Source of the DNA: Camillea tinctor | Lineage: Eukaryota; Ascomycota; Sordariomycetes; Xylariales; Xylariaceae | NCBI GenBank assembly: GCA_022578605.1 | Contig: MU394139.1 | Span: 1 to 64,000 of the forward strand | Length of the DNA: 64,000 nt | Direction: 5' to 3' | Part shown: piece by piece, positions 1 through 64,000 of the stretch | Numbering within the stretch: the first letter of the stretch is position 1 | How the letters are laid out: every line of letters starts with the position of its first letter | The notes under the pieces: generated by a model | Seen by the model: only the letters and a program-made list of their open reading frames with translations | The model's database searches: none | Told to the model about the DNA's origin: nothing | Program-made: the position numbers and the translations under genes

Positions 1-68
1 AAAACACAAATTCTGTTGTTTTTTCTAACCGCCAGGCTTAATTTCTCTTTTCTTTTCTTTTTTTTCCC

Positions 69-109
<41 letters not shown>

Positions 110-1433
110 CAGGGAAGGCCGTTTCTAGCTCGTTACCAATTGTTCTTATGCATTGACTCTAGAGCGTAGCCATCTGTTTAAGCCTTGGTAGTTGGTCTTG
201 TTATGCTATTCGCAGGGCTGCATCTTTTCCTGGTCGCCAGGTGTGGCATACTAAGAATTAGGAGTCCTATGTGCGGTTCCCTATTGATAGAAGCTTCATA
301 AACATGAGGCAGGATTACCTACTTCACATAATTTACGTAGAGCTAAAAATTCTACTGTTTCTACTGTTTACTAGCAAGTCCATTTTATATTAAATACCTT
401 GCATGGTTATCTAGTCACCTAGTGGTCCGATTTAAGAGTTATATATGAAGACATGAAATATTTCATGTCGAACCCTACGTAGTTATGTCGGGAAATGCTA
501 AATAAGCCAGACAAATATAATTAATTGTTGGCAGCTGGTATATGCGGCCACTTATTATTAAATAATAAAACAATAAGGAGGTAATCTATTGTAAAATAAA
601 TACATTAATGTACAGTATAGCAAACATTTATGTATTTAAACCGTAATAGTGCTTTATAGTACGCACTTTTGCTTTTAAATAATTATAACACACAATTTAC
701 TTGCTAAATTCTTTAATTAGCTATAATTACTGTGCAAAGGCTTCCATAGGCCTTCATTAATAGATTAATAAAGGAAGAAGTAGTTACTATGAGAATGAAA
801 CTCAGTAGTAATGTTCTAAGTGTTGGAGCCCGTGTAATACTAAGAATGCCATTAGTAGAGTGAGGACTTACACATCCGGTGCAGAGTATCGATGTTGTTT
901 TACTCACAAATAATTTATTGCTGTGATGAAACTCGAAGATGCGGGCGCAGGGGTCTCTCGGCAAAACGGTCACTAGCAGACAAGGAGCCCGTTTGTATAT
1001 GTAGGAACCCGATCAACATGTATATTTTGTTGTAGTTCCTCAAGCAACGGCAACTCCACCCTACCCCTCCATTCCTTCTCTCCGTATAGAGTATACATCG
1101 CAACAGCCACACTGGCCAGATATGTCCCGTATCCGTATGGCCCTTCGGCAGCATACCGAGTCCTCCTAATTGAGTGCCAGTGCTCCCTAGAGACAAAATA
1201 ATTGTTTTTTTCAATTGGTAAACAATAAATAGCTTAATCACACACTGCCGAGGGTGTCGATTGCATTACATTCTTAGACTGTAATGGTTGTTGGTGGATA
1301 TATCCCATCGCTGATTCTCCATCACGTTAAGAATACAGGTCACATATGAACCTGAGTTTCGGTCTGTGAAGGACAGCTATCATAAGCCACTTACAAGGAA
1401 AAGGTGACTACCACCAACAGACACACACTTGGG
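1..1433. other. AT-rich intergenic stretch, no gene seen
   Basis: No convincing coding region is visible. A T homopolymer occupies about 72-109, next to short C runs. The rest is AT-rich with many stops in all frames. The short open frames near 713-1241 lack any recognisable motif and I treat them as chance. Confidence 0.5.
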
Positions 1434-2675
1434 ATGGCAACTTTTACGGTAATAGTTGCTGTGCTCTTGGTGTTATCCATGATATTTGGCAGCTGCAGGC
1501 TATCTATTGCATTGGCGTGTATCCTGGTCTATTGCTGTTCTACGTCAAATTTTTTCGTCAAGAAGCACCTAATAGATCAAATCAACCAAATCGACGAAAC
1601 CGACGAAACCGACGAAACCGACCAAATAGACTACCTACCTGAACGTCTAACTCCTTCGAGTGAATCCCTACCAATACCCGATTTAGTTAAATTGGGCATC
1701 TCTCGGAAATCATGGAATAATTTAGAAAGTGAGTGCCTATTCTGACTATCTTTCTAGATATGATACTATATACCTAGGTAGTCTGCCCTATACCTATGAT
1801 CTCTAAAGCTAATCACATACCCCTCAATAGAGAAGCGTCGAACAACCACACCACGTTTTCTCTTTCGCGGCTTCAACCAACTTTCAGGGGGAGCCTTGGA
1901 TCCACGCCTAAACAGCACAACAGGCATCGTACCCCATGGATTTCTACACTATCCCGTGAAGCCCTGGCCACCATATTTGCCACCAGGGAGCATGTTCGAC
2001 ATGGATAGCCTAGGTGCCATGATTGATGGCCATCTCATGGGATTCCCAATTCCATCGCCCTTCAGCTCCTGGGCGGTGAACGTGACATTAGCACTTCAGT
2101 ATGCTAATCGCACTAACCCCATATTCGATTCGCATCTCGCTGTCGTCGACACGGCCTTGCTCCCACCGTATGCCCTTGTCTACCATACACCTGATCTCGC
2201 GCACGCAGGCATCTCGAATATCGCGTTCACAGAAGAGTACTTTATCTACGGTCCAATCTGTGGACCTGCATTTTCTTGTGTGTCAGTCTCAGAAATGGAA
2301 TCAGTGGGTTTGTGGTGCCAAATAAACCAACAGGGACTTAATCGAGCTGCTCAGCGCGTCGAGTTTGCGAGACGTATTGCACTACTTTTCAAATGGAAGC
2401 CTACAGACCGCCCCGATGCTGTGATCGCGATCACCGCAATAGTGGCGTCCATGAGTACGAACAGGAGCAACACCATAGAACGCCAATTGCGGACCGAGAT
2501 TCTGAAGCAACTAGACCAGGAGGTTTACCGCATGAAGCTACCCGAGAGACAGGCGATAGGGCTAGTAAACCCTAAGACATACGTTGGACGTGCTCCAGAA
2601 ATTAAGTGGATGGTATCTTTGTTGATGCACTTGGAGAAGGATATTAGAAAGAAAAGACGATTTTCGAGCTTTTAA
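1434..2675 (+). CDS. Orphan protein with N-terminal membrane anchor (2 exons)
   Basis: I do not recognise this gene. I model exon 1 as 1434-1728 and exon 2 as 1888-2675, with donor GTGAGT at 1729, acceptor TTTCAG ending at 1887 and matching phase, giving 360 aa. Residues 1 to about 40 are strongly hydrophobic with several Cys, which suggests a signal anchor or two membrane passes. A short acidic tandem of D-E-T repeats follows at about residues 53-63. The large second exon has a Pro-rich start, possible N-glycosylation sites (NVT, NRT, NRS) and a basic C-terminus (KKRRF). Start choice: the upstream in-frame GTG is ignored and the first ATG used. The 159-bp intron is long for this window. No neighbour suggests a function. 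Confidence 0.5.
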
Positions 2676-3771
2676 GAAGTCGTTGCGTAACTAGCCCTTC
2701 AGCGTTTATAAACGCCTCCAAGAGGAGTTGGTGCCGGTAGAGAAGAGGGATTAGAAGGGTGAAATTAGAACTATATCGATTCACTTAGCTATTAAAATTA
2801 CAACGAAGATATTACCGTAAGTGTGGTGCTCGGCTACACGAATAACTCCCCTTTTATGCTCGATTATAAATCTTGAACTGAAAAAAGGACTTCATTTCCT
2901 GTATAGTGCTATATAGTGCTATAATACAAAAATTGGAACGTAGACTATATCTTTGCTGATTTTACCTCCACTCCGGTTCTTATCCTACGTAAATTCATAT
3001 AGCTATATCCATTGATTAGAATAGGGGCTGGATCTTGGCACTAAAGTGGGGCCAATGGCAGAAATAGGGGGGGAAATGCTTTAACTCATCCCAAATCTCT
3101 GATACTCTGATTTAGTCACTCAAGGTTAGCCCCCGATCTACTAAAATGTAATAGGGATATGTTCAGTGTCTTTAAAGAAGTTACTGTTCTTTGAATAGAC
3201 TTAGATGGGAGCAGTGAGTTTCCACGAATTGAAGAAACGCATGGCCAAAGGGCGAATCATCACATGTGCAGACAAAATATGGAGAATGGGAATACCTAAT
3301 TCCTATCAAACTACCTACTGGGTAAACAGAATCGCTAATATTTGTATCTCCTACGATATACGATGATAGACCATGGAATGCCTATAACTAAGCCCCCGTA
3401 TTACCATGACTAGAGAGGCAGGATGAAAGAAATAGAACTAGAAAATCAGAAATACGCCGTAAAATCCCATCTCTCATCCCGTAATATCGCACAAATATCA
3501 TCCTAATAACATACAACCCTCCACATTTTACGTCATACATACGACTCAGCAGGATTTAGGTTTATTAGATTTCCTTTCCGCTCAGCATCCATTTCTTCCC
3601 TTCTTCATCTATATACGCACACCACACGATAGCTCAATAAGACACGGAATGCATCTCATTGTTCGCATAAGCCCTGTATGCGTATGTCTAGAAGGGTAAA
3701 CGTCCATAAATATCATCCTAACAACATTCATCCCAACACAAGCGTTCGTAGATCATAGTCGTAATCATCAT
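2676..3771. other. Intergenic stretch, no gene seen
   Basis: No supported coding region. The segment 3587-3634 resembles 26300-26356, sharing a stretch that reads roughly CTATATACRCACCACACGATAGCTCA, so part of it is a dispersed repeat relic. Confidence 0.45.
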
Positions 3772-5101
3772 CTATCGTCTGATAAGGCGGGACTCATCCC
3801 AAATTCTGCACCTGCAAGTCTTCCAGTGCTTAGCACATAGGTAGCAGAACTCCTCGCCACATGGGCACCTAGTTATTGATCAATCCTGTCAGTTACTTCA
3901 TGCTCTAAAGTTTTCCACGTTGAAAAAAAAAAACAAAAGAAACCAATTCTCCTTACTTCATGTGATAACACCCCGAGTCAAGCTCGATGATCTGGTGGCA
4001 CTTGGGGCACCGCTGCCAATGCTCCTTCCGCGCGAGACCGAGAATCTTGCGTGTTTCCGGATCCTTCGGGCAGTATCCGATGTGCTCTGGGCCCTTGCAG
4101 GTGACGCAGGTTCTGGACTTGCAATGTGCGCAGTAGGCGGCGTTGTTCCGGATCTTGTCAGACAAGATGAAAGCGGAGCACCGGGGCTTGTGGCAGTAGA
4201 TCCGGTCGTTGGCGGGGACGGAGTACTCGAACATCTTCATCTCGTACGTGCTCAGGACGTCATCTCTCACGAACTGAAGGTTCTCGGGGCTGCAGGGAAT
4301 GGGCTGGCCGCAGCAGCGGGGCGGGTACATCGTCTCGTCCTTGTTCGCCATGGAGAAGAGCTCCGTGAAGCATTCGCCGCAGTACATGTGGTCGCACGGG
4401 GTATAGGCCACTTTGGACAAGTCTAGGGTGGCGTCGCAACAAACGCACTTTACATCCTGGCCGGCTGGCTTGGGCCTCTCTGCTGGGCGCGGGTCCGTTC
4501 TCGGGCGTGACTCTCTCTTAGGACGTGGTTCTGCCTTAGCAGGGCTTGAGGGTTTCTTGTTTTCGCCACGGATACCATTGATATTCAATCCTGATAGCCT
4601 GGAGTACAATTCCAGGTCGACGTATGTTGGCAGAATTTTGGGTTGTTGTGTTCGTGTTTTCACATGATGACTGCGGCGGCCAGAAAGTGATAATGATAGT
4701 TTATGATCATTTCGTGCTACTCTCTCTTCGCGTTGGGCGCGTTCGATAGCATTTGCGTCTTCTTGGAATGCGTCTTGAAGGCTCATGGCCATTACATGAT
4801 CTAACTCTTGAGAATCTACATCTGGCAACTCTTCGTTATGCTGGGCGCGTTGAATAGGATATGCGTCTGACTCGATTGTGCCCTGAAGGCTCATAGCCAT
4901 TACATGATCGAACTCCAGAGAACCCGCATTTCGCAGCTCTTCATTGTGTAGCTGGATAGCGAGCTCTTTGTCAGTGAGAGTACGTGTGGCCATTTTGGCC
5001 TGGGAAGTTGCGGTAGATAGATTTATTGATGTGTTCTTTCGGTCAGCCCTTCGGCTGTTCAGGAAAAGACGACGTGATGCTGTATCATTTGTATTAACCA
5101 T
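3772..5101 (-). CDS. RBR-type (RING-IBR-RING) E3 ubiquitin ligase with UIM-like repeats
   Basis: Exon 1 is 5101-3957 and exon 2 is 3868-3772, with donor GTAAGG, acceptor ACTAG and consistent phase; the product is 413 aa. RING1 lies at about residues 219-270 (CVCC, CDHMYCGEC), the IBR at 302-344 and RING2 at about 365-401 (CPKC, GCYHMKC, then CPCGEEFCYLC). Cys378 in the GCYHM motif matches the catalytic Cys that forms a thioester with ubiquitin in RBR ligases (family knowledge). Without the second exon RING2 would be cut just after the catalytic Cys, which supports the splice model. The N-terminal third holds two near-identical acidic repeats ending in DHVMAMSLQ (about 63-73 and 99-109) that resemble ubiquitin-interacting motifs. 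A basic, Pro-rich linker spans about 185-215. The substrate is unknown. Confidence 0.85.
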
Positions 5102-5899
5102 GGTTATAGAGGTTTCTAGTAGGATAAAGATGGTTACTAACTGTAGAAGGCCTTCTCACGAATTGAAAGTTGTTTGCGTAGTAACTACAGACAGGATAGG
5201 TTGAGTTGAGGTTGGTGGTGATGAAAGGGTATCATGTAAGATGGAAAACATGAGACTGAATGTAGTAGGGAATAGGATGAGATTTATACTTTTTGGAAAT
5301 GGATGGGGACAACTTACCCACGGGTACTACTAGACTATCGAATGGACATAGAAGGTATTGAATGTATATCATTATGTCTTTAGAGGTTAGGTCCTGTAGC
5401 AACGAATCTTTACCTGAGTCATATTATGAGGTTAACTGTTGAATTGTGATAAGATGAGGATATATTCCATTCATCCCTCAACAGCATAAATTAGAAACTC
5501 ATGGCACATTCAACGCTTAATTAGGTTGCTACAGTTGTTGGTTTCATTGAATAATCCCGAATCTATGTTTGTTACGAGAATAGTTCGCTATTAACTAATT
5601 ATTATACCAACGCTGTGTTTGGTAGATAATCTCAAGAATACTGGTCACCTATTTCCACTTCCAGTACAATCCAGTTCAACTCTTCGTAGTGCCTGGATAC
5701 AAACCAACAATTTCCACAACGAATCGCTAACCTAATTTGATAAATCTAAAGTCCTAAGGCTTTCCGGCATATCCATATCCGCTTTTTAAGAGGCTTCGTC
5801 GTCTACGTGCAGCCCTTCCCTCCGTATCAATATGTCATTGGACATGACATAACAGCATGTATATATAGCCATCACGCGATGCTCTTCATCGGACTACTA
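5102..5899. other. Intergenic stretch between two minus-strand genes
   Basis: No coding region supported. It should contain the promoter of the RBR ligase gene and the 3' region of the orphan gene ending at 5900, but I see no clear element beyond AT-rich patches. Confidence 0.4.
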
Positions 5900-6468
5900 C
5901 TATAATCTGCAATAGACCCTCCACTCTATTTCGACATCGTTCGGTTGGGCTATTCCTTGTCCGATTATTGATCTGAAGACGAGTTGGTCGTCGGCCTTTT
6001 TCATTGCGATGGTCAAAATAGCAACAATATCGGTACTCCTAATTCTGTTGATTTGTATTACATGAGCATATTCCTCGCAGAATTTTCTGGGGAACTAGAT
6101 ACGTGAACTTACAGAAATTCATCTACTTTGTCATCCACCCGAGCTACTGCAAGGCAACATGTGATAGCCCACCTTTTCCAGACCAGAACACACCATCCCT
6201 CGTTCCTGTCCATCGGCGGCACTATAAAGAAACCAGGATAGTTTTTGAAATACCAGATTAGATTCGAGCAGTCTCTTTGCCCGATGCTCGCCGGTATGTG
6301 TGGGCCCTCTACAAAATAGACTTTTGAAGTTCGGCAGTATGACACATGTTCAGTGGTATAACTCCAGGATCCGAAGTACATTCCCGGCCAGACGAGATCC
6401 ACTTGAACTTGCACAAATGGGGTAAGAAACCATGAATCCGGAGCCATGGGAACAGGTGGATCATCCAT
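5900..6468 (-). CDS. Hypothetical protein, 166 aa (2 exons)
   Basis: I do not recognise this gene. Exon 1 is 6468-6113, ending at a strong donor (GTAAGT). Exon 2 is 6044-5900, after an AACAG acceptor; the phase matches and the reading frame stays open to a TAG. The protein is rich in aromatic residues (many W, Y, F) in its first 90 residues and contains several scattered Cys. The second exon encodes a mixed hydrophobic and charged helix-like tail. No signal peptide or membrane segment is evident. It could be a small cytosolic fold or a lineage-specific orphan. Confidence 0.5.
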
Positions 6469-7137
6469 GATATCGAAAGTGAATGGATATAGTATAGGTT
6501 TCAGAAGCTGTAGGATAAGAGGAATGTGAATGTGGTTCGTAATGTGATGTTAAGTAGCTGGTGTTCGACTTTAGGGGTAATTGTATGAAATATATCCACA
6601 TGATAGAGAGGTTTAATGGAAGATGGGACTGGCATAGATACTTTGAGTGATGGTTGACTCATGTGCCAACTCGTCGGGCATTCGTGACCACCCGCAGCGG
6701 TAATTGTAAACTCTCGGTAGCTGCCGCTTGATCCTTTCGCTCTACAAAATGTGCCTACCTCATATCTTCTCAGTTATTTGCTAAGAAGCGGTCTGGGGTC
6801 GAAAGCGCGACGTGAATTGAGTTAAACACCAGAGATAATGATCAAGTAATTCAGTCGGCCCTCCTTCCCCTATTTGTAGGTTCCGCAGATGTAAGGTAAA
6901 GAAGCAACGATGAAACATAATGTAATATAGATAGCGTGTATGTAGAGTAAGGACAAGTTGATAATGAAGGTTATGTACAGAACATTCTAGGAAGAAGCTT
7001 TTACTAAAACGTGCCATGTAGTAAGTTATTCACATTTATTATATACGGTCGATCAGATCCACTATTGTCAGACTAGTCTGTAGTTCGAACATTCATATCA
7101 CACAAGCGCGTGCAATCGCGCATTCATAGCGTTGCTC
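6469..7137. other. Intergenic stretch, no gene seen
   Basis: A 78-codon minus-strand frame at 6781-7017 has no motif or splice support and is not called. Nothing else stands out. Confidence 0.4.
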
Positions 7138-8784
7138 TTATTTCATCCCGCCGTTACGGATGAACCTATCAACCCAGTTCTCTGTTGGCCTCTTCTCTTG
7201 AGAGACACCCCAGGTCCTCCACGTAGTCTCCGTCTCGCTCGTCATCTCTGTCTTGGCCGCTATTGATAGGGCGCGAGGGAGAGGCATCCGTGCATCTGGC
7301 GGTAGAGCAAGAGTCGTGTGTTGCGAGTAACTACCTGAACCAAACTGTTCCTTTTCATCCGTGTATATGTCATACTGCGGCTGTTGCGGTTCCTGGTATT
7401 GTGGTTGTTGAAATTGCTGCTGCTGCTGCTGCTGCTGCTGAGGATTTCCATATGTGTTATCGCCATCCTCAGCAGCGTAGGCTGCAACCATGAGCTCATC
7501 CATAATATTCGACTGTGTCCTTGCGTTAGGTGGCCGGTTGGCTGTATTCACTTGTCGCACATTATCTTGGGCTTCAGGTTTTGGTCGTGGAGTGAGCCCT
7601 TTTGGGAAGAAACTCCTCCTGCTTGACGACTGGTTTCGTGTCCGGCGGAATCTCCAAAACATAAAGAAGAGAATGGCAATGAATGCCGCCGCACCTAGTA
7701 TGTATTAGTTATATTACATTCAGTAGTAAGTTTAGAGCAAGTTTCCATAAGTACATACCACTGGTACCAAGCCCTATCTGACTGGGTTTGCTCAAATCTC
7801 CACTTCCACTTGACTGCGCGACCTGGGCTTGTCCATCCTGCGGTGAATCCGTGGGTACAGATGCAAGTGAATCAGTGGCTGAGAATGATGATTGTGCTAG
7901 AGCAAGGGTAGATGTTGATGAGACAGATGACGGCGGGGATGTAATTATACTTGTAGCGAATGTGGTCGTAGTAGAACGTTCTGATAATGTAGTATCTGAT
8001 GAAGTCGTCGTCGCGGGTTCTGCTATGACCGGTGCCGCGAGTGGCTCACTTGCTACACTGGATGCACTCGGTATGTTTGTTACAGAAGACTGGGTGGTTT
8101 CTGGTACTAGTAGTGGTTGAGTTATACTGGATGGTGAAGGTATTGCTGGTGCCGCTGCAACTGGCAAAGTTGGAATTGATGTTTGAATTGCCGTTGTGGT
8201 CGTAGAATCTGCGATCGATTGAATCGATGTAGTGCTTGCGACCAACGAGGTGCTTGCGGCTGATTTAGTGCTTGCGATCGACGTGGTGCTTGCGATAGAT
8301 GTCTGAGCTGGAGGTGGAGGAGGTGGGATCGTGCTTGCCGTCGGAGACGGTGAATCTGGGCTACCTGGACTTCCTGGGCTATCTGGACTGCTGACGCCAT
8401 CTATACTATTCGGACTATCTGGACTCTTGGGGGCATCGCTAGGAACATTGGGGTCTTCGCGCACAATGATTCTCAGATTATCAGTACGCCTTCTTCTTTC
8501 TTGTAGTGTGATCCTATAACCATTATGAGTATGTATTCATGTTCATCATCGTTAGAGTCTGAATACTACCTACCGCATCGTGAGTGTAGTAGTAACTAAC
8601 CCTTCTGGTTCCGTATTATGTGTGGGAAATGGCCATGCGAAAGGGACAGAATGATATGGGGGAAAAGGAATATCTACTATAGAAGAAGAGGTCCAGCCGT
8701 TAGGAACAAGAGAAGAACGTAAGGCACAGCCCGTAAACACGAAAGCAACGAAATCGCGGCAAGTCGACCCCAGATCCTCGACAT
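7138..8784 (-). CDS. Ser/Thr-rich single-pass cell-surface protein (Mid2/WSC-like architecture), 5' end uncertain
   Basis: Exons read from the minus strand: a 5' exon ending at 8574 (donor GTAGGT), then 8513-7759, then 7694-7138, all phase-consistent. The order is a putative secreted N-terminal part with a GWTSSS...PFPPY segment, a long Ser/Thr/Pro-rich stalk with many S-P-D and A-S-T-T-S-I repeats, one membrane helix (AAAFIAILFFMFW) created by the last splice, and a basic cytoplasmic tail with a polyglutamine tract. This is the layout of fungal wall-stress or Mid2-like proteins (family knowledge), though I see no WSC Cys domain. The start is unresolved: an ATG at 8784 begins a convincing signal-peptide-like frame, but that frame is off by one from the downstream exon, so a missed intron or a base error is likely. 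Confidence 0.6.
7414..7441. repeat. CTG/CAG trinucleotide repeat encoding polyGln
   Basis: About nine tandem triplets within the last exon of the Ser/Thr-rich membrane protein gene. On the coding strand they read CAG and give a Gln run in the cytoplasmic tail. Confidence 0.9.
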
Positions 8785-9406
8785 GATCGTCGTGGGGATT
8801 CTGGGGGAAATATATTTAGCGGCCACGATGGAGCTCTAATGGCACATTGTCTGTCAGGCCTCTCTTGCCAAGAGAGGCCGAAACCGCACGGCTTAGTGAA
8901 CGGGCTCTGGGCATTGTTAAACCTCAAACCACAACCGTTTCGGAGCCCCGATCATCGAGCATCTTGGCGCCAAGTATTCTGAAATTAACCACAGATATCT
9001 ATCTCATTGGCTTTTCTCTAAGCACGGGTCATATACTAGACCCGTTTCATCTCTATAAACGATTAGATACGGGCGTAAAGGGCTGCTGATGATCACAGCC
9101 AAGATATTTCTGTCAGGCCAGTCGATCTGAGAGCTTAGACAGCACCATAAATAGCAACTAGAGACTGTTTCAAAGTAGATCACTACCAGCTATTAACTAA
9201 CATGATAGACAATCACGCGTTTTTGGACACTTGGGTAAAGAGGATCCAAGATACGCAGAATAGGAAGAGTATCGCATTTATCATAAACTCTGGTCGACGT
9301 AGAATATATAAAGCCACGACACCATGAATATTTCAATCCAGGCCGTACCCATATGAAAGAAGACGACCAGGCCCCTAAACGTACCTGACAGATGATATCA
9401 ACCTAG
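8785..9406. other. Intergenic stretch, no gene seen
   Basis: A small open frame at 8847-9089 on the plus strand overlaps the 5' region of the Ser/Thr-rich gene and has no recognisable feature. Confidence 0.4.
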
Positions 9407-9742
9407 TCAAATGAAATGAAACTTATGGCTATGTTCTACGACCATAAACGCGCCCCTCAACGCCTCCTCATATTCCGCGTGGAGCCGGGTAAGCCGGCAA
9501 AATTTCTTCTTAATGTCTAGTATCTCCGTTCGAACCTGTATCAAAGTCTCTAGGATGGTATTGCACCCGTCGGTCTTTTTTTCCGCATGGGGATTCTGTG
9601 CAACATACCTCTGTGTGCGAAGCTGCTGCGCGACCCTGCTCTGTCTTTCCAGGATCTCTACTATTTCGGCTCGCATCTCGATAACACTCTTCCGGGCTTC
9701 GACTAGGCTAAGTATTACGATATCGTTGTGCGTGAACTGCAT
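9407..9742 (-). CDS. Small coiled-coil protein, 111 aa
   Basis: Single-exon frame starting at an ATG. The composition is helical and charged, with heptad-like spacing over about residues 10-50 and 60-90, and a few Cys and His near the end. The C-terminal segment EALRGAFMVV resembles the KVLRGAFEVV segment near the C-terminus of the 1225-aa GTPase encoded at 13683-17360, sharing LRGAF-x-VV. This suggests it is a free-standing relative or a duplicated fragment of that protein's coiled-coil tail. Function unknown; expression is not assured. Confidence 0.4.
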   Translation of the reverse strand: MQFTHNDIVILSLVEARKSVIEMRAEIVEILERQSRVAQQLRTQRYVAQNPHAEKKTDGCNTILETLIQVRTEILDIKKKFCRLTRLHAEYEEALRGAFMVVEHSHKFHFI

Positions 9743-11262
9743 ATTTGTTGGTTTCGAAGACTGCTCCGTGGACGGTATATTTTCAACAGCGTTACTCCTT
9801 TAAGTGCTTTTTTTAAGTACATGAAAGGTATAGGGTAAGAATAGCTAGTAAAAGACAATAGCTGATTAGAAAGGACATGAATAATGCAAATTTCACACAA
9901 TAATGATTACTTTCTCAAGAATCTTCAGCTAGATTGGGTTGGTTGTGAGGTTGTGACTTATATTATCATGTAGATGCATGTTTCGTTATCAGCGGATCTA
10001 TAAATAACCTCCATGATTTGAAATTTGAGTACTATAGGCATAGCCACTGTGTATCACATGAATTATCCTAGGTTTATAGCAATTTGTATGATTTATACTT
10101 GTTCCCCAACTCCCCTTGATAAAACATCGGTGATATCACTGATACGTCAACTCAGGAGGAGCTATCTCTGCTTATTGGTGACATATTTCAAACATAATAG
10201 TCCAGGTTACTAGATTTCGATCATTTTGCAATACAAGGTCGTTGAAACAGGAGTAATGATAATGGCCTAATATCATGATAGCATAATATGTTTGCGACGA
10301 GAGCCCAGGCAATTCATTTTCATACCGGTCGTTGTAGATAGTTATTCCTCAAAAGCCTCCTGTTATGGCCTTGAAAACGCATTCCCTTTTTTGTCCGGAC
10401 GAGGTCGAAGGCTTCTTTAGCTTGGTCAAACTTGAAGCGGTTTGTGGTCAATTTTTAACATCAATCTTATCTGAAGCAACAAGGTCCACTGCTCGTGGAT
10501 AACATCCAGACTGGTATCGGATGGCGTCACCCATAATAAAGTCCCCGGCGCAGTCAATTATAATTGAGAGAGGGACGTCCTAGAAGTAAGTTAGGCTCGT
10601 AACAAGCCCCATTCATGTTTCCTATCCTACCTCGACACATATATCAATCTAAATATACATCCCCGCCTTTTCTACTAGGTGAATCAGTTACTTCAAATAA
10701 TAACATCGCATCCTTTACCGAGATCGAACTTCTATTTAATCATGTTTGCTACATGTTCTTGCCAGGACATAATATCTCTCCCAGGTTCAAACCTTGGTAG
10801 AGAGATAAAATCTCATCTACGGTAAACCTGAACGCAAATTATGTCTGTGACTTGCTTGGACATTCCCGGTTCTCATCATATGCACGGCGCGGGTGGCTGG
10901 GACCATCGTGCCGGCCTTCAGTTCCACATCTTCAGGTAGCTATAGACAATAATTCGACGGAAACGCAAAGTGTTAGGCTACAATGTTATCTCATAGTCGT
11001 AGTGTAGCAAAAACTATACCCATGCACAGGCTGTATCGGCCAGATCGACAATAATCACAGCTAGTTACCCAGTTCCGCTTGTCTATAATGACCCTTTTCT
11101 ATCGAGATGAGATAATAGTAAAAGGAAAGGATGGGAGAGTCTCAGGAGGGTATAAGCCCGCTCTATAATATACATGTAATAGTCTTGTAGTACGATATAG
11201 TGGGGCAAAAACTCCATATTCTGATACTTATTCGCCTTAAAGGAAGCGGGAAGTGGTAGTAG

Positions 11263-11460
11263 ATATGGAGCTGTCACCAATATACAACTAATATAAAGAA
11301 CTATAGTGGTCAGTACGCACACTCTCAGAAACTATGGGGCAAAGCTCCATAGTAAGGTATAATATAAGGAGCTTCTTTTTCCTACTTCTGAGAGCGTTAC
11401 TAGGCACACCATCTTATCTATTTTTCCCCTACTTTATCTTATTACTTATTATCGTGATAG
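11263..11460. repeat. Dispersed MITE-like repeat, copy 1
   Basis: About 200 bp closely similar to 24581-24771. Both copies begin around TATGGAGCTG-CACCAATATA and end in TTATTRTGATA. Inside is a small palindrome (11331-11353, ACTATGG...CCATAGT). A larger imperfect inverted repeat flanks it: CTCTCAGAA on the left and TTCTGAGAG on the right. Hairpin potential and two copies suggest a miniature non-autonomous element. Confidence 0.6.
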
Positions 11461-11854
11461 TAGACCTTTCCAAAAACCTCCGATTTTCGTAAAGTATATT
11501 CCGATCATGAACCCCAAGGAAGAGGTGGATCCCGGCGGAGTACCTAGTGGGTTCTGCGCCTAGGTGCGACCGGACTCCAGAGCTCCGGCCATGCCGACGA
11601 TCGCCGACCCCCTTTAATACCACTTCATTCCCATTAACGTATCTTGAGCTTCATAAATGAGGCTTATTTTATATGTTTCTAGGGAAACTAGCTCTGAGTA
11701 ATGAGGTTAAATATCAACAGACATCTCTCAATTTACAAAATTATCGTTTCATGGATTGAGGACTGAGCTAGACGCAAGTGAGGATTGATATGTTTCCCTA
11801 CCTATTTTATTTACCCAGTCATTATCCTCCCTCACCCTCCTTAATACCGCCGTC

Positions 11855-12003
11855 GGGGGGGGGGGGGGGGGGGGGGGGACAAAAAAAAAAAAAGTGTGGA
11901 AATAAATAATTTTTTTGTAAAAAAACCGGGGGGACAAAAAAATTTGGGGGGGAGAAGTTAAAAAAAAAAAATTTNNNNNNNNNNCCCCTCTGACCCCCCC
12001 CCC

Positions 12004-12057
<54 letters not shown>

Positions 12058-12087
12058 CCCCCCCCCCCGGGGGCGGGGGGGGGGGGG
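11855..12087. other. Assembly gap in G/C homopolymers
   Basis: Long G and C runs flank ten Ns at 11975-11984, with A-rich patches between them. The sequence looks like a low-quality join rather than real biology, so any reading frame across it should be disregarded. Confidence 0.85.
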
Positions 12088-12289
12088 CATCAAATTAAAA
12101 CTTAGGTAGGTAATCACTTTATTGTTGTGCAAAGAATCCGGGGCTACAATTACATGTGTCGCCGATACGTATATACAGGAACATTTTCCTTATTCTGCGT
12201 ACTTCTAACCTATCATCCCTCATAACCACGGTCCCATGCTAGAAATCCTTATTGGAGAGTAATAGAAGCCTGGTGTATGAAAATTTTGG

Positions 12290-12622
12290 ATGTCTCATCC
12301 ATCACAAACTACACTTTATTATACGAGCAGGTGGCGGTGGTGGTTTTCAGAAATCACTTGTCCCAACTATTATGGGGAGAGTATTCGTATGGTGAAGTTC
12401 CGAGTACAGTTGTCCGGACCCAAGTATCGGCCAGCTTTAATCATCAATCTGTATTACTACGCTACTGAAGTCACGTTTGATTTATTTGAGAGTGAAAAGA
12501 ACATTACAGGGAAAGAGACTAAAAAGTTGCAGGAGCAATATAATTCTTACAACGTCCAGGATTCGCTGTTCATCACCCCATTATACGGGATTTCCTATAC
12601 TATTACTATCACATGTCAATAA
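12290..12622 (+). CDS. Possible small protein, 110 aa, weakly supported
   Basis: An ATG-started frame whose second half has alternating hydrophobic and polar residues (beta-strand-like) from about residue 35. No family is recognised, no splice sites were assigned and another frame overlaps it. It may be a lineage-specific small protein or chance. Confidence 0.2.
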   Translation: MSHPSQTTLYYTSRWRWWFSEITCPNYYGESIRMVKFRVQLSGPKYRPALIINLYYYATEVTFDLFESEKNITGKETKKLQEQYNSYNVQDSLFITPLYGISYTITITCQ

Positions 12623-13682
12623 TGTATGTATATATCAGGCCTTACACCCCTCGCCAGGCTCCCATCTAGACCAACACCTATTGGTCGTATTCCCTCATTA
12701 TTATCTGATACCAATGCGACCCAACTACTAATTTGGCGGTATTCACACTGTGAAGCGAGATATCTAACCTAATAGACTCTAAGAGAAGGTATTGAATTTG
12801 TAACTAATTGTAAAGAATTTATATCGTTAATACGTGTTATCCATAGAATTTCACTTCGTTAAACCGAATTGTGCATGAATGCTTTCTTGTTCCACCAACA
12901 ACTTTCTATTTTTGGTTTCTTACATCACGCTCTCCTATCGTGACTCGGTCTCTATACATGCAGATTATGCCTTCGTCTGCAGGTTACCCTCGTATATTGG
13001 GGTCCCCATACTCACATCTCAGTTCTCACACGACTCACATTCCCGATTATGCATGTACACCCATCGCTGTCAAATAGACAACATTTCCGCCAATAGCGCA
13101 AACAAACCATTAGATAAAAAAAAGTTGGCTATGATGATGCATGTGTTTCTTTATTGCATCCTCATACTTTGGGCCTCTGTACCGGCTCAAATACTAGAGA
13201 ACCCAGTATTTTCTCTCCTCTCATACCAGCTTACGACATGTTGCATCCAGGAATTCTCAATTGATCACACCAGTCGATTACATTGTTCATGAGGTACCAC
13301 AATATTATTGGCTGCCATATAGATATTAACACCTCCAAAACTTAGGTTCAGAATGTCTGTCAAACCTATGGCTAGCCTACAGCATAGCTGTAGGGTGTGT
13401 TTTAAGACCTCTGGGCACCAATAATTACCTGAATTGGGCATCAATAACTACAGGTTTTGAAGAGGATATGTGGATTAGATGAAGACAAATATCCGGCTTA
13501 TATAATTTGAGAGAAGCCCGAAGGCAGAGTCAAACTCAGTCATCAAGTCTCCTAGTCACAGAATGCTCAATTTGTTGAATATTGTGAATCGCATTGTTGG
13601 AAAGTGTGACACTTTCTCATTAATCTAGAACTCGAAAAGGAAACAAATTTTATTAGGGAAGAAACGGGAGTAACTGTTTGTC
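12623..13682. other. Intergenic stretch upstream of the GTPase gene
   Basis: Overlapping short frames at 12871-13292 lack motifs. The last few hundred bases should contain the promoter of the large GTPase gene, but I can point to no defined element. Confidence 0.4.
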
Positions 13683-16600
13683 ATGAATCTCATGATCGAT
13701 CGTCCAGCTCTTGGGCAAGTGGCGGAACTTGGCTCTTTTTACGACTTTCGCACCGACAACTTCATTGCTGGAAGCTCTCTTCTGAAATGTGCGGCCAAAG
13801 ACCTTCCCGAAGGGGCAGTCAATGTGACGGATAATCACCAAAGTAACATTCAGTTCAAAAAGTCTCAGACCTATCGGGAGAAGCTGGATTTTATGGAAAT
13901 TAACAGCGAGCTTAGTGCAAGCTTCTTGGCCGGTCTAGTTACAGTTGGGGGATCAGGGAAATATTTGCACGATACCCGGGACAGTAAAGACACTATGGAG
14001 TCTTCTGTGATTTATAAGGTTACTACAGCCCAAGAAACTATACTCAACTTCGGTGGCATACGAAAGTATCTCGCGTTAGATGCAATCCGGCACTACCCCG
14101 ACTTGAGGAATGCTGATACTCCTTGCCCAACACATGTGGTCACCGAGATCGGCTGGGGTGCTAACACCATCGTTACCTTCCGGGCTACAGTTTCAGAGAC
14201 GTCTGATACTACCAAGGTTCATGGATGGTTCAAAGTTGCCTTTGAGACGCTCAAGACGGTCAAGGCTTCCGGGAAATCCAAGGCTGACATCTCAGACACG
14301 GATAAGGCGGCTATAGATATGCTTGAGTTCAGTGTCTTTGGTGACGTTATGGCTGGGGATGGAACTGTCCCAATGGATTGTGCCAGCGCGATTCAATTAA
14401 TGGAAAATATGCCCCAGTATATCAAGAGCTCCAATGGTGGCAAGGGTCAACGTCTAACATACAAACTGTTACCGATCACTATGCTAGGTTTCATCTTTGG
14501 GGTCCAAATTACGGCGACGATACAGCCCAGTCAGATCGGTTCAGGGAGTCTCGACCGCTTTGTCGGCCTATTTGACGAGATCCGTGATGTGGATCGTGCC
14601 TTGAACGACTACCACTCTCTCATCTCTAAGAACATCTCCTACGTTTCGTTAGAGCACTTGCAACAGGTCGAAAGCAACCGGAATCAGCTGAGAGCCCAGG
14701 AAGCTTCTCTAAAATTTGAGTACGCAAGACTTCTTAAAGGCGTACGGTCGGGTAGGAATGAACCAGATGAGGTGGAAAGGCTGTATAAGGAATTCCACGA
14801 AGGAGTGGAGGCCATTCAGAATCTTACCTCTGTGACTTATGAGTGTGTCGATAAGATTGATTTCATCACTACGTTAGTGAAGAAAGGTGCACGCTACATT
14901 AACTATAAGGGCGCAGTTGAAACTGAACTAGCTAAAGGCGAAAGTGAGGATGCCTACGTCCTTTATTTTAGTGAGAGTTCTCGAAAGAACTATGCCGAAT
15001 GGGGTGAGCTTTATGCTCTGCTGCTGGAGCTACTCGACGACAAGACGTCCAGCTCTCTGGTTCTACTTGCTGACGAGGAGGGCTCTCGGACTCCTATACC
15101 AAAGCCGCTACTTTCTCAATACCGTAATCTGGTTAAAATTGTCCCGGATGTGTTCGAAGAACAACGATTCCTCAAAGAGAAGTGCCTTATACAGTACGAA
15201 CAGACCCAGCTGGAGACATATCACGAAGCAAGACCTGTAGCGTGCCGAGAGGTGCTGCTTCCCTGCCCCGGTCCACACTGCGAACGCAAACGCGTCATGG
15301 CATGGGTCTGCCGTACCTGTAAGTCGCCAGTCCAGTACGGCCATACAGATGCCTACATATACTGCGACTGCGGACGCACTTTATATTCCGCCTATGGCTT
15401 TCGGTGCAACAGTCCCAAACACGGTACTACCTTCGAAAAGTACAAGGAGCCCTATCTGAAGGCTTTGCTAGATAATCTACAGCCGTTCCCGGAACTCAAC
15501 ATCTTGATTTTGGGTGAGACTGGTGTAGGCAAGTCAACCTTCATCAACGCTTTCCTTAACTACGTCTTGCACGGTAGCCTTGAGGATGCTCTCGATGCAG
15601 AGAAGCTCGATTCCTGGATTCCAAGCTCTTTCTCTGTACACGTTCAGAACAAGGAGGACCCTAATGGCCAACATATTGAAAGAAAGATCAAGATTGGGTG
15701 TAGTGACGATGAACTGGACGGTTCCACTGGACAATCAGCAACACAGAGTACGAAAGTCTATCGGACTCAGCTTGGCAGAACGAAGGTGCGCTTAATAGAC
15801 ACACCAGGTATCGCTGATACCCGAGGACATGAACAAGACAAGAAAAACATGGCCAATATCCTTGATTCGTTGAGATACTTTGAAAAAATACATGGAATTC
15901 TCATTTTACTCCGGTCTAACAATACTCGTTTGTCGGTAGTCTTCCGGTTTTGCATCAAGGAACTGCTTACCCATATTCACCGTGATGCGGCCCGCAACAT
16001 CGTCTTTGGATTCACCGGTACGAGTGCGACGAACTATCTACCAGGAGAATCCCTTACTCTACTTAGAGAAATGGTCAGGGGATACAAAGAGGTGCCCATA
16101 GGTCTCAACCAAAATCAGGTTTACTGCTTCGACTCGGAGAGCTTCCGTTATCTAGCCGCTCATAAACAAGGGGTGGATATGGGGGAACGATCTGCGTCGG
16201 CAGCTAGTGAGAGTTGGAAGCACTCAGCTGCAGAGGTAGAAAAGCTCGTGAATCATTTCTGCCAATTAACTCCTCATGAAGCGAGCAACACTATATGCCT
16301 GAACAACGCGCGTATCAGGATAGAGAAACTCACAAAGCCGATGGCTGACGTTTGGGAGAGTATACAGACGAGCATCAAAGTGAACAAAGACATGAATAGG
16401 AAGATATCTGAGAACAAGCTCAGCGAGGAAGAACTAAGAAGGGTTTTATGGGTAAAAAAAGCCGTCACATCTGTCCGGCCACTCGACCGCCCCAGGACCG
16501 TCTGTGCGAACGACGACTGTGTCAAATACCGAAATGTCACACATGGTGGCGTAAATGAGTTCAGCACTATCTACAACACTATTTGCCATGAAAGGTGTGG

Positions 16601-17360
16601 TGTCAAAGGCGTCCAGCTCGAGACCCGCGGCCACCAAAGGATTCTCAAATGCTCAGCATTTAGCAACCATGGACTCCCATGCAACACATGCACCCATAAC
16701 TGGCAGGAACACCTCCACCTCAAGTACGAGACTATTGAGGAGATTATAAACGTTGAAAACCCAGATATTGCTAAAAGTATCCAAGAAAAGAGTAGCCTAC
16801 GAGAGCAAGCTGAAGCTACCCTTACGGCGAGAAATACCATGATAGTGGAATTCGAGCAGGAATATCAACAGTTGCAGGACGCAGCCGTGGATTTCAGTGT
16901 GTTCTTAAAGAACAACTCTATCCAGCCTTACAACGATGCCATGATAGAATATACGGACCATCTTATCCGTCAAGAAAAGCAGAAATTGAATCTACTCACT
17001 CAGGAAAATACGACAGTTAAGAATAGGAGAGCATATATCGCGGACACCTTGCCCATCAAAGAGCGCCTGTGTCGTCTAGAGGAAAGTCAAGCCAAGTACA
17101 AGGAGTTGATCAAGGCATTTGAAACCAACCTTGGAAGGAACAAAAACAATGGAGTGCTCACGGCGGCCGAGATAGAGGCAAGGTTACAAGAGCTTTTCGC
17201 GTTGAAACATTATGGCAAGGTACTACGAGGTGCATTTGAGGTAGTGAACATGACCGAAGCAAGTGACTACCAAGAGAATTACTACCCTGTTAAGTTGAAT
17301 AAGAGAAAGGTGGGCGTTGTACGGGGGATTTGGGGAAAGTTGCGGTCACGCATGCAGTGA
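13683..17360 (+). CDS. Large protein with stonustoxin-like N-terminal region and immune-type P-loop GTPase domain
   Basis: An uninterrupted 1225-codon frame, unusually long for this window. Residues 1 to about 290 resemble the N-terminal MACPF/CDC-related region of stonustoxin/verrucotoxin-type proteins: the PALG...LGSFYD opening and the GGSGKYL segment. A helical region follows to about 520, then a Cys/His cluster (about 527-580, including CRTC and CDCG). A GTPase domain has G1 GETGVGKST at about 611-619 and G3 DTPG at about 706-709; the GFTGTSATN segment near 775 is the G4-like position. A second Cys/His cluster lies at about 941-1010, and a long coiled coil at about 1040-1180. Related fungal proteins are usually annotated as stonustoxin-like or AIG1/septin-like GTPases (family knowledge). 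I infer a membrane-acting or defence-related role; this is not shown. No signal peptide is seen, so it is probably cytosolic. Confidence 0.85.
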   Translation: MNLMIDRPALGQVAELGSFYDFRTDNFIAGSSLLKCAAKDLPEGAVNVTDNHQSNIQFKKSQTYREKLDFMEINSELSASFLAGLVTVGGSGKYLHDTRDSKDTMESSVIYKVTTAQETILNFGGIRKYLALDAIRHYPDLRNADTPCPTHVVTEIGWGANTIVTFRATVSETSDTTKVHGWFKVAFETLKTVKASGKSKADISDTDKAAIDMLEFSVFGDVMAGDGTVPMDCASAIQLMENMPQYIKSSNGGKGQRLTYKLLPITMLGFIFGVQITATIQPSQIGSGSLDRFVGLFDEIRDVDRALNDYHSLISKNISYVSLEHLQQVESNRNQLRAQEASLKFEYARLLKGVRSGRNEPDEVERLYKEFHEGVEAIQNLTSVTYECVDKIDFITTLVKKGARYINYKGAVETELAKGESEDAYVLYFSESSRKNYAEWGELYALLLELLDDKTSSSLVLLADEEGSRTPIPKPLLSQYRNLVKIVPDVFEEQRFLKEKCLIQYEQTQLETYHEARPVACREVLLPCPGPHCERKRVMAWVCRTCKSPVQYGHTDAYIYCDCGRTLYSAYGFRCNSPKHGTTFEKYKEPYLKALLDNLQPFPELNILILGETGVGKSTFINAFLNYVLHGSLEDALDAEKLDSWIPSSFSVHVQNKEDPNGQHIERKIKIGCSDDELDGSTGQSATQSTKVYRTQLGRTKVRLIDTPGIADTRGHEQDKKNMANILDSLRYFEKIHGILILLRSNNTRLSVVFRFCIKELLTHIHRDAARNIVFGFTGTSATNYLPGESLTLLREMVRGYKEVPIGLNQNQVYCFDSESFRYLAAHKQGVDMGERSASAASESWKHSAAEVEKLVNHFCQLTPHEASNTICLNNARIRIEKLTKPMADVWESIQTSIKVNKDMNRKISENKLSEEELRRVLWVKKAVTSVRPLDRPRTVCANDDCVKYRNVTHGGVNEFSTIYNTICHERCGVKGVQLETRGHQRILKCSAFSNHGLPCNTCTHNWQEHLHLKYETIEEIINVENPDIAKSIQEKSSLREQAEATLTARNTMIVEFEQEYQQLQDAAVDFSVFLKNNSIQPYNDAMIEYTDHLIRQEKQKLNLLTQENTTVKNRRAYIADTLPIKERLCRLEESQAKYKELIKAFETNLGRNKNNGVLTAAEIEARLQELFALKHYGKVLRGAFEVVNMTEASDYQENYYPVKLNKRKVGVVRGIWGKLRSRMQ

Positions 17361-18898
17361 GCCAAGACTATACAAGCGATTCACAAGACATATTCTGTTT
17401 ACATCGTCGACTTGGTTCCTCGATATGACTATGATATGAGAGTACGAACGACGGTATTTGTTCTATAGTATGCGGTTTGGGTAATGGAAATTATGGAATA
17501 ACTATGTTACACCATGAGACGACTCTTAAAGGTTGAATCTACTCACGAACAGTGTCTAATAGAGAGCACCTCAGTCTAGCCATGGAGACTTTAATATGAT
17601 AAGTGTTTGTTGGCGGCATTGGGGGGTTGAGTCGAGTTCACCAATCACGCTGTTAGGTTCAGCACTGCCTCCCACTTGTATATAAGTAGGTAGGTACATA
17701 TGTAGGTTAGTTCCTTAGCTGCAACCTGGAGACCGAAGGAATACACACCCTTGCATTGACATTCGTTTTAAAGCAATTGCAGATCAATCCTTGGTGAATA
17801 ACATGACTTGCACCAACAACACAACAAGACGAGGCATAGTAGATGCATCTCCGAATGATACCTAGCAAGGTGAACAGCAGGCACGAACGCGGTACCTGAA
17901 GACTATGCAGAGCCATTCTACTAAAGGCAGTAGAAGTATGGCTATTTCATCTCAGTTGGTTCAGGTGTCGTCAATCATAGCCTAGTCGCCTATAAATGCA
18001 ACCGTCGGACCCAAGAAATTCATTCTGATAGCCTCAACATACTTGCCTCGCAAACATCCACCTACTTACACATTTTCACCCTCTGCTGCTACAGTCGAGC
18101 GTCGAGATGGAACGACTGAGTTTTGACCCAGATTTTGCCTTTACTCTGGCCAAGATGGTATGAGCAAGCTCAGAACCGGTTATATTCTCAAGGCATATGG
18201 TCGTCTAGTTGGAGTTGACGAGGCGGGTTGGGATCTCCTGTATAAGAGCCACAGTGAAGAGTGCACTCAATGAGCCATCCACGCTCAGATTATTACCAGA
18301 GTCTAAAAGCAAAGCTACAGGAAAAGTGCACGGCCAGCCCTGTCTCCGACCGATATTATCCCTTACATTCACTGGGCTTGAGCATGATGTGTACCGAGTC
18401 ACAAATCGCACTGCAGAAGGACCACCAACACTCGATGGAATCTCCTCCGGGCATCTTTACTGATTGGCTCATTATGAATATGTGAAGGCAGACTGGCTTG
18501 GCCGCGTGCTGGTTCTTGGTAGCCTACTTGAGGCTATCACGTTATGAATAAGGTGGCTTGTGCATAGCCGCCGAATGTAATACTACCAGCCAACTGCCCC
18601 TAGCCCCCACCGTAACCATCATGCTAATCATAGGTACATGCATGCATGGGACCCTCTGTCTATTGCCATTTCGAACCGAAGTGTCAGTGACACCAATGAA
18701 CAAACATTGAAAGTATACGTACCTATGTAGCTGTTGGCTTTACAGCACAGGCAAACAGAGGGCGTCTCCCACCTCTGTCGAGCCGGTTTACGTCCAGCAT
18801 CGCTATATCTTCACCGAATCTTCCTCACTTGTTCAAGCCCAGAGAATACGCCAATCTCTCAACTAGCTGCGGAAGGCTGAAACTCAAGATTCGGCACC
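17361..18898. other. Intergenic stretch with a possible gene remnant
   Basis: A TATAAAT at about 17989 is followed by a pyrimidine-rich leader and an ATG at about 18108. The 17 in-frame codons there end at a GTATGA donor-like site. A possible second exon from about 18209 stays open to 18463 but shows no known domain. I regard this as a possible remnant or orphan rather than a called gene. Confidence 0.3.
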
Positions 18899-20224
18899 AT
18901 GTCCAACTCTATCCGTATCGCCATATCCGGAGGCGGTCTTGCTGGCGCATCCTTGCTACACGCGCTTACAAACTTTCCCCATCTCGATGTCCACATTTTC
19001 GAATCGGCTTCGGCATTCAAAGAAGCTGGTCTGGCGATCGGGGTGACTCGAAATGCCCAAGCGGCCTTGGATCTTATCAGCCCTTCAGCCCCCGAGCTGC
19101 TGAAGCGTGCTGGCGCCGTTCCTATGCGAGGCGTCCGTTTCATGATAGCTCAGGGCGACGGACAGGGGGAAGTCATTGATGAGGTCGATGACACAAGCGA
19201 GGGGAAGCGTTTGACGAGCATCGTTCATCGCGCCGCGTACTTGCGGGAGCTGCTAGCCGGGGTTCCGCAAGAACGACTCCATGCTTCGAAGAAACTGGAT
19301 ACAGTCGATCGAAATGATGATGGCTCCCTTACGCTTCGCTTCACCGATGGGAGCACCCACGAATGTGACATCCTCGTTGGTGCCGACGGCATTCACAGTA
19401 CCGTTCGAAGGCTCATTCTGGGCAAGGACGATCCCGCGGCCTCGCCCCGAAATACAGGCATCTGGCTGGTTATGACCCTTCAACCGTACGCAGAAGCCCA
19501 GGCCAGTATCGGTCAAGGACTCATCGATGCTCAAGATGCTCGCGAGTACTCATGGATTGGAGACGGCAACTACGTGATGCATAACCTACTGAGTGACGGC
19601 CAGCTCGTGCAATTTGTCATCGCTTCGAACGATGGCAAAGAATCGGACCTCTGGCACCGAACTGTCAGTTCCCATGAGATCAAAGAGCTTTACCAGGGCT
19701 GGCCGCCACATCTCTTACAAGCTATAGAAGAGGTATGATCGTTGTTCCCTATGCAGAAAGGAGATACTGATGGCACATAGTTACTCTGTAAACAACCAGA
19801 GCATCAAGCGATATATCTCTGGGAACACCCACCAGCCCGCACTTACGCTTCTGGGCCCCTTTGCGTCATTGGTGATGCCGCACATGCCACAACACCTTGG
19901 CACGGCTCCGGCGGCGGGATGTCTATCGAAGATAGCCTCATCTTATCCACCTTGCTAGGCCGAGCGAAGTCTCGTATCGAAGCCCTAGCGGCTCTGAGGG
20001 CGTACGATCGGGTTCGTAGACCTCGTACCCAACGAATCGTTGACTCGAGTCGGGGCACAGGCATCATCCTAACGGGTAGAGGAGAAGATACGGGCTTGCA
20101 GATGAAGAAATCTGGCAGCTTATTGCGGAGGTGGGACTTCATATTGGATATTGACATGGGAAAACATCGCAATGAGGCCATAGAGCTTATGGAGGCTGAG
20201 TTGGCAGAGGCTACCTCGGGTTGA
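18899..20224 (+). CDS. FAD-dependent monooxygenase, salicylate-hydroxylase-like
   Basis: Exon 1 is 18899-19732 and exon 2 is 19781-20224. The 48-bp intron has donor GTATGA, branch TACTGAT and acceptor CACATAG, in phase 0; the product is 425 aa. The N-terminus carries the Rossmann FAD motif (ISGGGLAGASL), the middle the GADGIHSTVRR segment that binds FAD and NAD(P)H, and exon 2 the GD motif (CVIGDAAHATTPWHGSGGG). These three are the hallmarks of class A flavoprotein hydroxylases. The second exon supplies the GD motif, so the gene appears intact. The substrate is probably a phenolic or other aromatic compound (inference). It stands alone, with no adjacent catabolic or polyketide genes. Confidence 0.9.
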
Positions 20225-21153
20225 TTGCAGTGTCGTATCTTGAGTAACAAAGAAGAACTTGATGGGAGTATGAGACTGACGCTCAATCATTCTTAATGTC
20301 AATACGTATTGTGTCATATGCCACATGATCTACTCTTGCTTGCTATGCTATTATCGCGTCTTGTTTAATGCTTACGGAGAGTCGGAGTAGTGCCCACCCC
20401 CAGCTTTCAGTGCGTACTTGTCGATATCAATATCTTACTAGACCTGCATCCAAAAAAAAAAAACTCTTAAGCCGGCAAAAAGAAGCTCATACCAAGACTT
20501 ATCACGTCCACGGAGCTCTAGGACCAGGCAAGAGACTCATTGGAACCAGGACAGCCAGCCTGGCTACCAAGTCACGATACGTCAGGCTCTGGGACTACAT
20601 TGGCAGAGTGTAGTGGTAGCACTAGCGAGCTTTGGGTGAGCACTGCCAGTACCGAAACCAGCTCAGACGATGTTGGAGCGATATGCATACGCACTCGGTC
20701 ATGTTATAGAACGCAATATGTATAACAGAGGTTCGTTATTGGAGGGCCTGCTGAACATCCACGGCACCTAGCACCAAAAATCGATGAGCGCCGCAATTGC
20801 CTATAGGCTTAGAGGTAGATTTGAGGTGCCAAGGAGACGGATTCATGTTACCTCTTCACTACTGCACGTAGTAGTTTATTGGTTCCATCGGGAGTCTGCA
20901 AGAGCGTAAGCTAAATACTACTAATCTAACCTAGTTGGGTTCTATGTTCAGGTTATGTGTCCATCCAAACGAGGCCCATGGGCACGGCGTATAAAAGCTC
21001 GGATTGTGTCAAGCAGACTAGGGCGTAAGCCTAAGAGTGACCAAGAATGCGCAACTCATGCTACATTCTTCTCTTAATTGCAATATGGCGTGGCCTTCAA
21101 TATCCGTCCTTCCTGCCACCGTCGGCTGGTCCGTGATGCGAGGTAATCCCACC

Positions 21154-21705
21154 CTCGTATCCAAGGACAAGACCATATGGACATGGTTAAGCGGTATTTA
21201 GGTATAGATGAAGCTTGATGGATCTGAGACTCTTAATAGAGTGCCAGGCCAGAACGTCCAGATCCTCCAACCTAAATACTACCTAAACATGTCTATATAT
21301 TCTTTCTGGACACGAAGATAGGCCGGACATGAAGCGTTGTATATAGCTGCCCAATTTCAAAATGCTCTCAAGAATTTGAGGTATTTATGAAAGGTTTCAT
21401 AGCCAAGCTGCATCTCAATTATTAATCCTCTCCCTCAGGGTAGCAGGTCTTGGAGAAGTACTCAGATATCTCGAAGATCTCGGCTACACGTTTGAGCCGC
21501 GACATTGGCTCGCAATGAGCCTTGTGCAACCTCCTTCAGCTTGGTTATATGGCCAAACATATTTACCCTAATTCCCTAAGAGAATTTGAGAATTTGGCGG
21601 CTATATATGAAACTTCGTGCTAGGTCCGTTCTCGTATCCAAAAAAAACAAGAATATATAGACATAGCTAGGTAGTATTGAGATCGGAGGTTCTGGAGGTT
21701 CCAGC
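21154..21705. repeat. Cluster of three related repeats, one inverted
   Basis: 21248-21303 (reversed) and 21650-21705 match at about 46 of 56 positions, sharing AGAATATATAGACAT and TAGGTAGTATT. A third, partial and direct copy starts at 21154: CTCGTATCCAA is also at 21631, followed by ATGGACATGG and GGTATTTAGG. The arrangement suggests a decayed miniature transposon with terminal inverted repeats plus a neighbouring duplicate. Confidence 0.55.
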
Positions 21706-22708
21706 GTGTTGCAACATATTTCGTGATACTAGGTGTGTGGTATGTTGCCGCTGTCGGGTAAAAAGCTGTCTATCTCTCATTATTATGACAGCCCTTTGCT
21801 GAAGAAGCCGGAGTTCCATACGCAACGACACCCCCACATAGAACTAGTGGAGATGTTCAAATGAAATGTATGAATACGTCATGCGATGATCTCCTCCGTT
21901 GAAAAACTTTGTTTGCAGCCTGGGACAGAAATACCCGTCATCTCAACATCAATCGCAGCGAACTCTGCGTTGCAGATAGCGTTCAGTATTAAGGCAATGC
22001 CTCACAGAATCTACTGCTGTCAGTATCCATATTCGACTGCGTAGTTCAACGTTATGGGACCAGTGTTAAATACCTCGTAGATCTGGACAAGAAAGCCATC
22101 GATAGTGTCTAGGACAGGATGTCCTTCCTTCCACAAGCCGAAAATTAGGAAAGGTATTATAAGGGGAAGTGTGAGGTTAGCACTCCTCTTGGCGCTTAGA
22201 TTAGGTTTTATGGTGTGGTTATGATATCTCACTCCGCCGGCTCAAACTGTATAGGAAAACCCATCATCACGATAATACCGGCGGAGTAGAGGATTAAGAT
22301 ATTGTAAGTGAATTTCCGTCATATGTCGATGATATTAGTGTCGTGGGTAGAGAAGTGCGCCGAGAGCTGAAACCTACAGCCGCCCTTTACGTTGAAGTCT
22401 CTCATTGATTTATAACACCCTTCTGCATACCGAAGCCACCTTACTTGAAGAGCTACACTGGCTACTGGTGTATCACTTGCTTCCGTTCACGCAGTTTTAG
22501 GAACCGCACCACCGGCAGCCAGTATAGCATTTGCTGCCGTTGACGTAGTAGCATTTGGAGCTCTCCATCATCTTAAGAGACGAAGCGGTTATTGATGATT
22601 CACGTCTCTCATGGCCTTCAGGCTGGCTGGAGACCTAGAGGGGCTCTTCTTCCTGCTCCTGTCCGGTCTCTGCAAAAACATTGCTGAGACTGTTAATGGG
22701 GATGTCGA

Positions 22709-22834
22709 GCGCAACTTGAAGCTGGCTCCTCGTTTGTCTTATTGAAATACTTGTAACCGACGACATCTTGCCTAAGATTGCCTCGGAAGCAGCTATTCCA
22801 ATAAGACGAATGAGGAGTCGGCTTCGAGCTGCGC
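22709..22834. repeat. 36-bp-stem hairpin with transition-only mismatches
   Basis: The arms 22709-22744 and 22799-22834 pair at 30 of 36 positions with a 54-base loop. All six differences are transitions, as expected from RIP-like C-to-T change or deamination. Confidence 0.7.
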
Positions 22835-23248
22835 ATCAAGCGGGTTTATGAGAGATCTCTCATCGGTGAAATCTTGACATCTGCTGCTGATACCATAATC
22901 ACCTCCCGAGGTGTCAGCAACGTGTGTAGTGTGAGAATCCTATCACAAGAATAATTCAACTTACGAGGGACATGACCCCTTATAGAAGAATGGGACACTC
23001 GGTCCAAGTTCTTCCAGGTGACGTAGACCTGGTATTTCTACTGCCATTATACCCCCCCCTCGTTGAAGCTGCCATGCTTGAATACCGGTTGCAGCGTTCA
23101 GCAGACGCACCGCAATGCCAGCACCTTGCGCTGGCCCAGGTACTCGACCGAGAAGCAGCATCAACTAGGCAACAAAATTGTCGCGATACTGGGTGCAAGC
23201 GCCCACGTCAATAGTGAGGTCATGCGCTCCCACATAGTTCAGTGTAAA

Positions 23249-23491
23249 AAGCTTCCGGGTCTTGTCTAATGTTGGAGAGTTCGTCCTTAGCTCTCTGGGC
23301 TTCTGAATCTAGCGCGTTTGTTAAGACCTTTATGTTGGACTATACCAAGGCCCGGTTAGCTGAGCTAATCTGGAAGCCCCCTATCGGGCCTTGATCTAGC
23401 CTAATATCAAAGTCTTGACAAACTGACTAGCTTCAGAGACATAGAGAGCCAAGGACGAACTATCGAATCTTAGACAAGACCCTGAAGCCTT
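23249..23491. repeat. Long imperfect palindrome with about 108-bp arms
   Basis: The left arm 23249-23357 and right arm 23384-23491 are reverse complements over most of their length. Shared blocks include GGGTCTTGTCTAA, AGTTCGTCCTT, GCTCTCT and CAAGGCCCG. The loop is only about 26 bases. A transcript would fold into a long dsRNA hairpin. It may be a foldback transposon or a small-RNA source. Confidence 0.75.
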
Positions 23492-24580
23492 CTAGGTGAC
23501 TGGATGACCTCTACCTATACCAATTGTCCCAACAAGTTAGTTTATGATAATTCTATCACATGTACTTGTACCCTACCCTGCCTAGTGCGACGGAAGGGTG
23601 ACCTACCCAAGTCAAAACCTTTCTACCTGCACCATATGAGTGTGCACAAGGACTATAGTCATTTTTAGGAATACCGAGGGAGGTTATCTGCAAGGTGAAA
23701 CGGTTGACCACATCGTAATTAGTATATGCATTTTCAAAAAATAATTCAATGAAATAGCGTGAATGTGAGGTAATCATCTTGTGCATTTGACTATTTGATT
23801 GTTTGGGGGCAACAGTCATAATAAGTAGTGATGAATGAATTCGGGTAGAAAATTCGGAAGGGAAATGATGAAGTATAATTGTGTGAAACAGTATGAAATG
23901 GATTGGATAGAAAGAGAGGAAAGGGGAAAATCTCAAGGTAAGCGTGAAAATTGAATGAGTTGAGTAATGGCTCAAGGTACAAGCCCAAGCCGTTTTCGCA
24001 AAAGAAAGGAAGGGAAAGAACCAAAAAGAAAGAGCTTGAAGAAAGGAGTACCTACTTAGGAATTCATCATATTACATTTCTTTAGGAAACATATCCTCAT
24101 GATTGAGGTGTGGTTAAGAATTAAGATGTTGGTGATTAGGATTGTCTGACCAGAAATGTGATGAAGAGGAGAAGAAGAGCGTGGGAGAGGACCAGGAATT
24201 TATATTGCACACCTCAGTCTACAATCATTCTACAATTAGGGCTCGCCTATTGTTCTTTTCCTTTTCTGGGACACAGTGATAAGGGAGCAATAAGGCACGC
24301 GTATTTGTTGCTGTTATGTAGCAACCACCTAGATTAATCATGTACAAACCCTCACGAATAATTACTCCGATAATGCTGTAGGGTATTTTTCATTTATACT
24401 TGGGTACCTATGTACATACAGCCTTGAACGCGTTTTATCGACATAGATGGTTGTTTGCGTGCTGGATAAGTCGCGTCTAAGACGTGTTTAAGACGTGTTC
24501 AAACCGCGTTATCATGTGTCTTTAAAGAAGTGTCTTCAGGCTACCTAGGTACCTTCTTAAACAAATGCTTACATCCCAAA

Positions 24581-24771
24581 GTATGGAGCTGCCACCAATA
24601 TAATATAAAGAACTATAGTGGTCAGTGCGCGCGCTCCTAGAAACATGTATGGGGCAAAGCTCCATAGTAAGGTATATAAGGAGCTTCTTTTCCCCATTTC
24701 TGGGAGTGTTACTAGGCACATGATCTATTTACTTTTTCCCCTACTTTATATTATTGCTTATTATTGTGATA
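24581..24771. repeat. Dispersed MITE-like repeat, copy 2
   Basis: Second copy of the element at 11263-11460, in the same orientation, with small indels. The GGGGCAAAGCTCCATAGTAAGGTAT core and the TTACTAGGCACA segment are conserved, and the inverted CTAGAAAC / TTTCTGGGAG arms are kept. Confidence 0.6.
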
Positions 24772-25854
24772 CAAAGTCTTCTTACCCCAATCACTGACTA
24801 CGGATGTTTTGCATAAGTTATACCGATTATTATCGAAGCGCTGGTTCTGAAAGACACGATAAGGGTGCAGGTGATAAGGGGTAACCACCCCAGCTAGAAG
24901 CTAGAATTTTATAAACCTCACTGAAAGGTCTGACCTCTAGATTGCGAATAATAGTTCCATATAGCGGCATTTACAAGATGGATATAAGCCAGGAGGTGAA
25001 TGTGACAGCTGACCAGGCGTTGAGCCCCCTTTACCCCTTTTATGTATACCTATCTCTCGGTGTATGGGAATAGGCGACATTTATAATAACAACCGACTTT
25101 TATTAAGACCAACCTCCTAAATTAGGGAATGGCAAGATAGATCTGTACACTCAGTTTCAGGCGTGGATGAAGACATGACTTTAAGTTTTTATGAAGTTTG
25201 TGCTAAAGAATGCTGCAAAAGAAGAAAGGGCCTTAAGGATGGGAGAGGGCTGTAGAAATACTTTGACACCTACCTGGGTAGGTACTTTAGTTCATAAATG
25301 GAATGTACTTACGACCTCGTGTCACAAGGACCTTAGCAAAGGAGTTTAGGAAATTATAATGTAATAATGTAGGAGAATAGGATTATGGTACCTAGTTTAT
25401 TTCGCCGCACCCCGTTAGGTGCTGCGCTTTAATTACCGAACGTACTAATAACTAGCAAAACTAGCAACAGTACTTAATTTTTTATATAATACCTACCTCG
25501 TAAGTAGGTACTCGTTAAATTAAACATGTATGTGTGTATGCCGCAATGGGAAACGAACGACTAAAGGAGGGGGGGTTGTGGTATGTTGGTCTTCTAGGTG
25601 TACAATAACCACTAAAATAATTCATTTATAAGGGCACAGCCCCAAAGTATTCAACCTTAGTTGTTAAAAAAAATTTACTTTATACTTATAACGCTGGGTG
25701 TAGCTCCCACCAGACCAATAGGCGCGCACTGGTATACCCTGACAAAAAGATATCAGAATCTCATACCTAGCTTCCCACGTTACTAAGAGCTTGTCTTAAG
25801 CTTTAGCCCTCCTGTCAACTCCAAGATAGGGGCACAGCGAGATACCAATAGCAC

Positions 25855-26005
25855 TAATAGGAATCGAACCTAAACTCGCTGATAACCCAGGTCTCCACCC
25901 GCGTGCAAGTCAGCGAAAACAGCTCAGTACTCTTAGCAACAAGTCGGCTAAGTTAAACTACACCTGGTTGTGCGGCACGTAGGCCGAGCCACTAGATCAA
26001 CCGGC
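25855..26005 (-). mobile_element. tRNA-derived, SINE-like fragment with Pol III box B
   Basis: On the minus strand, 25870-25860 reads GGTTCGATTCC, a perfect Pol III B-box. Two A-box-like segments lie upstream: TTGATCTAGTGGCTCGG near 26002-25986 and GTGTAGTTTAACT near 25963-25951. The spacing is too long for one ordinary tRNA. A short block containing TATCAGAAT-TCATA recurs on both sides (about 25749 and 26034). This fits a SINE or a decayed tRNA-related repeat rather than a functional tRNA. Confidence 0.4.
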
Positions 26006-26866
26006 GCTAAAAATGGCCTATCCCGCAAAAGGGTATCAGAATTTCATAGCCGGCCGCTATGATGATATGGGAGCCCCCTATAGTCACTCCCAGCTTCAGG
26101 CACTACTACGTAGTCCGTGGGAGGGCACGGCGATTCAATAAAATGCAAAGAAATTCACGGAGGTTGTACGAAGTACTACCATGGTATGATAAAAGAAGTT
26201 GATTCTCTTAAGTTCAACGAATGACTAAGAACTGAAGTATTTATAACTACCATTGCGGCTAGGACAGCCGAAAACAACGCAACATTATTAGTCAAGTATC
26301 CATTTCTCTCCCCTTTTCATGCTCTTAGCTCTATATACACCACACGATAGCTCATATAGCATGCTAGGAAATAGTCCGCTCGCTATTCCGATCATGATTT
26401 CGAGCCCTTTGTGTGTGTGAGGAGTTCCATAGGACTTCACGCCTATAACCAATCCGCTACTTGCTAAAAAATGCTTCTAATCTCTAAATACTCCCGACTA
26501 ACATAGCTAAATCAATGCTTGACAAAGTCCTACGACTCCTTTATTTCTTTATTATACAGGCAATCGTGGTGTCCCAGCTCATGTAATAACGTGATTAATG
26601 TACCTGGGTAACCAGAAGTAATTTTTCGTAATTTAGTATGGTCACATATAATGAGGAAATGGAAATATATGACTACAAGTAGCAGAGTTTATTCCTATTC
26701 AAGGAGTAATGGTATAGCTTCTCGAGCTACAGGTAGCCTATTTAGCGTGAGTTGATCATGTATGTTAATGCCAGCCTACTCCAATAAAGTCTTACTATGC
26801 CCAGTTAGTACCGTTCATATTTTCTCGTTCATTCCAATCCCCTTACGCGACCTGTTGATCACATTA

Positions 26867-27518
26867 TTACTGCCTTCGTTTCCGAGTCGCGCTAGGTGAC
26901 AGGTTTGATAAATCTATTTTTTCCACCGATTCAGGACCACATATAATATTCCTGGAAACAGATGATCCAGATGCTATATTCCTGTTAATGGATATTCTAG
27001 TCATCTGTTGCAAAGCAGCAGATACAATAATGTTTTGTGTGTTGGCATCATCTCCACATTTATTACTGTCTGTACAATAGTTAGTTATGTTACCTAGCTC
27101 GTGATTGCTATGGCTAGAATAGATACTATAAAGCTTGGGGATGATAACACGTACCGATCTCAACGTTATTTGAGCCGTTTTCCTTTGGCTCGTTTCCCTG
27201 GGCTGACTCCTCCAAGTTGTCATCCGGCTGAGTTGGTTCCTCCCCATATTCATTTGACTGGTATGTTTCCTGCTGTTCGCCATTCCACTGATTGGGAGCA
27301 GCTAAGGCTTGCTGGAGCCCTTCTTGCCGGTACCCTGCCCACTCATTAGCAGCAAGTAAGGCTTGCTGGGATCCTTCCTGCCATTCGCCATTCAATCCTG
27401 CTATTGCAGCTAAGGCTTGCTGGATTCTTTCCTGCGGGTTCCCGCTCCCCGCGTTAAGAAGCAGCATTGTTAACTGCTCCAAGACCTCAGATGGTATAGT
27501 ATTGTTCGGCGAAGCCAT
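26867..27518 (-). CDS. 18-aa-repeat protein with two C-terminal amyloid-like motifs
   Basis: Exon 1 is 27518-27155 and exon 2 is 27069-26867 (85-bp intron, donor GTACGT, acceptor TGTACAG, phase 1); the product is 188 aa. Residues 29-82 form three 18-residue repeats built on QE-x2-QQALxA, helical and amphipathic, followed by an acidic linker. Exon 2 encodes two copies of a short motif 28 residues apart: NKCGDDANTQNIIV (124-137) and NIASGSSVSRNIIC (152-165). The same pattern occurs in the proteins encoded at 29559-30376 and 35342-36360. I infer a prion-like signalling module as in fungal NLR/effector pairs. The tail is basic (RKRRQ). The N-terminal repeat module is not a family I know. Confidence 0.6.
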
Positions 27519-27744
27519 TGGGAGTCCGTGAGTTGTTTGAGGCCCAATTCCAAACTCTTCTGGGCTTATTGTATAAGCTTGTAAAGAAGTCTAAATGTTG
27601 ATAGTGGTTATTAGTGGCAGAAGCAATAATTCGCATAGTACATGAAAGTACGTACCTCTCTAGGAATAAGAAGCCCAAGCGTTTCTATTTATATGTGATA
27701 GTACCACAAGGCAGGAGTATTTGTAGCTCTAGTCCAGTCCTCGC

Positions 27745-27777
<33 letters not shown>

Positions 27778-29558
27778 GGATGATCAGGTATCTAAGTTCT
27801 GACTAAGTCCCTTGTGACGATTAGCGTAAATTATAAGATCGGGGGGATACAACTCGTGGCAGCATACCGAGCGGGCCTTATACAGCCATAGAGATGCTTA
27901 CCTTCAGTGGGAAAAGTGGAAGACAAAAGTTCAAGTATACGAGTGTTACAGGGCATAAGATAGCTGAAAGTTATTCAAGGAATTAAAAATGGATGATGTA
28001 TCGAAGACGGAAGGGGATCGGAACTAGATTGTGGGTGGGGATGGCCTTATAAGGACTCGGCAGATGGAATAAACTTCCTCGCTGCAACGAGACATAGGCC
28101 CAAGTCCTGACTGTGAAAGATTAAAACGCCCTAAGCATTGGGGAACTTCTATAGAAAGACTTTTGAATTTCCCTTGTGCATAAAATCTTCTATTCAAGGC
28201 TGCAGAGTGCCGATTATGACGGTGATATTGTTGTCCCCGAGACCTTGTCAAGGAATTGGGTACTCGCGATGTTTTGCTTCGAGTCTAGGACTATAACCAC
28301 CTCTAATGTTCTTGTCCATACTTAGAATACTCACCTTCTTCCCTTACAAGGTATGTACTTCTAAGTACTGTATGGTCTATATGACAACGAGTGCTATAAT
28401 GATTAACCGTTCTACAATTGCCTATCTCGGACACATCCTCACCAATTGCATATCACATCATTGAAATTGCACTCCTGAAGATATCACATCTTCAATCACG
28501 TCTATTCGCTAGATGACAGTCTTTGTAGTCCGGTGAGACAGCAGCCAGAGAAAGGCAGAATGATACCGATATCCCCTCCGCACTCCATTGGATGTCTGAA
28601 CGATGAACAGTAGGCTGTAGCCAACATCAAGCCCAAGTATCAACTTCTCACCGACCATGCATAAAAAGCCACCTCCTGCGGTCAGACTGACAAGTGCAAA
28701 AATTGCTTCTCGTGTTTCCGGCAGATAAGAATCAGTGACATGAGAGAGGCTGTCCTGCTTTGTAGTTTCAGTAGATTGTTCTTTAAGTTACAATGCCACC
28801 CCTTTCCCAGGATATGATATGCTACAAACCCAGATGTTTTATGACTACAGCTGCTAGGCAATGTGTACAGATACCTACTGGAAGCCTTGCGTATGTGATA
28901 TTATGCGTCATTATTGCCTTTCGCTGCCGATATTTCACGTCCTCTGAGGCATTCATGAATGTAACGCTATGACCACACCTACCATAAGTCATATGAACAT
29001 GAACTAATATGTAACACGTTGCGGAGCCTCACTTGCCATGATTTTCTTTGAAAATTGAAGCTGAAGTCAAGGATAGAAGAATAATATAAAAAATAAATCT
29101 CTACTATATCTCTTACCGGGTAAATATGTAACTACATTATGCATACTATGTGGTGCTTATGGGGGATAACCCCCTAGGACACACACTGGGCACTGGGCAC
29201 GATGATATATTGTGCTATCCGCCATGCGCGCGTGTGAGAGAGAGAAGGATAGTGAACCCAAAAAGGAGAACTAATAACTAGCGCCTACTGAGTCATCCTG
29301 ATGTAACAGTGCTAAGCTCTTGCGGTAAGAGTTATTCGTAGAGTTCTGTAGTGATCAAATGAAAAGCCGTTCTCTACGTTAGCTCATGTAACATATATAT
29401 GACACGATTAACTTAGGCTAACATTGGAAGTAGATTCAGCAGATATATGATGCTCTGCTAGACAGTCTAAAAGCTCCAAAGCTACCAGTCATGTTCTGGC
29501 GAAACACTGTTCCAAATATCTCCCCACCAAGCGTCTTCATGTGACAACAAAAAAAAAA
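27519..29558. other. Intergenic stretch, no gene seen
   Basis: Apart from a CAA microsatellite at 27744-27778 there is no supported feature in 2 kb. Confidence 0.4.
27744..27778. repeat. CAA/ACA trinucleotide microsatellite
   Basis: About eleven tandem CAA triplets. They lie in an open frame of 62 codons that I do not consider a gene. Confidence 0.9.
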
Positions 29559-30376
29559 TTAGAAACACATTCTGTGAGTTATCTGCGAAGCATTTGATAC
29601 ATCGACCATGAGATTCTGCTGTCGGGCCATCCCAGTCGCCTGATTGTGCATGATGCAAGCCTTCGTCAGGCTCTGGGAAGATTCCATCCCTATCATGCCA
29701 TTCAATTGATGTGCACTTCCAAATATTTTGTTTTCTCCAATAGCCAAGTCATGGCGACTCTTCTTCTCCTCTTCCAGGGACCTGACTTTCGTTTTGACCC
29801 CCCCGCATGCTTCGGTCGGCGGCGTTTTAATAGGACTCGAGGTCTTGGCTTCTTCTCCCCATGCAGCTTTTCTCACTTCTTCGGCTAACCCCCCTGTGAG
29901 CTTTATTTGAAATAAACTTATTTCCAATAAAAGAGGAATTTGAGCTTTGTGAAGCCGTTCCAAAACGTCAGCGAGTTTGATCTCGTCTCTCTGCCCACGG
30001 CTCAATGCTCGTAAGCCTTGTTGCAACGGGCTTTTGCGTTGCAATATTTCCATAGATTCTAACATTTTTTGAAGTTCGTTGGTAATATCTTTTATAAATT
30101 CAAGTTGGCTTTTTATGTTGTCGGTGTATAAACCCTTCTCGCGTTCGATATGACGAAGTATGTTGGATAAATACAGTAAATGCCTCGTCGTATCATGAAG
30201 GACCTTAGGCGCTGTTTTTACAGCACGTCGCGCGGTATCAACCTGCTGGTACAAGTCTATGACCTGCGCAACAAGCTGCCCGATCACCGCAACGAAGCCC
30301 ACCGCATCCTAACAATTCACGATATCTCAGTATACAGTTCTTTGTTATGAGGATTTAAAATTGATTCTCTTACCAT
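29559..30376 (-). CDS. NLR-effector-like protein: HeLo/SesA-like helical domain plus two amyloid-like motifs
   Basis: The start codon alone forms the first coding exon (30376-30374). An intron at 30373-30309 (GTAAGA...GTTAG) follows, then exon 2 at 30308-29559; the product is 250 aa. The start MDAVGFVAVIGQLVAQVID is typical of fungal N-terminal domains found on STAND/NLR proteins and their effectors (HeLo, HeLo-like, SesA). Residues 1 to about 150 are helical. A charged linker leads to two repeats, NKIFGSAHQLNGMI (194-207) and NQATGMARQQNLMV (223-236), 29 residues apart. In known systems such C-terminal repeats template amyloid folding and activate a membrane-targeting helical domain. That role here is inference. 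There is no NACHT domain, so this is a stand-alone effector or a truncated NLR. Confidence 0.7.
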
Positions 30377-32652
30377 ATGATGTTATTAGAAATGATATTT
30401 CGAAGATTCAACCGTGATGTTCAATCCAAAAGGAAATGGAGATGGAATTGCAGGAAGGCCACCTAAATTGAGATGATATAAGACTTAATAAGACGAGAAT
30501 CCAAGGTAACATAGCCTTGCTAAACGAGACACAGGCCCTAAAAAATAGAAGAACATGGCTGAAAAAAAAAGGAAATACAAAGGCTTGGTGAGCGGTGAAG
30601 AGGATTGTTCAAATATACGAGTCTAAATATACTTGACTCTCGCCTAGTTCATTAAATCCGGTAATAAATGCTAGCCTATTCCTATACGAATAGCCCCTAT
30701 TAGTCGTAGCATGGCTCGTGTATTTCCTTTTACGTCTACCTGACAGTCTCAATATCTATTTTCGCTCCTGTAAAGTGTAATATTCATCCAAGTAAGCAAT
30801 CATCTAGCTACGATGGCATTCCATACCGTTTAAGTGAATGGAGATTGTGGCTATGCGCAAGTCATTATCATTGCCATCAGTAGATCCTATTGGCTCTGCC
30901 CATGGATTGATTATAGATTTTGTCACGTGGGAAGCCACTGTATTGCCTCCAATATGATATTCATCTAGTGTTTGTCAGGGGTGGTGAATGAATTACAACT
31001 TCGTTTTGTAAGGCGCCTGAACTACCGCTAGTCGTTGTACCGTTATCAACATCTGGAAAAATGTTCATTTATTCCATCTTTCCGAAGTGCCAATCTATGA
31101 ATAAATTGGTACATATTATATTTACTTGACTGGTTTTGATCCCCTCATAGCCCAAATCGATCGTAAAGCAAAGCAATAGAATATATAGACATAGCGGCTC
31201 CCCTCTGTTGTAACTCCAACAAGAGAGTTTCGGTTAGGAAATCTAACTGGTTCGTCAAAGTTTTCCATAAATAAATAATTAAATGGGCAGATGATCTAGA
31301 AAAAGCATGGGACTTTACCTAGTTCTCATCCTATCCTTTCATGTAGCAGTACTAGATTGTCCTTTGTACATATGTGTTTCATGGGTACTTACAGAAAATA
31401 ACCCCCCCTGGGATCATTTAATAGGCTAGCTTTCTGCTATGTCTCTATATCTTCTAGCACTCGTTATAAATGAAGGAACCCCCTGACAATGACCATCCTA
31501 TTACCTTCCCAGGTATTACATATATCGCCGTTGTTATCAAGTTTACTTGCTCTTTTTGTCTTGTGGCATATGGGGGTCTGAATGCATGTTGATCATTTTA
31601 TCAGCTTCATACTATTGGCTTCTTCGTTTTCCCTTGTAACTTCTGTTGGTGGAAGCTTTAGGAGTTAAGCCGCGAGAGAGACCTTAGCAAAGTTTTTTCA
31701 AGTGGTGTATGAGGGCAAATCAGAGCCTACCTTTGTACGGTGGCCCGAACATGAGTTCATAGGGATAGGAAGTAGAAAAATAGACTTGGGATCACATTAT
31801 ATTATCGGAAATTATCTGTCATTGTTTATTACAAGGAAGATGCTACTTCTAATCATAGTTAGTGGGACTAAATGACTTTTCACAAGTCAAAAGTAGGAAA
31901 GTTTAGGAATTAAAAAGGGGGCGATTCTATTTGCCGAAGACCTTCCTATTCCCCTCCTTCCTTTTGTATAACGTATTCTATTCTGTCATATCAGATCATT
32001 CCATCTATACACACACCGCCCAACTCATCTTGACCGAGACCTGCAGTCTTAAAGCACCAAATATTCGTACCGGTGCAAAGACAGCGGCGAGATCGCCTCC
32101 AGCCTACATATGATGGGAATGTATGTATTACTACTTGGTTAATTATCCATTCTAGTAGCTGCAGAGGCAAATCACATTGCAGATTATATTGAGAAGGTGT
32201 GGAAGTGTAACCGCTATCATGAGGAGTAGGATGCTCACAAGGGAGTGCTATTGGTGCGACACTCTTTCTATCTATGCAGGCAATATCATATTGACTATTC
32301 TATCACATTACCTGCATTGTTATTTCGTTGAGGGTCGAATAAGAATGACAAATTTCTAATGTGGTAGTTAGGTTCTAGCACAAAATGTATATTTGGCACA
32401 TATTCTAGTTGCTTACGGTCTAGATGCAACTTTAGAAAGAGCACACCGGTTGATTGTCCGAAAAACTTTTTAAAAAAGACTTGGGTGAGTGAGAAGGTAA
32501 ATCCTGTTTTGTTAGGAAAGGGGGGCTGTGTCTATTCTACGTAATTCAACCAGTGTTCCTTTTCATAAAGAGACCGACTCTGCCTCCCATGCTTCTTGAC
32601 TTATTTCTCTCTGTTAAATATTCCCTAAAGCTGCATATAGTTTCGCCATACA
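30377..32652. other. Intergenic stretch, no gene seen
   Basis: No supported coding frame in 2.3 kb. Short frames at 31931-32359 have no motif. The last part should hold the promoter of the AAA+ ATPase gene. Confidence 0.4.
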
Positions 32653-35166
32653 ATGGGACAGACAAAATCGAAGTCAGCAGCTGGTACTCCAGTTGGAAGG
32701 CAATGCTCGACTCCAGACCATATCCAAGCACAGTCACCAGCCTTGAATCCTAGTATTGATACATGCAATACAGGTTGTGTTTCAAGCCATCCAACTACTC
32801 AAACTCCTACCAGAGTAGGCATTCAGAAACAATGGTCTCCATCAGGGGATGGTGAAAGCACGATTGCAGATCAAGAACTGCCTCCATTAACATATGAGCA
32901 AGGAGTTAAAGTAAATTTCCTTCCTCCCCTTTCATATTATAAGACCACCATATATCGGATATAGATTATGAATTCAATCTAACCTAAATTCACCATACCT
33001 AGACACATAACTATTTCCCTCGAGCACCTTTCCAAGTCAGGCATAAGGGGCAAATATTATGTGATCTAAAACACTCGCACACCGAGTCGACCTTGAGAAT
33101 CAGCTGTCCACTCATCATTGACACTCTAATGAGAGCCTTAGGTAGTCATCCTAGCCTCTCTAAGGGGAAAGTATCCACTGCATCGGGTACAGTTGTCAAT
33201 GTACCATGTGAGTTGATCTTTCACAACAGAAAGAAAATCTCAATGGTCATTGATAACCAGAAGGGAGATGACGCTAGCACTCATACGGAGCTCCTCCTAG
33301 GGTTTCTACAAGAAAACCGCCCACACATCTGGCAGAAGTTTGATGACATCGATCAAGGAAGGTGCAATGAGATTGCTTTCCAAGACTTGTGGATAATCTA
33401 CTCCCCAGGGTCAACAGTGGTCAGAATGGATGAAGGGGAATGGAGAGCCTACAAAGTACAAAGAGTTGAAACCAGTGCTAACCCAGATAAGCTGGCAATC
33501 TATTGCTATTTCCTCGATTTTGATCATAAGGGAACCTCCCTAGTACCACATCTCAAAGTCCTGGAGGTATGTTCGTTTTCTTCGATGAAGCCTATCGGTT
33601 GCCTCGAGGTAGTTCCCATGTGGTTCTTCGACAAGAGCGATGATTTTCGCAAGACATTACTCGATCGAGGGAAAAAGTACTGGGACTACAGCCGTGAGGT
33701 ATTCCATTGTGAATATCAAGGCAACGCATGGCCACGAACATCAAATAAAGTAATGTACCCATAATGAAATCATTTATTGGCACTTGCTCACTCGTGTAAC
33801 AGGATGTGGTCAAGATAATCGTTGACTATGTGACTGATAGTAAGCATGATGCACGGCAGTGTTCTACAGCACTTGCTATTGGTACCTCATGTTCTATGTG
33901 TCTTGCGGAGATAATCAATCTCCAACCCTATCCAGATGCAATTGAACACGATCCTGCCATGTGCAGAGCAACAGATCAAGCAGTGAAACAGACAATTGCC
34001 GAGAACATAAACGATAGCGAATGTTCATTGCTGTTCTGTCCGCCCAAGTTGTGGGCTTTTTCCCTGAAACATAAATCTTGGAAGATGGTGCTACCTCAAG
34101 ACTTGAAGAGGGTTCAAGGGCAGGGTAAAGAAGACAATGCACTCGACAGGTTGTATATGGACTGGAACAATAAGCAGCATCTTTGTTCCATTCTCAAAGC
34201 CCATCTAAAAAATAGATCCAGCGGATTCAATCTCGATGTCATCAAAGGAAAGGGGAAGGGTTTTAATATTCTTCTACATGGCAATCCTGGTACAGGAAAA
34301 ACATTGACAGCAGGCAAGTTGATACCGCATATACTCCAGATTCATCCTATCATTTATATAGGAATTCTAGTTTCTAACCCCCTGTAACGGTTGGCTAACC
34401 ATTGATTAGAGTGTTTGGCAGAGAAGGAGGGAGCTCCTCTATATGCAGTAACATGCGGCGATTTAGGCACGGATGTCAACATCCTTGAACAACAACTTGA
34501 AAAAGTTCTATTCCAGGCTACTAATTGGGGAGCGATTCTACTGCTGGACGAGGTCGACGTTCTCTTCCAAAAGCGTAGTGGCCAAAGTCTCTTCGATCGC
34601 AATGCTATTGTGTCTATCTTCCTCCATCATCTTGACTATTCGGAAGCTTTCATTTTGATGACCACTAACCGCATTGCCGAACTAGACTCAGCCATAAATG
34701 AGCGACTTCACATGGCACTTGAACTACCTGATCTTAAATTCGAGGATCAGAAGTCTATATGGACTGGGTTAATTGAGCGTCTTGACGGGCTCACCTCTGA
34801 CGAAAAAGAGAGCCTGAAGGAGTTCATCGATCACGGCCTTCCATCATTGGAAAATGGAAAGTTTCAAAATATGAATGGGCGACAAATCAGGAATTGCATA
34901 AGCGCTGCCCTTGCAATGGCCCGAAGAGAAAACTGTAAGTATATCTATTGGTAATTTCTCTTGATTGCATACCTACCTAGCGACCTCAGATCAATCACTG
35001 TCAACATTGTTCCAAGATTCAGATGATAGTTGCTTACCTATAACACCCAGGCTCTCTTAATGGACATCATATCACGGATATGCTTGGGCTTGGTTCAAAG
35101 TTTGAAGAGTTCATTTCTCGATTATATCCTCCGCTGCTGCGGAATATTGTGTCTAGAGGTCTTTAG
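32653..35166 (+). CDS. AAA+ ATPase, fungal DUF7025-type
   Basis: Five exons: 32653-32910, 33003-33749, 33803-34313, 34410-34934 and 35051-35166, all phase-consistent, giving 718 aa. The intron after 34313 has a GC donor (G|GCAAGT); using it restores GTGKTLTAECLAE, the usual AAA sequence after the P-loop. Walker A is GNPGTGKT, Walker B ILLLDEVDVL and sensor 1 LMTTNR. The long N-terminal region matches the layout of fungal ATPases annotated with DUF7025 (PLIIDTL, DLWIIYSPG, YCYFLDFD). The N-terminus MGQTKSKS fits an N-myristoylation signal (Gly2, Ser6). ATP hydrolysis is well supported; the cellular role is unknown. The gene converges on the truncated NLR-like gene 175 bp downstream. Confidence 0.85.
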
Positions 35167-35341
35167 GTTTATCTTGGCAATATGATAAGATGGGATATAT
35201 GACTTCACGATGTTATGACTTTCATTTTGGTAGCTATTTTGTTGTCTTCATTATAGTATCTATGAATGCAACATTACTTCTCTCTATTAAGCATGGATCT
35301 GATTCATTGCGAAGGATATACATGTGTTTCTCTTTCCGGCT

Positions 35342-36360
35342 CTAAACAATTTGGCTGTTTGGGTGGTTCAATCCATTGTTCTTTTGATTCAGGAAGTTGG
35401 TAAAGTTTTCCACCACATCTGGGTCATTGGTGGTAAATATTATTTTGACAGTTACCCGGCTTCGAATTTCGTTGGCTAGGGTTATTAGGGCCTTAGACAT
35501 TTCAGGAAATTCCACAATATCGATGCCATCAATCGCGATAATGACGTTTTGTATGTTAGTCTTGTTAATACAGTCAACAAATGTACTCCAGTACTCTTCG
35601 AAAGTATTGCCCTCTGCGATCTTTTTGGTAATAATATCGTCGAGGTCTTTTTTGCTTGAATGAAAGAACCCATCCTCCAGTGACTCGGGTAGTTGGGTAA
35701 GAATATGTTGAATTATAACTTTGGGTGTTCTATTGTTTTTGCTGTAACACCAAGCCTGGAACTTCTTCTTCTCTTCCGTTTCTTGAGGTTTGTTCTGTCC
35801 CGGTTCGTTAAGGACCCGCCAAATATCAATCAGGAGATTTGTTGTATATCCAAGATGGCGACCATGTCCGTTTATCAACATAATGATAGGATCATCACTG
35901 TTGAGCCAATTAACTAGAGCCTCTCTCTCTTCCTGGTCTATCGTTTCGAGGACTGAACAATGGTTCCCACGGAAGCTTTTCCTAAATTTCGACTCTTCCT
36001 CTTGAAAACGAAGTAGGCTGTCGGTGTCGTTATCAATCCTGGACTGGTCATTCGGGATACGAGAGATGGTTTCGGCACCATCATCATTCCCACATCGATC
36101 AGGTGGGTGATGTAAGAGGCTTTCAACCCAACTCCTTACTGTTTATTCAAGTCAGCAGATTGCAACCTTATAATAATACTTCTTATCATTCTTTACAGAC
36201 CTTCTATTGGTGGCTTGGTTCCATCCATTACGAAAAAGTTGATTGTAGCCCGTTGATTAATTCTTTTATCCAAAGAAATATTTATGAAGTTATTTTGCGA
36301 TGCTTGTCCCGAAGCACAATTTCCACTTATTTCGTAGCCACCCTGGATTTCCAAAGGCAT
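35342..36360 (-). CDS. Truncated NACHT/NLR-like protein with N-terminal amyloid-like motif and degenerate P-loop
   Basis: Exon 1 is 36360-36201 and exon 2 is 36138-35342 (62-bp intron, donor GTCTGT, acceptor AACAG, phase 1), giving 318 aa. The N-terminus holds NCASGQASQNNFIN (14-27), the same motif as in the two proteins encoded at 26.9 and 29.6 kb. The middle follows fungal NLR order: an LLRFQEEE...FRKSF linker, a WLNSDDPIIMLINGHG segment where the P-loop is expected, and a Walker-B-like VIIAIDGID (252-260). The segment KIIFTTNDPDVV lies at the sensor-1 position. The P-loop position reads NGHGRHLGYTT, lacking the GKS/T lysine, so nucleotide binding is doubtful. The protein stops shortly after the sensor region, with no WD40, ankyrin or TPR repeats. 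It is either a decayed NLR or a minimal adaptor. Confidence 0.7.
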
Positions 36361-38196
36361 ATTAATGGCAACAGGGGCATGATACGGTTTCCTTTATGGT
36401 AAGACAAAAGGTTCGCCTTCGAATGTATGTAATAAAAAGAATAGTGTTGCTTTGGGGAGGAGAAAGATGGAGAGGGAAGGGAGGGGAGATGGTGAATGGG
36501 GGACGTTCCGAAATCTAATTTAGTCATTAAAAGCATTTAGTACCTACTTGATTAGGTAGAGAGAGAAAGTAATAAGAGTATTAATGTCCTACTTTACTAT
36601 TAGGTATGTCGCTGAGCCTCACCTCCGCCCACCATCATTACTCTCTGCATTCGGGTACCCCCAGGATCCCTGTTTTACCAATATCTGCCTAGTCATTGAA
36701 CCTGCCTACCAACCGGGATTCCGACTAGCCATTGAAGCCATCAGCCCTCTGATGACATATTTTCAATTGTGGTGTGCAAGGAGGCTTGCAGCTGGCAAGG
36801 ATAAAATACTACAGCGAATAATTTGCGCCAAACCGGATGGTGCGCAGGAGATTAGCTAGGCATTTTTCAGGTGTCCAGGAAATGCCTCGATCCCTCCATC
36901 TTATGTTTACATAATTTCTTCACACTAAATAAGCAGGCTGGCGGGAAAAATAACGCTCCTCCACAATCCCTCCACAAACCTCTGCGTAAATGGAAGCCTT
37001 TTTTTCTTATCGAGGCTCTTCCTCAGAGCCCCTTCGATAAAAGTCTCACTCTTTAATAGTAGTGATCTCCTTTTTAAAACAAAAAGATTTTATTTCAATA
37101 CATACTATACAGATAGTTGAAATGTCAAGGAGTTAGAATACCATAGCCTTGTTATACTTGCAAGACCCGAACCCCCTTTAACGTCAGCCGGGCGATTAGC
37201 CTCGACCGGCGGAAAATAAAAGATAACCAGGAAATAAGAAAGATTCGTTGAAAGAACTTTAGCATTCAAATCGTTTGAGCGCCTAATCGGGATGTATATT
37301 AGCTAGTAGTAAGAATAACTCACGTGTGTCCACGATTACTACCTACCTAACCTAGGTACTTACTCCTTGTGTGGCTACCTAAGCCTTATACACCTTATAC
37401 AACCACGCACACCCCCACCATGACAGGCTAGCCTGCATTGTATCTAGGTAAACGCACGGGCGAGATGAGTGGTATAATGGATGTCACCCTAGGCTCTATA
37501 ATCTGAAGTGATGAGTTAGTACGAGGTAGAAAGTAATAAGGCCGTTTGAAGTTCTCACCTTCGCCTTTTTTGCTAGAAAACTTTATAAACTATTTATGTA
37601 ACTACTGAAGGTGGGCCATGTTGAATGTAACCTACCTACGTGGTGGATACATTGAGTAAGAAGACCTGTGTTGAAGAGAAAATGGAAGATATGGAGAATT
37701 GCAGACTTCCAGGAATCGAGAGAATGATCTGCCACGATAATGCTTTTGGCTTGGTATTCTTTATGCAATAAATATGCATTACATAGGTACTTACCTAAGT
37801 ACCTAAGTATGTCCTGACGTATAGAGTAAGCTCAAGGACCACCAAATCACATGACCTTAAGTCACATGACCTCCACTGACCGACAAGAGCGACGGTTGGT
37901 CAGCCCAGCCGATGGCAGCGACGGCTGGCATACTCAGCCCCTTGTCTATATATACACTTAGTTATTTACTTTGTACTTAGAATATCCTGTGATCAATCTA
38001 AGCATGCTTTGTATGGGAACTATCCTTACAATGTGCCTTTCTGATTACTGATACATAACACTCGACCCCTAGTCCTAACACATAACGCATTCATGCCTAA
38101 TGGTATTTAGGTACCTACTGAACATTCGACTCTCTCATAGTAGTCAAGATTACTCTTCAACAGAAGCAAAGTCACCTCGAGTTCCTCTTATACAAA
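36361..38196. other. Intergenic stretch with possible solo LTR
   Basis: No gene is supported; the 91-codon frame at 36584-36859 lacks motifs. TACCTAGGTA-like palindromic words recur (about 37350, 37780, 38105). A candidate solo LTR lies at 37810-38060. Confidence 0.4.
37810..38060 (+). mobile_element. Candidate solo LTR
   Basis: About 250 bp that starts TGTCCTGACG and ends CATAACA, so it has TG...CA ends. It contains a TATATATACA box about 140 bp in, and CACATGACC direct repeats near the start. No clear target-site duplication was found and no second copy is present, so the call is tentative. Confidence 0.3.
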
Positions 38197-40104
38197 ATGT
38201 CATTATTTCCCACACGTTTAGCCCGTTGGCTCCCGTATGTGCCAAAACCGGCGTCAGTCATACGAGGCAAGTAGAACTTCTCTGGCTTAGTTAGTGTATC
38301 CCCTAGTGCTGCTGCCTCGTGGGAGTCTGCTTAGAGGAACAGATAAAGGGGAAAGAGAAATGAATACCGAGTCTGGCTGTCAGGTGTTTTGGGCACGAAA
38401 TTTAACATTGGTGCCTTAGTCTTTTCACAAATCCGCCATCTCAATAACCGCAGAAAAGAACCACCAGATACTAGAAAATTGAGTCTGGAGCAGCAAGAAT
38501 TAGTCAACCTTATTCTAACTGGGCGCAATGTGTTCTATACCGGTGCAGCTGGGACGGGAAAGTCGGAAGTTCTCAAAGCCGCAGTCAAAAGTCTCAGGGA
38601 TCTTGGGTGCCGGGTCCATGTCGTCGCACCAACGGGGAGGGCAGCACTAGCTATTGAAGGCATGACCACATGGTCCTATGCCGGCTGGAGCCCTTCATCT
38701 CATACCTACCATCTCAGAAATCTGCGATCTTGGTCGATAGAGCAGCAAAATCTCCATCGCCTTGCCTATACTGACGTTCTCTTCATCGATGAGATCAGCA
38801 TGGTTGAAAATCACCATCTGGAACGACTAAGTGAGATTATGAAGGCAGCCAAGGCCCACGAAGCTTTGAAGCAAATTCAAGATCAACCAGAGGAAATTCA
38901 GCTGCAGATGTTGTCTCGCTCGGAAAGGCTCCGAAACACTGCTTTCGGAGGCTGCCAGATCATTGCTACCGGTGACTTTTTCCAGCTACCACCTGTGTGT
39001 CCCTTCCAGCGCTGTGTTGAGTGCGGTAATAAGCTTCTCAAGGAGCTCCAGCCGGGTGCGACTACATATCGATGTTCATATGGTCATGGAACTTGGTATG
39101 ACTCTGAAAAATGGGCATTCCGATCCAAGGTTTGGGCACATGCCAACTTTGCCCACGTTGAACTGAAGCAGGTTCACCGCCAAGAGGGAGACCCACGCTT
39201 CATCGATATCCTCAATAGGGTTCGATTTGGCACGCTCACTAGTAACGACGTGATGATTCTCGCAGACCCCGGACGGAAAACCAAAGATCTAAGAAATGCA
39301 GTTAGGTTGTACCCAATTCGTTCTCAGGTGGATAGGTACAATGACGATAGACTTCGAAAGTTAAAAGGCCCCCCTTACGATTTTTTCACTCTAGACTCTT
39401 TCTATTGGAATAAGAAAGCCCATCCACATCTTAAATTCAAAGGCAATAGACAGGATGACGGTACACTGACCGCTTTGCGAGAGCATAAGTATGAGCCAGT
39501 CCTGCGTCTTAAGGTTGGCATGCCGGTAATATTGCTTTCAAATATCAGCATCGGTGAAGGCCTAGTCAATGGAAGCCAGGGCATTGTTGTCGGCTTTACT
39601 TCACAATACCGCATCAACGAGTGGCGTACTGCTAGCGCAAAAGAAAGACACATTCTTGAAATCATGTACAACGAGACATTTCGTTACTTCATGTGGCCCA
39701 AAAACCCCAGCAAGACACTCCCTATCGTGAGATTCAATAACGGCATAACTAAAGTTATCCACCTTCACTGCTCCACTCATGCGATGGGTAATGAGGTCGT
39801 GCCCATTGACAGAAACAATACGAACAAGATCATAGACTACCCCCCACCTTCGGTGCTATGCAGAACCCAGATCCCCCTTACTGCCGGTTGGGCAATGAGT
39901 ATACATAAGGCACAGGGAATGAGCCTCGATGGCGTCATTGTAGATCTCACACGGGCATTCGAAGAGGGACAAGTGTACGTCGCCCTGTCAAGAGCAAGGA
40001 GACTTGATGGACTCAAGGTAGAGGGCGATCCCAATGGTTTGTTAACACGGAAAGAGGGAAACCCAGAAGTAAAGAAGTTTTACCAGGAAAACTTTGGCCA
40101 CTAA
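38197..40104 (+). CDS. PIF1-family 5'-3' DNA helicase, probably mitochondrial
   Basis: Exon 1 is 38197-38266 and exon 2 is 38384-40104, giving 596 aa. The intron uses a GC donor (CGAG|GCAAGT) and a CTGTCAG acceptor, with matching phase. Without exon 1 there is no ATG before the Walker A motif, so this start is needed. Exon 1 encodes MSLFPTRLARWLPYVPKPAS, basic and without acidic residues, as in a mitochondrial presequence. Visible helicase motifs are I GAAGTGKS (about 77-84), II FIDEISM, Q-x-HRQEGD, V GWAMSIHKAQGMSLDGVIVDL and VI YVALSRAR, the typical PIF1/RRM3 set (family knowledge: unwinding of G-quadruplexes and maintenance of mitochondrial or telomeric DNA). A CxxC pair near CVECGNK is an insertion. 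It is shorter than yeast Pif1 and might also derive from a Helitron-like element, but no Rep domain is present. Confidence 0.85.
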
Positions 40105-40761
40105 ACATGTCAGATACCCGGGTCGAATTTTGCCCAGGAACTTGGTTGAAAGTCAAATCGCGGAAAAGGGGAGAAGAATAGAAAAAGAGTCAATGTGTTG
40201 ATAATAGTGTTCTCGTCTGTATCCAACAGCTACTATGTCACCTAAAGGGACTCTCAGTTTATATGTATGGGAAGTATCTCACACAACATCTTCCATAAGT
40301 CAGAAATCCGAAGGAGGTTGCTGGAAGGGTCAATATTCATCTTATAGGAGGCGAAACAGGGCGGGAGGGCGAGGCCTTAAAAAGAGCTATGTACCTTTTC
40401 AACCCATACTCTGGCACTGGGGGAAGATATATCGACGTGAGGCAAAATTCTACGCTTCAAAATATCAGAGAATAGATTGACAATGTGTTTTTTATACTAC
40501 TGGTAGTCTTTCACTAGGTACATTACATGCTATCATATTTGCACCAAATATACCGTTGTTTCAGACTTTTGTAGAGGATCACTATGACGAAGGGAACTCA
40601 TGACATAACAATGAGGTAGCTACTGGTGTGACTGCTATTCAATTAAATACCTGCGTATCCTAAAAGACTATGGGTACTTGCTTTGCCCCCATGTATCGTC
40701 CACTCCCTACCCTCAGTGATAAAAACAAAGCGAATATGCGGGGAATCAAATCGGCTAGGGG
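40105..40761. other. Intergenic stretch between convergent genes
   Basis: No coding region supported between the helicase and the Cys-repeat membrane protein gene. Confidence 0.4.
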
Positions 40762-41676
40762 CTATGCACTATTGCGTTCAGGTCGCAACGTCCAATTTGC
40801 CATATTTGCAATGTTCGTCGGCCCCGAGTACGGCCGCGGGCGTGGGCGAGCAGGCGGAGCCGGTGGTGTAGGAGGCGGCACCCTAGGGTTATCGAACGAG
40901 CCCATATCACGCGTGACAGTCAACTCCGAGTACCTATTAGACGACAGGGCGGGCGGGGGAGGCAATTGTGGTGGCTTCGTCAGGGGCTCCATGCCCATCT
41001 CAGCGCTATCTTGTCCAGAAGAGTCGGAGTGCTGCTGTTGTCTTTCTCTCTTCTTTTTCCGCCTTCGCTTGCAAACGAGAAATCCCACGATAGCTAGTAT
41101 CACGACCAGCGCTGTAACACCTATCGTAAGCTCCATGCCTAAGTAGAACTGTTTATTTTTCTTGTCCGGTTGTTTTCCCGCCGGAGGTGCATCGCCTCCG
41201 CCTCCGCTCTCAGTCTGGACCTGATCTTGCCCTGTACTATTATCCGCATCACTTCCCAAGAAGACCGCCGCACTGGTGGCATTATCGGACAGCACGGCCG
41301 TGGCGAGGTACTCTTCGAACCACGTGGCGGAGTAGTTCCCGTTGCACGGGTTCTCCGTGCAACAACCGAGGAAAGGGGGCAGCGTCAGGCCGCACGTGTA
41401 CCACAGCGCGGGCTTCCCCTGGTAGGGCGGAGGGGCGCAGTCTTGAGGTGGTATGGCATCGTACGCTGAAGCGGAGAAACTTGCGGGCTTCAGGGCGCCT
41501 GCGGGGCACCAGCCGCTCATCGAGCTGACATGGCTGCTGTTGAGGGCGGAGGAGGTGATCTCGCTGTTGCAGGGGTCTTGCTCGCAGCAACCTAGGAAGC
41601 GGGTTGTGCTGTTGCCGCAGACGTAGAATTTACCGCCTTGGGGACACGAGAGGCCGAGGTCTGGGCTGGGTGGCAT
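40762..41676 (-). CDS. Single-pass membrane protein with two Cys-rich FLGCC repeats
   Basis: Single exon, 304 aa, starting at the ATG at 41676; the frame extends upstream only to a GTG. The outer part contains two related Cys repeats, C...FLGCCEQDPCN (20-37) and C...FLGCCTENPCN (95-112), with further Cys between them and several N-glycosylation sites. A Gly-rich segment precedes one membrane helix (about 180-202, ending in VCKRRRKKK). The cytoplasmic tail is Ser/Pro-rich. There is no classical N-terminal signal peptide, so insertion would rely on the single helix. I recognise the FLGCC-x3-PCN pattern as recurrent in uncharacterised ascomycete membrane proteins. A surface receptor or wall role is a guess. 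Confidence 0.75.
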   Translation of the reverse strand: MPPSPDLGLSCPQGGKFYVCGNSTTRFLGCCEQDPCNSEITSSALNSSHVSSMSGWCPAGALKPASFSASAYDAIPPQDCAPPPYQGKPALWYTCGLTLPPFLGCCTENPCNGNYSATWFEEYLATAVLSDNATSAAVFLGSDADNSTGQDQVQTESGGGGDAPPAGKQPDKKNKQFYLGMELTIGVTALVVILAIVGFLVCKRRRKKKRERQQQHSDSSGQDSAEMGMEPLTKPPQLPPPPALSSNRYSELTVTRDMGSFDNPRVPPPTPPAPPARPRPRPYSGPTNIANMANWTLRPERNSA

Positions 41677-44600
41677 CGTGGCCTTCTTAGCTTGCTTGTG
41701 CAATTGATTCAGTAGCACTTAGTATCTGTATGTACGTTGATGGTTGACTTCTATGAAATTGTGGATATATGTCTGGTGTCTTGATTCCGATCTGAAAAGG
41801 GGTGATAACTTGCCAACTTGCTCGATATGTGGTTCTAAGCATTTCGAACAGAAATTATATATATAACCAGCTTTATATAGATTATCCAAATATTCCTTCT
41901 AGCTTAGAGTCATTGTGACTGGATATAGCGTTAAATTAGGAAATGTATTAACACTCGGTTATATTTGTATGGTGAATAGTGTGAAGATGTGAATTTCGAA
42001 TCTTGTTACGCAATATTTGATGAAATTTTCTATGTCATATTATGGCTTCGGGTGAAATAGAATCGACATTGAAGATGTAACCTTCTATTACTGCACGGAT
42101 CGAGCATCTCGTTGATTCCCTGGCAGCGTTCCGCCTCAGAGAAGTTCTAACTCCCACTCAGCCTCAGCATTACCACCACGGAGAAAACAACATTCCCTTC
42201 ACATTCCTGACAAGAGCGATAAAGTAAGGGACAATAGAATGGAAGGTATTTGGCACCATCAGGCGAACGAGCAACCAAGTTAGTGAATCCGAAAACCGTG
42301 TAATATGGGCAGGCCGAATAGCCAAACCAGAACAGCACAAAAGGTAGCCAGTGACTGATCATACCGTAGTTTCGCGTTTTTAACGTAGGTATTACCCGTA
42401 GTTATTTGAATAATATTAGAGGGAATGAACTAGCTCTTTGGTTAACATATCATACGATGGACGAAGATGAGGCTGTCCACGGAGGCTATTACCTATCGTA
42501 CGGACGTGGCCTATTCATAGACATGATTCGGTTCAAAGCCGGCAGGGCAAGTTTTACCTAAAATAGAAAAGAAACCCACTCATGTCCTAAGGCTGTTGAT
42601 GCGAGCACATGGAGTACATCAAAAGCTCTCCTCTCCGGCACCACCTGCCTAGCTACCTGACGCTGGTGAGTCAACGGTCTCGAATTTCCAGTATCTGGGC
42701 GTATCTATAACTAGGTAAGGATAACATTATAGAATATTATCGTAATCCTATCACTTAATTATTAGTCGAATTTGGCTCGGAATGTTTTACTCGGCTGTCG
42801 GAATAGAGCGCTTAGTGATAACATCGTAGATGGGCAGACAAGAAAATCTCTTCCTTTTTTGAAACAAGATGCATTTCTGATATCTTCTTTTCCTTCTCCT
42901 TGGCACCAATCGCATTTACCAAGCCGCATACACCGAGCAGCCGATCAATCTCCCTCACCCCTCCCTTTTGACAACCTATTATCTCTCTCCTTTTTTCAGC
43001 CCCCAACCCAACCCTGACTGACCACCCCCTTTTCCCCACGCAGCCACGGTGCACGATATCACACGAACGCCATAATACCGACGCTAAGAAGATAAAAAGG
43101 AATATAGGTAAACTCTGGCTTTCAGGAAAAGGCTAGGGTCTAAGAAGATGTGTGGAGGGCGGGTGGAAGGTGAAGGATGTGTGAATCTCTGCGTGTAATA
43201 TGAAGTTTGAAATATAGTTATAAGTACCATCTATTATAGGTCAATATCTGTGTGTATGTAACATACAATGTCAAGCTACAAGTCGCAAACATTTGCATCC
43301 ACATTTACGACATTGCACATCCAAACCGGAGTAATTGCACTTCGATAGGGGTTTAAACTACCTACCTATCTAGTTAACTACTTGCAGGTTGGACATGCAG
43401 AGCAGGAAAAACGTTGCTTGTCCTCCTATATGGAGCTATGCTGCGGAAGAATATTATTCGTTTTAAATCAGTCATTGCCTAGCACCAAAGAACGGCGGGA
43501 CCAGAAAGGAGATAGTACACAACAAGGCTGGCCACTAGGTAGTCAACTGTCGTGAACTGCATGAATGCATACCATCGATGATGACAGTTCTGAGTCAGAA
43601 TGAAACGACATTTCCAATTCGCGCTTATAATATCCCACCAATCCCCATATCCACCAACATAAATCTCCTAGAGCTACAACATAAAATACTCTTATTATTA
43701 AGCATTCATCCAAGTAACTCCTATAGGTTATCGATCACCATGACCACTACCATGTTGTCGGCTTTAGCCGGCCTTACGTTGTGTTCCTGTAGTTGAACCG
43801 GGCGACTTCCGGTGCGTTGGTGATGCAGTAAAAACAAGAAAAAAAAAGCAAAAGCTTCGTCACTCCACCTCTCTCTCTCTCTCTCTCTCTAGGTGTTTGA
43901 CGGAATGACAGTGTAGAAGCAGGGTTTTCAATTGACACATGCCATACGAGCACATGCTTAAAGGAAAATAATTGAGGCTATAAGCACCTAAGCATGCAGC
44001 AAGCATGAACTTTCCAGAGCCTTACATACAAACAGACAGGAAAAGGTGATCGAGTGAAGTCAGTGGGACGACAAGAAGACATGGGGCTGGAGGTGGGGGA
44101 GCAGATGGCCAAAAAAAAGGGGGGGCTAGCTGAAATGCATACCAATGCATACGCCGAAGTGTCCGTCAGACAGGCGCCATATGACGACAGACTGAAAGAA
44201 TAATGAGGCTTTACACCGGTGTACGTGAATGTATGTGTGTGATGTACAACTATTTGTTCGATTATGGTGATATGTTGTAAAGTAGCAGGGGTAAGGCATA
44301 GCACGGCATCGCATCGGCATCGCCAAATTTGGCGGCGCTGACCTATATTGCCTAGGTAGGTATTTATTTGTTCTACCCTGCTCTAGTTTCTCTTCTGGCA
44401 CAGGAAGATGCGCGTGGGAAATGGTAGGCGACACAAGACTTGGGGGCACATATGTCTATGGATATATGTTGAGTATAGCGAGCTAGACATAGATACATAA
44501 AGGTAGACGAGGCACCCTTTACTACTTTTTTGACCGCCCCCCTTTCCCATTTCCCCCTTTTCTTGAGCCTCAAGCATCGCAATGCACATTACCACCATCC

Positions 44601-44681
44601 AGCATTAAAACAATCATTTATCAGTCAGTCAATCACAACATCGCCCCCCCCTTTTTTTTTTCCTAGATTCACTCCTTCAAG
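41677..44681. other. 3-kb intergenic stretch, no gene seen
   Basis: Several short frames occur but none has a motif or splice logic. A CT microsatellite lies at 43869-43891. The last 60 bases before 44682 are pyrimidine-rich, as in fungal 5' leaders. Confidence 0.4.
43869..43891. repeat. CT dinucleotide microsatellite
   Basis: About eleven tandem CT units in intergenic DNA. Confidence 0.9.
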
Positions 44682-45161
44682 ATGTCGGCAAGTCGACAAC
44701 AGCAACAATGGGGAAGGTCTAGTCGCACATCATCAAAACCTCCTCAACCATCTCTGGGAGACGCAAGATTACAGCCACCGTCTTCTTCTGCTTCTTCCCC
44801 CCAAGCCCCAAGTGCGCGCAGACGCGGGCAGACAACCCGAGCCCACGATCCATCAGCAACAGCGCATCATCATCATCATCATCCCACCAGCAGTAGCAGC
44901 AGTAGTCGCACACATACGACTGCTACTAAACCCACTAACACCGCCCCTGCTCCCAAGAACCAAACCCCGCTGCAGGCCGGCGGACTCGAAGTCCGCGACA
45001 TCCTGAGCCACCCGCGGCTGCAGCAGGCGACGGGGATGCTGCCGCGCAAGGTCGGGTGGTGGGAGGGTCTAGAGCTGTCGCGCGACGAGCTCTCGCGGCT
45101 GCAGTGGGCGATGAGCCTGCCGGACGTGTATCCGCGGAAGAAGCCTAAGGGGAACTTCTAA
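44682..45161 (+). CDS. Low-complexity protein with conserved-looking C-terminal domain, 159 aa
   Basis: Single exon starting at the first ATG after a pyrimidine-rich leader. Residues 1 to about 95 are low complexity: Gln, Ser, Pro, a natural run of six His and a Ser run. The last 60 residues (from about GGLEVRDILSHPRL) are well ordered, with aromatic and charged residues (KVGWWEGLELSRDELSRLQW) and a basic end. The GC-rich codon use of this part fits a real gene. The family is not recognised. The disordered head with a compact tail could suit a nuclear or RNA-associated adaptor, but this is speculation. Confidence 0.6.
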   Translation: MSASRQQQQWGRSSRTSSKPPQPSLGDARLQPPSSSASSPQAPSARRRGQTTRAHDPSATAHHHHHHPTSSSSSSRTHTTATKPTNTAPAPKNQTPLQAGGLEVRDILSHPRLQQATGMLPRKVGWWEGLELSRDELSRLQWAMSLPDVYPRKKPKGNF

Positions 45162-45600
45162 CTACGGAGGGGGTGTAGATGCTGTAGGGCTGGCAACAGG
45201 AGTAGTAGTAGGTTAACGGGGAAAATATACGAGGCATTTCGGAAGCGACAGAGAGAATTGGTCAGAGGTACTTGAAAAAAAAAAGAAATTGAAAATCACC
45301 ACTTCGAAAATGATTTCTCTTTTTTACGTCGTATTTTATTATTCATCCTCCCCCTTTTTTGCTCCCCAAGAAACCCTCCCCTCGATCCCCTTATTCTCAA
45401 GACTAATAAAAAAAACCGAACGCCGAACTACATGAATCATGATATAGGTATGGGATCAATGTCCCGAACGCAAGTACCTTCTCCAAGGCACGACAGGAAA
45501 CGCAACTCCCCGCTCCGAAAGATTACGATCTATCTATATACACATAAAAGGAAAGAAGCGCAGAGTAAGGGGGGCCGGGACTGGCGATTTTCCATTTTTT
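45162..45600. other. Short intergenic stretch between convergent genes
   Basis: T-rich and A-rich patches suitable for polyadenylation; no gene seen. Confidence 0.4.
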
Positions 45601-46363
45601 TTAATGAACCATGGACTTTCCAATCTCACTCTGCCAGCCCTCCGCCCTCTCGAAGCCATTGGTATGGAACTGGTAGTCAAACAGCGCCTGGCGCACCTCC
45701 TCGGGGGTGTTCAACACGAAAGGCCCATACTGCACGACCTTCTGGTCGAGGATCTGCCCCGCGATGAGCACGAAGCGCGCAGGGCCCTCCGCGTTCTCGG
45801 GGACCTCGACATTGACGACATCGCCGCGGGGCTCGAACACGCAGTTATGGTACTGCTGGACGGTGTGCTTTCCGTCGCCCTGGCCAAACACGGCGGCGCC
45901 CTCGAGCTGGTAGGCGAAGGCGTTCCAGCCGTCGGGGAGGGGCTGCGCGAGGCGCGCGCCGGGCTGCATCTGCACGTCGAGGATCCAGACGGGCGTGTAG
46001 GCGAGGTCCTTGACGCTGTCGACGCCGGCGGCGCGGCCGGAGATGACGCGCACGTGGACCTTGCCGCCGTCGAGGTCGGCGCGCGGGATCTCGGCGGCGC
46101 GCAGGTCGCGGTAGCGCGGCTCGCAGGCTTTCAGGTGCGCGGGCAGGTCGACCCACAGCTGCAGGCCGACGTTGGCGCTGCCGTCGGGGTTCTGGCGCGG
46201 CATCTCGGCATGCATGATCCCGCGGCCCGCCGTCATGAATTGCAGGTCGCCCGCCTCGATGGTGCCGGCGTGGCCGGCGAAGTCCTCGTGGTCGACGGCG
46301 CCTTGGAGGAGGTAGGTGATGCTGTGTTTTGATGGCGGGTTAGTGTAAACAGGAAATAAAGAG

Positions 46364-46399
<36 letters not shown>

Positions 46400-46854
46400 G
46401 AGAGAAGCAAAGCATACGTTTCCTGTCCCCGGTGAGGGTGGTCGGGGAAGCCTGCGCCGGGCTTGATGCTGAAATGGTCAAGCATGAGGAAGGGCGAGAA
46501 GTTGCGCAGTTGCGAAGTGCCAATGGAACGGCGAACACGAGCGCCAGCGCCCTCAGCCTGCTCAACAGCCAGGAAGACCTTGCGGATAGCGCGCGGAACG
46601 GACATTTCGGTATCTAGGAGCGGTTCGGACTCGGGGTTGTAAAAGGGCAAGTTGTTGTCTTCTTCGAAGTTGGAACTAGACGTCGCGTTTCTCGTCGCGG
46701 GTACTAGGTTATATAATAATTCGCTATATTTACTGTTTTGTAGGATTGCGTCGAGGGTAGTTGTCGCAAAGTGCAATACTGGATCGCGAAAGATGATGAT
46801 GGTGGTGGATAGGATGGCTACGAGGAGAGAGATGGAGAGTAGGAAGAACTTCAT
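45601..46854 (-). CDS. Pirin-family cupin with hydrophobic N-terminal extension
   Basis: Exon 1 is 46854-46418 and exon 2 is 46321-45601, giving 385 aa. The intron (GTATGC...ACACAG) contains a GA microsatellite and, by chance, no in-frame stop. Splicing restores HPHRGQETITYLL, the conserved pirin motif. Iron ligands are visible as HPHRG and GIMHAE, as in other pirins (family knowledge: non-haem iron, nuclear cofactor or quercetinase activity). The two cupin domains are complete. The pirin core starts at MSVPRAIRK (residue 84). The 83 residues before it begin MKFFLLSISLLVAILSTTII, a signal peptide or membrane anchor. Translation from Met84 would give a normal cytosolic or nuclear pirin of about 302 aa. 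Confidence 0.9.
46365..46396. repeat. GA microsatellite within the pirin intron
   Basis: About sixteen GA units on the plus strand. On the coding strand they form a CT tract between donor and acceptor. Confidence 0.85.
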
Positions 46855-49680
46855 GGTTTAAAAGGAAAAGGAAAAGAGAAAGAAAAGAAAAACAAAAACA
46901 AAATATCAAATAAGAATAGAGAGAAATATCACGAAGATTCGACCTTCTGTTTCCATTCGGGTCTAAGACAGCCAAGTTTTAGTAAGTTCAAAAAAAGTTA
47001 CGAAAAAGGGAAGAAAAGATTGATGCTGGTTGGTGTTGGTTGGTGCTGGTTTGGTACTGGTTGCGATGCGATGCGATGCGATTCAAGGCGAACCTGACCA
47101 ATCGATGGTCTCAATTATAAGCTTTATCCCACGAACCCCACCAAAGGTGCCCGCTAAAAGTGCTATAAATCATAGTTGCCCCTCTCTTGGGTCAGCCTTA
47201 CCAACTTTTACATCAGCAACGAGGCCACTGCTAGCCCCACCTCTTACGGGTTAGCGTTCGCCCCTGTACCAAGGTTACCTGCTGAAAGTCAGCACTGACT
47301 GAACCCTACGGACCCAGACCGTTGGCTGACTGAATTCTTTCATAATCAATACCATCCAGACTAAAACAAAAGTTTAGGTACTGAGCTACAGTCGGGCAGG
47401 GACCTCAATCACCGTTATTAATAATACAATATATCCGGATTTATCAGGGTAAAAACGCTTATTTAGGAAAAATAGTATCTAACACAATCATGCACACAGG
47501 TTAATATGATCAGTGACGCACCTAGCGGCATTTTTTATGGTTAAGTAATAACTAAGCCGAGGTACTATTTCAATTGGATATGTTTATATACTAACCAGTT
47601 CAGTTACTAGGTATAAGAGAATTTCAATACTACCCTCCCCCAAGCTATCATTTCTGCAAGCAACCTGCAACTCATTTAAATGAAACAAATCAAATTTCTA
47701 ATTCAGACCTGCAAACCACGATTTAAACGTGGGGGCCCTAGATGATTGGACATACCCGTACATGCGTCTTAACCTCATGCATGAGGTATAAAAAGAATAT
47801 ATATATACGAGGTACATCAACGTCGGCTTCTTGAATTAGATGACCTCCAACACAACGAATTCGAATGTATGGTGATAATGTCCTAGGCTCTCCTTTAAAA
47901 AACGAAAATATCACAATACGCACTATTATTAGGAGGAAAGGAACGGTATGCCCCACCATATATCTGTTGGACGACTCTATTGTGCAAATCCGCAAATCCA
48001 TCAACAGATGTTGGTCATCATTAGGAGTAATAACAAGTCTACAAAATTGTCGGTGGGAATTGGAAAAGCAATCCTATCCCAGATGTCTTATTCGGTACAG
48101 ATACAGTTGGGGTCCCTAAATAAAAGTGAGCAAGACTCGAAAGAAAAGAATCAACCAGAGAAAAGAAATGAGAAAAGGGGAAATGTAAGAAAAAGGGGCT
48201 AGGTTAGGTATGTGTATAAGGTACCTATCTACTTCATTGCACCAAGTAAAGAAGAATAAACCTTATATGTACGCCCTTCTCTTTTCCAAGGTTAAATCCG
48301 AATGAACAATTTCCGCTTCGGGCTGCACGTCGTAAAAACCATCCAATAAGCAGTCTACGCTCCAGTACGTCGGGACCACGACGCCGCCGCTGCCGCAATC
48401 TATTCCCGGTTGCTTGTTCCACTGCATCCCCGTTTCGAAAAGACGGGACCATGTTAGTATGACGTGAGATTTTCACATTTGCTGTTTGCTGGCGGTTACT
48501 CTCTCCCCTATATACGTGTCGTTGTCGTGGTCCCACGTGTTGTTGCCTGCGGTTGTGGCATGGGAAGAAGTAATTAGATAAATAAAAGAAAGGGAACGGT
48601 ATGGCGATGGGAACATATACACGATGCTAGAGAAACAGATCGCCGGCACTGCCACTGCTCGTTTGGGTAGTATACCTAGTATGCAGTACCTACCCCTATC
48701 GTTCCGATGAGCAGGGGCAGGGATGGGATATGCCAAGTCCTAGGACATGCTCATCAGAACTTTATTCATTCATAAGAGGGCCAAGGGAGGCTTATATACG
48801 TATGATAGGTGTCGTGCTCGTTTTTGTTCTCGTGTTTTGGGAAGCTAGAGGGGTGTTGCATAGTATGGCTTTTTGTAGATATTGGCAGATGTCACTTATA
48901 TAGGTAGTTGAAGGGGAATGCATCCGTAGGTAGAGAACCTTGACGAGTGAGACCCTAGGATCTTTCGGTCCAAAAGAGCATCATCAAAAGAAGTATTAGG
49001 TTCGATAGATGCTTTTGTATTATAGTGTAACTTTTCATTTTTATGAATCTAAAGGTTGCTGTGATAATGATAAAAGGATGATATGTTCCTCATAACGAGT
49101 AAGAAAGAAAAAAAAAATAAGGAGGGGTTTTTATCCCAGATATCGTTACTATCACTATATGCTCATGCTTCCTTGCTAGGGTACACGTACACATATACAT
49201 ATACATATATAACAAGGCCCGCATAGAATAGAGGCGAAAGAAAATGAATAATATATATATAACTGAATTTCCAAAGGGTTTACCTTATAAGTAAACACTC
49301 CTTTCCCTTCCCCTCCGCGTAGGTTATATCGTGTGGTGAGGGTTCGCGCGATGTGGTGTAGCGCGAATATAAATCATGCAGTGTATGGTTCCTTCAAACT
49401 CCAATGCTTTTTCTTCTTTCCTCTTATTTCGCTTTCTTCCATTTCCCTAGAAGAAAAGTCAAGAAAACCTAGAAGAGAAATCCCTAATTCCAACCCTTTG
49501 ATCCAATTCCGGGAGCAAGGGGGTTGGTTCCTCCCGGTATGTTCTTTCTACATCTAGTCTCTCGTTCGATGTCCTCTGTTGAGGACCAACTAGGTAGTAC
49601 AATAGCATATAGCCTTTCATTATTCCTCCCCTGCCTCAAAACATAACAAAGATAAAATAGATAAAGTCATAAAAAAAAAA
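46855..49680. other. 2.8-kb intergenic stretch, no gene seen
   Basis: Tandem GATGC units lie near 47063-47082. No supported coding frame. The stretch 47140-47340 has several short inverted words (GTCAGC/GCTGAC) and could be a repeat relic. Confidence 0.4.
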
Positions 49681-51363
49681 TCAGGGGTATACGGTGCTGA
49701 CATAGTTCAGCGTAGACGGGTTGGTCTGGTCGACGGAGTACTCGAGGATCTCGTCGTTGGAGATGCCGTAGAACATGGCGTCGGTCGTCATGGCGATGGC
49801 CGTAAAGTTGACATCGGGTCCCTGGTTGAACTCGATGCTCGAGAGCGTGTTCATCTGGCTGCCGTCCCAATGCGTGCCCGAAACCGTGCCGTTCACCAGC
49901 AAGGCCAGGTACAGCGCCTGGTTCCAACTGTCCCACTTCGTGATTGCGAACTGCAGCCGCTGGCTGGGCTGCGGGATGCCCGCGAGTAGCTCGGTCACTG
50001 ATGTATATGTTAGCTAAGGGTTTCATTTTGGGTAAATGCCTAAATAAATAATAGAGACGAGAAATGAAAATAAAAACAGTAAACTAATGCTACACATTGC
50101 GAGCAGGAAGAACTAATAATGCGGCGTACCTCTGTCTTCGGAATTAGTCCAGGTGTCGTTATACGTGGTCACGCTCATGGTCCCGGTCGAGGACGAGCTT
50201 ACATCTTCGGAGACGAGCTCGGCGCGGGAGAGGCGCTGACCGTTCAGCTGGGGAATGATGGCGAGAGATGAGTTCGCGGCCACGTTCGACGAGTCGATGG
50301 CCACATCGGCGGTCGCCCACCTAGTCGAGTTGGCGGTCTTGATAGCGCCCTCGGGCCGCTGGTAGGCCACGATCCAAGCGCCGTCGCAGTTGTCGGCCCA
50401 GCAGCGCTGCCACATCGCCGCTAGCTGACCTCCGGGCCACGTCTCCAGCGTCGCATCGTCCAGGGTGTCGTTCGTCCATGTCGAGGGTGAGTTCAGAGCA
50501 TCCGTGGCTGCCATGGAGCGTATGATGTTCCTGTCGGTCAAGAACCAGAGATGTGTCTCATACCGATTATCGCTAGCTATGTCGATGGACGCACTCGCCA
50601 GCGGCGTCCCCGCAGCGGAATCAATCGGCCTGGTCGTGGCAATGTACATATCGGTTAGGTTATCTGTCGTCCACGAGTTTCCCCTCGAGTCCCACCGCCG
50701 TGCGATAATTGAAGCATAAGCATCCTGAAAGAAGATGGTCCGGTAGATAGTGCCATCCGAGTCTGTCCAATTCGTCGCCGTCAACTTCGAGGCGGCGAGA
50801 ATATTCTGTCCACCGTTCGTCGCTCCACTAGACGACCCATCCGATGAGGATGACGATGATGAGTCGGAGTTGCCGCGGTTGGATGCCAATCCACCTGCGA
50901 CACCGCCTGCTACCGCCGCCGCAATCACTATTATGGCAACTGCTAATACTATATAGAATGTCTTTTTCGGGAGTCCGCATATCGTCGCTTTCGGCGTCTT
51001 CTCGCTCGGCGTGCCGTTCTGGGCATACTGAGAATACTGATCGCCCTGTTCCAGCGGCACACCGCTATTCGGGGTCAAACTAGCTGCTGCTCCTGCTCCT
51101 GCTGGTACTGCTGCATACGGGTGAGGTGAGCCCGCCGAACTGAGAGCTCGCGGGTCGTATGCTCCCGCGTAGGCGGCATTCTGTGAATATGGGCTGCCAT
51201 CTGGCTTGTAATAACCGTGATCCGGCACGTAAACTACCTCTTTCCCTGATTCCGGTACAGTTTGGGGGTAGCTATGATCTGGGTACGACACCACTTCCTT
51301 CTGGTGCAATTCCGGGTCGGGCGCGCCAACCTCGAGGGTGCTATACGGCGTGGATTCCTGCAT
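49681..51363 (-). CDS. Type II membrane protein with fungal fucose-lectin-like beta-propeller
   Basis: Exon 1 is 51363-50130 and exon 2 is 49997-49681, with a 132-bp intron (GTACGC...CATCAG, phase 1), giving 516 aa. The cytosolic head (1 to about 130) is Tyr/Pro-rich with repeated PDHxY-like units (SYPDHSY, VPDHGYY). One membrane helix spans about 136-159 (FYIVLAVAIIVIAAAVAGG), followed by a Ser-rich stalk. The outer part (about 185-516) has repeated blade-like units (WTDSDGTIYRTIFFQD, TYNDTWTNSEDRG, HWDGSQ) and many N-glycosylation sites. This matches proteins annotated as fungal fucose-specific lectin (PF07938, AAL-like six-bladed propeller) with an N-terminal anchor. Sugar binding is uncertain because the blade ligands look poorly conserved. 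A wall or adhesion role is inferred. Confidence 0.8.
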
Positions 51364-54300
51364 GATGTCCTCTATCTATTATACATTCGGCCACCGGGAC
51401 GCCGGGTCTGATTCTGTTAGGAGGAGGCAACAATTTTCGATTCGGCTCTGGAAGGAAAAGCGTTGTATCGCGAGTCAACGCATGGTTTGTCCAAAAGCAG
51501 GCAAAAGGAAGAGTTTCAAGAAGGATCTGCAGAGTTCGAGAGAGCATATGATTATTTTATTAGCTACCTAGATCTAGTTTCCCCTTCCCATCACCCCCAT
51601 CGCCCATGACCCTACAACAACACCCAGCTGGCTTGTGTGTGGTGTGGCCCCCCTCCCCCCCAGCCATTCTATCCAGGCACTGTCGGGGCCGTCCCATGTG
51701 TCGCGACAGGCATTAAGGTGATACAGAGGATCCTCAATGTAACCCCACGGTCGAATCCTTCGAAAGCTCGTTCGGGGACTGGAAGACTTTCACTGTGCCG
51801 TCTTGGCGCTCTGTTCAGGTCCATCTCACGGCCTCAGAGGCGGAGGCAGTACATTACGAGCGTATTAAACCCGTGTACTCTTTGTCGATTCGTCTCTTTA
51901 AAAAGGAAAAGAATTACCACCCTTGTGGACTAACCCTGCGCACCAACCTGGTCATTGTTTACAGTAGTCTCTCTATCGTGGCAAAGATTGTCTTCACCGG
52001 TACGCCATCCAATCAAGACTCAAGACTGCGGCACTTCCCCCCCTTGACTAGCCCACGAGCCAAGGCTGATAGTATAAAATAAGCGACTATTAGCCCAGAA
52101 TGCGATGCATTGATGTCCGCAGAGAGAGACAACCTTCCCCAAGCGGCACAGCACTCACTAGTGTAAAGCTGGCCGCCTACCCATGCGCTCAGGAAATTGG
52201 ATATTGGAAATCAAAAAAAGAGAAGACACAGAGGAGAGAAAGACTCTCAATGCTTACTTATTCAAGAGTTCTCAAGAAGTGTATGTCCTGAAATTATATT
52301 ATAATTGGTGTAATTGAGACATTACAGGAGTATAACGTAGTGCATATGTTGTAATATTGTATACCTACCTAGGTTGGTTTAGTAATTGTGTTTACATTGA
52401 TATTCCGTGCTGCTAGGAGTTTGTACCTATACTCGTACAATAGCAATTCTCGTCTTTTTTAGGACACTATGATATGCGCCCTGACGCCCTGGCGCCCTAT
52501 ACGCCGACCGTCAGCCCGATCACAGCCATGCCGGTTTTAGTGTGCACCATGCCACTCGACCATACACATACACACGCACTATGTAGTTACATTTACGACT
52601 GTTACACATTCTACATATATGAGTATGTCTTGTATTGTCTAGTGAAGGAGGCAAATGGGGGAATTGGCCAGTCAAAATAATCCATTGCAGGTCAGTCAGC
52701 CATATAGAAAGTGCATAATCATCCCCTACCACTTTACTTTGCTACGCTACAAATAAGCGGTGGTGACTGACGGTCACTGACTGACCTGACGGTGACGTCA
52801 AATCCATCAGCAAATTAATTGAAAAGAGGAGCGAAGTATACAAACATCTTCCGTAGGCACACTATATTACATATTACACAGTACGCATGCGAAAAGGAAT
52901 ATACGTAACGGTAACTTAACTCTCCCAATCTCTCTCCTGGTACATAAAACCATGAGAGCTTTTTATTGCTTAATTATCCTCCTGACGAAATACTGGGTCT
53001 CCTCTTAACATGTTTACACTAGTATGGTGTTGCAAATGCATCAAGACGATCAATCCCCCCTTGGTTTAGGATGGATGCATAAGATATTGTAATAAGCAAG
53101 CATTTCTCCTCGTTAGGAGACTACACCACATACCATATGCCGACATATCTCGGAGATGCTTTGTCTGCGTGGTTTTGCGTCCCGATGGGTACACCGTCCT
53201 ATGTGTACGGTGTTGTAATAGGATGGGTAACATAACCCCATATAATCTCATGCACAAGGTAATCCTCCTCTCCCCCTTTTTTTTCTTTATCAAGTATTTA
53301 TGACTGCCTAGTAGGTAAAGCTGGTAGGTAACAATACCAAATAATGCTCTCCTTGGTCAAAACAACAATCTCACTCAGCACGTAAATGTTGTGTACGTGC
53401 AGCAGCAACATATCCTGTACGGAAATAAGTAGGGTAGGACTAGGAGCATAAATAAAGGCCTAGGCTTCAGCTCCGAGGTGGCATTCCCGCCAAAGCCTGG
53501 GGTTTCTTATCCCTTGGCTATGGGCGAACCTGATTGTCGGTGTTTTCTCTCCCCGCAGAATCAGATCGGATACCGGTTAGGTTCTCACTTCTGATGCAAA
53601 GTTCGCCTGGGTGTCGTATTTTTGTAGCAGCTTCGACTTGGCTGCAATGGTCCTTTTCACAAACCAGAAAAAGGAAGGGTCTGAAAACTAGCCGCGCTGC
53701 GAAGCGCTTGATCCACTATAAGATATGAAAAACAACCCTGTTGGTGGATCTCTCTCCCCTCTCCCCATCATCTATCTTGGGAGCCGCTTTTATTATTCGG
53801 AGGGTACGCGATGCTGAAATTTGCTTCGCTCATATTACGTCAATTAGGGCTGTCGATATAATTTTCAAAGATAGCTTGTCTACATAAAGCTATATACTCT
53901 CTAGGTATATCAACAGGTTACCTATTCACTGCTTGAATCTTTGGTTTTGTTTCCACGCAAGAGAAAAGATTGTCCGGATTATTTATCTAAACGATATCGA
54001 GGATCAGCAAGACAAGGTGGAGAAGTCAGAAGTTTTAAAATCTTACTAAAGAGACGACGGCAAAACCATCCCGAATAGTATTTCCCTTCCAAAGTAGTCT
54101 AGGATTTACATCACACAGAAAGAGTCTGAGTTTGACACCTACCCATCTACATACACCCACACACATATATAAATGTATATATGTACATAATATTTCCCCA
54201 GAATATTCTCCAATATCGACACTTTCTAGCCTTTAACCCGATGCTATTAAGAGCAGAGGTCAGTTTCCTGGGGGCAACACTTGGCTTTGTATCATATACA

Positions 54301-55613
54301 GAGGAAACTGTGATTCTAGCGAATCATCCCATAATCTCGCTAAATGCCAGGTAATGGATCTTCTCTGGCGGCTGTTTGGGTTTTGATTCCAAGATTCTAG
54401 ACTACCAATCTCGTTACCCGACCAGAGGAATATCCAGCATCTAACCTAGCGCAGTGTTATGTGACAACCGACGAAAAGAGCTATATTTTGTTCTTCCTCC
54501 AACCTCTCCTAACATTCCCAAATAGGCGGTATGCATGGTCCTCTGGGCTGAAGATAGAAGTAGATCGGTTGCATCCCGGCGTCTACCAAAAACGCCTCCA
54601 ACGCCACTAACAATATCGGACTTGAAACAAGCCTTACCAGTGGCTATCGAAACGGCCGCCAACGATGTGGGGGCCGGCGCTTATGTAGTCTTAATTCACT
54701 ACGCCGCTGCTAAGGCAAGCCATGGGAGCATCAGCTCCTCGCCACAGATATTCGTTGTCATTAGGATAACTATCCATATTCCTTTAGTTTTGTGTTCTAG
54801 ATCGTGAAAGGGGTCGGCCCCATTGCCCTAAGGAATATCGGTCTTTTATAGCAATGAGACCAGTGCATCGCGTTACAGGTTATAATCGGGATATAGGGAT
54901 AAAGGAGTTCAGCACAAGTTCAGCAGAATGGTAAACATGGGGTAGCTGATCACAAGAACTGCGACTAGGAGAAATACGTGCCTGTTCTAAGAGTTGGTTA
55001 GCCTTGATATCCAGAGGGTTAAAAAGAATCCTTTGAAATAGGGGTAGGGCAACAGGCACAGAAACAACAATCTATTGCTCTGCAAGGTGAATAGCTCTTT
55101 ATCAGTCTCTGAATGAATGCGAGGATTTGATGCTGACTAGAAATAGTGCATAACAGTGACCAAGACGTTAAAATTAATGATCGAGGCGTAGTAGTTTTGT
55201 CAAGAGCCGTGTTGACCAAACCACGTCCATCCGCGATAGCTACTATGTGAAAATAGTAGTCCAGAATGGCATTTACACCTCCTCTGAGAGGAAAGTCATG
55301 GTAATAGGCTGGCACAGTAGAATCCTAGGAAACCATGTTGAAAATCAGCAGGATGTAAACACAGTGGTGCATCTGGGCAACGAGTTGCCCGACAACCAAA
55401 GACACGCGCAGTCAATAAGGTTCATGGGCTGTTTTAAGAAGAGCAAACATTTGTTTTCTTCTTTTGCCTTGTTCTCAATTCGCCGAGGGTACTCATTCTA
55501 CAAACTACCTTCAATCATCATATCTCTTGTTAACTACTATTCACGCCGATAAATAACAATTGCGATACTATTCACATTGAACCAAGAGCAGTTCACTACC
55601 AAATCGAATAACC
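51364..55613. other. 4.2-kb intergenic stretch, no gene called
   Basis: A coding-like frame without ATG at about 51725-52080 and a 90-codon frame at 54535-54807 were considered but lack motifs and splice support. CCTACCTAGGT-like words occur at about 52362-52375. Nothing else stands out. Confidence 0.4.
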
Positions 55614-55898
55614 ATGCCCAATCCTTCTCCACCTCCCCCTTACTCGATTATTGATCATTACGGTTGTGTGGATAAGAACCACGCATCCGGACCACCCCCT
55701 TATGACAGCCTTGCCAGAGAGCCCCGATCCCCCTCTTCTCAGCTTTCTGACTATGTACAACCCACTCTCCGGCCTCGCACTATTACCTTCGAGGAACCGG
55801 AGATCCGCCGCTCTACAGTTTCCAAAGTTCGGAAATTTTTCAAAGGTGTTGGTTCAAAAATTTCCAAGGTTGTGAAGAAGGGTCTGGGAAAGTCATGA
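55614..55898 (+). CDS. Small protein with two PPxY motifs and a cationic amphipathic tail, 94 aa
   Basis: Single exon with a clear ATG. Residues 6-10 (PPPPY) and 27-30 (PPPY) are PY motifs of the kind bound by WW domains of Nedd4/Rsp5-type ubiquitin ligases (family knowledge). The middle is Ser/Pro-rich. The last 26 residues (SKVRKFFKGVGSKISKVVKK...) form a strongly basic amphipathic helix able to bind membranes or nucleic acid. There is no signal peptide. This combination resembles small adaptors or membrane-associated peptides, but I do not recognise the family. Confidence 0.55.
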   Translation: MPNPSPPPPYSIIDHYGCVDKNHASGPPPYDSLAREPRSPSSQLSDYVQPTLRPRTITFEEPEIRRSTVSKVRKFFKGVGSKISKVVKKGLGKS

Positions 55899-57749
55899 GG
55901 AACTCTCGAGGCCGGAAGATGACGTGCTCTCCGTATGTTTCTTCTAAACAGTACCAAGCCCAGACACAACCATCCTACTTCCTGTATTATGTGGGATATA
56001 CTCTAATGTGCGCTGATCAAGGTTGACCAGATGAACGATGGATGTGTTGAGGGGGTAGGCAGGCAAGTAGGTATTTTACGAAGAACTGGTGTTCAACGCT
56101 CAATGCTAATCATTTCTATAGGATTGATGGTGGGAATTTCACGGAAAATGTCTGAGTAATATGAAATCGGTTGCCAAAGCCTCGGTGATTTCGTAGAACA
56201 AACTGATACGATAATGCATGATTCGCAACAAGATACTTGAGGTATAAACTCTGGGGATCCTGGGTAAGGGCTTTTCGAGAATAAGCTGCGCGTAGCAAAT
56301 CCATCCCATTTACACACTTCAACCTTGGGTTGGCCCTGAAGGATCGTTCGGGCTGTCCTATAATACTGGCCGCAAGGCATAATAATAATAATGGTCATGG
56401 TAATGATAAGCCATAACAAGAAATTGGCTCTCTCTGAGGAATCCCCAGAAGAATGAAGATAAAAGGTGGTGAGGAGGAACTACCTGCAGGACCAAGTAGA
56501 CCAATAGACAGGAAAAATTGGCTACTGAAACATCGCCAGCAGACCAGCATTTCACTTCAAATCGGTTCTCCTATACCTCCACGGAATCCCAGCCTCCTCC
56601 TACCGTCAAAAGCACCAACCAGTTGATTACTGGCCTAACTCAGTGATGGTAACCAAGGCCATTATGAAGGAGATCATATGTAAGACTAAGCGTAACACAA
56701 CCCGCCAATGCACGTCACATTCGGAACCAATGATTTGTGACATTATCAGCCCATTTTCACCAGCCGACCAACCCAGATCCGTCCCAGAGCCCCCATTTTC
56801 CATGTCCACATATCTACCCCTGAATCGCGAAGAGCTCTTCCAGATAATACTGAAACAACTTGCGAGCGGCACAGCCGTCAGACACCGGGAATAATCAACC
56901 GTCATTACCATTCTTCAATGATTAAATTGAAAAGTTTTCTCTGTCAGAGATAATGCACCTCTGGCGGGATAATCTTTGGATTGTGGCGTACAGCAATAAG
57001 AAATAGAAAATGCTGTGCACCACTATTTTCCCTCCAAAAAAACATCCTTAACGAGATGTATTATCTAGAACCAACAACCATAAGTTTAGAATTGTTTGAT
57101 ATTGCCAAAGCAAGTGGAGGATATTCGTAAAAACGGCACCTACGAGAATCCTACGAGTCCGCTCCATCGGGTGCTCAGTATGTGAGGGTCTTTTCGGCGA
57201 ATGCGGAAACCCAGGGTCAGGCGTCACTGTGCCTCGCATATGCAGCTTAATTCTTCATCTCGCGCGAAAAGCCGAACCAGCATGAGAGGGGGGGCTCGAT
57301 TCTTTTGGAAACAAGAATGACGGACCCCAAGAGACGCGCCCACGCTGCTGTTGCCAAGCAGCTTAGTTCACGATCTAGCCTCAGCTCATAGATCGACCAA
57401 CTTATTCCTACCAACCTCCAGGCAGGCAGAACATATTATCACACATTTACTAGCAGATAACCAATAGATATTAATAAACACCGATTCCCCCATCCTTCAT
57501 CAGGTGAAGAAAATACCTACCTACGTAAGAGATCCGTTTAGGCTAGAGAGAAGGGTCGATAACTGGGTTTACCTTTTTTCCTTTCCCCTTTCTCGCTACT
57601 AATCGGCCGGTAGGATCAGATCCCTTGGCCAAGACAAGTCAACTAAGATCGCCCCTAACGGAGATCATCTCACACTGAGTAAAAGCCCGTGAAGGAGGGG
57701 AGGAGGTCCGACCATCCGTACGTCGAAAGGAAGAAGCAAAAACAAAATC
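55899..57749. other. 1.85-kb intergenic stretch, no gene called
   Basis: Opposed short frames at 56627-56911 overlap each other and show no motif. No other feature seen. Confidence 0.4.
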
Positions 57750-58652
57750 ATGACGAATCACGTTTTGACAAGCGAGAGCTTCCAATTTCTCGATTACCAA
57801 GCCCCCGATAACAAATCGATCGACAGCAATGACGACGACAATAATGACGACACAATAGCCGTCAAGCACGACGCCTTCTGGAGCTACTGCGGGCCACTGC
57901 TCTCCGGCGCAGCGGCCGACCTCCCGGAGAACTTGCACGAGTGGGCCGCGTCGGCGCTCTCCAGCTCGCTAGTCCCGCTGCTGCTCCCCTTCCTCGCCTT
58001 CGCGCACGAGTTCATCCGCAGCCGCGGGCTCGACCACTACTGGCTGACCATCCGCGCGACCAAAGCGACGTCCGAGTTCGACCAGCCGCGCTGGCACACC
58101 GACGAGCTGTTCTTCGGCCGCGACCGAGGCGGCGGGTTCCGCATCATACCGCCGCCGCAGGACACGCAGGAGCTCGACCTGCAGACCGACTGGAAGATCT
58201 GCACCACGCTCCTCGGCCCCCCGACCATGTTCATCCCGCCCGCGCACCAGGAGCGCGCGCGCACTGTCCAGAAAGCAGCGCGCCGGGAGGCGGCCGCGGA
58301 GAACAAGCACTCCTGCACGTCGATCCGGTGCGTTGGGTGTGCTGCGGCGGCGGACTCGGTGCGCGCGCGGCTCGCGACGGAACTGGAACCCCTGGGATGT
58401 GCGCAGGCTCCCCCGGGCAGCGGCAAGGATAAATGGTGCGCGTTCTTCCGTATCGGGCAGGAGGCTGGCGCTGTGCACTCGGAGCCCCGGATGAGTGCGG
58501 GGGATCGGATTTTCGTCAATGTGGTGCCTGGGCGGAGGGAAGAGCTCGGCGCCCTGATGGGGAAGTGGGGAATGAGTTTTCCGCGATCTTGGTGGGTAGC
58601 TCCAAGACGTGGTAGTGGTGGCGGTGCTGCTATTAAAGGGGGGAGTAGGTGA
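57750..58652 (+). CDS. Possible DUF1826-like protein with HxD...H putative metal site, 300 aa
   Basis: Single exon, GC-rich, ATG at 57750. After an acidic, Asp-rich start (25-34) the protein is compact. RWHTDE (His116, Asp118) is followed by TTLLGPPTMFIP and later AGAVHSEPRMSAGDRIFVNVVPG (His243). This His-x-Asp...GP-T...His order resembles the DUF1826 family, a distant double-stranded beta-helix fold reminiscent of Fe(II)/2-oxoglutarate oxygenases. That resemblance is from memory of family patterns, so it is tentative. Two Cys pairs (CTSIRCVGC) lie in an insertion near 189-197. No signal peptide. Neighbours give no clue. Confidence 0.6.
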   Translation: MTNHVLTSESFQFLDYQAPDNKSIDSNDDDNNDDTIAVKHDAFWSYCGPLLSGAAADLPENLHEWAASALSSSLVPLLLPFLAFAHEFIRSRGLDHYWLTIRATKATSEFDQPRWHTDELFFGRDRGGGFRIIPPPQDTQELDLQTDWKICTTLLGPPTMFIPPAHQERARTVQKAARREAAAENKHSCTSIRCVGCAAAADSVRARLATELEPLGCAQAPPGSGKDKWCAFFRIGQEAGAVHSEPRMSAGDRIFVNVVPGRREELGALMGKWGMSFPRSWWVAPRRGSGGGAAIKGGSR

Positions 58653-60079
58653 GCTAAAGGCGAATATTATCAAGGGAGGGACGGAATCAAGGTAATGGGT
58701 GGTTACGGCGGATTATGACAGGAACTGCTACAGACTTGCAGACTATGGTGTATCAGCTTTGGTCTTTTGTCTATCAAGGATGGCTATGGTCAAGGTCTTA
58801 ACCCGTCCCCTTTCTTCCTCTCTTTCTTCCAAGTTTGTACTTGTCCTCGCGTATAATTTGTTTCACCTACGCTTCTTGGCGATCGTTTCGAGCGCTTAAT
58901 TGATACCCCATGGTTACTTGTTTACATATATACGTACATAGGATGGTATTAATATTTCAGTCTATGTTAGCGAGCTATGTCAACTATTGGCCGTAGAACC
59001 CTGAATATCGCTTATCATTGTCTGTGGTGATGGCGGGCCGCACAATGCCACCATCCTAGACCAGGGATCAAATCCTATTCTACCAAATCTAGTAATGTGA
59101 TTCTTTCGTAAAACGATGTCATGGCTTCCTCTAGCCGAGCAAGACCCCCAGCTCAACCTTTGGTTATATTGTTTCTTGCTGCCTGCCCGCTATGAGCATA
59201 CTTCTCAACCACATGCGTGTACTCTTTGATATTGTTACTCATTGATGTGGAAAACTTCATTGCGAAGGCTTTCGGCGACTCTTCATAAGTACCTACTAAC
59301 CCTATCACAGTGTGCTACGATTATAATAAATAACGAAAGCTAGTTTCTTCGATTATGTGATGTAGTTACGTATAAATACTCCCGTTACTTTATGGTCAGA
59401 GCTGTGACCCCCTCCCCCCTGAATACCCCCAAGTCGATAGGGGAAAACATGACTACCTTCAATGGATTGAAGTCAATGTCTTGAAAAGCTGTATATTGTG
59501 AGAGCGACACTGGATCTCCTCTGCATGTCCGAGTCATTTTCTAAGGCAGTATATACTCCCTTGCTGCAACGGCGCATAAGCGTCGAGTCATAGGTATCGC
59601 TTTCATGGCACTTCTATTGTCTAGTTCACAAGTAGTCACCACGCAAAGTGGCAAATCATAGTCAAAAGAGTATGCAAGGAGAATAAAAATCGATAGTTAC
59701 TCTTGTATGTGTACTGCGATAATCGAGCCTAAGACTTCGCCAAGTCGTGATGGATGTATTTTACGTACATATCGGGCCCATGTTTTAGAAGTGGCTGAAG
59801 TCATGATGTATTATATGCACCACGAGGGTGGATCCTATATGATTGCTTTTCAGCCTCCCTGCTATGTCTACAGGTGGAAAAGAGGGCTGCCCTTATTGAT
59901 TCATACGTTGGCAAGAATTGGCATTAAGGAATGACTTGAACCTCCTTATCGCGGATAACTTCACGTTGATCTTATATATGTTTCATTTGTTGATAAAGTC
60001 CAAAGATCATGCATAATTTCTGTAGTGAGCATTGAAGAACTAGTTCCTATCTAGCTTTAGAGCCTAAGTTCCAACATTT
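58653..60079. other. 1.4-kb intergenic stretch, no gene seen
   Basis: A 75-codon frame at 59707-59934 has no motif and is not called. Confidence 0.4.
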
Positions 60080-61046
60080 CTATTTCTGTACGCCTGTACA
60101 TCTTGTAACCTCCACGCCATCCTATGGTATCGTCAATGCCAATTCGTAACGAGTAAGATGTGGTCTATACTTACAGGTACACCACTAGGCTCCCAGCCTT
60201 CGACAAGCTTGCTCTCGTACACCAGCTTCGGGTTACCCTTCGGGCCCGGTTCACTAGTGCCTGAGAACTTCTCGAGCTTCTCCTCAACAGAACTCCTGAC
60301 GTATTCGAGATACTGGGGATTACCGGGTATAATAACTACAAATTTTGTTAGGATGTATTGACGAGATAGATTTAAAACAACTTACCGTTGTCCGCTGCGA
60401 AGACTGATCCCGGTCCAACCAAGCCTAGTTCTTCGCAAAGCTTCAGGTCGCTTGTGTATGCGGGTTTGTAATGATCGAGGAAGAGCAGGTCAATATGTTT
60501 TAGTGTTCCATCCTTATGCAGACGCTTCAAAGAATCGGAGCTCGTGCCAATGACAACTTTTACAACATCACCCAGCCCAGCTAGTTCGACAAGAACTGAT
60601 ATCACCGCCCCAAATTCGGGACTCTTCTCCAGACTGTAATATTTCTTTCCCCCTGCCTCTTTCAAAGCAGAAGCAAAGGCAATGGCTGAGTACCCAACAT
60701 ACCCACCCAACTCGACCATAATCTCCGGCTTCTCTTGCTTGATAAGTTCAACAACTGTCTTGGACTTATATTCGCCAATGTTCATTAAATACTTCACTGT
60801 CCGTCCGTACTCATCAATCGCTTTAAGAATCTTCAGGGGATTGCCACGGAGCTCTTCTAGATCAGCACGGCCATATATGTAGTGTAGAAGAGCGATTTCT
60901 CTTCCATCGTTGAACTATTAAGCATCTGGTAAGTTTGGAGACGCGAAATGAATACCGTGGATAAGAATTATAGTCATACTCACAAAGACTTCATGTTTAG
61001 GCTGATAAGCCTCGCCCTTAAAATCTGGTGACGGTTTTTCTGCCAT
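60080..61046 (-). CDS. O-methyltransferase of the COMT type, mycosporine-pathway candidate
   Basis: Four exons: 61046-60984, 60914-60386, 60335-60175 and 60121-60080, phases consistent, giving 264 aa. The SAM-binding fold is visible: MVELGGYVGYSAIAFA (motif I), YYSLEKSPEF (acidic end of strand 2), IDLLFLDHYKPAY (metal and catechol-site Asp, His and Lys as in COMT) and FAADNVII, restored by splicing. The end DGVEVTRC comes from the short last exon. It lies divergent to the sugar-phosphate cyclase gene at 62120. In fungal and cyanobacterial mycosporine clusters such a methyltransferase turns demethyl-4-deoxygadusol into 4-deoxygadusol (pathway knowledge). The assignment rests on that context. 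Confidence 0.85.
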
Positions 61047-62119
61047 ATTGTCGAGATAGAGAATGATGTAGTAGAGGAGAAATAATATGCGAATGAATTG
61101 AGTATCCGCGGATGTTATACATAGTATAACTATTAAGCCCCGGGTATGACGAGTTGGACAGAAACCGAAAGCCGAATGCTCCACAATACTAACCCAGAGG
61201 CTATAGGATAGGCGATTTCTACTCGTTTAGGAAAGAGTTGACAAATGCAGAAAGAAAATCGCGATGCAGCTACATCAATCCAATGGCGCTAAAAATGAGG
61301 GCGGATTCACGTGGACTCGCGACAGATCTCACTTGAACGCGTGTAGGAATGCCGGGTGTCACGGTATGCCGTTTACATATCATCGACCCTCGTCTTGATA
61401 GAACAATAAGCAAAGCTGCTAGCTTTGCTATGCAACACACACCGCTTTGTTAAATTTGTCTTAGATAGCTGTAGCTATAGCTTCATAGTTGGGGGGTATT
61501 TATCATGGAATTATACCTGGGATTCTCCAATTCTGATACGCAAGCGGCGGCCTAGCTGTGATTTGTCTCACAGCTCACGAGATCTATGACCTTTCTATCC
61601 CACCAGCACCGGGATACCACATTTGTATTAATCAATTGTTGGCTGCCATGTGTTGTCAACTATGGGAATTAGAAATCCGTATCTACATGTCTCAGACATG
61701 CTGGCTGCCGGAGATTCAATGAACAGATCGCTGCAGAGATATACCAATAGCTTGATCTGAGATTCAAGATGAGACTCGATCTTGCATGCAGCCTCCTTGA
61801 TTCAGGGGCTGTTATTAAGTCTAGAATAGCTTGGCATAATACATGTCGAGACCGGACATAGCTCCGTGAGCTATATTCATTGACGCTTTCGATTCGAAAC
61901 AAAGCATCCCGGGTGTAAACATGTAGAAGTCATGACGAATTGACTTTCACAAAGCGGTCAGCTACAACATCTTGCTCAGACTACTTCAATCATGCTGCCA
62001 CTGAAGAAAGAGTTTCTCTTAACCTAGAGGTTCATCTTGTCGTTCAACCTGTCCTTTTGAATCTCTACACTATAGACTACTACACCTTAGTTGGCGTGTT
62101 CTCAACAACATAGTTCAAC
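61047..62119. promoter_or_regulatory. Shared upstream region of the divergent methyltransferase and cyclase genes
   Basis: A 1.07-kb region separates the two start codons and must hold both promoters. I see CT-rich leader sequence before 62120 but no element I can name. No coding region within it is supported. Confidence 0.5.
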
Positions 62120-63783
62120 ATGTCGGACCTCAAAGCAACTGTCAGCGAGACCCAGCAGGGCTTCCACGTCGAAGGTTACGAGAAGATCGAATATGACTTT
62201 ACGTTCATCGATGGTGTCTTTGACATCGCCAACCCGCAGCTTGCGGACTGCTACAAGCAATGGGGCAGAGTTTTGGCAGTGACCGACAAGAACGTCTATG
62301 GGATTTACGGCCCAAAGATGGAAAATTACTTCAACCACTATAACCTCGAGCTTAAGGTTCATCAGACCTCAATTGGGGAGAAAGCAAAGACTATCGACAC
62401 CTTTCTCAACGTTGCTGACTCTATGACTGACTTCGGCATTATTCGAAAGGTACACAAACCATAAAATATTAATAAACTCCAAATAATAGGAAGGAGGCAA
62501 ATGCTTACACATTATCCAGGAGCCCGTGCTAGTTGTCGGAGGCGGACTCGTCACGGACGTTGCCGGGTAAGTAACCCCGATGCTGCCATTTGAAGGCAGA
62601 ATCTAATTACAGCTTGTAGATTTGCTTGTGCAGCCTACCGGCGCAACACCAACTTCATCCGCATCCCCACTACTGTCATCGGTCTCATCGACGCAAGTGT
62701 TAGCATCAAGGTTGCCGTCAACTACGGCCGGTACAAGAACCGCCTCGGAGCGTATCACGCTCCCTTGCATACCTTCCTCGACTTCACGTTCCTCCGCACC
62801 CTGCCGGTGGCACAGGTCCGAAACGGCTTCGCCGAACTAATTAAGATCTCATCATGCTCTCATCTGCAGGTCTTCGACCTCCTCGACACCTTCTGTGAGC
62901 AGCTGATCGAGACCAAGTTCGGCCGTGCTGATGAGGCTCCCGCCGAGGTCCGCAAGGCGGCCGATGTTGTGAGCTGTCCTTTTTAGAATAACAATGCGCC
63001 CATAAACAATAGCTTCATTCCTAACGTTGACGTTGTTCTAGATCAACCGTGAGGCTATCCATGAAATGCTGAAGCTGGAGTCACCGAATCTCCATGAAAT
63101 TGGGCTGGACCGAGTTATCGCGTACGGCCACACGTAAGTTAGGCTACAGTTATTTAGTGAATCACATTACCATGTCAAACAACTATTGACACGGCCTATT
63201 TAGTTGGTCTCCCCTGCACGAGCTCATCCCCGAAACTCCCCTACGTCACGGACATGCCATTTCCATCGACATGGCCTACTCTGCTACGCTTGCCAACCAG
63301 CGCGGCCTCCTCACCAACGATGAGCACCGCCGACTCCTCAACCTCTTCTCGAGAGCCGGTCTCTCGATCGACCACCCGCAGTTTGACGAAGACGTGCTCG
63401 AGAAAGGTACGGCTGCCATCTTGAAGACCCGAGATGGGCTGTTGCGACTGGCTGTGCCCAACCCCCTCGGAACGTGTTGTTTCGTCAATGATGCGACACC
63501 CCAGGAGCTGAAGGATACCCTGCGAAGACACAAGGAAGTAGCTAAAGCGTACCCCCGCGAGGGTGCTGGTATTGAGGCCTACGTTGACAGCAGCGACACT
63601 GGCTATACTGACCTCGAGACGGAGAACTTGAACGTGGAGATGACTACGAAGCAGGCTCACAGCAACGGTAGCTTGATTGAGAAGGCTAAGGCTGCCTTCA
63701 GTGGCCATATTGCCGTGCCTGGTGCCGACATGCCCAAGGGCGCGGGTAAGACTCAGCGGGACGGCATCAAGGCACATGCGTAA
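62120..63783 (+). CDS. Sedoheptulose-7-phosphate cyclase (demethyl-4-deoxygadusol synthase type), DHQS-like
   Basis: Five exons: 62120-62449, 62520-62566, 62620-62968, 63042-63133 and 63204-63783, all in phase, giving 465 aa. The fold is that of dehydroquinate synthase: the NAD-binding [21 protein letters not shown] segment (exons 2-3), [16 protein letters not shown], and Zn ligands in NGFAELIK (Glu), YGHTWSP (His) and [11 protein letters not shown] (His). The segments [10 protein letters not shown] and [11 protein letters not shown], and the long C-terminus, fit sedoheptulose-7-phosphate cyclases better than AROM-type DHQS, which in fungi is part of the pentafunctional AROM protein. With the adjacent O-methyltransferase, the likely product is demethyl-4-deoxygadusol for mycosporine biosynthesis. 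2-epi-5-epi-valiolone synthase activity is the main alternative. Confidence 0.88.
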
Positions 63784-64000
63784 AGACCTAAAGGTTTTGG
63801 ATAGATAGATCACTTCACGAGCATGTTATGTTCATGGAACTATACACGCTAGGCTAGAGTATCTCATATCATAGATAGATTCCGGTCATTAGAAAAAAAT
63901 AGAGAAAGAAAATTGGGATTTGGGAATTCTCCCTGTTCAGCTGTAGATCAACGTTCTAAGATTTTATCTCTATACGCCTAAGGCTCTTTGTTTCGCAAGA

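Follow-up and report, generated by a model that had tools for sequence, protein, structure and literature searches.

The window analysed here, a 64,000-nt stretch of Camillea tinctor contig MU394139.1, contains three neighbouring genes whose predicted proteins have a short repeated motif in common. The genes span less than 9.5 kb, with one AAA+ gene between them. Five copies of the motif were found in the window: two in a HeLo/SesA-like protein, two in a protein with 18-aa repeats and one in a NACHT-type protein. The features, in window coordinates, are as follows.

26867..27518, reverse strand: repeat-protein gene, 188 aa (exon 1 27155-27518, 85-bp intron 27070-27154, exon 2 26867-27069)
26939..26980, reverse strand: motif Rep r2, NIASGSSVSRNIIC, residues 152-165
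27023..27064, reverse strand: motif Rep r1, NKCGDDANTQNIIV, residues 124-137, with two departures from the pattern
27267..27456, reverse strand: tandem 54-nt / 18-aa repeats, copies 54 nt apart, 61-76% to reference copies
27591-27655, reverse strand: possible 5'UTR intron of the repeat-protein gene (GTACGT...TTTAG), by eye
27685-27693, reverse strand: possible core promoter of the repeat-protein gene, TATAAATAG, by eye
29559..30376, reverse strand: HeLo/SesA-like gene, 250 aa (start codon 30374-30376, 65-bp intron 30309-30373, exon 2 29559-30308)
29604..29645, reverse strand: motif HeLo r2, NQATGMARQQNLMV, residues 223-236, with counterparts in P0002 and the C1 paralogue (see below)
29691..29732, reverse strand: motif HeLo r1, NKIFGSAHQLNGMI, residues 194-207, with counterparts in the same two proteins
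35342..36360, reverse strand: NACHT-type gene, 318 aa (exon 1 36197-36360, 62-bp intron 36135-36196, exon 2 35342-36134)
35519..35545, reverse strand: Walker B-like strand VIIAIDGID, placed by alignment, inside the NPHP3_N match
35840..35869, reverse strand: expected place of Walker A, GHGRHLGYTT, residues 144-153, from alignment with eight NACHT proteins of the genome
36280..36321, reverse strand: motif NLR r0, NCASGQASQNNFIN, residues 14-27

In the gene models, GT-AG introns can join the open frames that hold all five peptides. The NACHT-type gene has two splice choices, with a product of 318 aa either way, and the HeLo-like protein is identical over its 250 aa to its own database entry, P0001. 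Of the six frames, codon usage favoured the modelled one in four of the five exons (in the repeat-protein gene it came first in exon 1 and second in the short exon 2), in a scoring scheme that separates genic from intergenic windows poorly and whose training left out one gene with 17 stops. All five copies that the first-pass annotation had assigned to the termini of these proteins were located there in open frames. Its spacing of 28-29 residues for both C-terminal pairs also agrees with our measurements, 29 in the HeLo-like protein and 28 in the repeat protein. Its pattern needed correction at the odd copy, Rep r1, which departs at two positions (D at position 5 and T at position 9) rather than at one (D at position 4).

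The motif was defined from an alignment of nine copies in five proteins, namely the HeLo-like, repeat and NACHT-type proteins, a homologue from Biscogniauxia mediterranea (P0002) and a paralogue elsewhere in the C. tinctor genome. It appears to be longer than first annotated: [IVM]-x-x precedes the first Asn in all nine copies, and [IVM] occupies motif position 13 in all nine, mostly followed by another hydrophobic residue. A scoring matrix was built from the copies of the HeLo family alone, six in all (window gene, paralogue and Biscogniauxia homologue), and run over the 64 kb in six frames, 48,924 windows altogether. The scores of Rep r2, NLR r0 and Rep r1 were reached by 3, 5 and 7 windows, respectively; two windows in these counts are training copies, and the seven for Rep r1 include the unspliced form of that copy. 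Of 192,955 windows taken as background at other loci in the same genome, 1, 7 and 10 reached the same three scores. In the reverse direction, a matrix made from the two repeat-protein copies ranked the NACHT copy third, the first after the training copies, with HeLo r1 fourth and HeLo r2 sixth. Judged by these matrices, sharing of the motif exceeds chance in both directions. None of 4000 shuffles of the repeat protein gave a best pair 26-31 residues apart as good as the real one, and 45 of the 4000 reached its best single score. The NACHT copy taken alone is only modestly significant, because 163 of 20,000 shuffles of the 55-aa N-terminus match its score. Searched against the PDB, a profile of the motif hit no chain with an E of 10 or below.

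The top Pfam match of the HeLo-like protein is SesA (E 0.005, 17.4 bits against a cut-off of 26.3). One homologue outside the species was found, P0002, which gave neither SesA nor MLKL_N at E up to 1. Within the genome there is an unlinked paralogue, 43% identical, on contig C1; its top match is MLKL_N (E 1.2e-5, 25.3 against a cut-off of 27). Among PDB chains, a three-sequence HeLo profile picked up none of HeLo or MLKL type. These weak profile matches suggest an N-terminal domain of HeLo/SesA/MLKL-like type. The structure model of the protein is helical over residues 3-157 at a mean pLDDT of 46, with the motif region also drawn as helix at low confidence; the motif tail modelled alone gave helices and no strand (mean pLDDT 45.5, pTM 0.12). 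Neither model is informative. Both P0002 and the paralogue keep the two motif copies, exactly 29 residues apart. Between the HeLo-like protein and P0002 the motif block is identical at 28 of 49 positions, against 12 of 41, plus 41 gapped columns, in the preceding linker, and the 69-residue tail of P0002 finds the tail of the paralogue with E 2.0e-7 in a search of the 44.7-Mb genome. Two sets of PDB matches were set aside by judgement as solenoid or coiled-coil look-alikes: the HeLo tail matched 'Rab family protein' chains, which we take to be LRR-bearing Roco proteins (E 1.3e-4 for the chain as a whole, none of its stretches being significant by itself), and the whole protein matched a dynein heavy chain (E 5.6e-4, residues 88-206).

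The repeat protein matched no Pfam family at E below 0.1. Its 18-aa repeats give an identity of 24/77 at lag 18, and the best lag was equalled in 0 of 5000 shuffles; Tandem Repeats Finder did not report the 54-nt repeats. The N-terminal module is acidic (charge -7 over residues 1-86), rich in Q and A and weakly amphipathic, with helical moments of 0.06-0.32 among the windows printed, and the protein ends in a basic tail. As no homologue of the repeat protein was detected, we call it an effector only putatively.

The NACHT-type protein matched Pfam NPHP3_N with E 1.1e-4 (22.9 bits against a cut-off of 24.8) over profile positions 62-162 of 164. A GK[ST] P-loop is absent throughout its 318 aa, and the Walker A pattern GxxxxGK[ST] does not occur. 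The expected place of Walker A lies upstream of the Pfam match, so its position is that given by the alignment. The eight aligned frames were the first 8 of 27 PF05729 matches chosen for having GK[ST] and, being picked by that feature itself, are no gauge of how often it is lost. The Pfam scan found no C-terminal WD, ANK or TPR repeats; nothing follows the NACHT core in the frame, whose stop codon is 175 bp away from that of the convergent AAA+ gene. From the missing P-loop and sensor repeats we infer that this protein is probably no longer an ATP-driven, ligand-gated receptor; mutation of the P-loop is reported to inactivate HET-E (PMC3321046). Searches for homologues of the NACHT-type protein found none (lengths 351-1118 aa only). 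A weak match at C1:39,672 (E 0.13, with internal stops) overlaps a 351-aa frame on the other strand and was put down to chance.

In published systems, as the cited sources present them, one N-terminal motif copy in an NLR is matched by copies at the C-terminus of one neighbouring effector or of two (PMC3321046, PMC5485727, PMC4518210). The same signalosome layout is seen here, with an N-terminal copy in the NACHT-type (STAND) protein and C-terminal copies in the proteins of nearby genes. The locus had been annotated as an NLR with two different effectors. The shared motif, the layout and, by weak matches, a helical domain of HeLo/SesA/MLKL type bear this out in part, but a working NLR is not supported by the sequence, which has neither GK[ST] nor a repeat domain. 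Whether the motif also lies near NLRs in homologues, a question set beforehand, was addressed within the C. tinctor genome. The pairing is present in the window, but none of the 68 other NLR regions of the genome has a motif above background. The NACHT or NPHP3_N matches listed for contig C1, a lower bound on their number, lie at ~17 kb, 1001 kb and 1009 kb, far from the paralogue. Beside the paralogue itself (C1:540,001-560,000), 18 frames of at least 120 aa were viewed by eye and four of them scanned with Pfam, with no NACHT match.

On balance, the analysis points to a gene cluster of the amyloid-signalling type, with a motif not described in the cited sources; we hold this to be somewhat probable. 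In such a cluster the HeLo/SesA-like protein would be a membrane-targeting executor of cell death, restrained until its C-terminal motif pair folds, presumably into a beta-arch or beta-solenoid amyloid. The 18-aa-repeat protein, with the same kind of pair, would be co-assembled or co-activated. The NACHT-type protein, with its single seed copy, may be a relic, a seed or a limiter. Conversion of the two other motif-bearing proteins by each other appears more likely, in the way suggested for sesA and sesB of the sigma locus (PMC3321046). The amyloid fold, templating and cell killing are inferred steps of this scheme.

A different role for the repeat protein is quite conceivable, if short of an even chance: it could be a regulator, a scaffold or sink that buffers, localises or restrains assembly of the HeLo-like protein, and not an executor. 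Its acidic, Q/A-rich and weakly amphipathic N-terminal module, its basic tail and its lack of a Pfam family would suit such a role, but the extra motif protein in the published clusters is described as a second effector (SBP, SESB; PMC5485727). We also consider, tentatively and as rather unlikely, that the motif (core N-x3-G-x-[A/S]-x-Q-x-N-x-phi-phi, often then G) defines a new family in which a HeLo-type killer, a non-HeLo 18-aa-repeat partner and a receptor remnant, devoid of ATP switching and still carrying its seed motif, make up a branched amyloid circuit that works without a functional NLR. Similarly doubtful is the view that the locus is what is left of a former amyloid NLR signalosome, the receptor being a pseudogene-like fragment, the repeat protein a recent non-functional orphan and the HeLo-like gene the only one maintained. 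A NACHT-type protein truncated beside a convergent AAA+ gene and devoid of a P-loop fits that history, as does the finding of a homologue in another species for the HeLo-like gene only. However, the other two genes have open frames that no internal stop interrupts, and usable introns; the copies of the motif in them still match, and codon usage favours four of the five modelled exons, though by the poorly separating test noted above.

The motif itself could belong to a known family and have diverged strongly within it, in which case it would not be new; we judge this unlikely, and less likely for HRAM than for sigma. The residues of the core G-x-[A/S]-x-Q-x-N are spaced as in submotif A of sigma, GxGxQFN (PMC3321046), and the best profile of the N-terminal domain is SesA, the sigma-locus effector. 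Against this, Pfam NACHT_sigma had no match in the genome at E up to 10 (a search whose control matched in one genome only, under the cut-off) and none in the isolated tails. The nine-copy matrix scored the published sigma peptide no better than shuffles, 3407 of 5000 being as good, and there is no threefold A/B repetition; for HRAM, no motif region has the pattern of hydrophobics and G19. Finally, it is very improbable that the resemblance comes from chance composition among Asn/Gly/Ser-rich tails, together with a truly duplicated HeLo tail. While ~0.8% of shuffles reach the NACHT copy alone and Rep r1 has its two departures from the pattern, no shuffle that preserved the composition of the repeat protein gave its pair (0/4000), and single-gene matrices retrieved the other copies both ways among 48,924 windows.

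If the favoured reading of an amyloid-signalling cluster is true, one more family, and one with an unfamiliar partner protein, would enlarge the range of domains that amyloids control; the count of fungal amyloid-signalling motif families in the cited literature is only four or five (PMC12261475). Very short motifs escape profile searches, and the definition from nine copies in five proteins offers a direct search handle. The degenerate NACHT-type protein would let one ask whether such circuits persist or are rewired once the receptor loses its switch.

The arrangement was compared with the known systems as far as these are set out in the cited sources. HET-S/NWD2 and HRAM families 1-5 likewise combine a HeLo-type domain and two C-terminal copies of ~21 residues, separated by a loop, with one copy at the NLR N-terminus (PMC4518210), whereas the copies here start 28-29 residues apart. 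The HRAM pattern (hydrophobics at 5, 8, 10, 16 and 18 and Gly at 19 of 21) occurred once in the five proteins, in the helical domain of P0002, and in none of the motif regions. PF11558 had no match in the genome; the search matched in no control genome either and so says little on absence. The RHIM-related PP systems (HELLP/SBP/PNT1) also have one NLR with two effectors, and a motif with G, Q and N at every second position (PMC5485727). Neither NxGxQxGxN nor [IV]Q[IV]G was found in any of the five proteins, and in the isolated tails Pfam detected no Ses_B, while another locus (L092) in the same scan did match it; a separate PP-type copy is present in the genome on contig C7. PUASM and the provisional GDQN are recently added fungal pairings of NLR and effector motifs, GDQN also accompanying a SesA domain (PMC9815663, PMC12261475). 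Their patterns, FxGxGxQxxGxGxF and NxxxGxQYxxxGxGDQNxVSxxxxQxN, were each absent from all five proteins. A single BASS3 peptide of the bacterial BASS group, compared with the matrix, scored no higher than shuffles, and the Pfam HET-s, PP and sigma models had no match in the motif regions. In comparison with the sigma locus of Nectria haematococca, the motif lacks the threefold A/B submotifs (GxGxQFN, GGTQNINT) and has no aromatic residue in its core, the second protein has no lipase match, and the NACHT protein is truncated. Nevertheless, this locus (sesA, sesB, het-eN) is most likely the closest in layout: it too consists of three clustered genes, and there the C-terminal extension of two proteins, one of them a SesA-type effector, recurs at the N-terminus of a NACHT STAND protein; the core of its motif has the same spacing, G-x-small-x-Q-x-N (PMC3321046).

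The three motif-sharing genes all lie on the minus strand of contig C89 in a 44.7-Mb, 154-contig genome, and together span at most 9.5 kb. Each is a gene model with one short coding intron, and a AAA+ gene on the opposite strand was identified among them with Pfam:

26867-27518, minus strand, repeat-protein gene, 188 aa
29559-30376, minus strand, HeLo/SesA-like gene, 250 aa
~32641-35166, plus strand, AAA+ gene (DUF7025, AAA, AAA_lid; GKT P-loop), between the HeLo-like and NACHT genes
35342-36360, minus strand, NACHT-type gene, 318 aa

The last exon of the AAA+ gene, whose join was read by eye, ends at 35166 and is convergent with the NACHT gene. Elsewhere in the window, a 1228-aa open frame (13674-17360, plus strand) encodes an SNTX-type MACPF domain (E 3.2e-15), DUF7656 (E 8.7e-21) and an AIG1/MMR_HSR1-type GTPase region, and a 585-aa frame (38347-40104, plus strand) is PIF1-like helicase (E 1.7e-22). 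As read from its sequence, the cluster is of a predicted amyloid-signalling type, in which a degenerate receptor stands beside two neighbours that carry the motif, and this motif is apparently undescribed. Such a cluster would act through an amyloid step; the repeat protein might kill, enhance or restrain.

Nine motif copies were compared: five in the window (two in the HeLo-like protein, two in the repeat protein, one in the NACHT protein), two in P0002, the Biscogniauxia mediterranea homologue of the HeLo-like protein (residues 235 and 264), and two in an unlinked HeLo-like paralogue on contig C1 of the window's own genome. The consensus is N-x3-[G]-x-[A/S]-x-[Q]-x-N-x-[IVM], in which both Asn residues are invariant (9/9) and the brackets around G, A/S and Q mark what most copies, but not all, have at that position. 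In each of the three HeLo-family proteins the paired copies are 29 residues apart; in the repeat protein the spacing is 28.

The role of chance was assessed by training a matrix on the copies of one gene and searching for those of the others; since the copies were initially chosen by eye, ranks over all search windows are the safer figures. With the HeLo-family matrix (six copies), 3, 5 and 7 of the 48,924 search windows in the 64 kb scored at least as well as Rep_r2, NLR_r0 and Rep_r1 (second repeat-protein, NACHT and first repeat-protein copies), counts that take in two training copies. The matrix built from the two repeat-protein copies placed the NACHT copy 3rd among these windows, first after the training copies, and HeLo r1 and r2 4th and 6th; adding the NACHT copy to the matrix placed HeLo r2 5th and HeLo r1 7th. 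Under a HeLo-only matrix, 1, 7 and 10 windows out of 192,955 taken from other loci scored as high as Rep_r2, NLR_r0 and Rep_r1, respectively; under the repeat-only matrix the NACHT copy had two equals there, HeLo r1 and r2 11 each, and the two copies of the C1 paralogue 142 and 14. Shuffles of the repeat protein reached its best single score in 45/4000 cases and its spaced pair in 0/4000, and 163 of 20,000 shuffles of the NACHT N-terminus reached its score. The first-pass annotation had claimed an amyloid-like motif common to the HeLo/SesA-like, 18-aa-repeat and truncated NACHT proteins in an NLR/effector layout; its observation of the motif in the three proteins was right, and is statistically sound.

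P0002, from a member of the Xylariales, is the sole outside match of the HeLo-like protein, and by this single hit the window is fungal and probably xylarialean. Identity is 101/147 in the HeLo domain, 12/41 with 41 gapped columns in the linker, 28/49 in the motif block and 5/13 in the tail, and the 69-residue P0002 tail, used as query, finds the tail of the C1 paralogue (E 2.0e-7). These regional identities and the tail match agree with a motif shared beyond chance. Pfam gave a weak SesA match for the window protein and an MLKL_N match for the C1 paralogue, both under cut-off, and neither family for P0002; the two matches are mutually consistent and fit the N-terminus MDAVGF, a typical start for the family. 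A structure model of the HeLo-like protein, helical over residues 3-157, was set aside (mean pLDDT 46). The motif tail alone, modelled with three window copies, gave helices and no strand (mean pLDDT 45.5, pTM 0.12), a model that lends a beta fold no support and is too poor to count against one. Two neighbours of the paralogue at locus L018 were also noted: a 766-aa protein (C1:545293-547593) with N-terminus NNTAKSGATQYNIGI, and a 151-aa protein (C1:548834-549289) with two similar C-terminal stretches and a CaaX-like CVIL; their resemblance to the motif is weak (272 and 214 of 5000 shuffles score as well).

Residues 1-95 of the repeat protein have a period of 18 (lag-18 identities 24/77, the best lag, reached by 0/5000 shuffles), and the copies lie 54 nt apart in the DNA. 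Inspection by eye of the DNA directly upstream of the gene shows a putative TATA box, together with a probable intron in the 5'UTR. Searches with the protein gave zero homologues at E up to 1 (207 word-sharing candidates out of 5.8 billion proteins), no Pfam family with E < 0.1 and no match in its own genome with E < 0.5.

The NPHP3_N match of the NACHT protein (E 1.1e-4, 22.9 bits against a cut-off of 24.8, profile positions 62-162) lies downstream of the P-loop place, and GK[ST] is absent from all 318 residues. Aligned with eight NACHT proteins of the same genome, selected for having GK[ST], it keeps a Walker B-like strand, reads GYT at the P-loop place and has Asn at the sensor-Arg position, which is Arg in 8/8. 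The frame stops after the core. A search of its own genome gave no close relative (the best non-self hit has E 0.13), and neither did a search of database proteins 351-1118 aa long with E up to 10. An NWD2-like switch in this protein would be unlikely by analogy, because the fungal NLR HET-E loses its activity when its P-loop is mutated (PMC3321046).

The genome has at least 69 PF24883 (NPHP3_N) and at least 27 PF05729 (NACHT) matches, two sets that overlap; for 44.7 Mb this is a large NLR repertoire. The listed matches were merged into 68 regions of 2.6 kb, reaching from inside the NACHT match to 2.4 kb upstream; in none did a motif score exceed the null from reversed sequences (best 11.1 versus 12.5), in a scan blind to copies split by introns or more than 2.4 kb upstream. 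A PP-type (Ses_B) motif above the Pfam cut-off ends a 102-aa open frame at C7:663700-663756 (L092), so that the genome may hold a second system, of PP type. The sigma profile had no match in the genome (a control matched in one genome, under cut-off); the HET-s profile had none either, in a search where no control genome matched and the negative does not establish absence.

By the signature, profile and matrix tests done, the motif is assigned outside sigma, HRAM and PP. The HRAM, PP, RHIM, PUASM and GDQN signatures do not occur in the motif regions, and the nine-copy matrix gives the published sigma peptide -1.4, a score that 3407/5000 shuffles equal or better. Sigma submotif A, given as GxGxQFN in PMC3321046, shares its spacing with the motif core but not its sequence. 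No description of the motif was found in literature-search listings or in the text portions, as distinct from figures, logos and supplements, of PMC4518210, PMC9815663, PMC5485727, PMC8086366, PMC7889193, PMC3321046, PMC12258605 and PMC12261475, a silence that is weak evidence of absence. In working terms the closest system is the sesA/sesB/het-eN locus, with its SesA-type domain and one STAND protein; there, as in this cluster, two proteins have a common C-terminal extension.
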